Under the pieces are notes generated by a model. The model worked only from the letters and a program-made list of their open reading frames with translations. It did not search any database and was not told the DNA's origin. Of a stretch of DNA of 64,000 nt, positions 1-64,000 are shown piece by piece. How positions within the stretch are numbered: position 1 is the stretch's first letter; every line of letters begins with the position of its first letter. A program made the translations under genes and the position numbers. The DNA comes from Struthio camelus (Eukaryota; Chordata; Aves; Struthioniformes; Struthionidae): positions 7,243,906 to 7,307,905 of the forward strand of contig NC_090968.1 of the NCBI RefSeq assembly GCF_040807025.1. Direction: 5' to 3'.

Positions 1-692
1 GGTCGCGCACGAGATCGACAGGGCGCCGACCGACGGGCCGCGGGGGGCTCGGGGGCTCGGCGCTCCCAGCGGGCTGCCGATGCACCCGCGCTTCGGACGG
101 CTTCGCCAGGAGACGGGAGGCTGCGTCGCCGGCAGCGCTGTGCGCAGCAGCCCGTGCCCGCGGCCTCGGCCCTCCTCTGCGGTATGTCTAGCTCGAGACC
201 TGGCGACCTTCGCAGCCCTGCTGCCCGGAGGCAGCTCTGCCCCCGGGGCGCAGGGGCCGGCGTGCAGCCCGGCTGGCGGCACAGCTGCGCGGCGGCGGCG
301 GCACGCGCGGCGGCTCCGTGCACGCACGCGGCTGCACCGGGAAGCGGCCTCAGCTCCGCGCACGACATCTGCCCGGCGCTTCGGCTTGGCTGCCGGCTGT
401 GGCGGCCGGCCCCACGCCGGGCCGGCCCGGGGGTCCGCCTGGGGCAGGCGCTTGCAGAGCTGTCCTGTCCCCCCCACAGCCAAACGTCTTGGTTGGGGAC
501 GGGGTCCGCGGTCGCCCGGCCCTCGCCCACCTGCCGTCCCCGGCTCGTCAGCCCTGCCCCAATAAAAGGGCCCGTTTAGCTGGGGCTGCTAACGTGCTCC
601 CGGCAGCCCTGGCCCTGCCGGGGACGCCCCGGGCCGTCTGCGGGAGCGCTCCCGGCGCGCCAGCTCCCACAGCAGCTGTGGTGGCCTTAGAT

Positions 693-769
693 CTTTACGG
701 CCAGTAAAGGGGTCCGTGGCTAATTTATGCCCCTCCTGTAATTTACAGCCTCTTTACAGCTGCTGTAAA
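693..769. promoter_or_regulatory. Cluster of six TTTAC/GTAAA half-sites in three dyads
   Basis: CTTTAC/GTAAAG (693-709, 5-bp gap), CTGTAA-T-TTACAG (736-748) and TTTACAGC-T-GCTGTAAA (753-769) are three inverted repeats of related half-sites in 77 bp. They sit in an AT-rich island in otherwise GC-rich DNA. They look like a regulatory cluster; the factor is unknown. Confidence 0.35.
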
Positions 770-1476
770 ATGACCTATAAATCATGGGCAACATCATAGA
801 GCAGAGACGAAGCCCTGCATCGTCGCCTGCCAGCCGGCCCGGAGCGGGAGGGGGCCGGCGGGGCTGAGCCCCGGCAGGTACCCCGGCGCTGGCCTTGCTG
901 CGAGGGGAACGCCAGGGCTTTGCGCGAAGGCACTCCCAGAAGCTTTTGTTTTCGCGCTGCTTCGGAAAGGGCTGACTCAAAGGGTTGTGGCGAGGAAGCA
1001 AAAAACCCCCAAAGCCGCGGCAACTGAGCTGGCAGGAGGTGGTTTGCGCCGGGGCCGGAGTGGGCGCCCTGGCCTTCGCCCTTCCGTTGAGGGCAGCAGC
1101 CTCTGTTAGCTTTGGCTCTGCCACCCCGAGGCCTGGGGAGGACCCTGCTCGGCTGCTCCGGGTTTCGCCTTCCCGGCACGGCGACGGCCTCGGCGCCAGG
1201 TGCCCGAGCAGAGCGGGTGCCCGGGGCTCGCTGCCCTGCCCAGCGCGGGTGCGGGCGGGTGCCCGGCCGCTCCGTGCCCCCTCCGTGCCGCCGCCGCCGC
1301 CAGCGGCGGTTTAACCTGCCTCCAACCCCTACTTAGGCTCTATTTTTGCCAGGCGATGGGTGCGCGACCTTGCGCGCCCTCAGCTTGCACCTGTGCCCGT
1401 TTCCTGAGGAGCAGGCTTGATGCTCGTCCCCCTCCTTGAATGGGCTTTATATAGCTCTCCTGGCCAGCGGCACATC

Positions 1477-1512
1477 TGTGTGTGGGTATATATGTGTGTG
1501 TGTGTTTATATG
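1477..1512. repeat. TG/TA-rich microsatellite
   Basis: Interrupted TG tracts with a TATATA core. Simple sequence. Confidence 0.8.
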
Positions 1513-1841
1513 CACCAATTACAAACTACAGCGGTGTGCAGGAAAACACAGGCAGTATTTTTAGGCGACAGGCGACCTAAATGGACAATGGCCCAAGCGG
1601 GTATCTGGTGCAGGGAGACTGGCGGCGCCTGGCTGTTACACCGGGGCGGTTTCATAAAGAAGCCCGGGATGGCGGGGTGCAGCCGAAACCAGCCCGGGGA
1701 GAGCGGGGACGGGGGGCAGCGGCGGCTGCGGGCAGCGCAGCGGGACGGGGGGCCCGAGGCTGGCGGTGCGGGGAGCGCTGCGGAGCCGCCGGGCAGCCTC
1801 CCTCCGCCCGGGGGCCGGCTGCCCACCCCTCCGTTGAGGGT

Positions 1842-1859
1842 GGCTCTTCATGAAGAGCC
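1842..1859. other. Perfect 18-bp palindrome
   Basis: GGCTCTTCA followed directly by its reverse complement TGAAGAGCC. No neighbouring gene explains it. Confidence 0.6.
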
Positions 1860-4584
1860 CTGCCGAGCCGCCGTGCGATTACAGGGACGCTCACGAGAAG
1901 GAGAGCTGTTCGCAAGCTGCGGCGTGCGCAGCCTTGGGGAGCCAGCGATGAGCCCGGGAACAGCACGCTGCGGGCAGGCGGGGAGCAGCGCCGGCGCTGC
2001 GGGGAGCCGGCCCGGTGACCGCGGCGCGTCCGGCTACGCGAGCGCTCCGCGTCCGCGGCGGGATGCAGCGGGGCGTTGCTGCGGGCATGAGCGGGCCGGC
2101 AGGGATGTGGGGCTGGGCTGCCGCCTGCATTTCTGAAATGTTTTAGGTCACTTTGGTTTAGAAAAAAACCCAGCAAATGAAGTTTTATCTCCAAGAGAGA
2201 ATGTGAGGTTTCCAAAAGGGGGGGGCGGTGGGGGAAGAAAACTCCAGAGTTTCTGTTCTGTTTTGACAGAACGGCAGCTTTCTGTGCAAACATCCCTGCG
2301 GTTCGCTGCTGCTGCACTTGCCGCGAGCCTGGCAGAGCCGCTGCGCTGCGCTGCGCTGCGCGGGGGAAGGCAGCGTCCCGGGGCCCGGCGGGCCGGCGCC
2401 TGGCCGCGCGTCTCGCAGCAGACCCCGCCAGCGGCCCGGGCGTTCCCGGGGGCCGCGGCCTGAGGAACGGGCGATTGATGGACAAGATAATTTTACAGCA
2501 TCTTAACTTTCGTTCGACTAGGTTCCCGGCTGCTAAGCCGCCTTTCCCAGGTGTTTCTCCGCGGGAATAGCCTGTCACCCCAAGCTGCGCCCACTCAACC
2601 CGGGTGCAGGTAGCAGCCCCTGCTCTGCTCAAGAGGTTTTTTTAAATTCGGGTGCTTTGCCTGCTGCCTGTGCAGACGCCGCTGTCCGGGCTCCTGGAAG
2701 CAGCCCCAGGCTCCCGTCCCAGACAGCCGGAGCAGCGGGCCGGGTGCTGTGCCGCGCGTGCCGTGCAGCTGGGCTCCTGCGCTGGGCGAGCTGCCGGCGG
2801 GCGCCCGGCTCGGCAGCCCGCTCCGAGCCGCGGGAGAGGGCCGGGAGGACGGCGCTGCGCGCGCTGGGCGTCTCGCAGGGATGCGCTTTCGGGACGGAGC
2901 TCCTAATGACACAGGCTGCTCTGCACTGTAATCTCGGATGAACTCAACCGACACATCTAACTGTCGGGACAGATTTAACGTGCACGGCGAGTGCCAGCCG
3001 GGCGCTGGTGTAATTTCTAGATGCGGGTTGACTCGGCTGCAGCAAGGAGCCGGGTGCCAGCGCGTGTGGACACGGGGAGGACGCAGACGGGCGGAGGGCT
3101 CCTCTGCACAGGACAGAGCATCTGCCTCCAGGGCCGCGGAGGGAGCTGCCGCCCCGCAGAGGCTCCCTGCCCGCAAGGATGAGGCAGTGAGGCACACAGG
3201 GGAAAAGGCCGCCACGGAAGTTGCTGGCAGGACAGAGGGGAAACGAGCAGCCGTGTTACCGGGAGCGATTCACCCCGTGCTTGCACGGCACTGAGCCCAG
3301 CGGTACGCTGCTCTGCTGCACGGGCAGGTGGGTGCACAGTCTGCGCAACCCGTCCCCGGTGAGGCTTGCAGCAAGACGGCCAAAAGCTGCTGGTTCTTGT
3401 TCATCTACAAACGTGCCTTCGCTTTATGGAGGAGTTTGGGTGGCAGCTCAGCCCTCCCGGCTGCGGGGTTGGTGCTTGGGCACCTGGAGCCATGCTGCAC
3501 CGCGCGCCCGGGCCGCTGCAACGCCGCGGCGCAGACACGATGCATGCGGCGTTGCCCGCTGCAGCCGCAAACGCTCCCCCGTTGCAAGCCAGCGCAAAGG
3601 TCTCACCTGGTGTTTAATTGCCTCCTTTTAGCAGGCGTTAACAGTGCGAAGGTTAATTTGATCTGTTAAAGGCGCGGTTTTGCACAGACGTTTTTATGGC
3701 GCCTGAGCGACGCGGTCGGCTGGACGAGCGCTCTCGGCCGCGTTGGCAGGCGCTGCGGCGGCGGGGGGCTGGCAGCTCGCGGGGTGGCGCTCCCCACTGC
3801 CGTTGGCACTTTCCGTCCCCCAGACCCCTTGGCCGGGCACGCTGGGCCAGCATCCGTGATGCGTGGCAGGCTGCTTGTTTCAATAACCCTCCCTGCGTCT
3901 CGGCAGGGTGTCAGGCACCCGGCTCGCCTTGTGCGCGCTGCTGCGGAGCGAGGGGGCAGCGGGGCAGCCGCGAACCTTTCCTCCGCGAGGCGCGGCGGCT
4001 GTCAGCAGCAGGCAGGGCCAGCGCCAGAGGCCGACGCAGGCCGTCCCGGTCGGCTGCGCTGGCTGCGACGCAGAGCAGCAGGATGCACTGCACGTCCCTG
4101 CGCAGCGCCCGGTTTCTGCAGCGCCTCGCAGAGCCCCCCCGGCAGCGCAGCTCCAAGCCCCGCGACGCGGTGCATTGCCGGGGGGACGCAAGCCCTCAGT
4201 GTCGCAGCTGGGAGCAGAGCCCCGAACGTGTTTTCCCGGGGTGCTCGGGTCCGTCCATGCGGTAGGATGCAGGTGCCGGGCTCAGCCCATGCTCCTGGGG
4301 CACAAACGCCCTGGGGGCGCCCGGGCCACTCGGGGCTTGGCTCGTCCGAGCAGCGCGGCGGTGCCCTGAGCGGGGCCGGGAGCACCCTCCTGCTCGCGGG
4401 GCTGTCTTCCCCGGACAGTAACAAAACCGGCGCGACCGCCCCAGCGGCTTCTCTAGCAAAAAGCTGTTTGTGCCGAGCGCGCCGCGCCGCAGTCCTGCGC
4501 GTGGCCGGGGATCATTGCCCTTCCCGGGATTCACCCTGCAGGCGCTGAGTGCTCTGGCCCGCGTCCAGAGCAGCACTTAGGGAC

Positions 4585-4600
4585 CTCTCTCTCTCTCTCT
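4585..4600. repeat. (CT)8 microsatellite
   Basis: Uninterrupted CT dinucleotides, followed by GTAAATGCAG. Confidence 0.85.
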
Positions 4601-5069
4601 GTAAATGCAGAAAACTCTCTAAAAATACTTGAAGTCCGTGGATGCGCAGGTCTGAAGGCCAGGAGCAGCCACGCTGTCAGCGCGCCGGGCTGGCGGCTCT
4701 TGGCACGGCGCACCCCGCCTCGCACCCGGACCCCCGGGGACGGAGAGGCGCCGCTTCCTCCGGCAGCGGCTCGTCACCCTCGCCGGGCAGCGGGCTCCGC
4801 TCCCGACGCACACGCAGCGGGCTCCTAGCTATTAGCTCTCGTCAGGCCGTCTTCTGCGCGGTTTGATTGAAGAGCTCTCCAGCACCTGGCGTTCGCTGCC
4901 CGTGAAGGTACTTACTCACTGTAATCAAGTCACCACTTAGTCTTCTCGTGATTAGCTAAGTGACCCGCGCCCCTCCGGGCGCTGCGGCGCTGCTCGGGGC
5001 CGCGCTCGGCGCTCCGCAGCCGCGGGGACGGCGCCTGCCGTTTGCAGCCTTCCCTCCTGCGCTCGGTGG

Positions 5070-5240
5070 CGGGAATCCCATGGCAAAGGGAAGCGAAGCG
5101 AAACATTTCCAGAGCCGTATTTCAGTTTTATGGTTCGGCAGATGGACGATTCCATTTTCCCCATGAAAGCAGATACTATAAACACTCATGTTTTTATCTT
5201 TCATCTGGTAGGTGCTCAAAGCTGCGTTTCCTGCAGATAG
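5070..5240. promoter_or_regulatory. AT-rich island, candidate conserved non-coding element
   Basis: About 170 bp of low-CpG, AT-rich DNA inside a CpG-rich region, with ATTTCAG, ATAAACA and TTTATC-type motifs and no plausible coding frame. Enhancer function is inference from composition only. Confidence 0.3.
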
Positions 5241-5534
5241 AGTTACGAGAGGGTGGCCGCGGCCCTGTAAGGCGGCACGCGCTGCAGCATGCCGCGCTGC
5301 GCGGTAGGCGAGGGGCCCTCGGAGCAGGGCAGCCGCCGCTGGAAACCCTCTCTTTGCAAACGAGCCTCGGAGAGCTGCAGAGGCCCCTCCACGCCGCTGC
5401 CGGCGTCGCGGGCGATTCCCGGGAAAGGCCAGGGCAGGACGTCGCGGCCTCCCGGCGCAGCTGCGACATGGCCCTGCGCCTGCCCCAGCGCGGAGGTGGT
5501 GGAAAGGAGCCGTAGCTGCTCCGATAAGCAAATA

Positions 5535-6070
5535 CCCCAGGAGCTAATAAAGAGCAGTTGCTAAGCAGAGGATTGGCTCATTAAAGGTGCAATTACAGCA
5601 CCGGTCTTGCATATCCATTAGAGCTGCCGCCTCAGCCTGGGGTCGAAGCCAGCCCTGGCCCCCAGAAAACGGAGGGGCCGGCTCCCCACGAGCGGGGGGT
5701 GCAACCTGCCCCTGCAAAGCCACCCGGAAGGGGCTGAGGGCAGCTCCAAGCCTCAGGTTTCTTTGCACCGGGATTGTCAAACTGCAGTCCGCATTCAAGC
5801 TGTCCTCTCGGAACGAAGGCAGGAGGCCTCCGGGTGCCGCAGCGACGCGCTGCCCATAAATCACGGTGATTAGTGCGTTTATAAAGCCGGGAGAGCATCG
5901 ATCCAGGCCGGGGAGCAGGGCAATCACGCCGTGCAGCCGGCCTATCGAGGAGCCGCGTGCTGCCCTAATGCGCGGTGATATATTTGCAGAAACATCTTAT
6001 TAGATCGTTGCTGTGTGTTTTGTTTTTGTTTTGGTTTGTTTTTTTCTATCCCTGAATTGTTAAATCGATC
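5535..6070. promoter_or_regulatory. AT-rich islands with homeodomain-like motifs, including the dyad at 5859-5871
   Basis: Islands at about 5535-5610 and 5845-6070 are rich in TAAT, ATTA and CATAAA/TTTATA motifs. The dyad AATCAC-G-GTGATT lies at 5859-5871 beside a TTTATAAAG. They flank a GC-rich stretch with nothing recognisable. This could be a developmental enhancer. Confidence 0.3.
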
Positions 6071-6349
6071 GGCCTCGTTCGGGCTGGATGTGGCTTCAGA
6101 GCAAACGCGCCGGGCTGCAGCGCGCGGCTCTGCCGCCGCCGGGGGCTCCCCTCGTCGCTGGGGAAAAGGGCCGCGGCGGCGCTGCCGGCGCACCGGGCCG
6201 GCGCACGGGGGGAGACGGCTGCTCCCCGCGCGCTGCAACGGCTCCAGGCTCGGCACTCGCCCCCGGGCTCGGCCGCCGCGGCTGCGCCCGCACCCAGCGC
6301 CCTGCGGCCACGGCGGGCAGCTCAGGCTGGGCTGCCTGCGAAGCCAGAC

Positions 6350-6720
6350 AGCTTTACCAAAGCGGCTTTCATTTAAAAGTCGTTATTATGATGTATATGC
6401 TCGCCGTGCTGCAGGTTGCAATGAGACGTTCCTTTCCCGTATCCCTGCTGAAAGCTCTCAATAGCGCTATTGTCATTAGGGCCAACGTTTCCTCCTCTTC
6501 TTGACCGCAGCGCTTAGAAGAGCTGAACAGGACTTTTTACATGGCTGAGAACTGTCAAAGCTCTGAGCAATGGCTGGGACCCTTTAGCGAGCCGTAAGTG
6601 CATTACCTAAGTAGCACTATTTCCTTTCCCGAGGCCTAATTAGGGTCTGAAATCAAAAGCATAACAGCCCTATTTCCTCTCACTCAATGGAGCTGTAAGA
6701 AGCAAGACAGGAGCCTCCTA
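6350..6720. promoter_or_regulatory. AT-rich island, candidate enhancer, with a 14-bp palindrome at 6459-6472
   Basis: A low-CpG block holding CATTTAAAAG, TTATTATGATG and the perfect palindrome CAATAGCGCTATTG followed by TCATTAGG. No coding signal is visible. Conservation is the test. Confidence 0.33.
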
Positions 6721-9012
6721 GTTACGCTGGCTCGGTAAGTAAAGCCCGGAAAAATGTCAGCAGCGACGTTGCCGCGCGTCTCTCGACGGCAGGGACCTCG
6801 CCGGCTTGCCCTGGTGGCACGCTTCGAGCCTGATTTTCGGCTTGCCTGGTCAGACACCTAAATGAGGACCAGATCCAGGCTCCCGTCGTTCGTAGGGAAT
6901 GGGGAAACTGTGGGCTGCGCTCGCCGGGACCTGCCGGGCGCTGGTCTCGTACTGGAAACCCGAGCCCGTGCCACCAGGAATTTGCTGGCAATGGTATAAA
7001 ACAAAGGCTCTGCCCTGGGAAGTCAAAATGCCTGCAGAATTATTTAGATGAATTCTTCAGCTTGCCTCGAGGAGAGACACCGCGCGCAGACGGGCCGAGG
7101 AGCCACGCGAAGCAGGCTGATAAATATTTAGCAGGACGGAAAGGCAGCGAAAGGGGTCTGCGTTTCGGCTTCTGCTCCGGGAGAGTTTCCCTTGCCCAGA
7201 AATCCCACCTTGAGTTGCCACAGCACAAAATAACGTCTGTTCAAAAACCAGCCGGGGGCGGAGGAAAAAATTAGACAAACATTAACTGGATGCTGTGAGA
7301 AGCCTGCTAAGAATAGAAACGGCGCCTCCGCCTCGCAGCCCGGGCAGCGCGCGGGGAGGCAGCCGCCGGCGCGGGCAGGGACCGCGCTGTTAGGAGGACG
7401 TACGCTCTCCCGTTGGCCCGGCCGCGCAACGCCGGCTTTCCTCCTTTATTCTTTCCAGTAATCTGTTAAAATAACTGGAATAAATCAGGAGGAGCGCGCT
7501 CGGGTGCCCCGCTGCCGCTCTCCGGCGGCGTTCCCGCGGCGGCGCCTCTCGCAGCCTCCCCGCTCCAGCCTCTGGGAAACGCCTCCCCCTGCCCAGCCGC
7601 GGCGGCGGCTCCAGGCCCTGCGCCCCTCTGCTCCCCTCGAGTCAGCCAGCCTTTTCCACGCCTGGCCCTGCAATGAAGCCGCTTCCATAACAATTCCTCT
7701 TCCCCCCCCCCCATCTTGGAAACGCCTTGTAAATCCTAACGTAAGGCGGCAGAAATAGGATGGTGTTTTGTCGTGCTGCGCCCTGAGGACCTTCCTGGGA
7801 AGGGGCAGGCGTGGGGCAGCCGGCGCGCCGGCTCAGCTCGCGGCGGCAGGCACGAGCCCGCCGCTGTCAGCGAGCCCTTTTGCTTCCCGCCGGCCGGCGT
7901 TTCTCTCGCCTTACCTGAGCAAGGGGGTTTTGAGGGGCCGGCGGCGGGGCGGGCGCTGCGTCCCCCGTGGCGGGACGTCCGGGCAGGACCTTTCAGGCAG
8001 CTCCTTGCAGACGGGATCGAGTACGATGGAAAGATGCGCGAGCTGAACTCGGGGGCTCCTCCTGACTGAGGGCGCCGCTTCCTCCCTCCGTCGGGATCCG
8101 AAGGGCGTCAGGCGGCGTGCTGCGAGCGCGCCTCGGCCGGGGGCAGCCCCCGGGAGCCCCTCCGCTGCCGGGCCGCCCTCCCGGCCGCGCCGCGCTCGCG
8201 GCTCCCGGGACAGCCCCCGGCGAGCTCTCGCTCTGCCCGTCGCTGGCGCGGCGGCCGGCCGGCTGGGCTCCCGCTGTCCCCAAAGGAGGCTCGCGCACGC
8301 TTGGGAGTTACGATGCTACGTGGTTTTTTTTAATGCAAACATGGCTCGACGGTGGCAGCTGAGCTGCCGCGGGCGGCGGGCTCGGAGCGCGTTCCCCGTC
8401 GCCTTCCCGCGGCGACGGGCCGCCGCTGCTGCGCGCAGCGCCGGCAGGGCAGCGCCGGCGGGGCCCCTCTCTCGGGGCTCGCGCGCCTGCTGCGGCGGCC
8501 GGGACGACGAGCCTGGCGGCCTCCGCATCTTTGTCCTCATCTAAAGGAGGAAAGGGCTTTTGTTCCATTTGCCCTGCCTCATTTCACCCTCTTTTGTTTT
8601 TCTTGCCAAGCAGTTCTTGATTTATGCTAAATTCAGCTGTCTGGGTAATAGCATGTGTGTTTGCATAAGTTAGCACTTCCGAGTCTCTCACGCCCCGAGG
8701 GGCTGCGAGTCGGGGAAGGCCGGGAGCTCAAAGCAGGCCCTGGTCCTGCAGCGCACCAGAAAACACGCCGGCGAGTGACGGTGTTAGCAGGTTTGGCTGC
8801 TCGTAAATCACAATTTCCATAACAATCACCCATCTGGCATGTGGCACAGGCGTTCCCACGGGCGAGCCGGGCCGGGCGAGGGCTCCCGCGCCGGGAACTC
8901 TTCGGGACGGCCGGCGTTCCCGGGCATCGGTGGCCGGCCGGGGCTGTGGGGCGGATCGGCGTGCGAGCGGCAGTGGCTGCAGCGCCGGTGATCCTGTACT
9001 GCCGCTGCTGCA

Positions 9013-9462
9013 GCACCCTGTCCTGCTGCGGCGCCCTGTCCTGCTGCGGCACCCTGTCCCGCTGCAGCACCCTGTCCCGCTGCAGCACCCTGTCCCGCCA
9101 CGGCACCCTGTCCCGCTGCGGCACCCTGTCCCGCCGCGGCACCCTGTCCCGCCGCGGCACCCTGTCCCGCTGCGGCACCCTGTCCCGCTGCGGCGCCCTG
9201 TCCCGCCGCGGCACCCTGTCCCGCCGCGGCACCCTGTCCCGCCGCGGCGCCCTATCCCGCCGCGGCGCCCTATCCCGCCGCGGCACCCTGTCCCGCCGCG
9301 GCACCCTGTCCCGCCGCGGCACCCTGTCCTGCCGCGGCACCCTGTCCTGCCGCGGCACCCTGTCCTGCTGCGGCACCCTGTCCTGCCGTGGCACCCTGTC
9401 CCGCCGCGGCACCCTGTCCTGCCGCGGCGCCCTGTCCTGCCACGGTGCCCTATCCCACCGCG
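9013..9462. repeat. 18-bp minisatellite, 25 copies
   Basis: The consensus is GCACCCTGTCCCGCCGCG, repeated without indels for 450 bp (25 x 18). Variation is confined to a few positions: A/G at base 3, C/T at the transitions in CCG/CTG, and an occasional CCTATCCC. Because 18 is a multiple of three and no frame has a stop, long artificial ORFs (386 aa on +, 282 aa on -) run through it. The - strand is G-rich. Neighbouring sequence shows nothing gene-like. Confidence 0.97.
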
Positions 9463-11417
9463 GTGGCTGGACAGATCTCAAGGAAGCCTCGGGATCAAAT
9501 GTGGCTTCTGCTCGGCTCTGCTACCTGTGTGCATGCAGGAATGCAGGGGATGCGTGGCTGTGCAGCTCCTTGCGCTGCGCCGGCAGGGCACCCACATGGC
9601 CCTGGGCTCCAGGCACCACTGATGACGGTGGTTTCCTACATCAGCAATGTCTCTTCTGCCGGGTTCTGCCTCGTCCTCCAGCCGGGCTGTCTCCATCCTC
9701 CCCCGCAAGCCACGGGATGCTTTCCAGGGGGGAGCAGGTTTCATGTTCGGATGCCTCCACATCCCTTCCCAAACACTGTGCTCCGGGGGCTGCTTCCCCT
9801 GCGGGCAGGAGCTCAGGGCCGAGAGGCGACCAAGCCTGGTGGGCTGCGCAGCCACCCCTCTGCCGGCAAACAGGCAAGCTGAGACAGAGGACGAAGGAGC
9901 GATCCCAGGCTCCCAGCCTTCCTCAGCACCCTGGCTCACCGGAGGAAGCTCACGGGTGCTTTGGGTGGCTCCGAGCCCTCCGCAGGCAGCCGGTTTGTTA
10001 ACCGCGCTCAGCCCAAGCCAGGCCCATAAATGCACTGGGTTTTTTACAGGAGATTAAATTCAGAGCTTCCTGCTGAGGAAGCTGTGGGCACGTCGTAAAT
10101 CCTTCAGCAGATATGAATTTGCTCATGGCCCTGCCTCGCTGCAGGGGGGGATGAGCCCGCAGCGGCACGGGCGCCCCGCGGCGCCTGCCGCCCCGCATCG
10201 GGTCCCGCACGCGTGGTGCAATCCTGCTCCGTGCCGCAGCCTGGCAGGGCAGCAGGACAGGGCGGCGGGGTGCAACGGGGCCGAGCGGCCCTGAGCACGC
10301 GGAGACTGTCCTCCTGATGCGAAACCCCCCGCGCGTCCCTGCGCTGACCCCGGGGCTGCGGGGGGCGGCTGCCACGCACTCTGCAGAGCAGAGGCTTCCC
10401 GCCTGGCGCGCTCGGACGGCGCGGGCTTTGCATCATCCTGGCAGCCGGGCTGCTGATTCCCGGCTCCGAGCCCCGTGGGGACAAGGAAGGGGGCTTTGGG
10501 AGGCTCTCGCCCTCGGGGGGGCACAGCGGCGAGGCAGGCAGGGGCGAGACCGCGTCCTGCACGCGCCCTGGGTTCAGCCGTGCCCGATCCCGGGGAAGAC
10601 ATGGGCTGAGCCAGCCCGGCCAGGGCTCTGGCTGCAGCCGGCTCCTCTCTCCGGCGCAGCCTCCATCCCAGGCGAGTCCCTGCGTTTTTCTGGCACGCTC
10701 TGTCCCTTGGATGCCACCGGAGCCCAAGCAAAGGGCCCCAATTCCTGCAGTGTTTGAAGTGCTCCAGGTTAACCACAGTCTCCTGCCTGTCCAGTTCCCA
10801 GGCCGCCTGCTGCCCTGAGAAATCCTGGTACTCCCCAGGGGTGCAGCTCAACAGACTTCAATTTAGCCCCGTCCGGCGGCTGCAAGGCAGCCCGGGAAGG
10901 GGTCCGTGCTCCTCGCTGAGCGGGGATGCCAGCCCTGCCTCCCTGCTGCAGGAGGACACAGGACAGGAGTTATTTCCCAACTGCCTTGCCCTGCTCTTAA
11001 TAATAGATGGGTTAAAAAAGGCTAGCATGAGAGTGTTTGGCAAATCGGGCCCTTCTCCCTTCCAGACCGCCAAGGCAGCAAGTGTCATTTTCTCCTCTGC
11101 TTTTCCTCCCCATCGTTTGCAGCCGCAGTGGGCTTTTTGAGCTCGGATCGCTCTAGATAAGAATTCTGCAGCATTATTATGCAGATGAGTTTATGAAAGC
11201 CCCTAAGTGCTCCTTGCCTCTGCAGCGAGAGGGCTTAAAACAATGCGGCGTTTATTCCTCAGACGCGGAGGGAATGCTAAGTGGGAGCACCAGCAAAAGC
11301 GCGGGGACGAGCGACTCCCTGTGAGCGGGACGCAGGGGGCTGCCCCGCGCCGCTGCCCCAGCACCTCCGCTCCCCCCCCGCGGAGCCTGCAGGGTCCGGC
11401 CCTGCAGCTCCCGCCCG

Positions 11418-11485
11418 GGTTTGGGGCTCTGCTGCTCCCTGGTTTGGGGCTCTGCAGCACCCTGGTTTTGGCCCTGCAGCTCCCG
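11418..11485. repeat. Three copies of a 23-bp repeat
   Basis: Units starting GGTTTGGGGCTCTGCTGCT at 11418, 11441 and 11464. The third copy is diverged. No associated gene. Confidence 0.75.
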
Positions 11486-11849
11486 GCTTTGGGCTCAGCT
11501 GCCGCCGGCGCTGCAGCCACAGCCTGCAGGAGAGGCAGCAGAAGAGGCTGCAAACGCTTTTCCTCCCTCCCAGCTGCTTTGCCCGAGACAGTGGCAATAC
11601 AACGCACCCTTTGACTTTGGCAGCTTTTCTCAGATTAGTTTAAAGCAGCTGGGAGGGGTTCAAGTTACACCGAAGGCCGTCACCCCGGGTGTCCCACGCA
11701 AGGTATCTGCAGACGCGGAGGTGGCAGCAAGAGGCATTTGCAGTCCGGAGAAGTCTGGGGGGAGAGCTCGCAGCGAGATGGATGGAGCAAGAGATGAACA
11801 AGACTCTTTTCTTCTTCCCTGGTCTTTGAATTTGCATGGAACACCTTGA

Positions 11850-12320
11850 GTGCTGATAAATAAAAAAGAAATATGCTTCCTGCTCAGCCCCAGTGATTAC
11901 AGCATACATCAGAATTACACTGCTGCTGGCAGGCTGCGCAGAGCGCGCCGCTGACAGGTCCCCGCGTGGAGATGAATGGGACGGCTGGGCACTTTATTCA
12001 GAAAAGATGGAAGAAGTGAAAGATGTGTTAAATGGCAATAACCCCTCAGTGAAGTATTTCACCATGTCAGGAACCAGTAAATGATGGCAGTTGTATCCAG
12101 CCTTGATTATTTCATGTCTGTTTGAAGCCCTCCATTAGAAAATGTACGTGCTCTCTAATTTAGCTGCCCTACCCATATATTACCTGTGTGGTCGATGTTC
12201 TGCACAAATGCCTCAGATAATGAAATTATAAGCAGGAGGAAATCACATTTTAATAGAAATCCTATCGGGCAACATGCCATGCCAGAATCACATTAACAAG
12301 GCAAATTTTGCGGGGGGAGT
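11850..12320. promoter_or_regulatory. AT-rich island, the strongest conserved-element candidate upstream of TACC1
   Basis: About 470 bp with very few CpGs, packed with TAATTTAG, TGATTATTT, AGATAATGAAATTATAAG and TTTTAATAG motifs, between CpG-rich flanks. No open frame of note. The sharp change in composition resembles vertebrate conserved non-coding elements around developmental genes. Confidence 0.4.
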
Positions 12321-13798
12321 TAATTTCTCATATTAGACCAGCAAGCTGGAAAAACACCAGCCGCGCGTTCGGGTGTCCCTGCCTTCCTCCAAACAGGCAG
12401 CAAAGCCGTGCTGGGAGCAGGCTGAGCAGGACGGCTGCGGCCGCGACCGGGCCAGGGGCGCGATCCCGCAGGAGGGTGCCGGGGCGCCGCGGCCCCCCGC
12501 CAGCCCCGCGCGGTCTCTGGCAGCACCCGGCCTCGTCGCGTCCTGCCGCCTCCGGCCAGGCGCTGGAGCGGTCCTAAGAAACACAGGATAAAATTCCACT
12601 TTCGAGGGTTTTTGCTTTGTTGCAGTCTCTCCAAAGCCAGGCCGTTTTCGTGGAAAGTTTTGCTAAGATGCACAGATTCTTTTAAAGCAAATCTGGGTCT
12701 ATTTTCCAGTTTTCCATTGAAAAATCAGGCTGTTTTTCAAATACAAGGAGGCCCATTTCCAAGTGAAAATGGGCTAGGTTTTGGCCGGTTTGCCAAGAAA
12801 AGGGGGATTTTTGCCTCAAGAACATGCCAAAAGATTGTTTTTTCAAGTTTTCCTCTGCGAAAATTGCAGTTTCATTGAAATTGGAGGAACACGAGAGTGA
12901 AAATCCTCACCCAGTGCTGTCTGAAAGAGGAGCCGCGAGCGCGCGGCTCGTGCGGCCAGCAGCGCGGCCGCCCTCGGAGCCGGCCCCGACCCGCTGCTCC
13001 TCGCTGCGGACGCCCAGCAAAGCTCGCTCCGCGAGCCGGAGAGGCGGCGGCGCGGGGGAAGAGAGCTATCCGCCTTCCGAGGAGGCACGGCACCGGCCCT
13101 AAACCTGCCGCCTTCCGCCCCAAAACACCCGCTTGGGCAGCGAAGGCGAGCTAGCGGCGGCTGCAGCCTGGCCGGCGCCTCTCGCCCTCGGCGTATCTTG
13201 ACCCTGCTCTGAAGCATCCTGCCCGGGGAGGTGGGATGCGGGCCCGGGTTAGCCCCGCTCCGCTCCCCACGGCAGCGCCCAGGTGCTGTCCCAGCCTCGG
13301 TGCTTTCCGACTTCCCCCGGAGGCTGCTCCCGGCCGAGCGGGCGTCCCTGGGGGCGCGGGGCCGCGCTGCCCCCGGCCGGCTCTGGGCTGGCACGCGCCG
13401 CCCGGCTGCCGGGAGCGGGTGACAGCGGCGGCGCTCGTCTGACAGGCAGGCAGCGCTCAGCCGCATTTCGATGTGCTGTTAACAGCGGGCTGCCGCAGAG
13501 AGCGCTTGGCGACCGGCAGCAGCTTTGAATTATGATGAAAACCCCTGATAATAACAACCACCTGAGGGCGATTCGCTCCAGTCCTCGCGTCTTCTCGGAG
13601 ACCCGTGCCCAGCCGCCTGGGCGGGAGGAGGGCTGCGGGCGGCTCGCCGGCGCTGCGCCGGCAAGCGCGCTGCTCGGAGCTGCCCCTTTGCAGCTGGGCA
13701 GCGTGCTGGTGCGTGGCCCGACCCGGCCCCGACGCTCTCCGTCGCCTGGCGCCGAGTTGTCACCCGCGTTCCCCGTGCGGGCCACCAGCTCGCCCTGC

Positions 13799-14760
13799 GC
13801 CGTGCGCCGCTGCGCAAAGCTGTCCCGGAGCACCCCGAGCTCCGCAGGGGCTGGTCTTGCTCCTCCGGCTCTGCCGTGTGCCGCCGTGCAAAGCTGTCCC
13901 GGAGCACCCCGAGCTCCGCAGGGGCTGGTCTTGCTCCTCCGGCTCCGCCGTGCGCCGCCGTGCAAAGCTGTCCCGGAGCACCCCGAGCTCCGCAGGGGCT
14001 GGTCTTGCTCCTCCGGCTCCGCCGTGCGCTGCTGCGCAAAGCTGTCCCGGAGCACCCCGAGCTCCGCAGGGGCTGGTCTTGCTCCTCCGGCTCCGCCGTG
14101 CGCCGCCGCGCAAAGCTGTCCCGGAGCACCCCGAGCTCCGCAGGGGCTGGTCTTGCTCCTCCGGCTCCGCCGTGCGCTGCCGCGCAAAGCTGTCCCAGAG
14201 CACCCCGAGCTCCGCAGGAGCTGGTCTTGCTCCTCCGGCTCCGCCGTGCGCTGCCGCGCAAAGCTGTCCCGGAGCACCCCGAGCTCCGCAGGGGCTGGTC
14301 TTGCTCCTCCGGCTCCGCCGTGCACTGCTGCGCAAAGCTGTCCCGGAGCACCCCGAGCTCCGCAGGGGCTGGTCTTGCTCCTCCGGCTCCACCGTGCGCC
14401 GCCGCGCAAAGCTGTCCCGGAGCACCCCGAGCTCCGCAGGGGCTGGTCTTGCTCCTCCGGCTCCGCCGTGCGCCGCCGCGCAAAGCTGTCCCGGAGCACC
14501 CCGAGCTCCGCAGGGGCTGGTCTTGCTCCTCCGGCTCCGCCGTGCGCCGCCGTGCAAAGCTGTCCCGGAGCACCCCGAGCTCCGCAGGGGCTGGTCTTGC
14601 TCCTCCGGCTCCGCCGTGCGCCGCTGCGCAAAGCTGTCCCGGAGCACCCCGAGCTCCGCAGGGGCTGGTCTTGCTCCTCCGGCTCCGCCGTGCGCTGCTG
14701 CGCAAAGCTGTCCCGGAGCACCCCGAGCTCCGCAGGGGCTGGTCTTGCTCCTCCGGCTCC
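13799..14760. repeat. 74-bp minisatellite, exactly 13 copies
   Basis: The motif CACCCCGAGCTCC recurs at 13831 and then every 74 bp to 14719, 13 times, with no insertions or deletions (962 bp in all). Copies differ at a handful of sites, mostly CpG/TpG changes in the CCGCCGTGC part. Each copy holds the inverted repeat GGAGC-7 nt-GCTCC. No stop codon occurs in any of the six frames of the unit, so ORFs of 440-550 codons run through on both strands. These are artefacts of the repeat, not genes. Confidence 0.97.
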
Positions 14761-16125
14761 TCGGGGACGTTCAGCCCGAGCGTCGCCGTCACCGTCCCCT
14801 GGGCCTTCTGCCTCTCCGCTTCCCGCCCTGCCGCGGCCACGAGCAGAGGTTCGCCCGCAGCCAGCGTGGGTCTGGATCTCCCACAGCTCTGGGACGGGGC
14901 TGTAGCTCAAGGGAAGAATTTGGCAGCTGTGGGCTCTGTCACAAGGACTAAACGCGCTGCTGTTTCTCCGCAGGCGGAGCGCGCCGGAGGGCTGGCGGGG
15001 CCCGGCTGCTCTGGGCGCTGCTCCTCTGCGCCCGCTCGCGTCCCCTTCGCCCTCCCCGCCGCCGCCCTCCCCGTCCCGGGAGCAGCGATGCTCCCGCCCC
15101 TCTTCTCCCCCGGCAAGGCCGAGCCGCCCTGCGACCCGCTGTCCCAGAGCCGGATCCTTTCCAGTGCTCTCGGATCAGTGGGACAAGCAAGGATGAGCAG
15201 AGCCGGGATCTGATCGCAGCATCTCCTCCCTGGAAGCAGCCCCGGAGAAGGGCTCTCGCGCTGCCGGGAAACGTTCGCAGGGCGTCCTGCCGCCCGGCGC
15301 GGGGCGACGCTCCCGAGCCGAGCGAACCGCGAGTGGTGCCGCGGCCTCGGGGAAGGGCATCGGCCCGGCGGCATCCGGCCGGGCAGAGCCGGGGCGGGAG
15401 GGGGACGCGGGGGCTGGCTGCGCCCTGGGTGCACGCCGAGCGGCTGCTGACCCTGTTCGGCCGGGATGAAATACGAACAGTTCTGTGAACAGTCTGCAGC
15501 AGAAGTGAAATTACTGACTTGCATGTGCCAGACCTTGCATTTGATATAATAACTGTTTTCAGGCAGTTTGGGAAGTCTGGTAAATATGCCCCTTGCTGTA
15601 ATTCATGTGCGTTGCCTCCTCCGCGCAGCAGAGCCTGTCCGGGGCCGCGGATGCCCGCGGCTGCTTGTTTTGCTCATGGGCGTTTGGAGACGATGCCCGA
15701 ACGGCGCGGTCCTGCCCGGGGCGAGCGCGGCCTTCCTGGCTCGGCCCTGCGGCTCCGCAGCGGCACCGCCGCCCCGGGCCGCGCGCGGGAGCCCGGCTCC
15801 ATCCCTCGGCGCCTTCGCGGACGGCCCCGTGCGCGATCGCTCCCCGCCGGGCGGCCGCGCGCCCTCCCAACCCGTGGCGGGGTGAGGACCTGGCCGCCGC
15901 TACTAGACGGTATTTGCTGCTGGCCGTAACAAACGTGGCAGGCTGGAGCCCACCTGGGAAACGTGCCAGGGGCTTTCCTGCGAGTTTCACGGGCTCCAAA
16001 CGCTGTTCGGTAGTAGTCTTCTCCAGCAGAAAGCCCCAAGGTGGCACAGCTCAGGCTGGGGCGGCCGCTCGAGGCTTGGGGAGCGGCTTTGGAGGCTCTG
16101 GGTGCAGGGGGATGGCAGGGGCGGC

Positions 16126-16150
16126 GGGACGGGACGGGACGGGACGGGGG
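16126..16150. repeat. (GGGAC)4 followed by G5
   Basis: Four perfect GGGAC pentamers and a G run; G-quadruplex potential on the + strand. Confidence 0.85.
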
Positions 16151-17545
16151 TCCCTTGGCGCAGCGCCGCAGCCGGGCCCCAAGGGCGAGTGGCGGGAGCC
16201 CTGCCTCGCGCCATCCTGCGCGTGGCCTTTACGGCCCGTGACCGATGCACCCCCTCTGCCTGCGCCGGTACCGGCAGCCGCCCGCTTTCATGCCGGGCAG
16301 GAATTCCAGTTAAACGCCGGCTTTTCTCGGTGTCGCCTTCCCCAGAGCTCAGCGCTAAACCTTTGCCTTTCGCGCCGCCAGGCGAGCCCCGTAACGCCTG
16401 TTAGCGTCCGCCCAGATGCCTGGGGCAAGCGGAGGGCCGGGCCGGGGTGGGCGCAGCGGCGGCGGGGCCGCTCCGGGGCCCGGGGAGCCCCGAGCCGGGG
16501 CCGCCGTCGGGGCGCGAGGGGGTCTGCGCGGCCCCTTCCCGCGGCCTCGCGCCGCTCTGCCCTTCCAGCGCCGCGCGGGCGGCTGCGCTCGCAGAATCCC
16601 CCGCTTCTCGCACCTCTCCTGCCTTTATCGCTCCAAATCGTAGCGGAGCAGATGTTGCGTGCTCGGTCATAAAGCAGAAATTCTCCGGCTGAATCTGCAG
16701 CCGGAGTTTAATTAGCCACCTGAGCCCCGTTCTTCCTCTTGGCAGCAGAACTGCACTTTTAATTAATCATCTCGCTTTGTTTACAGTGAGAACACGCGCT
16801 CTGCCTTCGCCCTGCCTGCACCGCCAGCCCCGTCGGCTTTTGTGGCCGGTGCGATGCCAGCGCACGGCAGCCGTCCAGGTCCCAGCAGGAGTGGAGCCCG
16901 CGGGTCCCACCGCTGCCGAGGCGGCCCGGCAGCTGATGCAGGAGCTTCTATTTCTGCACCACCTGTGGGCAACGTGTCCCGGGCGATGCGTGGGAAAAGC
17001 CCTGCCGGGGATAAGGGGACGGGGTAACTTGGGGGCCTTTGGGGACCGGGGCAGTGCAGGCTCGACCTCGTCCGCCTCGCCGCTCCCGCGCAGCGGCTGA
17101 GCCTCGGCAGCGCCCCTCCGGCCGGCCGGCACCTCTGGCGCGCGCCGGCTCCCGCGTGCAGCCGGGCTGCCGTTTCCCGAGGGAGGGATGGGGCAGCTGC
17201 CTGGCGCTCGTGGCAGGTCTGTCCTCGCTTCGCTTGCACTCCCGAGGGAGCTAAAGCTGGGCCGCCGAGGCTAGCGCGGTCCCGAGCCTAGCAGGCAGCA
17301 GGGCGGAGGGGGCTGCGTCCGCCGGCAAAACGCCCCAAAGACGCACACAGCTCGGGCTCTCCAAAATACAGGAGCTGCAGCTGGCTACAGCAGGTAGCTG
17401 CAGCAGCTTCTCTGCAAAAGAAGAGAAAAAGCAGCTGCAGCGAAGTGTTCATTCGTTGCAAAGATTTAATAGCGAGGCCATGGGTGGGTTCTGATGTGTC
17501 AGAGCAGCAATTGCCTGGAAAAATATAGTCTTGCCTCTTTCTTTC

Positions 17546-17563
17546 TTTTTTTTTTTTTTTTTT
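17546..17563. repeat. T18 homopolymer
   Basis: Eighteen T bases preceded by CTTTCTTTC and followed by AGGAAAAG. It could be a degraded poly-A tail of a - strand retroposed sequence, but no body or target-site duplication was found. Confidence 0.85.
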
Positions 17564-20500
17564 AGGAAAAGAGGAACACAAGTTCAGTTCAGAGATTCCC
17601 GAGCCAACAGGCCTGACTCACTGGTGATATTTTCTTGTTTTGACCCACTAGCCTGGAACAGCGATGTCGGCACGCACGTCATCGGACTGGTCCGGCTGCG
17701 ACGGAGCGCTGCGCTCGCCCCGGCAGGGAGGGGCTGCGGGGTCCCTGCGCCGGGGCCTTTCCGACACCGAGGGAGCGAATCTCTGCAGCCGAGAAGCTTC
17801 CATGCGAGGAAGCGGAGCAGGAAGGGAAACGGCGATGAAGGCACAAAGTAGCATATCGGGGCTGGAAGTGGCTAACAGCTATTGCTGGCTGGTGGCACCG
17901 AGCAGGGAGGTTTGGTCACGCGCCAGCTCCACGGAGCTCGTTCCTGTGCCAGGAGCCTCCGCAGAGAGGACGAGAAATACTGGAAACCAGGGACCCGTCC
18001 GCAGGCGAGCAGAGCCGCTCCTCCCGCCCGCGAGCCCCTTCTTTCTGTTTCTGGCTTCGCGCTGGAAACGCTCAGGGTGGAAGCGATTTGCCCCAGTGAA
18101 GAGGAGAACAGGACTATGCTTGCAAGGGGTGGGAGGAGGGGATGCGGTCCCCCCCCTCGAAAGGGGCAGCGCAGAACGGCATCGGAAAGGTTTTGTGTGG
18201 GCTGCCGCAGGCACAGCCTCGGAAGACCTCTCGGAGGGGGGAGGAGAGGAATTGTAAAGACTAATATTGGGAGTGAAAAAAAGGAAAAGATTGCATAAAG
18301 ATGATTATAAAAACATAACCCGTTCCATATGCGGCCAGCCGAAAGCCCACGCGGTGACGGCGAGAGGAGGTGGGTCTGGCACGGCGCTCCAGCACCGAGC
18401 GCGGGCAGGCAGCTGCGCGCCAGCGGCGGCGGACACGGAGAGGCTGGCACGGGAAGCGGGCAGGCAGGGCCAAGGAGACCTGGCTGCCCCTGCGCCTGGC
18501 CCCAGCCCCAGGCATTTCCCAGCTGCACAACTTTCCATGACAAAGAAGGTTTTTTCAAGAGAGGGAGGGAAAAGAGACCAGAAAGGAGCGGTGGGAGGAC
18601 GGCTGGGGTGCGCGGCGTGGCGACGGCAGGCTGCAGAGCGAGAGGGCCCGCGGCGGGCTCGGGGTGCCCGCTCCCCCCGCCGGGGTGCGCGATGCCAGCA
18701 GCGCGTCCGCGGCGAGCGGGGGGCGAGCTCGGCGCCGCCGGGCCGAGGGCGATGCACCCGCACGGCCTGGAGGTGCAGCGCGTGGGTGCTCCCGGCATCG
18801 CTGCGAAGGTGACGCTGGTCCCGCTCAGCCCCCTCCGCGGCACGGGGCTGCTCTAAGCCCGGCCGCAGCCGGCTGCCTCACCTGCCTCCCCCGGCTCACA
18901 AGCCCTTCGCACGCAAGCGGCAATTGTTCCAGCTGTGCAAGTCTAAAATCCGTTCTTTTATTGGGCTGGCCTGTAACTGGATCCAGCGTGCAAGCAGCAA
19001 AGGGCCCGTTCCTGCAGCCGTCGTGTCCCCGAGCTGCTCCCGCGCCATCGGGGCGTCCCCGAGGAAGGGGCTGCCGGGGCAAAGCCTCCCGGCCGGCTCC
19101 CCCGCCTGGGGGCTGCACGAGGGGGCAGGCGCTCCTGGCGCCCTGGCTTTCAGGGCCGGGTCCTGCGCCAACCCTCCCCAAAATAGATCGCCTGCTTTCA
19201 TCCGTTCGTTGCTTCGGCGCGGTTTCCACGCAGCACTCGTCGTTCCCAGGCGCCGTGTCCGCTCACCCTCCCCTTCCAGGTCTCGCTACAGCAGCCTCTG
19301 CCGCCCCTCTCAGCGGCGTCCTTTGCTCTCGCCACGTCCAGCGCCATCTGTAGGCTCCAGAGTCCACAGCCGCTGGCCCCGGAGCGCTGCGAAGCCCCCA
19401 GCCGGTCGCCCCAGGCCAGACGGCCAGCAAAGCCCGCGTGCCCCGGGGGGCCCGAGGCCAGGGTGGCTCTGCTCGCAGCAGCGCCTGCCCGGGCTCTGCT
19501 GGGGGCTGCCCCGTTTCAGCGCTTTGTCTCCTCTCCTCCGACCAGCCGCAAGCGCGGGGCGGCGAGCGAGCCCCCTGGTCCCCCTCCGCTGCGGGGCCCC
19601 GCTCCCTGTGCGGCACGGAGCGGCCCTGCTCCGGCAGCTCGGGAAGCACCCGGGGGTGCTCCGGGGCTGGGTGACGGGAGAGGAGGAGGAGGAGGAGGAA
19701 GGTCTCGTACCCCTGTGTCCGCTGCGTGGCGAGCAGAGGGAGGGCGCCCGGCCGGCGGGGCGGCTGCTGGTGCCCTCGTGCCTCGGGTCAGCTCGCTCGT
19801 GACACGCGGTGATTTGGGAATACCCAACACGGAAACGACTGTGCATCGGGAAGGAGCAAGCGCTGCTGCCCTTGCCCGAAGTGCGGCGCGGCCGGCGGCG
19901 GCGGCACCCGGAAAGCGGGGGGCGGCCAACGAGGCCGGGCGCCTCGGCGCGGAGCAGCCTGGGCTGCCGCCCTGCTCCGGCGGCTCCCGGCCGCGCTCCC
20001 GGCCACGCGCCGGCGCGGAGGCTTGCCGCTGTCCCGGGGGGGGCCCGGCCGGCGGCGCGGAGCTGCCGCCCCTCTCGGCTGGCTGCGGCCGAGGGGGCGG
20101 CGGGGCGGCGGGTCGCCCCCGCCTCGCGCCAGCGCAGCATCTCCTCGCAGCGTGACAGCCGCGATGGCTTCCAGATGTGCGGCTCCGCGGATCCAGCAGG
20201 CCGGGGTGGATGTGGTAAACTCCGCGATGGAAACCAAAGACCCAGCCAGATGCGCCGTGTCAGCGGCAGCAACGCGCACATCTGGCTGCGGCGCCCCGGG
20301 CACGGCCGGCACCACCCGCCCCTGCTCCTGGGCAGCGGGGTGCTGCGGGGAGGCAGCCTGCCCCCCGCTCTCCGCGCCCCGGCAGGCGGCAGAGGACGCC
20401 GGCTGGCCGTGCCTGCGGGAATCGCCGCCCGCGCGCGAGGCTCTCGCGGCTCTCCGGCTCCCGGCCCGGCTCCGGCTCCGGCTCCGCTGAAATCGGACTG

Positions 20501-20649
20501 CCACTTCTGCCGCCAGCCCCCGCCTCCGAAGGCGACAAACCCAAAACGTGACCCCAGCGCAGGCCAGCTCCCTGCCCCACGCCTCGGACCAGCGCTGCTG
20601 CCAACTCTCCCCAGGCACCTCCTGCACCGGGGCCTTGGGAGCAGCGATT

Positions 20650-21330
20650 AATCTCCGTAGCAGGCTTTGAAGAGAAGAAGTGCTGTCTAAGCACCGTGCT
20701 CTTATCCTTTTGATGGGGTTAGCTGCGCTGGAATATGAGCAAAGACATTTGGAGTAAATTAATAAAGCGTTTAATGACATCCAAAAGTTAGGGAGATGAA
20801 GCATTTGAAAGGAGTTTACAGCTTTATGGGAAGGGAATTGCGATGCAAAGGGCATGTTTTCTTCATCAGGGCTGCTCTCCGGGCTCCCCGGCGGCTGCGG
20901 CTTTGTGCCTCCTCGCAGGGTGCGTCGGGCCGTCCTCGCTCGGCCCCGGCTCCGGCGCCCTCGCCAGCGGGGGCCCAGGGGCTCGGGCCCGAGGCCGCGC
21001 CGCGCTCGCCGCCCGCCGCCGGGGCACGAAGCCGAAACGCCTGCGGCCAGGGCGGGAGCGTCGGGGCGGGTGCAGGGCAGTTATTTAAACCTCAGTATCC
21101 CATAGGTGATGGAGAAGAGTCATTACAATGCAGCAGGTGCTTTGGATTGTTTTGCTATGAAATCTAAACGGTCTTAAAGCACTCCAGAGATAATGCACTT
21201 TCCTAGTGGTGTATTTATGACAGAGTCGAGATATGAGCACTTGGCCCAGCTCCCAGAGCGAGTGTCCGATGCTACACACCCCATAGATGGTGTTTTTCAT
21301 GTTGTTTTTATGTTTTCAGTCTGATTAATA
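20650..21330. promoter_or_regulatory. Two AT-rich islands, candidate conserved non-coding elements
   Basis: 20660-20860 and 21080-21330 are AT-rich (AATTAATAAAGCGTTTAATGA, GAGATAATGC, TGATTAATACCC) and are separated by a CpG-rich block at 20870-21075. No protein-like frame. Enhancer role is inferred from composition. Confidence 0.35.
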
Positions 21331-24300
21331 CCCTTGTGGTGGCTGGAGCGCGGAGACCGCTTCATGTTTTGCCAGCAGGCTTTAAAGCTAACGTAATTTA
21401 CCCAGCCGCTTGCCGGAGCTGGGAGGCAATGACATATAACAAAGCATTTTTCACCCGCTTTCTCACCACCTTCTTGATGATTTAGCTCTGCCTGTTAGCT
21501 CGAGCTTACAGTTAGTGAGTTTGCCGGGACGTGACGCTACCCCTGTACAAAATTCCACGGCACACGCGATTTCACAGCCCGTTCACGGCGTTTTACCCAC
21601 AGTCCCCTAGGGGCTGGAGCAAGCCGAGCGCCGTCGGAGGCTGAGCAGCGAGACAGCCCTTCCCCGCAGCCCGCGCTGACCGCAAGGGTGAGAGAGGGGG
21701 GAGCAAAGGCCGCGAGGGGCAGGTCGGCTTCCAGGCTGCCCTGGTCTGACTTTGCTTCATCATACTGGAAAGTCTGTCCCAGAGGTCTCACTGTGCAAAG
21801 CTCTTACAAACACCTAGTGAAAGTCTTAACAGTTCAGCTCAGCTAGGCAAGGAAAGGGAAGAAGATCCACCAGGAGAGAGAGCCCTGGCTCCAGGTGGCT
21901 AATGCATACTCCAGAGGTTCTCCAGATGTTTGCCTGAGCACACAACATTTGTGGGGCATGGCAAACCCAGCCTCATAGCCAGGAACATACATTTTGGGAG
22001 CATCCACACTAGCTTCTGCAAAGATGCTAATCATCCTGAAATAATTGGTAATCAATTAACTCCAGGTTAAAAAATCCCCTAGTGAAGGAGGAGAAATAGA
22101 GATGTGGGTGATCCTTGATGGCTCTGGGGGCTGCTGAGGAAGGTGTTTCTGCTCCCATGCTCAGCCCTTGGTGAAACACAACAGAGAGCAGGAGCAGTGG
22201 TGGTGTCCCTGAGTGCAAAGTGCCTTCTACTGTGATGGAGCAGCTGGGGGGTTGCAGGTTAGTGCCGTGCTCTGAAATGAGCCTATGTCTGAGGCCAGCC
22301 AAGCTGGCTGGGATGGGGTGCTCCCCTTGCGAGGCAGGGAGCTACAGCAAGATGCTTTCTGTGGTTTTGTGTAATTGCTGGCACCCTGACACGGTGATTA
22401 AAGCTGCTGGACCATGGCTGCTGGTGGCACATATGCATGGAGAGCACATCACTTTTTCCAGTGGCTGCTGCCTAAATGCCTTTGGCCAAAGACATTGGGA
22501 TGCTTTCCAAAAGCAGCCAAGTTTTCTGCAGTCTGAACACCAGGAAAATGCCCAGAGGCCCCATTAAGCCTGCTGCAAGCTCCCAAGCCCTACCCTGCTG
22601 TGGGAGGCATGGCTGGGACCCGTCAGAAAGCAGGGTGCGTTCCTGCCGGGAATGGAGAGGGAAATGGTCCTGTTCAGTCGTTGCTGGGGGGGAGGCTGGG
22701 CTCTGCCAGTTATCCTTAGTTTTTTCTCCTGCCTGTGAAGTCCTTGCGGTTGCATCTTTGCTGCAAACAAGCCTGGGCACCCTGGTGCTCCTCGCTGCTG
22801 GGAGCGAGGCCGGCAGCTGTTTCTGAGACGAACCCTGGCAACGAGCGGCACCAGAACGGCCGTCCTGGTGCATCCCTCTGCCTTGGTGTCCCTCCTGGGC
22901 ACGCCACCAGCCACCTGCACCCAGGGCTGAGGGCTCGGGCCTTCGGGGATCCGAGACATCTTCCCGGCATCGGTGGAGCTGGCCGTGGGGCCAGGAGACC
23001 GCCTGGTCTCTGGTGGCACCGTCCAGCTGCTCCCTTTGATATTTTCTTTATTTTCCTTGTTGCGATGACTCTGGCCAGAAACGGGTGAGTGGGAGTGGAA
23101 AACAAGGCTGCGGAGAGGCTGCTCCTGCTGGGGGAGGACCGGGGGGGGCGCCGCAGTGTTGGAAGCCACAGTGGAAAGTCTCCCCGGCGGCCGAGCCCGT
23201 CTCCCGGCGGGAGGTGTGCCAGCACGCCGACCGCGCTTCCCGCCCAGGGCCGGGCAAGCTTGCGGAGCTGGCCCTGCCGCCGGGGTGAAGATGGGGCTCC
23301 CGGGGCTCCTCCAGCCGCGGGGCAGAAAGGACGTTCCTCCGAGACTTTGCAGTCAAATAGCTAGTGCGGGCTGGTATTGCAGAAGCATGTTAGCTAGAGC
23401 TTTACAAAGCAAATAGGAACACATAAAAGGCATATGCATGTATATAACATACATATATGCCTGTGTATATATATGCGTGCATATTCGTTTGTAGAATGAG
23501 AGTGTCCTATCATCATCTTAGCAGTGCAGACATCTGTCTTCCCTTGGGCTGGATCCTTACCATGTTCTGCATCGCTCCTGCCCCAATTTTCATAACATCT
23601 CCTCTCCCGCTGCCCAGCCCTGGCTCTGGCGCGGCTCTGCACGGCTTCCTTGGGCTCTGCCAGCACTCAGCCCAGCCATCGGCCTCTGCGCCCCAAACGC
23701 TGCTTCCTCTTCCCCTGCACCCCTGGGGCAAGCTCCGTCCCGCTTCCTTCGTGTTCTTGTAGCGGTGCAGGCCAGAATCGTATTTGTATGTGTGTATTTG
23801 TATATATGTTTCCAAGGAAAGAGATCACTAGTGGTGCAGGCTAAATATTTCTGACCTGAACCCACCGAAATAGCCTCTGGAAGAGACAAGCCCTGGGTGC
23901 ACGGACCTCTGGTTTGTGAACGCCCTTAATCTAGGGGAAGAGCAGGGCCTGCCGGCCAGGGCTGCAGCCTACACCGTGTCCTGGGGCTCCGACGTCCACC
24001 CAGAGCTTCCCAGCAGATAGGAAAACATGCAAACAACCCCCTCGCTCTCGCTGGGCTCCTCTCTAGGGGTCGTTAAAAGCAGTTCTTTATGCCTGACATA
24101 ATGAACACAGTAATCCAAACAGCTGAGCAAGCCAGCGGCAGGCAGAGCCAGAGGGTTCCTCCGTCCAACACGGGATAGTAGCTTACCACATGTTCGCGGG
24201 AAAGGGGGTTTACAAGGCAGTGTGTGAAGCGCAGAAGAGAGCTAACAGGGACGCAGGACGTTGGCCGTTCGTGGCCATCTCTCCTGCGCATCAACCAGTC

Positions 24301-27300
24301 CTCGTGCTCATTCGCAGAGCCCGTGCGAACGTGTATGGCCCCAGCTGGGCCCACGCGCTACCACCCGGGCGGGTTTTCCCAGGTCCATTGGGTTTCCTTG
24401 ACATAAGTGGAAGGAAGGTCTGTTGTCGGATCCAGGTAGGTCTGGTCCAAAGTCTGTCAGAGTCTTTCCTCTGGCTTCAGTGCGCTTCAGGGCAGTGGTT
24501 GGGAGAATAAAGAACTGGGTGAGGCCAAAATGCACCATTCTGCCTTTTCCATGGGGCTGGCATGTTGCATTACAGAACTAGAGTTATTCTTTAATTCCGA
24601 GCTGTAACTGCACAATCAAGCTCTCCAGTGCAATAATTCCAAAACCTTTCTTGATTCCTGTATTAAATAAAGTACATTTACAGAGTATATGAATTCCAGA
24701 CTCAGTCTGGGGCTCCAGGGACCCATATTCCTCTCCTGGAACTTGTATATCCGGCCCTAGGATGAAAACCCCCTAAGCTCAGAGCATAACAAGTATTTCT
24801 TGTATTTTTTCTGTCTCTGTCACATCGGGCATGTAGTATATACTTAGGCTGATAAACAGCATCTGGTTAGAGTCAGGTAAGGACCACTCTGGGGAATAAG
24901 TCTGTGGTCAGCTGCCAACCTTTTTCTCCCTCCTTAATGTGCTTTTGCAGATGGATGAAAACTGCAGCCGGTCAAGGTTATGGTTTTAGATAGTGCTGGG
25001 GAAAGGGAGGGAGAAGGTTGTGTTAAGTTGTTCTCCTATCAGCTCAGCCCTGCTGCCAGGGCTTTTGCTTAATGAAAGGCACATGCACAATTGCATCATC
25101 TCATCTCTAAGCAAGGGTATTTTAAGGGAACTCCATCAGCCAAATAGCTCTGCAGAGCAGGGGCCTTGCAAGGACTCACTGTCCACAAACAGGAAACTGG
25201 AGGCAGCTCGGCGTGCAGAGCCCCGCTAACCTCGGAGCGTGGTCCTCCCTGACAGGTAAAATACCTTTCGTTCCAGAGCGCGAGGCCAAATCCCACAGCA
25301 ACGGGAGCAAGATGGCAACAGCAGGGACAGGTCTTTGCAAGAAACCACACTCTTCCCCCGTCCGAGCACCTCACTGGCTGCTTCCCGCCCCGCGCACGTC
25401 TGTTCTTGGTGCGTCTGCTATTGGATTTGTTGGAGGCAGTGGGTGCATGGCCATGGGTGTGTGGCATAGCCCGAGAAGGATGCGAACTTTCGGACGACGA
25501 GAACCCGAGCTGCAGGCTGAGCTTAGAGAACGCATTGAGAAACATTTGTGACTTTGGTGCAAGAAAAAAGCCCCTGTCGGGGGCTCGGGCCTGCAGCTCT
25601 GCTCTGAAGCTGGTGCGAAAGGCCAGGTGGATGTTGCGGTGTCGGTAAGGATGGGTGCTGGGACGGGCTCCCGGCGTTTCCTTCCCTGGATCCTTCAAGT
25701 AGCAGGGGAGCGAGGTGTGCTGCCCAATTCATTTTCATCGGAAACCTGAAACTCCCTTTGGCCCACACTCACCTTGTGGGATATTTTTGAGCTTGCTGCT
25801 GAATTCTGGTGAATTGTCCAAATTTGTATTTCTTACAAGCACTTTTTTTCTGTGAAAGGAGGAGGAAATTCTTGCATGAAAATGGAAACACACCCTTTTT
25901 GCCAAGCTATTACTATTGCTTCCTATGGAAACCAAGAGAACCCTGCCTTTACTCTGTGTTTCTGCACCGAACTTCCAAGTTTATTTTTATGCCCAGATTT
26001 GGCAAAGCATGTAAGCCTAAGCGTAGTGTTATGCATGAGCTGAAGTCTGTCCCTGTGCAAAGGTGTACTTAAAACACCTTAAAGCGGACACAAACATGTG
26101 CCCCAGCAAACACACCCTCGCACTAGATTTGTTCCTTACTGCGTAGACTTTCTTTTTTTGTCCTTGCCAAGTCATCATTTGCCTTAATTAATTTCGTTCA
26201 GAGAGCCTGGGAGTGCACTGGTGGTTTCAAGCCTCTGGAATAGCCAGGGAAACCAATTTAATTAGAGCAAGTGAGCCAAAGTTACTTAAGCGATTTGTAA
26301 TAAGTTCCAGGTTCTCCCACACCAAAGGGGTTTCAGCCGAGGATAGAAACTTCCTGAGCATGTTCTACAGGGCTGCAAGGAAGAAGTGGAAGCCGCATAG
26401 CCCGGGACTTTCAAAGCTAGGTCGGATGAATGTTTGCATTTGGACAACAGGGAGCAGCCCTGCACAGGAATTAAGCAGATGGTGTCACAGGTTTTGCATC
26501 GCTGATGACAGGGCTCAGTTTTTGGGTGCAGCCGGGTGTTGTTACCCCTGTCTCTGTGACCCACGAGAGCATCGTGTAAACGCACTGCTTTCCTCTCCCC
26601 AAGGCCAGAGCCCTGCGAGGGAAGGGCAGGAGGGTACCACGTCCTTCTCCCGCACTGCAGAGGATTCCCAAAGCATGGGGACCCTTGGCTGTCTACTAAC
26701 ACCAGTTATGGCCTGTCCTCCACAGCAGTGTATGCTCTCAGCTGCACACATTTATGTTGCTAAAACTTGGGGGTAAAAATGCCGTTTTCCCTTTTTTCTC
26801 ACTGCTGGGAATTTGGTGCGTGCGTGTGTAAATCTGTGCATGTTTCTGAATTTTGCAGGCAGGCTGATGGGCAGGTTGCGCTCGGCTGCCCGGTCGTGGC
26901 TCGTTCCTGTTGCCCTCGCTGGAGGTAAGAGCTGCCATGTCTCAGCGGCGGATGATCCCTTGAGCCGCGGGTACATCCTGCGCCACTTCGGTTAAGTCGA
27001 GTTAATTCAGTGACGACTTGTCAGGTAGGCTGCAGTGCCGTCCCAGATGGGCTGCGTTAGCCGTGCAAAGTGGCTGCGATATCCGGCGCAGGCACAACCG
27101 CTGCGAGACCAGATGACTATTCCCAGGGCTCTGCTTCGTCTCCCCTTCCCGCCGCTCCCGAGGCTCCGCTCGTCGCAGGAGACCCTGGCGAGGACCGCTG
27201 GCCTGGCAGCCTGGGCCACCGGCTCGTCCGCTCTGGCTCCCCAGCGAGGAGGACGGCGAGGGCACGCACCTCCCTGCTGCAGCATCTCCACCCGTCCAGC

Positions 27301-30300
27301 TGCGAAGAGACGCCGACAGCCCCACTCGCCCTGGGCTGCCGTCTGCTGTCGCAGCAAAGCTGCCCGACGCCCCGTGGCCAGATCCCCTCCGGGGAAACGT
27401 GGGCGCTTCCTCCACCAGGCTGCTTTTTGGAGCTTCCCCCGTGTGCGCTGGCAGCTCCTCCTTGGGGAAGGAAGAGGAGGAACACAGCCCAGGAAAGCTC
27501 CTTGTTCTGCCCGGCTTTTTCTCCAGCTGCAAGGGGAAAGCAGAGGATTCCCGCAGGGTAGCTGCAGACCTGGGATCAGCAAGATGGCTTTGCCCCTCCT
27601 AAAGGGTGGCTTTAAGGACGCATTTGGCCTCCCTGCTAAAACTGTGCCAATAACGCGTCCCACTGCAATGGCATGTTTGTCCCCGTGGCGCCTCTCGGGG
27701 GACAGAGCCTGGCCAGGCAGCAGCACCGGCCTCAGTCCCGGTGTCCCAAGGGCCCGGCAGGCCAGCGCAGCCCGCTGGGAGCGCTCCGCGGAGCTGGCGC
27801 CGCGGGGTGGCAGCTGGCGGTGGCGTTGGGCAGCCGCGGCAGATCGCTGTGTCCTGCAGCGGAGAGAAGCCCTGGTGCTTTCTGGGGCCAGCTGTGAGCT
27901 GCTGCATTTTCATTTTTGATTGCAATGTACCTATCTCATTTTATACTGTTGCGGAAGGAGCAGCTGGACTTCACACGTTTTGGTAGTGCATGCTAAAGAC
28001 TTTTTATCGCCCCTGCACGGACTCACAGCCACGTGCCAGCAGGACAGTTCTGCCAGGCCCGTGCCTCCTCCCTGGAAAGAGTGTGATCCCGCAGGACCCT
28101 GCTCTCCTCGAACTTGCTGGGGAACCACCTGAAGGACAGGTTCCTGCAAGGGCTTCTCTTGGCATGGAAGGCTGGAACGGAGCCTAAATTAAACCCACGT
28201 AAAAAGCAACTTAATTATTGGGGAATAAAGATCCCATTATTCCCTCTGCCCTGAAGCAAGAAAAAGGAAATTCTCTCGTTTCCTTCCTACATTCAAATGA
28301 GAGTGGGAGAGATTTACACAGCCGGCACGCCTGGCACAGGAGCAAGGGCAGCAGCACCCGGCGCAGGGCCGTGCGGAGGGGCAGCTATCTGGGCGCTGGG
28401 CACGCTGGCGGCACCGAGCCTGGCACCGGATGCTACCGCCACCTGCGCGTCCCGAGGAGAGGAAGGTGCTGCCTGCGCAACGCTCCTCCCCTGCAGGTAT
28501 TTCCAGGGCTAGACCGTGCCTGCGCGGACGACGCGAGGGTCGCGCTGCGCTGACGCTGCCCAGGAGCGCCCGTCACGTCGCGTCCGCGGGAGCCACGTGC
28601 ACGAGCCCCGGCCGCGAGCGGAGGGGGATCCGGCTCTGCCTGCCGAAGACGCAGCCCTGCGCAGCCGGCAGAGCGCCGGCCAGCCCCAGCGGCCTGCGCC
28701 TCCCTGCGGGCGCCGTTAACGCGGGGGTGCTCGTTCCACCGGAGCGAAGGCTCCCGTCCCGCCAAACGCAGCCCGCGCCCTCCCGGCGCAGCCCCCAGCC
28801 CTGCCGCAGGCCTCGGGAGCAGGCGCGCACCTGGGCGAAAACAACCGCTCGCCGGGTGAAACTGGTGCTCTGGAGGGAAAAACAGCTGAAACCACACTTC
28901 TCTGGCAGCACAACAGTTGGGTCTTAAACAAGACATTTTAAATTTACGTTGCAAGCCAGAAAAGTTGTAATTTGAATATATGGCATGGCACATTCCTCAG
29001 AAATTGATCATAAAGCTCTATTAAAACACAGGCAGGGCTTGAGTAAAGTAAATATTTTTGCTTCCAGAGAAGTGAAAGGTCTGGCCAGCGACTCATTTTA
29101 TAATATTTTTAGCAGGTGATTCATCGAAGAGGGGGGAGAAAAAAAAATAACCAGGGCAGCTGAATCCAGCAATGGCTCTTTGTATGGCCGGTGCTATCGC
29201 GTCCAAGCGCGCTGGTAGCTGACTGCGCGGGAGCTCCCTGGCCGAAGGCGCCTTCTCCTCGGCCGCGGCCCGGCTCCACTGAAGCCCTGAAGTTTCACGC
29301 AGGTCATCTTGAGCCATCTCGCAAGCCGCTGCATTCGGCAAAACAGGAAAGGCCTGTGGTCGTGGCTCCTCCGCAGAGCCGGGCGCCTCTGCCTGGCTCG
29401 GGGACGGGGTTGTTTTCCGCTCGAGCAAGTGTCAAGGTTGCATGGCGCTCCCGCATCCCAGCTGGAGCGCATCGGTCACCGAGCCGCGTGGCAAAGTCCT
29501 CCCGGTGGTGAGAGGTGGCTCCAGGAGGCTGGAAATCACAGTCCTGGCTCCCTCCCAGAGCTGGAAAGAGGACGCAGCAAGATCCGCAGGGACAAAAGTC
29601 CCTTTGGAGGGGTTATTTGCCTAGGAAAACCTCAGGAACTGTGGGATAGGATGGGGTTTCGTGACCAAGTTCCACTCACCACATTGCTGTGGTTTTGAAA
29701 TGAAAAACACAAACCTTTTGGCCTTTCCTACCTCCGGCTCCTACAGGCAGAAGAGATTTTTCTTTTCCTCCCCAGCTTGCTGCAGATCTCAGCCCCCGGA
29801 CAGATGGGCACTTTCTACTTACTCACATCCTTATTGTGCAGCCAAGGTGAGGATGGAGACGGGAACTGGGGAAAGTCTGTGCGAAAGGAGCCTCTCCGCA
29901 GCCCGTACAATACCGTTGCGTTCTGCGTTACGTGTGTGTGCAGCCCAGACCGGAAAGCCGACGGGACGTTGCACGCCCAGCAAAGCTGGCAGCTCTCATG
30001 CCTACGTCGGCAGCACTGATGCGCAGTTGTGCACCTCCCGGGCACGTGGAGCGAGGTGCGGGTGCACCTGCACCCCACGCCCCGAACACCACCAGGGGCT
30101 TTCCAAGCTAGCGGGCCGGGAGCAGCAGTTGATGACCTCCGACATCTCCAGTGCTTGCAGCCAAATGTAAAGAGTGGTCTTTAAACTAGCTGCGTGCGAT
30201 GCACGGGACACCTGCTCCTGGCTATAAAAATGGATTAGCTCCGTTGCATCTGGAGCCCATCCAGCTGCTGCGCCTTCTCCAGGATACCATTTGGCATGCA

Positions 30301-32796
30301 GGACCCACAGCCTGCAAGCATAAAGAAGGGAAGCGAGGGGACAAGATGCTGAGTTAAAAGGAGAGTCTGGAAGCTGTGATCCTCTTTCAGTGGAGAATCA
30401 GAGAGCTCTGAGCAGTCACAGATGCAGCGCTGTCACCGCGCACTGGGTCCTGGTTTCCCGTCCGCCCCTCGCGATGCCGTTTCCATTGTTCTTTGTACTG
30501 GAGTCTGGTCCCAACATGCTCCCAGCTGGCCGGGGGCTCAGCTTGGATGCGAGCTCCAGAGCAGCAGATACTAACTCATTGTGTTCTGAGCGCTGGAAGG
30601 ACTCCATGGCCCAACGCAAATTAAGTGGTGATATACTAAAAAATAAAATAGCCCTTCTCCTTAATGGAGTACCGAGGATGCTTAGCGCGGGAGGCCCTGC
30701 CTTTAGCGCTGCCGTGAGAACTGCAGGCTCCTGCTCTCCCTGCCCTTTGCTGTAACTCAGCAGAGGAGCAGAGGAAAGGACCTGGAAAGCCAGGCTGAGC
30801 ATCGGGGTTGGCGGAGGGGGTGGCTGAGCACTTCCACTCGACCCCTAGATCTGCCCAATAAAACCACGCTCCCTGCTCTTCCAGGGAGAAGGCCTTGTCT
30901 TTTCCCATCTCTCTTCTTCAACAGTATCCAGAAATACTCCAAAACAAGAGTTCTGTATGTTTTCCCCATTCACCTGGAAAATCTTGGTCCCCTGCTAGAC
31001 AGCTGCCCATATTGCAGCCCTGCCTGAGTCATGAACCACACATGGAGTTTTATTATGCCCTGAATACCAATTCTCTCAGGTACTCCTGGAGCAATCTTTA
31101 CCCCAAATGATGCAATAAGGGAATTGGACCTAAGCTGAGACTGTATTGGGGTGATTGCTATAAATCTGCTTTTATTATAAGTTTTCTAGTCACAGTGCCC
31201 CACAGTGCTCAGTGCTCTGGTTTTGACTGACACGCTGTCCGATCCTTGCAGTTCTTGCCAGGCCAAACGCTTGGGACCAGCTCTGGGAAAACAACCAGGC
31301 AGGTCAGGGCTGCAGCAGGATAATCATGTTTCTGACGGATTTGCTAGGTTCGGGGAAGCCCTGAGAGTTGCATCGATCCGCAGCACGCTGTACTGAAGGT
31401 AGGATGCTGACATGCGCTCGCTTGTGGAGCAACCTGTTAAACAGCTGAGGAACACGAGACCGAGAAAGGAAAGGAAGGAAGACAGGTTTAGACAACCCGA
31501 ACTGCTCGGAGCGCAGGCCCCCGGAGGGGCCGCTCTGAGCCCGCCGGGGTGAAGATGAGGCACAGAGTTGCTCTCCAGATGAGGAGCCATGGCAGGAGTC
31601 TGAGCTCGCTGACGGAGATGTGGCGAGGGCGATGCAAAAGGGGTCAATTAAGCTACCAACACACAGCCTCGCAGGGCAAATTAAGTGCCAATTTTCTGCG
31701 CTGCTGAAGAGGTAAAGAATGAAAATGATAAATAACAGGAAGTTTCAGCCAAGAAGAAAGAACAAGTTGGGAGACGGGAGTTCATGGCTGGACTCGGGCC
31801 AGCGACGAGACAAACGCGCGCACGCCACTGCCCTCTGCCAAAGGGAGCTGGAGGGGGCTCGTCCAGCCGCGGGCGCGCTCCTCTCCCACAGCCAGCCCCG
31901 GGGACGCCGGCGGTCGGCCGGCACGGCGCGGGTTGCTGCACGGCGCTTGCAGCCCGCAGTGAAAGCCTGGCGGGACCCAAGTGTGCCGGAGCACACTTTC
32001 GGGCCGGGCCGCTCCGCACGTCTGCTCTCGGCACGGTTTATCCCGTGGGCATGCATGTCTGCATGGGGCATGCTGGCATTTTGCTGCTGACTCACTGGAA
32101 AAGTAAACATTTCCAGCTGGACAAAGTAGGACAAAAAGGCCCTCAAAGCTGTCTGGGCAGGTCCCGCGCCCCAGCAGCGAGCTGGCAGCGCGCTCGCCTG
32201 CCGGAGCGGGGCCCTTATGGCTCCGGCCGGGGCGCCGTGGGCGCGGAGCAGCCCCCAGCACTGCCCCGAGGAGGGATGCTCCCTGCCTGCCTGAGCTGTT
32301 TCTCTCCCTCTCCTTCGGGAAGCAACGTCTCCCATCCCCTTGCGAAGGCGCTGGGAGAGGAAATGGCTGCTCGGAGCAGCCGGTGGCTCATTTCTGCTCC
32401 TCGCGCTCCCTCTGCAGGGAGCGGGCCGACGGCAGGGCCTGGGGGAGGCGCGAGCCGGCCTCGCGGCACCTCCGTCCAGCACACCCTGCTCGGCGCCCGC
32501 GCCGCTGGCCCGCGCCGCTGGCATGAACACTTTGGGGTGAAGCCAAATGGCTTGATTAAGTGGAAGTGCTTGGGCAAAGTCCTTCCTCCTCCCGAGCCCT
32601 GTGCGCAGGGCTGAGCCCCGTCCCCTGTGATTCACCGGGGCCATAGCTCAGGCTCGTGCAAATCTGGGGGCTGGCGGTGCCTTCCGGGAAACCGGGAGAA
32701 GGGAGGTTTGTCCCAGAGGAGAGAGGACATTGGCAGAGCCAGTCCCACAAACGGGGCAGCCCGGCGATACCGCTCAGAGCCCAGCACCCCTGTGCC
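21331..32796. other. Gene-free stretch of lower CpG content
   Basis: Composition drops to ordinary genomic levels, notably 21840-22720, which is CpG-poor and could be an old, unrecognised transposable element. TA/TG-rich simple sequence lies at 23420-23490 and 23785-23815. Smaller AT-rich patches are near 24540-24700, 26080-26330 and 28900-29120. No coding exon was recognised. Confidence 0.6.
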
Positions 32797-32976
32797 GGGA
32801 CGCGGAGCCGGTCGCGGGGACGTGCAGCTGGCTGCGGGGCTGTGCGTGCAGCCATGGGGATGAGCGTCCAGCTGTGGGGATCTGGATGCAGCCACGGGAA
32901 CGTGGATCCGGCCGAGGGGACACAGAGGCAGCTGCAGGGATGTGGATCTGGCCGCAGGGACGCGGGTGCAGCGGCG
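32797..32976. repeat. 20-bp tandem repeat, 9 degenerate copies
   Basis: Units beginning GGGAYGTGGATGCAGCCRCG recur at strict 20-bp spacing from 32797 to 32976 (one unit starts GGAAC). Copies are diverged but never change length. The repeat creates open frames on both strands that are not considered real. Confidence 0.88.
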
Positions 32977-35900
32977 GGGATGCTTTCCGGAGCGGTCGTG
33001 CTGCCACCGCATGGAGACGCGCGGGGAAGGCGGCAGCAGCCGTCTCGCGGCTCCGGCCGCGCGAAGCCCCGTCGCTGGTGGGGAGCCCCGAGCGGAACGA
33101 AAAGGCTCCGCGTGGAGCAAAGCGCCCCAGGCGCCTCAGGACGAAGCCTTTCCAGTTGCTTCGACCGTTTCTTTGTTAAATGGCAGTCAATTTCTAAGGG
33201 AAAAACGTTTTGAAATAAAAGATCAAACACCTCCTCTGTTCCAAAATGCAGCCTGGGCCGCGGAGCCGCAGTGCTGCCGCCCGCCCGCCACGGCCGCGGG
33301 ACGCCCCGGTTTGCAGCCCGGCCGGGCGGGGGCGGCCCCGCTCGGAGCCCCCGTGCCGGCTTGGCAGGAGCTCGGGCCACCTCTCCTGACGGCTCCCCCT
33401 CTCGGCTCCCGCAGCCCGGGGCCCGGCTCCCGCTCCCGCTCTAAGAGGAGAGTTTCCCTCCCCGCGAGAGGCCTGGCTGCCAAATTCCAGCCCAGAGCAC
33501 ATTTTTACGGCATGACACCAGCGGGGCCCCTGCAGGAGACGCGCGAGATCCCGGCGCTGGCCCGAGCGGCTCCCCCACCAGCCCCGCGGAGCCGCGCGTG
33601 CGGAGCTCGCCGAGCGCCCCCGCGCCGCCCAGCGCCTCTCCTCGCCTGGGGAAGGGCTTGCCAAATATTAGCAAACATCCTTTTCCTTTCACTCCGACTG
33701 CAGGGTTCCCGGAGATACCCTGACGCTGCCTGTCCCTCCCTACTACCGTCCGTCCCCTTCCTTCCTCCCTGCTCCTTTTCCAGGCGGCTGCTTGCGCAAG
33801 CTGCTTTCTAGGGAGCCCGCGGACAGGTAGCCGCGAGTGCCGGAGCCCGGGACGAGTCCGCGCTGGAAAGGTAGGAAGGAGAAGGCAGCCGGGGGCCGGG
33901 ACGCTCCCCAGGCACTTGCCTGCCTGCTTTTCCACCAGGCTGGAGGGAGGAAGAGGGCAGGCAGCAAGGCGAGCCCGACCCAGCCCGGCTTTCCCAGCCC
34001 CCAGCAGCCTCGGCCGAGCGCTGCCCTGCAGCACGTGGCAGCGGAGCAGCCGGCGGGGCCGGCGCGGCCCGCTGCAGCCGCGCTCCCGCAGCCGGGCAGC
34101 CCGCGGCGGGGGGGCTGGCGCCCGGGGCAGCCGGCTGCAAACAGCCCTTGGGATCCCCGGGCCGTCGAGGGCATCCGAGGCACCGGGTGAGCCAGGCAGG
34201 GTGCCGGATGGCGCGGAGCTGCTCCTCGGCGCCCAGCAGCTCCCCTGCGACGGCAAACCCGGGAACGACCTTCCAACAACGCGGTCTTCCGCCCCCGCGG
34301 AGCGGCCTCGGGCCGGGGCCCCTTCCCGGGCCGGAGCGGGCGCCTCCTGCGCGCCCCGGCACCTCCTGCGCGGCCCCGGCCGGCGGCGGGCGAGGTGCTC
34401 CCCAGCCCGGCCCGGCCCTGCGGCAGGTTTGGAGCCGGTGGCGTGGGATGGGATGGGAGGTTCCACGGAGGCATTTAAACAGGAGCCCATGTGACGGACC
34501 CGGCTCTTAGTCACAGTCCCCGGAAACAGACCCAAAGCGCTGCCCCGGGGCAGCAGCGAGGGCTTGGCCTGCCTGCTCCCAGCTTTCCGTGCAATTAGCA
34601 CACGGCTAATTATTACCACCTGCCTCCTCGCAGAGGGCTGTCACCCCACCGGCCGGCGCGGGACGGGCGCGAGGCTGCGGCTGGAAGCCCCCCCGAGCCG
34701 CCCGGCCCCCGGCCGCTGCCCTACCAGTGAGTATGTCCCGGCTCCGGGCGCTGGGCACGCCGGGTGCTTGGCGGCGCGGCCTCGCCGCCACGTGCCTGCC
34801 GCGTTCCCGCGCCACGGCGCTCGCCCGCCTTGCCGCCTCGGGGCAACGGCTTCCTCGGCGGAGCTCCCGGGCGTGCGTTGCACGGCCGCGCGCGCCGGCT
34901 GCGGCGCGGGGCGTCTCGGCAGCGAACCCGTCCGGCGTGGCCCTGCTCGCCCCCGGGCCGCCCCGCCGGAGCAGGGCTGCGCCGCGCCGCGGCTCCTCCT
35001 GCCCTCCGGCGGGATTTTGTCACTGCTCGGCGTCCCGGGTTGCAGCTTGCCGGCACCGACGTCGACCCCTCGCTGCTGCCCCCAGGGACTGGCAAAGCTT
35101 AACGAAGCTTTGGCCAATGTTTGCCAAGCTGAGCGAGCTGTGGGAAGACACTGCGCCGCGGAGACTCCTGGTGCTTGGAAAGCAGTTTTCTCTCCTAGGG
35201 TGCTACGTGATTGTCGTCTAGTTTCGGCGCCTCCCCGCTCCCGGTTTTCCCTGACAGCGCCTGCCCGGAAAGCCTGCAGTTTCCCAACGGTCTGCGGTTG
35301 TTCGTGGCGGGCAGGGAGGGCCCCTCGCCGGGGAGCGCCGTGTCTGCAGCCGCAGCCGAGGCGGCCGCCCAGCGCCGAGCTCGGGCGCGCGCGGAGCCGC
35401 GTCCCCTCCGCCGGCCGCCGGCCCTTCCCAGCCTCGCCACCCTCGTCTGCTGCCGCTGGCTCGGTGCTGCGGTCTTGGGTCCCTCTCCCGGCGCTGGGGC
35501 TGGGGCTGCCTGGGGGGGTCGAGCCCGCTGGCAGGCCGGGGGATCCCCTCTTTCAGCTCAGATCCCTGCGCAGATAGGATGGGATTCTCGGGAAATATTG
35601 GATTCCTGCAGCTTGGCAGAGCTCCTCGGCTCAGCGCGGCCTCTTGAAAGCCGTTTCTGAGATGCAGCATCCCGGCTGCGTGGGGCGTGCAGGTGCCAAA
35701 AGCCATCTTCCGTCTGCTTGGGGAGGCGAGGGGAGCCCTGAGCGCGATCGGGTCTGCCAACTGCCGCCCTTCAGCATCTGCAGGCACGCCGGGAGGGTCC
35801 CCTAGGCAGGGGAGAGCAGCACTTTTAAATGCACCACACGCAAACAGCTGTAGGAAGTTGTTTTGAAACCAAAGGCACCAAAATTAAAGCCCCTTCTTGG

Positions 35901-37549
35901 CCGAGCCCTCGGGAAGGCTGCCCGTGCCAAAGCCCTGCCCCGCGCGTTCCCGGTGCCGTGCAAGGGGCGTCGCGGCCGCGCTCCTGCCGGCTGGGCAGCC
36001 CCTTCCCTCCCGCGGCCCCTGCTCCCCAGTGAGAGCGCGGTCAAGCCGAGCGGGAAATTCTGGTTTTGCCCAAGGAAGACTTTTTTTTTTTGGAGGAAGG
36101 TGAAAGCTTTCAAAGATGCTGATGCTTCTGTTGCCAAAAAATAATCTGACCTAAGCCAGATTACCAGCTTACCAGAACCTCACCTTGGAAAAAAAAAATT
36201 AATATTTCAGTTTTCAGTTTCTCAAAAATAAAAAGCCCCAAACGCTATCAAAATTTGATACATTCTTTCAGGCACTTTAATTAAAATAAATTCAACCAGA
36301 ACATTCCCTTAGCAGAGCACCTCTGTGCTTTTAAATCACTGCATTAAATCGTCCCCCAGCAAGGACACTGCAGTGGGGTCTCACTGCTTTCTGACATTGA
36401 GGCTTGCTATTTATCTGACTTTCCCTTCAAGGGATGATTTCAGAAGAGGCTATTTTAAGGGGAAAGACAGCATCGGTGGAAGCATCTGCTTTATCGGGAC
36501 GCCTTGACTGAGTTTTGGAGTGCCCCAGAGCCCGTTTTGCTGGTTGCGTGCGCGGTGCGAGGGGGTGCGCAGGCAGCAGGGGTCTGGGGTGGCCGCTGCT
36601 ATGTTAAAAAGTTCAGCTCTGGTAAGCAATGCCAGCGCGCGGCGCTGAGCACCCTCGTCTCAGCGCTGGAGTATATTTGCATAGTATGGGATGAGGTTAG
36701 TGCTCAAACTTGCTGGGTGAAAAAAGGGAGGAAAAGAGATGGAGTAGGTGCAACAGAGCAGATGCAAATGTGCTGGGGGTGTCACTACGCTTTGGCTGCT
36801 GGTTCTCTGATGTCAGGCTGTGCGTTGACCTGTTACTAACAACATGGCCGCAAAGTTGCTTCCAGGCACACAGACAATCACGTCCCCTGCAGCGGGACAC
36901 CGCTCCGGTGCCCTTGCTGCTGGAGTCGTAGCTTCAGCATCGCGCTTGTGCCTTGGGGAGAGCTGCAGTGATGCCCAGTGGGTGACTGGGCAGATGCCAC
37001 GGTGATGGGCACCAGAAGCAACACCGGGGGCCATGCTGGTGGCTGGAGATTTTGGCATTGCTGCCCTGTGGTCACTGCTGATTTGTGTCAGCTTGGAGCA
37101 CGGCCCGGAGAGGCCATGGGGAGCCAAGGACAGAGCATAAGGGTAGTGTGAGGGTTGTGACTGAACGCAGACAGTAAAACAGCATGTCTGTAGTGTTTAG
37201 CTTCGCATAGTAGTGTTAAGGTCCATAAACTAGGATGCAGCTATCATTACGCGCATATGTGGCTGCTATTTTAACCTCAAAGGCACATGCAGATTGTAAT
37301 TTATCATGGCTAATATGAAGGGAAGAGGGTAGTGCTGAAATTCGGTGGATCGCTGCCCGGCGAGCCCTGCATACCGAGCAGAACAGGTCATGCTGCCTTG
37401 AAGCAAACCAGGGGGCTTGACGGTCTGTTCCCAAATGGTGCTGTGTCGGACTCCTGCCCCATGCCAGTGCCCTGCTGAGGCATCCCCGTGTCCGGCCCCG
37501 CGGCGCAGCGCAGGGTCCTGCCCGGCTGCACTGGGTCCCTGCGCCAGTG
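32977..37549. other. CpG-dense block (about 33.2-36.0 kb) and AT-rich patch, no gene recognised
   Basis: 33250-36050 is as CpG-dense as the two TACC1 promoters and could hold another start site, but no conserved first exon is visible. 36110-36310 is AT-rich with CAAAATTTGATAC and TTTAATTAAAATAAATT. Confidence 0.55.
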
Positions 37550-38055
37550 TCCTGGCTCCTAGCCCCATGGCATGGGGTCCCAGCCCTAGTGCACTGGGTC
37601 CCTGTCATAGTGATCTGGGTCCCAGCCCCATAGCATGGGGTGTCTGCATAATGCAGGAGGTCCCAGCCCCACAGCACAGGGTCCCTGCATAGTGCAGAGG
37701 TCCCTGTCATTTCGAGCCGGGTCCCAGCCCCACGGCATGACATCTAGCACAGGGGGTCCCAGCTCTATTGCACGGGTCCTAGCCCTAGTGCAGGGGTCTC
37801 AGCCCCATGGCATGGGGTCCCAGCCCTAGTGCAGGGGATCTCAGCCCCAATGCAGGGGGTCCTAGTCCCATGGCATGGGGTCCTAGCCCCACTGCAGGGG
37901 GTCCCAGTCCCACAGCATAGGGTCCCAGCCCCACTGCAGGGGATCCTAGCCCCAATGCAGGAGGTCCCAGTCCCATGGCATGGGGTCCCAGCCCTGGTGC
38001 AGAGGGTCCCAGCCCCAGCTCAGGAGGTCCCAGCCCCAGTGCAGGGGTTCCCAGC
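37550..38055. repeat. About 21-bp degenerate tandem repeat upstream of TACC1 exon 1a
   Basis: Variants of GGTCCCAGCCCCACTGCAGGG recur roughly 24 times with unit length 20-22 bp. Alternating versions contain CATGGCATGGGG or AGTGCAGGGG, suggesting a higher-order two-unit repeat. It ends abruptly at the CpG-island promoter of exon 1a. Confidence 0.9.
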
Positions 38056-38328
38056 CCGCCCCGAGGCGCAGGGTGCTGCAGGGCAGTAAGTGGGTGCACC
38101 TGGGTGCCCAGCATCCCCGGCCCGACCCTCGCCCCGTGGCTGAGCCGAGCGGAGCCGGGCCGGGCCGGACCGAGCCGCCCCCCCACCGCGGAGGCGGGGA
38201 CGGGGACGGGGACGGCCGGAGACGGCGGCGGGGCCGCGCCGCCCGCCGGGGCCGGCAGAGCGCGACGGCAGCAGCCCGGCCCGGCCCGGCCCGGGTCCCA
38301 CACAGCCCCGGCCCGGCCCGGCCCGGCC
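38056..38328 (+). promoter_or_regulatory. TACC1: CpG-island promoter and 5' UTR of TACC1 exon 1a
   Basis: The block just before the 38329 ATG is extremely CpG-rich, without a TATA box. It holds a run of GGGGAC repeats near 38197-38217 and CCCGG repeats up to the start codon, which could form stable 5' UTR structure. A donor-like GCA|GTAAGT at 38085 might mark an additional upstream non-coding exon. The transcription start cannot be placed from sequence. Confidence 0.55.
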
Positions 38329-38381
38329 ATGGGGGGCGCGCAGAGCCAGAAGCCGCGGGAGCCCGGGTCCCCGGAGCGCCG
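38329..38381 (+). CDS. TACC1: TACC1 alternative first coding exon 1a (predicted N-myristoylated start)
   Basis: The ATG at 38329 has a good context (G at -3, G at +4). It encodes MGGAQSQKPREPGSPER plus two bases, then a strong donor CG|GTAAGTG at 38382. The exon ends in phase 2, exactly as exon 1b does, so splicing to 49155 gives ...SPERR-SDSEGNFETPE in frame. MGxxxS is the classic N-myristoyltransferase consensus, with glycine 2 and serine 6 present. From memory, human TACC2 has a short isoform starting MGGSQS that also joins just before an SDSE motif, which supports an ancestral alternative exon. This form would lose the first 53 residues of the long form, including the region known in human to bind LSM7 and SmG. 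It lies in a CpG-rich block. No transcript evidence is available here. Confidence 0.85.
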
Positions 38382-38408
38382 GTAAGTGCAGCCGCGGTGC
38401 AGCCGGCC

Positions 38409-38432
38409 GGGGCCGGGGCCGGGGCCGGGGCC
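38409..38432 (+). repeat. (GGGGCC)4 hexanucleotide repeat, 27 bp inside the intron after exon 1a
   Basis: Four perfect GGGGCC units follow the exon 1a donor at 38382. Four G4 tracts separated by CC can in principle fold as an intramolecular G-quadruplex in the nascent RNA. Confidence 0.9.
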
Positions 38433-41400
38433 GCTCGCAGCTCCCCCGGGCTGGTCCCGGCCCGGCCCCCGCCACGCCGCGCCGGCCCCGCGGGGCTGCA
38501 GCGCGCCCGCCCGCTCGCGGCCGCCTTGCACCGCGCCGGGCGAAAACCTCCTCGCTAGGGCTCCGGATCCTCCCTCCTAGCCCGGCTGCCGTGAGCACGG
38601 GGCCTCGCTGGGAAAAATATCAGGGCGTTAAGGTGTTAAATTGGGGGGGGGGGGTTCTCTTCGGCTAGCAATTGTTTAAACCACGTTGGGTGTTACGGTA
38701 ACTAATAAAATGAACTGTTCCTGTTTTCAGGGGATTGAATTTCTCAGGCTGCAGTTCAGATTTCGCTGCTGTTAACTGCCAGGAGGAGTCACGGTGGCTT
38801 TTCTCACCCTGTTTTATTGCATAAATCTTAGTACGATTAACAGGGGACCGGAAACATAATTCTAAATGTTGCCATCAGAAAAGGTGTAGAAATTGGAGCT
38901 AGCTGGAAGTTTTGTCCCTAGTAAAAACCAGAAGGCAGAATATGCAAAATGCTGCTTTTGACCAGCAGAGTTTAGACACTGTTAACAAAAGGAAAAGTAT
39001 GTTAGCCTTTGATTAAAAGGGAAAATGGAGACATCTTAAAATCAACCAAAGCACTTTCTGGAACAGACAAATATTTTCTTTAAATGAGCCTCTCTGCGAT
39101 GCAGAAATAGCTGTGCTTGGGGAGGTGTGCGGCTGCTTCTCTGAACAGGAACAGATCGGTTGGCACCATCCCGCGCTCCGAGAGTGCTGGCCCTGCAGTC
39201 GGTAATTGGCGCCTGGCTTATGCACTGCGAATATTCTGGAGTCTGCCAGGTTTTATAGAGCAGGTGATGCCAAAACCAGGCTGTTGCCCTTCTAAACATT
39301 TGCAAACATCGCCTGGGTTGCAAATGCTAGCTTCAGACAGAGAAAAACAGTGCATTTTCCTCTTTGTAACTGTTCGGTCCTGCCCATTAGTTCATCGCAG
39401 CTATCTGCTAAATATAAATTAGAGGTGTTCCCAAGCAGGAAAAACATACTATTATTCACTGTATGTATTGGAGCAATGTCTGAGAGGACATTAACCAGTC
39501 CTGCGTGTGAGAAAATCCCAAGAGGCAAACACACGCCAAGGAAATGGAGCGGCCGCTGCTTGCTTATGGCATTTAAGCAGATAAACAAGATGCTTAACAA
39601 AGGCATGGGTGCAATACGAGCAAACTTCACTGGGGAAGGCCTGAAACCAGCCCTGTTACAACAGAGCCCGAGAGGCCGGAGCGCGGGGAAGGGGCAGAGG
39701 CTGCGGGTGCTGGGTCCCGGGGCCGGTCCCGTCCATCGTCCATCGCTGAGTGCCCCTGCGCCCGGCGTGGGCGGCCGTGCCGCAGCCGGGGCCCGGGCTC
39801 CTTGCGATACCGACGCCGCAGCCGCTCCTGTTTGCCCGCCTCCGACTTGGCTGCTCCTAGTTCCCATGCGTCTCTCCCCTCCTTAAACAAACTTTGTTCT
39901 GTTTTGTTTTTCCCTGTACTATTCCCACAGCGCCGTTCCCTGTGACAGCTGTGTCCTCGTTCCTCATCTGTCTCCCCCACCCATGCCTGCACCCAGGTTA
40001 TGGGGCTGAAACACTGTCTGGGTTTCACAATACCACCGACTCCTGGCTGAAATCAGGGAGCCGAGGACTGACAAACACCTGATAAGAGAGCATTCCTGCC
40101 ATGTACAGCTGATTATTTTTAGCAAACAGAGCAAAGGAGTTGATGGAGGAGTAAAGAAGCAGCAGGATGAAGGAAGATGCCTGTGTTCATAAAGCTTCTC
40201 AGTGTGAAAATCAGGCTGGAACTCGCGTATCTTGAGCCTGTTTCTATAGCATTGCCTTGCACGAGCTCACATCCGCATAGTAACATCCATGAGAAGAAGC
40301 TGTGTACCTTGTTGTAAACTGCATGAACAGCAGGGGGTCCAGTGTGCTCATTTTTGCATTGGTCCTTTTCACTGCAGCCACAAATGCTTGTTTTTGCCAA
40401 TTTGATGGCATTATGGTAGGGAAAGACATCCAGAACCTGGAGGCCGGTTCATGATGTCAGGGGCTCACACGTGACGGTTACGTCCTTTACTTCTATTTTT
40501 ATACTGCTAGTCTGCTGGAATGTGTAGTGATGGGAACCGTCACATCTCTGAGCTGCAAACGGTCCTGGGGGACCTGAGCATTTCATTAGCATCATCCCGT
40601 GTTGGATATCATTCTGGGTCCCCTTGGGCGTTGCAGAGGAGCTGTAATGTTAAGTTTCCTGCTGTTTTCTGGCAAGCAGATGGGAGTGGTAGAACTTGAG
40701 ATGGGAGGAAATTGCATTTTGTCTGTCTTGAATTCCAGGGCATTTATCACTTTATTTCTGGGTCTGGTGATCTGTATTTAGACCATGGCTCTATCAAGGT
40801 CAGGAAAAACAAAAGAAACACGTGAGCTCTGCTGTAGTAGCTTTGCCCTCCCTCGGTGCTGTGTCTTCCCTTGGCAGCGAGGCAGCCGTGACGGTGGGAA
40901 AGTGCCCTAAGAGGTTGGAGCAGTTACGCGGTACCGGCCGCCAGACCTGGGCTCCGTTCCTGGCCTCGTTGGCACGTTCGTGCCCCCCTGCACCCTCTTA
41001 GCAAACCGCCGTCGAGCTCGGTGGCGGCGATGCCGGCAAGCTGCTGTGCATCCCGGCTAGCCGAGGGCTGAGGGTGCTCACGCAGAGGGCAGCTGCCTGC
41101 AAAACCGGCAGCCGCTCGGCAAGGGCAGGGAAAGCACCCGCGTGCTGGGGTGCAGCTGCCGGCGCAGCGGCGATCCCGCCGCCGCTCCCAGCACCCTCGC
41201 AGCTGCACAGCGCCGCTTTCCGCCCTGCCATTCATAGCAACTGCAAAATGTTATGTAGCTATGGTTACCGCCAAACTGCCGCCGCGGCCGGCTCGGTAAC
41301 AGGCCTGTTTGCGAGCGGCGAGCGCTCCGGCGGGACGTTTGCAGCTGCGCGGCAGGAGAGGGCAGTGCAGACCGGCTGGGCCGAGCACAGGATGCCTGCG

Positions 41401-44400
41401 GAGGGGCTGGGGTCTCCGTGGCCTCCTGGGCCTGGCGAGGCCTGAAACCCCGCGGGAAAGCCTGCCGGCCCCTTCCTAGGGAGGCGCCCGGCCCTATCAC
41501 ACGGGGGACCTCGCTCTTGCAGGCTGTCAGGCCAGCTCCCGCGTCTCCCAGCGCGAGATGCGGCAGAGGTCCCGGCTGAGGAGGTCCCTTCCGGCTCTGC
41601 GGGGCCGGGAGCGGGGCGGCGGGAGGTGTTCAGCCACCAGCAGCCCTGAGCCTGGGGAAGCAGGAAACCCTCCGCCTTTCTCCTGCCGTGCCCAGAAGGG
41701 CTCCAGGGCGGTGGCAGAGGTCTCTGTGGCGTCTGCAGATCCCATCCTGGAGTGCCCTCTAGCGAGCCTCTCTCCCCAAGGTCTCCGTCGCTTTTTCCTC
41801 CCGGCCGATGTGCTTCCCCGGGCTCCGGACCGCTGCGGGGGGTCTTCAGGTCAATACGTTTTCCTTCTAACATCTCTCTTCCTTGCCCTTTCCTAGGGCC
41901 TGATTCCCTCTCTAACTTAGGCGGGTTGTCGGGGAAAGAAAGCGTTTAAGCCTCCCGTTGGATGTTCTCTCTAGCCGGAGCAGGTGAGTTGCAGATGGGA
42001 GTTATCCGGCGTTCATCTTCCCGGCGTCACAGCAGAGGTCAGGAAGCGTGTTATGAAATCATCTCCCTGGCGTTTGCTGCACGCTCATCGCTGGAATACC
42101 TAAGTCTTTGTGTGAATAGTTTGCTCAGTTCCCAGAGCTTGCCTTTTTTCACAATGAAATGACAGAGAATAATTAATATTTTTACTGATGCAGAGACCCA
42201 TTTTAAACTGAGGAATGCATGATAAATAGAATATGGTGGCTTAACAAAGGACAGAAAGATGTTCGTGTGAGACGCCTAGCACCTTCCTTTCTGGAGGCGG
42301 CGAGATGCATAGCGCGTGGGTAAAGTGCTCGTTACGAAGGCGTGGGGTCCCCGCTAGCGAGGCTGCCTCGGCGCAGCGCCCGACGAGCGGCCGGAGGGGC
42401 CGGGCCGCGCGCCCCGCGTTGCCGGCTCGGCGGGCGCGGAGGCTGCCGTCTGCCCCGTCCGCCTCCACCTCCCCGGTTACACCGAAACACCTTGCTCGGC
42501 TTTTGGAGCTGCAGGACAGACGCCCTCCGAGGGAGCTCCTCGTCCCCGAGCGAAGGCTCCTCCAGCGTGTGCGTGGCTGGCCCAGGGCGAGGACTGCTGG
42601 CGTTTTAGGGCCGGTGAAACGCTCTTTTATGTGACTGCCTGTCTCCCGAGGAGGAGCGCTGGGCAAGCAGAGGGCCAGAGAAGCGCGCGTGCGAGCTGGC
42701 ATCCCTTGCGAAGCAGGGGCCGGACCGATGGTTGGCGCAGGGCCGGCAGGTCGCGGTAAAGCTGCCGGGTGCTGGGCACGCGCGGTGCGAAGCGGCGCCC
42801 TTGCAGGCTGAGCCGCAGGCGTTGGCTCTGCGCGGCCACCTCTGCTGCCTCTGCTGCTCCGTAACGTCTGCCGCCGGACGGTCGTGCCCAGAGCCAGGCG
42901 GGGTGTCTGCGTGTGGTTCCTGGCCGCTGGTGACATGCGTTTTCTTCACTAGAGTCTATGCAATTGCTGATCTGGCGTTAATCTCAGCTGGAGAAAATGC
43001 AGTACAGTGGACCCAAATAACCGAGCGCTGTGAAGGAGCAGAACTGCTGAAGTGGAGTCTTCCTCAGGCAGCTGGGCAGCTGAGGAAGAAAAATGAAAAC
43101 CCACAGAAGATTCATCTCTGCGCTGGAAATGAATGCGCTGCCTTGCTGTGCCTTGCCCAGAAAAGCACCGCAGCCAGAAATAGATGTTCTGCTGCCTAAT
43201 GACAGGGACGAGAACGGAAACTGCAGGTACACTCCCCCTCTAAGCCAGGGCGCTGCAGCTTGAGGCATGGCAAACGGGACCGCTGTGAGACCTGCTCCTC
43301 GGCTTGTTTCCCTCGTCCTTCCTGGGGACAGCAAGAGGAAGTCAGCAGGGTCTGTTTCTGCATCCGGGGTCAGGCAGCCGCACTGCTGCCAGCCAGACAG
43401 GAGGAAGCTCATCCTGGTGTAAGATAAGGGAAAGTCCTTCCTGGATGCAGAGCTATCATCCCTGGATGCAGTGGGCTTCCTGCAAAGATCAGCATAAGGA
43501 GTGTGAGGTTTTCCATCATTTTCCAGCCTGCGTAATGCAGAGCATCCCCGGACGGCAGACACGAAGGGGCGCACAGCCCCAGCACCCCCAGGGCTGTGGT
43601 CGCCTGGGGCCGCGGGGATGCTCCCATGTCAGGGATGACTGTCATGGGCTGGGCGCTGTCAGGCTGATTTAACTATCCAGAAGAGAGGGACGAAATGGGA
43701 AAAGGTGGCAGCTCCACTCCTACGTGCCAGTTTTACTGGTCCCCTCCCCTTACAGAGCACCAGCTATGCTGGATGATGCCAGGGCCAGGTGCTCAGCACC
43801 CTGGCGAACCTGTCCCGACACAGACCGCCAGCTTTCTCAGCTGCAGAAGTCAACAGGAAACATGCATTTTGTTTCTTTAATTATTGTTGCAGTTATTGGC
43901 GGAGGGGGGAGTGGAGTTCAAAGCACGTGCGCTGCAAAGCCAACAGGGTCCAGGCATGGCCGGTAGCTGCAGCCTCTGCCGAGGACGGTGCAGGCAGTCA
44001 CAGGCTGTTGCAGCGTCACCGTTGCTCTTGCACGGAGGGGTGGCGTGAGCTGCCTCGCGGGCCGTGTGCTGGGGCTGTCTGTAGAAGGAGCGAGCGGGAC
44101 TGGTGCTCTCGTGACGTTTGTTGACGTGAAGGGGGCTGTGAACCTGAGGCAGCCCGAGACGTGCTGGATCCTACCCCCAGAGTCTTTGCTTTTTCAGAGG
44201 AACAAAGTATAAAAACCCGAGGTACTTGTTTAAAAAGAGGCAGCTCCAGGAAGCAGAGCTATTTGTCTGCCAAACGAAGCAGGGCACCCATGACGGGTCT
44301 CCTGGGACAGGGGACACCAGGCTGCGCTCTGCCCCGGCCGAGGGCAGCCCGCAGGGGCAGCACCAGCCTCTGCTGTCCCACGAATTGGCTTCTCCAGGCT

Positions 44401-47400
44401 GCCAATGGGAGAGGTTGGGGCACCTTGGGCAGGACGGTCTAGGCTGTACGTCGGTGCGTGCCGCCGAGCCCGCTGCGCGTTGGTGCAGCGCCGAGCCCCG
44501 GCCGGGGGTGAGGGATTACGGCAGTGCGAAGGACGGCCTGTCCAGCTGCTGTGCGTGCAGGCTGCAGCTCGCCACGGGGCTTGTGCGGTGGAAACTGCTG
44601 GCAGGTCCTGTTTTGAACAGGTCAGCTTCCTCTCTGCTCTGCAGAAATGTGCCTGCTGACTATGCAAGCAGCGTTTGGCAGCCAGAGCCGCTGGCCTGGC
44701 TGACAAAGTCAGGTTATCTCCTCCGTGTTTGATCTGCTGCCGGCTGGGTTCGGAGCCAAGCTGGAAAATGCCACTCGAGGCATTTTCTTAATTGCTCGTA
44801 GGAAATGGCAAGCGGAAGCAGGCTCTGCTCTTTAACTGCTCCAATATCTTCCTGCCCCAGGGCGTGCAGGTCAGGAGCTTCGCAGCCCGTGCCCGTGCGG
44901 TGCCGTTCAGTCCTGCTGCTCCTGTCCCTGCTCCTTCCTCGTCGGTGGCAGCTGGAGGAGGGTCCTCTCTCGGCAGCGGTTTGTGCAGCCTTCACAATAG
45001 AAGGATGCCGCTAATTTCCTCTGCGGTTGGTTCATGTGTCCCGCTTCCCTCATTCAACAAGTGGGGGGTTATAAAAGTAAATATCTATATTCTTGGCTGA
45101 TGTAGACCCTTCCTCTCTGCAGCAGAGGCGAGCCGCTCAACCCAGACCAGCTGCTGCTCCTTCGCCATTCACATTTCCATTTTCCCCGTGCGGCGCCGGC
45201 AGGACTCGAGCAGCCGTGTGCTGGTTTCACATGCAGCGATGCAGATGCTGTAGCTGGGTCTTCAGGTTCATGAAATGACTGACAGAGGGAGAGGGAGGAG
45301 GAGTTCAGGTTGCAGTGTGTCGTGCTGCAAAGCAATTCATGCCACAACACATGCCTTAAAAATCTCCTTATGTAAAATTCATCTGCAGAAATCAGCCTGC
45401 GCTCTGCCACTCCGGATGGTGGGAAGCAGGAGGCTGCTCGTTTCTGCTCAAAGCAGACACAGCCAAGAGGATGCTGAGCTTCAGCCTCTTGCTTTTTGGA
45501 TAAGCTTTAATAAGGCGCTTAGTCCGCTTGTGGCTCAGTGAAGCAGGTGTGAGCTTTATCTGGCTCGGCTCTCTGCAGATCGCGGCTGGGTGTGTGGGTG
45601 CAACATCAGATCACTGCTTGGACGTGTGGCAGTATGCAAATGATAGCACCTCTGCTTTGCCTGAGCCAGAGCCAGAGGTGTTTTGGGGGAAATTTGGAGA
45701 AGTTGTATGGTGGGGGGGGTAAGAGATTTTCTTTTGACAGAGTCTTGACCATAAAAGAGTGCAGCAATGACGCATCTGTTTAATAAAGACACCAACAGAT
45801 GGAAGCTAGGCAGAAAGGTTCCCTGCAGGGAGGTTATTTGAGATGCTCCATGACGAGGAATGAGGCCCTTTGAAGTATCTGATAGAGGCTGGTTTTAGAG
45901 CGAGGTAGCCAGACCAGATGGGTGGGTCTCGGCTGATTCAGCCATGCAAAAGCATTCCTCGCGCGCAGAGCTAGCTGATGATTCACAGAAAAGCATCAAG
46001 CTGTGGTCTTGGCCTGCCACGTGAGCACTTTGTGCAGTTACTGAGGGCCAATAGCACTTCTCTGCAATGAGCTGGGCTGGGCTGTACAACCGGACAGTAG
46101 TCTTCCCTTTCCCAGAGCTTCCTCGGACCCGCCAAGGGCAGCGGGTGGGGAGCCAGCCTTGGGCGCACAGTGCAGATGCATTCACCTGGTCTGGGCAAGC
46201 CGCCGGCTCCGGGAAGCTGTGGGCACTGCGGCAGCAACTGTCCAACGCCAGTAATGCCGCTGCCTGCAATAGATCTGCTGCCGAAGCCCTTGACGCGCCT
46301 CCTGGCACTGCGGCCGCTGCAAGGCTGCTAACGTTAACACTTCTCTCTCTAGCAAGCAGGGGAGGTGACGACCTGGAGAGCGAAGCCCCCAGAAGGGGAG
46401 GATGCCCCAGGGAGGCCAGCATGCCAGTATTTAGTTCTTCAGGGACTGTTTGCTGTTATTCTTAAACAACAATAGTTTAATAAATAAATCTGCTGTCATG
46501 GAAGGATATAGCATCAGCCAGAGCTACTGAAGTCGGCATTTCCCTGGAAAATAAAGGGGCAGGTGTTTCCCGGTCTCTGCTGCCTGTTCCTTTGCTTCTC
46601 CGCATGTTGGATGCCTCAGGAGCACTCTCTGCTCCGCCTGATCTGGGCTGCCACTCTTGCACGGGAAGCAAGGCTTGCTTGTGGCCTGCTGGCCACATGG
46701 GGACCCCGTGCATGAGGACCTCGCGTGCCTGGGCCGGCCGCTGCGGTGCTGCAGCTGGGGCGCAGCGTTTGCTGGCCTACGCGGTGTGGAAGGAATCTTG
46801 CAGCTCGCCTCGTGGTGGGATATGTTACAGCACAGGTGCAACCCTGGATAAGTGTGGGATAAATCAGGGAGGGGAGATCTGGTTTCAGAGTCACCCTGCC
46901 CTGGTGCACAGGGGTTTCCTTTGGCCCAGTGTGGTGTGAGGGGCACGAAAGGGTAGTGGAGCATCCTGACGTGAGCATGTGGAGGGCGACAGTGAATTAG
47001 GCTCTGGTATCTGTCTGGGATTTAGGAGCAATGTGCATAAGCCTGGCTGTGGGTTGTCAGCCTGCATTAACCTGCCCACAGGGAGCAGTGGAGATGCCCC
47101 TCCATGTTTAGCATTTGTGCAGAAATAAGTGGTTTTGAGAGTTTTTGGGTTAGGGTCTCCGTGGTGCACAGCCTGTTTCCTAAGCTGGGCTTTGTTCCGT
47201 GCGAGGAATGCAGCGGCGGGAGCGGAAGGGGAGCCCTCCCGGCACGGCCTGCAGGTGCTCACCTGGAGAGCGCTCGGCATCTGGGGCGTTTTGCTGCTCT
47301 GGACAGCCTGACCGGGAGCAGGGGAGAGGAGGGGCAAAGCAATCAAATGTAGCACAGCGAAAGCCTGCGATTATGCACTCCCAGCCCTATCCCATCGCTG

Positions 47401-47689
47401 CGGCACGGGTGGGAGGGGAAGGGGGACGCTGCTGCGGGCTTCCCTCTTCCCTCCTCCCCGCCCGGCGCTTGCAGCTCGGCGAGCCCGCAGCCCGCCGGCG
47501 TCTCCCGGCGAGGTCCGACCGAGCCGGGCGCCGCAGGGGAAGCGCGCTGCGGGCAGCCGGGCCGGCCGCGCTCTCCCTGCCGCCAGTAGTACCGTCCGGG
47601 GGGGCCGGGGCTGCGCGGCGCCGGCTCTGGCAGCCGGCTGATCCCCGCGCCAAGGGGCTGAACGTGCCGCCGGCGGGTCCGCGCTGAGC
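38433..47689. other. TACC1: First intron of the exon 1a transcript
   Basis: Non-coding as far as can be seen. It starts with CpG-island sequence and a G12 run at 38643-38654, and continues with ordinary sequence and an AT-rich patch near 42120-42240. Acceptor-like sites at 38730 and 42950 lack a convincing donor or frame. Confidence 0.6.
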
Positions 47690-47696
47690 GCCGGGC

Positions 47697-47985
47697 GCGG
47701 CTGCAGCGGGGAGGCCGGCGCGGAGCGGCGCGGAGCGGGGCGGCTGCAGCGGGGAGGCCGGAGCGGAGCGGCGCGGAGCGGAGCGGGGCGGCTGCAGCGG
47801 GGAGGCCGGAGCGGAGCGGCGCGGAGCGGAGCGGGGCGGCTGCAGCGGGGAGGCCGGAGCGGAGCGGCGCGGAGCGGAGCGGGGCGGCTGCAGCGGGGAG
47901 GCCGGAGCGGAGCGGCGCGGAGCGGAGCGGGGCGGCTGCAGCGGGGAGGCCGGAGCGGAGCGGCGCGGCTGCAGCGGGGCGGTGC
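47697..47985. repeat. 48-bp GC-box minisatellite in the TACC1 exon 1b promoter
   Basis: CTGCAGCGGGGAGGCC occurs at 47701, 47744, 47792, 47840, 47888 and 47936, with a last partial copy at 47969. Spacings are 43, 48, 48, 48, 48 and 33. The middle copies are almost identical. Each complete unit contains GGAGCGGAGCGG and GGGGCGG. Confidence 0.95.
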
Positions 47986-48045
47986 TGCCGCCCGCCCGCC
48001 TCCGCCTCCGCCGCCGCGGGAGGAAGGCGCCGCGCGGCGCGGCCG

Positions 48046-48060
48046 ATGCTCCGCGCTTAA
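48046..48060 (+). other. Four-codon upstream ORF (MLRA stop) in the TACC1 exon 1b leader
   Basis: An ATG at 48046 with G at -3 runs four codons to TAA at 48058, 75 bp before the main start. It would be translated only if transcription begins upstream of 48046. Its role as a translational brake is inference. Confidence 0.4.
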
Positions 48061-48135
48061 CCGCCTCCGCCAGCCGGGCTCGGGGGCGTCCGGCGCCCGC
48101 CGCCTCGGGGGGGCCCCCCCGGCGGAGCCGGCCCC

Positions 48136-48293
48136 ATGGCGTTCAGCGCCTGGCAGATCCTCTCGCCGGTGCAGTGGGCCAAGTGGACGTGGTCCGCCGT
48201 GCGCGGCGGGGCCGCTGCTGGAGGTGAGGATGGTGGGGGAGAGCGAGGAGGAGAGGACGACTCGCAGGCGGAGAGCAAATCTCTGGGTTTCAG
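48136..48293 (+). CDS. TACC1: TACC1 exon 1b (long-isoform start)
   Basis: It encodes residues 1-52 plus two bases of codon 53, beginning MAFSAWQILSPVQWAKWTW, close to human TACC1. The ATG at 48136 is the one used in mammals; -3 is C and +4 is G, so the context is moderate. An acidic, glycine-rich stretch follows and then DSQAESKSLGF. The exon must end at 48293 (TTC AG) because only this gives AG+C=Ser and the conserved F-S-S-D-S-E-G junction. The donor is therefore GC rather than GT. In human TACC1 the first ~55 residues are reported to bind LSM7 and SNRPG, which suggests a role in RNA processing. Confidence 0.95.
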
Positions 48294-51200
48294 GCAAGTA
48301 CGCGGCATCCCTGCTTCGCGAGCTCTCGGGTGGTTGCGCTCGTCCCCTGCCCGTTAACCTCCCGGCCCCGCTGCCTTGCACGCGCGCTGGCACTCTTGGC
48401 ACGGCACGTCCTCTCGGGGACGGGGGCGGAAAGGCTCGGCGGTGGCGCTCCGTGTCCTGCCTGCGGCGCCCGCCCTGCATGCGGAGCTGCTCCCGCGAGC
48501 GTCATGGCTGTGCCGCGCGCGGGCCTGCCCCTGCGAGCCCGCCGTCCCCTCCGCTCCCCGCGCGCTGCGCTGCTCCGGCTTGCTTCCTCTGCAGCGCCGG
48601 GAACCTGCGTGGCTCCTGGGCGTTCAGCTCTGTGGATTTTGGGAACTGTTAGCGTTAGGGAAAGGCAGCGGGAACAGAGGGAGACTCTGGGCTCTCGGTG
48701 AAGATGCTAGCAGGCGTGGGGCAGGCAGATGGAGGCTTGTTTTCTGGACTTCCTAATGCTCCAGCCCTCTGGAGCTGTAGAGGAAGATGTGGGCTAGGCT
48801 GCCACGTCCGTGGAGGTCAGTAATGGGTGCTGAGAAAGACCGGGGTGACGGGGAGGTGTGACGAGAGCAATGTCGGGGGGAGACACCTGGGTGCTCCAGA
48901 CGCATGGCCCAGGAGCCGGGCTCGCTCGGCCGGGGCTGCGCAAGGGGATGCTTGTGATGTTGTTTCACCTTCTCTACCTTTTCCGTTTGCTAGCGTGGCC
49001 TGCTGGAAACGGAAGAGCAGCAGCCGCAGGATGCCTTCTCCGGGTCGGCCGGTCCGGCCCAGGAGCCGGCCTGGCTGGATGTGTAGGGCATGTGAAGGAT
49101 GTCGGAGCTAGCCAGGAAAGCGGTAATTCCTCACTGTTTTCCCCCCCTCGGCAGCTCGGACTCCGAAGGTAATTTTGAGACCCCCGAAGCAGAAACACCG
49201 ATCCGCTCGCCCCTAAAGGAGTTCTGCGAGCCATCGCTGGGATCGCGAGAGCCGGAGGCTGGGACCCAAGGTAAGGCGCAAGCGTGCATCTTCTGCTTTT
49301 CGGTTTTCTGCTCCGGATGCAGAAAAGCGGGGTGGGGTCAGGGAGGAGAAGTTGCTTGTGTTGAATAATGCCTGCTGCATTTTTTGTGGTTAATGGTCTG
49401 GATGGTTCAAATGCCAGTACTGGGGGCTGTGTGTGCTCTGCAAAGGCTGTTCTTTAACTGACGTTAAATGCTGACTTTACTGAATCATTTTGGAGGGGAG
49501 GGGGCTGTACTGCAGGCTTGAAAGAATCGGTTGGGCTCCCCTCGGCTCTCGCCTGTGCAGCCTGAAATTATCATGAGGCCGTTTTGCAATCACCGGTCAC
49601 GCTCTCCTGCTGTCCCCACGCCGAGATAGGGGGTGAGCGTGCGCGAGGCTGCAGAGGGCAGAGATCCCTAAGTCGGGTTTGGGGAGCCGCCCCGGCAGAG
49701 GCGGTGCCCGGAGAGGCAGGGCCTGCAGCCGGCCGGGCTGCGATGGATTGATCTAGAGGAAGAGAGGGTTTTGTTGAGTCATTTTGTCTTTTAAACTGCC
49801 CTCTCCAACTTCCCCCTCAGACCTTGCCGGGCTCAGTAATACCTCCCGCTGCCTCCGGGTGTCGGAGGGCGGGCGGCGGGAGCTGGCTTGCGCATGCTTC
49901 GCCTGCCACTTGCGGTAGGAGAGACCTGCCCTTGTCACAAGAGCTGACGCGATGCTGCGTTCTGCTGTCGGCAGCCGAGCTTTCATCGCACAGATCCTTT
50001 TTCCCTAGAGTTAGTAGCCTGGCCTCTTCCCTGCGTATCTGCTGTTAAATATGTGAAAACCTGAGACTGCTGAACCCCATTACTGGAGAAATTGCCAGGG
50101 ACCTTCGGAAAGCCCAGGGGATTTCCTTTGCCCCCAGGAGCCCGTGCGGTAGCCGCTTTATCTGTGCGTCTCGCCACAGGCTGCTGCGTCTCTGTGCGCG
50201 ACTCCCCGTTAACCCTTGGCCTTTCTGAGCACCACCTCCCTCCCCTTTGGCTTTATCCCCCCCTTGGAGGGGTCTCGCAGCTGGCAGCACGGAGGGGCCG
50301 GCCCCTGGGGCGGGAGCCGGTTCTCGTGCCGCAGCGACGAGGCTCCGAAGCTCTGGCATCCCTAGCGAGCGCAGAGGTTATCGGAGGCAGGGCTCCGGGG
50401 AGGGGACGCCCCCTCCTTCCATCCGCTCTTCCTGCAGAGCAGGATGACTGGGCAGCGTCAGGACGCGGAGACGTCCGTAAACGCCCAGGAGCGTCGGCCG
50501 GAGGGAGGCCTGCCCCAGGCGCCGGCGGCATCTCCGGGGCCGGGAGCCCCCGGGCGGGTGCCCTGAGCCGCGCTCTGCCCCGGGCTGCAGGGCAGCCCCT
50601 GCTCTGTTCGACTTTGGGCATCTCTCCAACGCTCATAACAGCGCCCGGTCGCTTACCAGCACCCAGCGGCTTCCTGGAGCACCCCGGGTTTCGGGGATGC
50701 GCTCGCTCGCTCAGACCGCACCCCGGGACCTCATTACCAGGACAATTCCCTTGCAGGAATTAAGATCATTTCTGCAAGAGCTTCTGTTCGAGAAAGTGCT
50801 TTGCTTCAGACCCTGGGGAGTTACTGTCCCAAAAGTCTGAGAAAGTATGTTTTGTGTGCGTGTTTCCTAGGAAGAGCAGTTCCTAAAAGCAGTGGCCGAA
50901 GCCAGGACCCAGCGCACGAGTGGGCTGGCCAGCAGTGGGCCGCGGGCACGGCACGCGCGCGTTACCGGGCCGCGCAGCCGAAGGCAGGGTGCTCCCCAGG
51001 GCGGGCTGCTTTCCTGCTCGCTTTATGGAGAGCTAAACATTAGAGCAAATAGAAGCTTCTCCAGCACCAGAAACGCAGGAGTGGTTGCACACCCCGCTCG
51101 GTCCCTTCCTTGCCTGGGGGACTGGGGTACGTCCTTCTTCTTCAACGGGAGCTGCCCCGGTGACGGAGGTGATTAGTGAGAGATGGCCCCCAGGCTAGGG

Positions 51201-54200
51201 AGGGCTTTTACCCCTCCGTGCCCCTTTTCCTGTGGCTAACAGGTTACGTCGCGTGGAATGGCACCAGGGAAAACGCGTGCCGTGTTCGGGGTCCGCATCC
51301 AGCCTGCGCTCCTCCCTGAAGTGGCGGAGGGAAGGGGTTCCCGGGCGCGCACGGCTGTGGGGAGTTTGCAGCGTGCAGGAGGCTTCCTGGGGTGTGAAAC
51401 CACTGGCCCTTAGCTAATCGATACGTTAAGCCCTCGCCGTTGTAACGCTGCCCAGTTCCCGAGGGGCTGGGGCTGTATCACAGGGGCGCGCGCCCTGGCC
51501 GTGAACGTAGCTCGGGAGCAGGCAGCTGTGATAAAGGCCTTTCCCGGGGCTGGGATGGAGCGGGAGGAGCGGAGACTCGCGTGTCCGATTAACGCTGCAA
51601 TGTTGCCGTTACTTAGACACAGCAGGGCCAGGAGAGGTGCAAGGCAGCGGCTTTGACGCCGGGGGCTGGCTGCTCCGCGCACGGCCGAAATGTGGGCACT
51701 GAACCCTGCCTTCAGGGACAGCCCTTCGGATGGTCCCGCGCCCCCGGGCAGGGGGCCCCGGCGCAGCTCCGCGCCCGCTCCCAATCCCTTGGGCAGTTTT
51801 CCTCTTGCCGTCTCGGACGACGGGGGCTGTAATTCTACCCCGTTCTCGCTCAAGTTATCTTGGATCCTCTGCCAAAAGGAGATACTCTGTGCAAGGAAAC
51901 GAGCAGAAGCAACAAATATGGAGCCATTAGTGACAGGAGCGGAGCTCGTCCGCGGCTACGTCTGTTCCCCGGATCCGGGGCACGTGTTATCCGGAGCGCT
52001 AGTGGCAGTATTGTTTGTCGGTATGCTAATTCTTAACAGAATAGACTTAAAAATAGATCAGCGTCTGTTAAACAAAAGCGGAAAGCCAAAAGAGGAAAAA
52101 AGTCGTTAGCTGTGTGAGCCGGAGCTGAATGCGCAGCCCAGATATCCTGTGCTGGGTCTGTGTGTGCCAGCGAGCCAGCGAAGGCAGAAATGCGTGACTC
52201 ATGCAGTGCACAAAGCTCCAGCCGAGTCAAAGGCTGCAGATAGTGAAGGGGTTGTTTTCGCCGGCATTTGGCATTCAGGACTGCGCGGGGAATCATTTGT
52301 GCTTCACTTGGTTGCTGTATGTAGGATGAAAAGGGCACAGGGTCTCTGCATCGCAGCATTGCTCCTCCCAGACTTCACTGACTCTTTTAAAGGAGCGAAG
52401 GATGGCACGTAGAAAAGATGCTTAGCCAGTCGATATTTGCGTTTAATTTTAGCCTGAGGAAAACAATCGTAACTGTTACAATGCACGTGCATAAAGTGCC
52501 TATTCCTGGGGTGCCAGACTGTCCTCTATAAATTTTTCTCAAGAGAACATAAAATCTCTATTTTCATTTTATAATATTCACTCTGTGTGCACAGGGCCAG
52601 AAACAGGTCTGTGCTCCGTGCACAACCGGTATAACGGCTGCTGTGAGGAATTCAGAGTGCCTGGAAGACGAAGTCCACTGAAAGAGAGTCCAGAGCAAGG
52701 GCTGCGGGAACCTTTAGGCCACCGGTTCCTGCATCCGGTGATTGCGGCTGCAGAAAGGCAGCGCCAGCCCCGGGGCCGCGGCCGGGAGCCGGCGTCAGAG
52801 GCCGAGGAAGCGCAGCTGCCGTGGGGCCGGGAGGACTCGGGGCCAGGCCGTTCCCGGGCAGGAGGAGCGGTCCGGGGCGGGATTGCCTTTGGGGGACTCC
52901 TTCCCGGGGGATGTTTGGGCCTGCTTGCAGGCAGGAGCAGTGGGAGCCCGGCTCCTCGTCCCCGGCGTGCAGTCGCGTGGCAGCGCTGGATGGTGCTGAG
53001 ACCTTCCCCAGGGGCTGTCTCGCCGCAGACAGTCCGACGTGAGCTTGTTGTGCCCCCGTGGGATGTGCCCGTCGTGCAGGACCCCAGCGCTCCGGCGCGG
53101 CGCTGAGCCGGGCTGTTAACTCGCCCAGTTGGTCGGTACCTGTCTCGGGCCCAGAGTCTCTCCAGAGGAGGCGAGGGAAAATGAAGAAACTAAGCTAGCG
53201 GGAAGGATGGTTCTATTGCAGAATTGCTGGCGAGCTCTTGAGCAGTCCTTCATGTACGGCGTCTCCCAGGCTGTTGCCGTTCCTCAGCCTCGGGCTGGGC
53301 GAACAGATGGGCTGTGCTGCAGGCAGGGGAGAGTGGAGGAGCTGAGCTGTCCCGGGTGCAGAAAATGGGTGAATCGCAAATTTGGAGACGTCCAGAGGGA
53401 ATGTTTATTAGTTCACGGACGTATGTGAACGCATCCCAGCCGAGCTCTGCAGGACGGGCTGGCTGGCGAGGAAAGCTGATGCTCCCAAACCCTTTCTAGT
53501 TCCACCTGAATGCTCACACGGCAGCCTTATGCGTCGGGATTTTTATTATTTTTATATGGACACTAGAGCCTGGTCAGTATGATCTGCAAGGCTCTGCCTT
53601 GCCCTGCTCTCCAGGGGACAGCTCCTGCCGCGGGGTGTCTCCCAGGCCCCACTCCGGTGGCCAGGACACTTGGTCCCCATCTTCTCGCGGGACCTCCCAG
53701 CCTCTGCCAGCCCAGGGCCCGAGGGCTTTGGTTCGCCTCGGAGCTGTGCCTGCCTCCTGCACGCGGGTTTTGACCCTCTGGAGACCTGAGGCAGCAATTT
53801 GGGCAAATTCTGAGGGCTGATGCTGCACTTTGTGTTCAACTGGGTGCGTAAATCTCAGGCCCCATCTTTGCGTGTGTGTGGAGCTATTCTGGCTTGGGCA
53901 GGTTCTTGTAATATTAGTGAAGAAATAGTTGTTAGGAGTGATGGTCACTTGCATGCATCCCTCCTTCTCTCTCCACACGTGACATCCACAGGAATGAGGA
54001 GAGGTGATTTCCACCCTCAACTGCTTGTTATTCAAATTTAACTCATTGCTTGGGTTAGAAAGCATGATGGGCTTGTCTCTGTGAGAACATGGGTTGCAAA
54101 ATCCTTGGGCAGGGATGTACAATGTATTTAAAAGGTGCCTGTTCCCCTGACTTCGCAGCCTGCTTTTCTGTTCAGGGGTGTCTCAGTGAGGTCTAAAACA

Positions 54201-57200
54201 CTTGAGCAATGCAGCAAGTGTAATGAAGTTGCCTATGTGGCCTGTTAAAGAGGTTTCCTGATTCCTAGTGATGGAAACGCCTGGCAAGGGCTGCCTCGAA
54301 GAGCGTTTGCTGGCTGCCCTCCAAGTATGTTTCCACTGGATTTGTGTTTGCTGATGCATTTTGTGAGGCAGAAGATAACGTCTGTCCAGAGTTTTCTTGC
54401 AGTCTCGGGGAGTGCGCAGCCCCCCATGATTCATTTCTGTGGCTTTTAGCATCCTAAAGATCGCTTATGCAAACCACGAGCCATCAGCTGAGTCAGGGCT
54501 GTTGGCTCGGTGTCCCAGATTAGCCTGGGAGCCAGATATTTGCCTGATTCACTTTCCTCCTCCTGCCAGCCTGCGACTCGCTCCGTCACCAGCAAACACA
54601 GGCTGGTTGCAGATGCTCTGCGATAGAAACAACCTCTCGAGGGAGATGTGCCTGGAGGGGCCGGTGCCTGGCTCAGCCCAGGAGCGCGCTGCCTGCCATG
54701 CACCGGCTCAGCCGCCCCCCTGCAAAACCAGCAAGCGTTTCGCGTGACTTCCCTGCCGAGGCCGTCGCGCTGGCGCACGAGAGCTAGTTCGCAGCCTGGA
54801 TACGGCCTGGGAAGAGGGGCGAGCACATTTCCCCCGGGCACGCTCTGTATTTGCAGTCCCCTGTGCTGCTGCCCATTTTCAAACCGGTTCAGTCCTTGGG
54901 GGAGCAGCGTTGAGCTCTGCCCCAGAGGACCCGGCTGTGCTGGGTGCATCCCGCCAGGGCGATGCCGGGAGGACTGCGTGCTCCCCGGTGGGTGCTGAGC
55001 ACCCCAAAGTCCCGCTCTGCATCGTCCCGGGAGCCCGCGCACGTGTCGCTCGCTGGGACGGGAGGAGCAGAGCTGCGGACGGGCCGGGGGAGCCTCTCCG
55101 GGCGTTTTCCTCCCCTGCCTTGGCGCACCCTGGCCGAGCGGCCGGCGCTGGGTGCATGTCGCTTTCAAGATGCCTCAGTGGCTAAGGAGCTTCGCCGTCC
55201 GTCCCCTGACAGAGAAGAGGAGATTAAACAGTAAAAGGATTTAGTGGCAGGGATTGGAGTAACAGTGATTAAGTCATGGATCAGGATTTGCGATTAAGAA
55301 ACTATGGCAGCAGCGCGGTGAGCCTGGTAGGAAGAGCCGGGCGGGATCCCTGCGGCAGGGGAGCGGGCAGCGAGCAGGGGGCTTGGGCCGGGCTGCAGCC
55401 GGGACCGGCTCTGCGGGAACCTCGGGGCTCCCGGGCGGCGAGCGGGGCCGCTGGGTGAACGCTGCCTCTCCTCTCCCGCAGGCCTTTTTCCTGGGATCGC
55501 TCCTAGGGGGTCTCGTTGCTCTGCTGTGTCTCCCCTCCCCGTGCCAAACACATGCAGGTTTTTTGCTTTCCCTGCGCTTTGGCTCCTGGCATTTATGCAT
55601 CGCAGGGATGTTTCGTGAGGGAGCGCATCAGGCGACTGCTGTATCTAGAGCACGCAGTTAAAATTTTAACGAGAGACCCTTCTGACGGCCCACGTGCCTC
55701 CGCTGGCGGTGGAGCGGTGCAGGCAAGGGCTGTCTGTGCCGCGCTCGTCTCGGCCTGCAGTTCTGGGATTGCAACCAATTCCCGCGCAGGCAGTTGCCAG
55801 GAGGATGGAGAACCCTTTCAAGGGGAAAGGGGAGCTTAGAGAAACATGCAGCCTGTGAAAGGTTTGGACAGTTCGGCCTCGCTCGGCATCCTCGTTTGCA
55901 GGAGGCACGCGAGGCGGGCGGCCGCTGCGCCTGCCGGGACCGACGCGGCTCCGCGGGAGAGCCGGGGCTGGGATGCCGGAGGGGAGCGGCCGTGCTGCCC
56001 GGCCAGCTCCTGCACCGAGGTGTGCTGCCTTGCATTTCACTCGGTGATTTTTAACTTTCCGTCGAGGCGAGCTGCGGCTCTCACTGTCGTTGCCGTTCCC
56101 CGCCGGGACACGAGGGTTTCCTGCCCCGGGAGGAGCAGCCCCGCGGGCGTGCAGCCCTCACGGCCTTGCAGAGGCGTTGCGATTGCAAAACCCCTCTGGT
56201 GCATCAGGCGCCCCGGGTGGGAGCGCGTCCGGGGGAGAGGAAGGACATAAATGGTGATGTTCGTAGCTGCCAGCATGGTGCAGAGCGATGCTTCCCTGCA
56301 GGGGGGCCCCCGGCGCGGTGATTTATGTGTGCTTTCTCCACTGTGTCACGGGCTTCGAATTTTACAGGCAGTGCTTGAAGCCGGGGTTAAACAGTCACGG
56401 CAGCAGCTGGGGAGGCTGAGCTCTGGGTCGGTCCCATCAATCTGGTCCTGGGAGAGCCACGAGACGGGGAGGGACAGCCACGTGCAGAGCCAGGTGCCCG
56501 CACGGGGTGCCGTCGGGACGGCGGTGCGCAGCGGGCATGGTTTTAATGCGCTGCTTTTATCTTTGTAGAGCTAAGTGGCCACGATGACCTGCGGGTAGTG
56601 GAAGGCTCCAGGGAGACCTCGCACGAGCAGCGCTCCGAGGATGAGGCTCGGCCGCTGTGCGGAGCCCCTCGCGCCAGCGCGGATGCTGCAGCGGAGACCT
56701 GCCCCGACGGCAGCGAAGAGCCGGCCCTGACGCAGCGCCCGGCCGAAGCTCAGCCTCCGGGCGTTCCTGCAGCCGCCGGGAGAGGGACCGAGGCCGGCTG
56801 CTTGGCCGTGCCCGCTGCCGAGCCGGCCGATGCGCGCGGAGCCGCCCGGGAGCGGGTCATGTCGGGAGAGGGGCTGGCCGACGCGGGGCCGCCGGCTGAA
56901 GCTTTTGCCCAGGAGTCCTCGCCCGGCCGGAGCAAACTCAGGAAAGGGAAACCAGCGGCCCCTGGGAGGAAAACGGAGGAAAACCTAGAGCCTGGCGCAG
57001 CCGATGAGGAGAGCCCGGTCCCCGAAGCCTCCTCCGGCTGCAGCGCCGATGAGTACGACGAGAGCGTGCGTGCCTTCGTGGTGGGGGGCGCCGAGCTGCA
57101 GAGCTCCCCGCCGGCAGCCCCGTGCAGCGCCGTGCGCCCCGGCGGCGAGCCGGCCCGCGAGGGCAAAGCGCCGTCTCAGAAACGGGAGCCCGATGTCACG

Positions 57201-60200
57201 GAGGGGGCGGAGGGCGCCGAGGCCAGGAAAGCCGCGCCGAAGAAAGGCAGCAGGATCCCAGCCAGCAAGCTGACGCCCAAAAGGCAGAGAGAGCCCGCGC
57301 CGAAAGCCGCCGAGGATGGGCAGAGGGCTGCCGAGCTGCCCCCTCCCGGGGGCTCCTCCAGGATGGATCCCAGCCAGTGGGACAACCCGGATTTCAACCC
57401 CTTCAGCAGCAGCTCGGCTCTGCAGAACTCGCCAACGCTGCCCAAGGCGTCTTACCGGCTCGACCCCGATCGCGGTGACTCCGCGGATCCCTTCAAGGCC
57501 CCCAAGACCCTCGCCAGCGCCGCCGCCGACTCCTGCCCCGCGGCGGAGAACAGCCTCAACGAAATCCTCGAGTCTCAGACGCTGGAGGTGCAGGATGAGC
57601 TCGCAAAGGGCAGAGACTCCCCGAAGAAGCCCCGGTCGCGCTTGATAACGTGAGTGCGGGTGCGCGCTGAGCGGGCGGCCGGCAGCCCCCCAGCTCCTCC
57701 GCGGTTGGGGATATGGCAGTGATGCTCCGCTCTCCCCCAGTGTCTTCTGAGCCAGCCTAAAATACCAACACGCACTGTAGGCTCCTGTGTTTTTGCTGCT
57801 GCCCTGGTTTTTATCCGTCCTCATGGTAGCTGCATCTTTGCCGGCAGATCTTGCTGCTCGGGAACCGACGGGTCGAGACGAGCCGGGGTCCCGTAGCGGT
57901 GCCGGTGCTCGGTGCGCAGAGCCCCGCGCAGGGTCCCAGGCCGTGGGAGGGGAGGGCTGCCCCCGCGAGTCTGGGCCAGCGCCTACTTGCAGGAGTCGCT
58001 GCAAAGCCTCTTTGGAAAAATCGCTCGAGATCCCGGCTTGCGCGGCTCAGCGCGCCTGCAGTCGGATCGCTGGGTCGGAGCAAACCTTCGTAGTGCAGGC
58101 GTGAGCCCGCAGGGGCTTTCCGGGCGCACCAAAGGGTCTGTGACTCTTCTGCAGGTTGCAGGCCCACGTCTGTTCAATCAGATACTGCTGGCGCGTTTTG
58201 TGAGCTGCCGCAGAACTTCCCCTTTTATAACTGAAGAAGAGAATAAAGGTTAAACAGGCTGATCGTGGTTGCTTTTATCGCATTTGCAGAGGCAATGGGG
58301 AGCTTGTTGTCCCTTGCAGAACTATTTCAGTGCATGTGGGATTCTTTAAGTGCATATTTAGTTCCTGAACCATGCTATTTAAAACCACCATGTAAAGGGT
58401 GACATTTCCCAATGCCTCCTGGGAATGCAGGTGCCATTACACTCTTCCTCTGGGAACAGGTTTAATGAATAAACCTGATTTTCTTGATATTTCACCTACT
58501 GCATCACAAATGCCATCCAGACCGCATCTGGGCAGTACTGAAGTCTCAACCTCGCTTTTTAAGAGCTTTAAATCGTAAAATGTAAAATCCCAACTGCTGA
58601 GACAGAGTTGGTTCTTCCTGCCCTCTGCAGGGTCTCTGGACAGGCAAGTGAAGCAGAGGGGAATATTGCATAAGGGAATTGCCCAGCAAATTTTGGGGTC
58701 CTTCCACTGTAATTTGTGATTGCATTTAACACTTGTAATTGGAACTAATTGAAAGCAAAAGCAGGAATCTCGATACGAATTTTTAGAGGGAGTCAGCGTT
58801 CCTGCGCGTGACCCTGAAGGCAGCAAGAGCTGGCAGCGAGTGGAGGTTTCAGGCTCTGCTCATCACCTCGGAGCAGCACGAGCTGTTCCGGGCACTCGCC
58901 TCCCCCGCGATTTGGGTTTTGATTGAATGCTCGTTCTTCCTCTCGCAACCCTAAATGCAGAATCAGAACATCTTTTATCTATGTGTTCTTTCCAAAAGAC
59001 AGAGCTGTGCAATTCATTGTGTTTCTCCAGATGAGAGTTGATATCCAGGTCTTTTCACATGCTTTTCTTCTCTCCATCTGTCTGTCTCTTTCCTGTCTAT
59101 TTTTTGGTGCATCAGGACTACTGAACAAGTGAAATTTCTCTGTTTTCTGTTGTAAGTACTCTCTTCTGTTTTTCTTTCCTCTTTTGTTTTGTTGGGTTTT
59201 GTTCTCTCTCTCTCAGTGGGTGTGTGTTGGCCCCACGACTCTCCATGGCATGCAGGCTCCTTCTTGCCTTTCGACTCCTGCTCTCTGCTGTCTGATTTGT
59301 GTCCTCTGCGCCTCTCGGAGTGTGTTTCGTGGGACAGCTTAGCCTTGCAACTGCCTGGGCGCGAGGGAGCGAGAGGAGGCGAGAGTCGCACTCGAGGCGT
59401 GTGCCTGTGCTTGCTCTCACAGCATGCCGACTTGCAATGCGTTTTGATGATGTAAAAGTACTTGAAATCAGTGCCTCGGCTAGCGGGGAAAGCAGGTTTC
59501 TGTGCCATCCAGATCCTTGCAAAGATGGGTGGATTTTAGCAGTCCGAAAGTGAGGATGTCTTTTACCCGCACCCATGCAAAACCACCTGGGGAACCGGGG
59601 GCTGCGGAGGGGTAGGTGGAGCAGATCCAGGGGCAAAGGAGCTGCTGGTCCTTCAGCCGTGGCTCCAGATCGTGTCAGAGGAGCTTTGCCCTCGCAGTGC
59701 TGCAGACAGGACTCTCTTTTTAGCCCTTTTCCCCCCGCCTTGTGAAAGGGGACCTGCTCTTGCGGCTGGCGAGCGGCTGGCGGCGGGAGGGGGCCTGGGC
59801 TTGCGCGGGCAGGCCGGCGGCTGGGCAGCGCTGCGGGTCGGGGTGGGTCCGGCTGCACCGCCTGGGAGAGGCGGCGGGTGCCGGGCGCGCTCGGGGGCTG
59901 CGGATGCGGAGCCCGGGCGGTCCGTCCGTCCTCCCTTTCCTCTCCCCCATCCCCGCGAGCTGTTATCGTGGTGCTGGTGGGGGAGACACAGCAGCTACCA
60001 GATGGTGTGATAACACCCTCTCCAGGAGACCGTGCCGTGATCGTCCCTAGGAACAGAGAGATTGCGAAGGATGTGGCGAGCTGTGGTTTAGCTGCTTGCG
60101 TTAGGGCGCGATGGAGAAAAATGAAGGCGAGAGGGATTTTGTTCAGGCTGACGCCGGTGCGCGTGTTAGCACGCACATAAAATTTCCTTGTGCCTCGTTG

Positions 60201-63200
60201 TGCTCCGCCGGAGCACGCGCGTGGTGGCATGGCGAGGCCGGAGAGGGAAAAGGGTGGGGAGGCGATCGCCAAAGCTCGCCGCGAGCGCGTCCGGGCTCCT
60301 GCCATCGGCTCTGCAGTGGTGGAGCCTCAAACCCGGAGGAGGAGACCTCTTCCCCCCGTCATCTGTAGCGGGCTGCCTTCAGCCTAGCAAACGTTTGCCT
60401 TCCGGGAAGTTGAGGCCTGGCAGAGAGCAGCGGGAGGTTGCTGCTGTGGGGTGAGAGGGTGGTGACGCGTGGGCTCGTGCCTGGGTGCGGGGACAGCTCC
60501 GCTCGCGTGCGAGAGGCGAGTGCCTCGTGCGCATCGTCTCGTCTGCTGAGGCCGGGAGCCCGCCGGCTCGGCCCCGCAGCACGCCCCTTGCCTGGAGGAG
60601 CCCGGGCGGAAGCCGAGCGAAGGCCCGAAGCGATGCAGAGCGGGGAGAGGCGGGAGCTGGCGGCCTCGTCCTTCGCTCAGCCCCGAGCGGGGCCGTAAGC
60701 AGGAGCAGCGGGTACCGCTAAGGACGGCTTGTCCGGGCAGCTGCGGGAGCCAGGAGGGTCTCCGCGGGCTCTCTGAGAAACCCGTGCGAGGCGGCGGCCG
60801 TGCCGCAGCCCGGCCGGAGGGTGGTCTCGTCCCTCGCCGCTGCGGCCGAGCTCCCCCGGGCGACGCGTTTCGGGGCCCCAGGTTAAAGACCCTGAGAGCC
60901 TCCTCGCGGGAGGGCGCCCGGCCGCAGGATGCCCTGCAAGGGGAGCCTGAGCCTCTCCGATCTGCAAGGCTCTCCTCCTGGAGACGGCGTTTGCGTCGTG
61001 GCGGAGAGCGCGTTTAAAGCGCAGAGGAGCGACGTGGCTCAGAGCTGCAAGCGGCGCAGTTATCCCCAGCCAGGGCACCAGCGTGCGCTCAGAGCTCGGG
61101 ATGCCGTCCCGCCGGATGCACGGGGCGAGCACGGAGCGAGGGAAACCTTTCTTCCAGACTCCTTGGCAATCGCCTTTCTCGCCGCCCGTGCCTCGCGCCT
61201 GTTCTCGGTCCCTTTCCTTCGACGGGAATAAAGGTCTCGGAGATGAAAGGGGTTGGCGTGTCGCAGTGTGTTTTCTTCGCCCGTTCCTTCCGCCCGCGCC
61301 CGGCGCTTGCTCTGCCTCGGCGTTCGGCTGGCGAGCGGCTCGGCTGCGCGCAGGGTGCAACGCTAGCGCTGGGGCTGCCTCCCCGCTTGGGCTGCGCCGC
61401 GCGCCCCCCGCCCGCCCCCGGCCCCGGCCCGCGCGCCCCGGCCGCTCAGGGCTGCTTCTGTCTCCCGCAGGAGCGGCTGCAAGGTGAAGAGGTACGAGGC
61501 GCAGGCGCTGGTGCTGGACGTCGGCGCGCAGGTGCGTGGAGCCGGCGGCGGCGGCACGCGCTTCTGCCGAGCCCGTCCCGCTGGATGATGAGCTCCCGGG
61601 GCGCTTTCCCGGCCGACCGTCCGGGTAACCCGGCGGCCTGATCGCCTCCGATTAGCTCAGCCCCGCTTAACCGCATGCCTTGATCCTGCAGGACGAAGGG
61701 GGGCTGATCTCGGAAATCCCCGCTGTCGCGAATCGGGACGGGCACGCCACCGATGAGGAGAAGCTGGCCTCCACCACCTCCGCGCAGAAAGCGGCCGGGC
61801 CGGAGAGGAAGGGGGAGCCGGAGGATGACCTGGAGTACTTCGAGTGCTCGAACGTGCCCGTGCCGGCAGCCAGGCACGGCGCGGAGGCAGGTGAGGAGCC
61901 GCCTGGGCGCCCGGCCGCCCCGCAGCCGCCGGCGCCGCCCGCGCCCCGCTGCCGCAGCAGCAGCTCCAGCTCCTCTCCTCTCCCCCGGCGGGGCTGACGG
62001 CCGCCGTGCCTGCGTGCTCGCTCCCCGGCCCGGGCTGGGTTTGCTCGGCCTCCTTCCGCGGGCAGCGCTCTGCCGACGGACCCGAGGGCCTCGCGCCGGC
62101 TGCCGGCTCTTGCCGGGGCTGGGGCAGCGCGAGCCCCGTCCCGTCCCGCACGAGGCTCCCGGCCGCCCGCCCGCCCGCCGGCACCCTGCTCACGCCGCTT
62201 TTGTCGTCCTCATCCAGCGGGGCGAGGCGGCGGCTTACGCTTTTCCCGAGGTGCAGGCAAGACTGTTCAGAGTAACAAAAACCTGCATCAGAATTCAGGT
62301 CTGGTATTGAAAGCTTCTGTCCTGCTTGTTTCTCGCTCGCTGGGTGTGAGCGAGCAGAGGCAGGACAGGCGGATTTGGGTTATAGTAGTTAGAAGAAGTG
62401 TTAATATCTTGGGGGGGAAAAAGAAAAAAAAAGCTTTGCGTGCTCAAAGCACCGCAACACCATTGATGCAGCAGGATGTGGCCACGCTGGCGGCCCGCGA
62501 CCTCCCGCCGGGCGCGCAGAGCCTCCCCGCAGGGCCGTCGTGCCGTGGCACCCTGAAGCACCGCGGCCGGGGTTAATGCAGCTCTCCGGGTTGCTGTGGA
62601 AGATCTCTGCTGATGCTCTGGGTGGTATTGCGCTGTCTGTCTGCTACGTAATTTGCTGCTCTGACCAATCCATTAAAAAATAATTAAAAGCCAGGCAACC
62701 CGACATGTAATCAATATTGAAGTTATAGGTGCAAATGACAGAAGCCACCACACTGAAGATTTGCAGCTCTCTGCTGTGCATTTATTCATTAATCATTTCT
62801 CTGGAATGCTGCGAGGAGCTGCAGAGCTCTCAGGAGGTGTTTTGTCCTTTGCAAAACAGTCCTTTGCCTCTCAAAGGAGGAAAAGGTCGGTAGTTAACTG
62901 AGGGTCCGGGAGGCTGTATTTGCTGCGGCCGCCCTCGGTGGGCCGAGCAGGCGTGGACGGGCTCGGCGCCCGCCGTGGTGATGGAGCTGGCACGCAGCCG
63001 CGGCGCGGGCGCAAGGCGGACGGCAGCTCTGGGCGCGGAGCCTTGCGCTGCCTCCTTCCTTTCGTGGCTGTGTCCTAGGAGCGCGCGGTTCTTGGCCCAG
63101 TTTGCGGATGAATAATGGATCATGTTCCCAGTTGTTTAGGAGTTGAGGTTCATAAATTATATCCCAAGTTATGTGAGATGGCAGGGTGTCCGGAGCACGG

Positions 63201-63940
63201 GAGACTAGAGGAGACGGCTTTTATCTTCTTTCCAGTGCTGCTGTCAAGAATAGATGGGCCATGTGGCACCTCCGTTTGCCTGCACCAGGCCCAGCTGGCG
63301 CGAGGGTGAGATTTGCGCTATTCAGAGCGGACAGAGCAGCTGCGGTTTATCCCGCGTGCAGGGCTGGCGGTGCCGCTGGTGCTCGCGGAGCGCCTCCTGC
63401 CCCACGTGAGCCAGCCCAGCTTGCAAAATGTAAAACAGCCCCTGCACCTTCCTGTCTTCGCAGCCCCCCAGGGGCCTGGGGAATCGCTGGGATGGCAGCT
63501 GCCGGGACAGATGCACAGGGCTGGGTTGCCACCAGAGGGAAGTGTTGGTTTCCACTCCTGGGAGTGCAGGAGAGGCTGACGGGGGTGCATCCCCCTCCGC
63601 GGCCCGTGCGAGGAGGGGGGCCGGGGTGCATCCCCCCCCGGTGCAAGGAGGGGAGCCAGGAGCCGGGGTGCATCCTCCCCCTCCTGGTGCAAGGAGGGGA
63701 GCCAGGGACCAGGATGCATCCCCCTCCCACATGGGGACAGGAGCCAGTGGGCAAGGAAGCTTTCAGGGGAGGAAGCGGGGGCACGTGGAGACTCCGCCAT
63801 GCACCCCTCTGTCCCCGCCAATCCGCACGTCCAGCCGCAGTGTGGATTCCAGGCAGCTGAAATGTTGTGTTTCCCTGTTTGTAGGCTTTGAGAAGGAGAC
63901 CTCCAAGCAGCTGGAGAAGGACGGCCCTGGCCTCTTCCCC
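48136..63940 (+). CDS. TACC1: TACC1, 5' part of the gene (six canonical exons, long isoform), continues past the window
   Basis: The join is 48136-48293, 49155-49270, 56569-57649, 61471-61531, 61692-61890 and 63885-63940, about 557 residues with no frameshift or stop. Exons 1, 2, 4, 5 and 6 match human TACC1 from memory at many positions, for example WQILSPVQWAKWTWSAVRGG, SDSEGNFETPEAETPIRSP, NRDGHATDEEKLAS and DLEYFECSNVPV. TACC1 is known to act at centrosomes and on spindle microtubules with ch-TOG and Aurora kinases through its C-terminal coiled coil, and to bind RNA-processing and chromatin factors through its N-terminal half. Only the N-terminal, largely disordered half is here; the TACC coiled coil is downstream. 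The diagnostic N-terminal sequence and the exon-by-exon order exclude TACC2 and TACC3. Confidence 0.97.
48292..48299 (+). other. TACC1: Non-canonical GC-AG splice donor of TACC1 exon 1b
   Basis: The junction reads CAG|GCAAGT, the form that tolerated GC donors usually take (perfect elsewhere to the U1 consensus). The paired acceptor is a long pyrimidine tract ending CAG before 49155. The junction is fixed by the conserved protein sequence across it. Confidence 0.88.
48294..49154 (+). other. TACC1: TACC1 intron 1 (GC-AG)
   Basis: 861-bp intron bounded by GC and AG. The 5' half is CpG-rich. No further exon seen. Confidence 0.85.
49155..49270 (+). CDS. TACC1: TACC1 exon 2 (SDSEGNFETPE exon shared by both starts)
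   Basis: The acceptor is a T/C-rich tract ending GGCAG. The exon supplies the last base of codon 53, then residues 54-91 (S-D-S-E-G-N-F-E-T-P-E-A-E-T-P-I-R-S-P-L...EAGTQ) and one base of codon 92. The donor is CAAG|GTAAGG. The SDSEGNFETPEAETPIRSP run is nearly identical to human TACC1 and is also recognisable in TACC2, so this is the junction where alternative N termini attach. The S/T-P sites in it suggest proline-directed phosphorylation; that part is inference. The intron from exon 1b is 861 bp and from exon 1a about 10.8 kb. Confidence 0.96.
49271..56568 (+). other. TACC1: TACC1 intron 2
   Basis: 7.3-kb intron bounded by GTAAGG and TTTGTAG. It contains the microprotein frame at 51918-52109, an AT-rich patch at 52390-52590 and a possible two-exon open frame near 55276-55661 described under findings. 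The rest shows no feature. Confidence 0.85.
51918..52109 (+). CDS. Candidate 63-residue single-pass membrane microprotein in TACC1 intron 2 (unrecognised)
   Basis: The ATG at 51918 has a strong context (A at -3, G at +4) and opens 63 codons ending TAG. Residues 1-22 are neutral to acidic (MEPLVTGAELVRGY... with one Cys). Residues 23-39 (VLSGALVAVLFVGMLIL) are a clear transmembrane helix. Residues 40-63 are basic and hydrophilic (NRIDLKIDQRLL...KPKEEKSR). The positive-inside rule suggests a cytosolic C terminus. Unlike its GC-rich surroundings, the second half uses AT-ending codons (TTA, ATA, AAA, CTA), as expected if protein sequence were being kept. The frame is open upstream to 51690, but that part is low-complexity. 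I do not recognise the protein. Another reading is a TACC1 start exon using the GTATGC at 52021, which ends in phase 1 and would fit exon 3. A chance ORF cannot be excluded. Confidence 0.45.
   Translation: MEPLVTGAELVRGYVCSPDPGHVLSGALVAVLFVGMLILNRIDLKIDQRLLNKSGKPKEEKSR
56569..57649 (+). CDS. TACC1: TACC1 exon 3, large central exon (SPAZ-type region)
   Basis: The acceptor TTTGTAG at 56568 gives phase 1 (G+AG=Glu) and continues ELSGHDDLRVVEGSRE. The exon encodes about residues 92-451 and ends RSRLI plus AC, followed by GTGAGT. The first half is acidic and alanine-rich and diverges from human. SKLRK with following basic residues, and KAAPKKGSRIPASKLTPKRQ later, fit the two nuclear-localisation stretches known in human TACC1. 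The end carries DPSQWDNPDFNPF, LQNSPTLPKASY and DPFK, matching the Ser-Pro-rich SPAZ repeats, then NEILES and SPKKPRSRLIT. Codons are very GC- and CpG-rich, so the exon also produces long spurious frames on both strands. A 15-codon stretch (57573-57617) appears absent from the human protein as I recall it. Confidence 0.94.
57650..61470 (+). other. TACC1: TACC1 intron 3
   Basis: 3.8-kb intron. The middle (58240-59220) is AT- and pyrimidine-rich and contains the 36-nt exon candidate; UCUCU-rich tracts flank that candidate on both sides. The 3' part is CpG-rich without a further exon. Confidence 0.85.
59116..59151 (+). CDS. TACC1: Predicted TACC1 alternative 36-nt exon (12-residue in-frame insert)
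   Basis: This 36-nt segment of intron 3 has a very strong acceptor (a pyrimidine tract of about 50 nt ending GGTGCATCAG) and a perfect donor GTAAGT. The length is a multiple of three. Placed after exon 3 (phase 2) it reads T-TTEQVKFLCFLL and rejoins SGCK of exon 4 with no stop. From memory, human TACC2 has an optional 12-residue insert at the equivalent junction, and four of twelve positions agree (E3, V5, C9, L11). The TGC just upstream of the acceptor and the UCUCU-rich flank are typical of neural exons controlled by SRRM4 and PTBP1. Inclusion is inferred. A chance pair of splice sites remains possible, but shared phase, length and position make it unlikely. Confidence 0.72.
61471..61531 (+). 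CDS. TACC1: TACC1 exon 4 (SGCKVK exon)
   Basis: The acceptor CTCCCGCAG precedes 61471. The first base completes Thr 452, then S-G-C-K-V-K-R-Y-E-A-Q-A-L-V-L-D-V-G-A-Q, ending in phase 0 before GTGCGT. The human counterpart is SGCKVKKHETQSLALDACSR from memory, so the length is conserved and the tail has diverged. It is followed by a very short, 160-bp intron, which suggests co-recognition with exon 5. Confidence 0.95.
61692..61890 (+). CDS. TACC1: TACC1 exon 5 (RDGHATDEEKLAS exon)
   Basis: The acceptor TCCTGCAG precedes 61692. The exon reads DEGGLISEIPAVANRDGHATDEEK in phase 0 and continues through KGEPEDDLEYFECSNVPVPAARHGAEA, ending in phase 1 at GCAG|GTGAGG. This is the best conserved stretch in the window: NRDGHATDEEKLAS and DLEYFECSNVPV match human TACC1, and HATDEEKLA is shared with TACC2. 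It encodes residues 473-538 and the first base of 539. Confidence 0.97.
62585..62830. promoter_or_regulatory. AT-rich island in TACC1 intron 5, candidate intronic enhancer
   Basis: Contains GACCAATCC, TAAAAAATAATTAAAAG, ATGTAATCAATATTG and ATTCATTAATCATTT in about 250 bp, in sharp contrast to the GC-rich intron. No splice-flanked exon found. Confidence 0.35.
63581..63748. repeat. Four degenerate ~45-bp repeats in TACC1 intron 5
   Basis: Four units share GGGGTGCATCCYCCC followed by GGTGCAAGGAGGGGAGCCAGG. Unit lengths vary from about 38 to 46 bp. They lie 130-300 bp before exon 6. Confidence 0.8.
63885..63940 (+). CDS. TACC1: TACC1 exon 6, last exon in the window
   Basis: The acceptor TTTGTAG precedes 63885. 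G+GC gives Gly, then F-E-K-E-T-S-K-Q-L-E-K-D-G-P-G-L-F-P, and the donor is CCCC|GTGAGT in phase 0. The human counterpart is GIEKETCQKMEEDGSTVLG from memory, so the length is conserved. The coiled-coil exons that define the TACC family follow outside the window. Confidence 0.93.
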
Positions 63941-64000
63941 GTGAGTGCCCCTTCCCTTTCCCCTGCCGTTGCCCGCGGGGGCCCGGGGCGCCCTGTCCGC

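Follow-up and report, generated by a model that had tools for sequence, protein, structure and literature searches.

TACC1 has been connected with microtubules, nuclear receptors, and cancer; its altered splicing in gastric cancer is reportedly the subject of a second paper by Line et al. from 2002. The other Line et al. paper of that year (PMC2375403), in its passages on TACC1 splicing, contains the closest described counterpart of the exon considered here: a human TACC1 isoform with an alternative 36-bp exon (clone Ga55/AY039239, KIAA1103), present in brain cDNA. In RT-PCR with flanking primers, which gave products of 119 and 155 bp, the skipping form was universal, whereas inclusion of the 36 bp was strong in brain and gastric cancer, left only a trace in lung and colon, and went undetected in normal stomach and the remaining normal tissues; of 20 gastric cancers, 3 included the exon while the adjacent tissue did not (PMC2375403). 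Skipping of a TACC1 exon termed 4a is reported in a passage of PMC8665927. For the paralogue TACC2, the relevant part of a nanopore study of human transcripts (PMC8087818) lists rex17 (Ex9-10), a 36-bp frame-preserving exon that sits between exons of 1,312 bp and 61 bp and is marked as rare, a label that refers to the transcripts from an intronic promoter to which that study was devoted. Regarding TACC3, the pertinent passages of a 2005 paper (PMC1175095) offer no firm evidence for alternative splicing. A further point of comparison is provided by the neural exons that depend on SRRM3/4, which are described in part of PMC8797185 as having a long AG exclusion zone, a UGC near the 3' splice site, and a long UCUC tract. 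Microexons in the strict sense have 3-27 nt by the definition quoted from PMC7935315, and up to 51 nt by the wider one quoted from PMC12064062.

The window, i.e., the whole stretch of 64,000 nt of ostrich (Struthio camelus) DNA that was analyzed, contains an exon of the same length at the same interval. Residues 1-557 of the ostrich TACC1 protein P0001 (isoform X2, the listed protein of a cluster with 4 members, carrying the Pfam TACC_C domain) match the window letter for letter in six blocks, and thus the gene is TACC1 (Table 1). P0001 is a skipping isoform, from which the 36 nt are absent. Exon 3 ends in ..PKKPRSRLI-T, with two codon bases at 57649 followed by the donor GTGAGT, and the donor of exon 5, as read from the sequence, is GTGAGG at 61891. 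Rfam gave zero matches at the gathering threshold across the window, and of the 39 stop-to-stop frames of at least 250 residues, ten were compared with Pfam and gave no match.

Table 1. Positions in the window of the ostrich TACC1 exons and of the intronic elements around the 36-nt cassette exon
Feature	Positions	Strand	Basis and remarks
TACC1 exon 1, coding part	48136..48293	+	From start codon; P0001 match, sequence
TACC1 exon 2	49155..49270	+	P0001 match, sequence
TACC1 exon 3 (upstream flanking)	56569..57649	+	P0001 residues 92-452 exact; boundaries from sequence
3' splice-site region of the cassette exon	59049..59115	+	65-nt AG-free zone, long UCUC-rich tract, UGC at -8, CAG acceptor; sequence
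36-nt cassette exon, phase 2 to phase 2, insert TTEQVKFLCFLL	59116..59151	+	Translation, annotated vertebrate TACC1, human 36-bp exon
Donor GTAAGT and downstream CU-rich stretch	59152..59271	+	Sequence
TACC1 exon 4 (downstream flanking), 61 nt, SGCKVKRYEAQALVLDVGAQ	61471..61531	+	P0001 residues 453-472 exact
TACC1 exon 5, 199 nt, long form, with NRDGHATDEEK	61692..61890	+	P0001 residues 473-539 exact

The cassette exon reads GACTACTGAACAAGTGAAATTTCTCTGTTTTCTGTT and is flanked by ..TTTTTTGGTGCATCAG on its 5' side and by GTAAGT on its 3' side. When it is included, the translation runs ..PKKPRSRLIT-TTEQVKFLCFLL-SGCKVKRYEAQ.., and when it is skipped, ..RLITSGCKVKR... In all these respects (position, length, both splice junctions, phase match, and product) the sequence-only reading that had proposed the exon was accurate. 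It erred in placing the insert just before NRDGHATDEEK, which, counted on the translation, begins only 33 residues further on, and in presenting the exon as hidden, given that human isoform 8 and many bird gene models already carry the insert. Isoform 8 has TTEQVKFLCFLL between RLIT and SGCKVKK, i.e., the same 12 residues at the junction found in ostrich, and the ostrich interval equivalent to that amplified in human would likewise yield products of 119/155 bp. Gene, interval, and length all agree with the 36-bp exon of 2002, and the difference is one of evidence, as inclusion has been seen in human whereas the ostrich exon is known here from its sequence. From the length and the interval we infer that the 2002 exon and the insert of isoform 8 are the same, since the amplicon covers two junctions and the passages describing it give no exon sequence. 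The ostrich exon is probably exon 4a of the human nomenclature, and that it is a real exon orthologous to the human one is, in our view, virtually certain.

This confidence does not come from the splice sites, which are unexceptional in strength and are by themselves insufficient as proof of an exon. By weight matrices, the acceptor scores 8.7, a usable but middling value between those of exon 4 (10.6) and exon 5 (7.4). The donor had been called perfect, which holds for its intronic half; the whole 9-mer is GTT|GTAAGT, with T for G at -1, and its score is a modest 6.1, against 9.3 for exon 4 and 7.6 for exon 3, because the exon ends in GTT. On each strand of the 64 kb there are two frame-compatible candidates of 15-60 nt with both scores at least equal to those of the 36-nt exon; the two on the plus strand are the exon itself and a candidate spliced at the acceptor of exon 4. 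Within intron 3 the exon is the sole frame-compatible candidate with such scores. It is the conserved peptide that sets the exon far above chance.

That conservation was assessed through three protein searches, which together gave 344 distinct proteins; each contributed its best 120 matches, out of totals of 914, 1,235, and 861, respectively. In the search with 1,235 matches, scoring was confined to the candidates that shared most words. Within these best-120 sets the insert pattern was found in 42/120, 20/120, and 104/104 new proteins, respectively, the last figure being no inclusion rate because the third search ranked on the insert. Altogether 166 of the 344 proteins have the insert, exactly as TTEQVKFLCFLL in 149 and with 1-3 residues different in the rest; many of these records are predicted isoforms. 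A parse based on the flanks, with the rows it left unassigned read directly, divides the 344 into the same 166, 165 TACC1-type skipping forms, 12 TACC2 proteins, and one odd case, the Egretta protein P0089, where an unrelated stretch stands at the junction as the sole divergent replacement. The listed matches with the insert come from many birds, turtles, Alligator sinensis, gecko and other lizards, marsupials, many placentals (including human isoforms 8 and X9), eels, salmonids, and percomorphs, so that the retrieved carriers extend from teleosts to human. Amphibians do not occur among the listed matches, and the single shark record retrieved (P0132) is without the insert. In rainbow trout, isoform X1 (P0129/P0169 pair) minus the 12 residues is exactly isoform X2. 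In the 77 unique sequence contexts, E3, F7, L8, C9, and L11 are fixed, and the most variable column of the insert has an entropy of 0.59 bits, against more than 2 bits in flanking columns; the invariance may be somewhat overstated, because the search pattern itself requires parts of the motif. Judged from these alignments, the 12-residue product is almost constant from fish to human among those bony-vertebrate TACC1 proteins that carry it. As side observations, other residues continue past the insert in the Ficedula protein P0111, and several percomorph records have a 14-residue version (e.g., PRTSEQVKFLCFLL).

The second line of evidence is the TACC2 sister exon. All 12 TACC2 proteins retrieved have the insert MVEDVMSVCSLF, flanked by KKKKTPLKT and DTFRVKKSPKRS; this is no inclusion rate either, because the query contained the TACC1 insert. 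The junctions correspond (PLKT/DTFRVKK in TACC2 and RLIT/SGCKVKK in TACC1), and E3, V5, C9, and L11 are common to the two inserts, which makes 4 of 12 residues identical. Their BLOSUM62 score of 17 is equalled by 0.43% of shuffles (p about 0.004), and among the 2,982 12-mers of three TACC2 proteins it is reached by the insert alone, once in each. Over the 33-residue context there are 13 identities between the paralogues. Like the ostrich exon, human rex17 has 36 nt and lies between a large exon and one of 61 nt; it is unlike it in 8 of the 12 residues, in being listed as rare in that study of transcripts from an intronic promoter, and in lacking LxxLL. A further likeness in the length of exon 5 was considered and dropped, as this exon has 202 nt in TACC2 and 199 in ostrich TACC1, leaving only the lengths 36 and 61 equal. 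The TACC2 parallel, with E, V, C, and L at the matching junction, had been put forward earlier and proves correct, the 36-bp exon being real in human and the insert being present in the 12 TACC2 proteins retrieved. An origin in a common exon that preceded the separation of TACC1 and TACC2 would be the simplest reading of these alignments. The split of the two genes is dated to the early vertebrate genome duplications. The broader idea of an ancient regulated pair that adds a short hydrophobic peptide is borne out by the human RT-PCR, the near-invariant TACC1 peptide, and the TACC2 exon.

The intronic surroundings bear on how inclusion might be controlled. A branch-point-like TTCAC has its A at 59057, 59 nt ahead of the exon, and the AG-free zone preceding the exon is far longer than those at exons 2 to 6 (32, 35, 19, 29, and 26 nt, respectively). 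The UCUCU-rich flanks, which had been offered as a signature of PTBP1 repression, are indeed exceptional: they have the densest PTB-type tetramers on either strand of the 64 kb, the count being matched at 56 of 127,448 positions (both strands), all of them within 59075-59170. Plain pyrimidine fraction is slightly less distinctive, as the flanks are equalled by a single further site, which lies on the minus strand at about 16.1 kb of the reversed sequence. The TGC claimed beside the acceptor is present but undiagnostic, as 145 of 478 pyrimidine-rich YAGs on both strands of the window also have one within 11 nt. Taken singly, neither the splice signals nor the TGC would prove an exon. The exon shares with the SRRM3/4-dependent neural microexons the published layout of AG-free zone, UCUC-rich tract, and close UGC, as well as frame preservation, conservation, and, in human, brain enrichment; it is unlike them in that its 36 nt place it outside the strict class of 3-27 nt and inside the wider class of up to 51 nt. 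RBFOX control was considered and set aside as weak, GCATG occurring at 59248 (+97) and 59422 (+271) and never as TGCATG. The passages of PMC5282733 that mention TACC1 tie it only to MBNL1 and mRNA stability.

By analogy with these exons, control by SRRM3/4 together with PTBP1 appears moderately probable. The CU-rich flanks would mediate PTB-type repression in non-neural cells and so exclude the exon; in neurons, the loss of PTBP1 and the action of SRRM3/4 on the UGC and the long pyrimidine tract would bring about its inclusion. The earlier suggestion of inclusion in neurons or muscle agrees with the strong RT-PCR signal in human brain in its first part; the second part is unsupported, because the 2002 panel included heart, which was not reported among the positives, skeletal muscle having been absent from that panel. 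Brain-enriched inclusion is very likely to hold for birds too, and we regard it as likely, if less so, that the exon is in its entirety what it appears to be, a conserved optional exon of TACC1 with brain-type inclusion.

As for the product, AlphaFold gives both inserts short helices of low confidence, which is weak evidence. In the AlphaFold model of a turtle inclusion isoform (65 aligned proteins, mean pLDDT 55), TACC1 outside the coiled coil is predicted to be mostly disordered, and one helix, at 477-489, matches the position of the insert, placed by alignment numbering at 477-488. The pLDDT of the insert block is 63, against 38-52 directly before it and 41 after it; other such bumps in the model are helices at 11-22 and 382-386, three blocks outside the coiled coil with values of 60, 66, and 63, and the N-terminus with 75. 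In the TACC2 model (12 similar sequences, mean pLDDT 45), the insert at 507-518 contains most of two helices, at 509-513 and 516-519, with a very low pLDDT of about 38, and they are the only ones of at least 4 residues before the coiled-coil region that begins at 752. These predictions fit a helix that would form upon binding, and no more than that. An amphipathic helix in the TACC1 insert was discarded as a candidate, since its hydrophobic moment is matched or exceeded in 9,892 of 20,000 shuffles; for the TACC2 insert the moment is marginal (863/20,000 shuffles).

Inclusion would insert a hydrophobic 12-mer, prone to form a helix, into the linker that precedes the coiled coil and is predicted to be disordered, and the insert begins five residues past the basic KKxK stretch. 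The 12-mer may then serve as a docking motif for a putative partner and shift the partners or the location of TACC1 in neurons, and the sister exon may do likewise for TACC2. Most likely, therefore, in our reading, the exon is a brain-enriched switch that would add a hydrophobic docking motif beside the basic stretch; the helical docking motif as such is a tentative proposal.

The main rival to such a docking motif is interference with nuclear import. The insert might split a bipartite nuclear localization signal that spans the junction of exons 3 and 4 (KK, 10 residues, KVKR), and thereby keep TACC1 and TACC2 cytoplasmic in neurons. With a test for KK-X10-12 followed by 3 of 5 basic residues across the junction, the ostrich skipping form has the signal as KK-PRSRLITSGC-KVKRY and loses it upon inclusion; in the TACC2 context, too, the pattern is present without the insert and absent with it. 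This would accord with parts of PMC2822774, according to which TACC1 is nuclear with RAR, affects the localization of TR, and is also located elsewhere. However, the strict pattern, though present in ostrich, is not conserved, being kept in 35 of 87 unique amniote contexts (for one of which, P0069, the wrong site was taken) and in 14 of the 78 unique contexts from fish; a single KKxK-type cluster is kept in 75/87 and 76/78, respectively. Moreover, a second bipartite match upstream is unaffected by the insert, and a mere spacer requires no invariant sequence. With the strict TACC1 pattern confined to a minority of relatives, splitting of the signal was rejected as the main function, and we consider it unlikely that this account explains the exon.

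Less probable still is that the insert supplies a nuclear-receptor box (LCFLL, of the LxxLL type) to TACC1 in its role as a nuclear-receptor coregulator. LCFLL is the sole LxxLL in the translated ostrich segment of exons 3-5 and occurs in the inclusion form only; L8 and L11 do not vary, position 12 holds L in 76 of the 77 unique contexts, and TACC1 is reported in parts of PMC2822774 to bind TR, RAR, and other receptors. Against this, the box lies in the TACC1 insert and is not shared with the paralogue, and a function common to both inserts cannot be that of LxxLL, because TACC2 has VCSLF. The same passages describe a receptor-binding clone, Y11, whose first residue is 491 and which consists mainly of the coiled coil, and a preference of TACC1 for unliganded receptors (PMC2822774). 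An LxxLL also arises easily in hydrophobic peptides.

We attach a similarly low probability to lipid modification of the cysteine at position 9, which lies amid hydrophobic residues and might anchor neuronal TACC1 and TACC2 to membranes. C9 is found in 77/77 unique TACC1 contexts, where the search pattern required it, and in 12/12 TACC2 inserts, but its hydrophobic neighbors are as invariant and a binding helix fits equally. Finally, a functionless pseudo-exon arisen by chance is practically untenable and was rejected: splice scores this strong occur a few times per 64 kb and alone could not exclude it, but the peptide is conserved from fish to human, it has a TACC2 counterpart, and for the orthologous human exon RT-PCR has already refuted such a reading.

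The existence of the exon is no novelty, as the human 36-bp exon at this interval is already known and the annotations of many birds include its product. In the open-access literature, we found no discussion of the near-invariance of the peptide in bony vertebrates or of its pairing with TACC2; the supplementary tables of microexon surveys, which may list TACC1 and TACC2, were outside the scope of that search, and we make no claim that these points are unpublished. It is the depth of the conservation and the TACC2 pairing that we find of interest. Taken with the TACC2 sister exon, a near-constant 12-mer within an otherwise fast-changing linker points to a single, specific partner. The motif proposed for both paralogues is E-x-V-x-x-L/V-C-x-L-L/F. 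A single optional exon may have been present in the ancestral gene before the duplication and may still encode a helical docking motif, with neurons switching both copies on; as a picture that we advance with some hesitation, this would couple an ancient partner to the TACC-dependent functions in microtubule and nuclear-receptor biology only in the brain.

The window carries a GC-rich tandem repeat of a 48-bp unit, which precedes the start codon of TACC1 by about 150 bases and possibly falls within the TACC1 promoter or 5' UTR. As read from the sequence, the first coding exon of TACC1 ends in TTTCAG and is followed directly by GCAAGT, a junction that agrees with the annotated ostrich TACC1 protein. 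Intron 1 thus appears to be a GC-AG intron. Three further tandem repeats are found elsewhere in the window.

Tandem repeats and the TACC1 exon 1/intron 1 junction in the window
Feature	Positions	Unit (bp)	Copies	Matches
GC-rich minisatellite	9013-9463	18	25	
Tandem repeat	13798-14760	74	13	96%
GC-rich minisatellite	37750-38057	21	~15	
GC-rich tandem repeat	47692-47982	48	6	
Exon 1 end and GCAAGT	48286-48299			

At the exon 3/exon 4 junction, where many vertebrate TACC1 proteins carry the insert, two bird records are aberrant. The Ficedula protein (P0111) continues into FPWQGPQGG beyond the point where the insert normally ends, and the Egretta protein (P0089) has an unrelated stretch there; these oddities are probably model errors or splice-site changes. 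In percomorph fishes, the TACC1 proteins P0133, P0134, and P0141 have an insert of 14 residues (PRTSEQVKFLCFLL) rather than the usual 12, as if the acceptor had shifted by 6 nt in those fishes.
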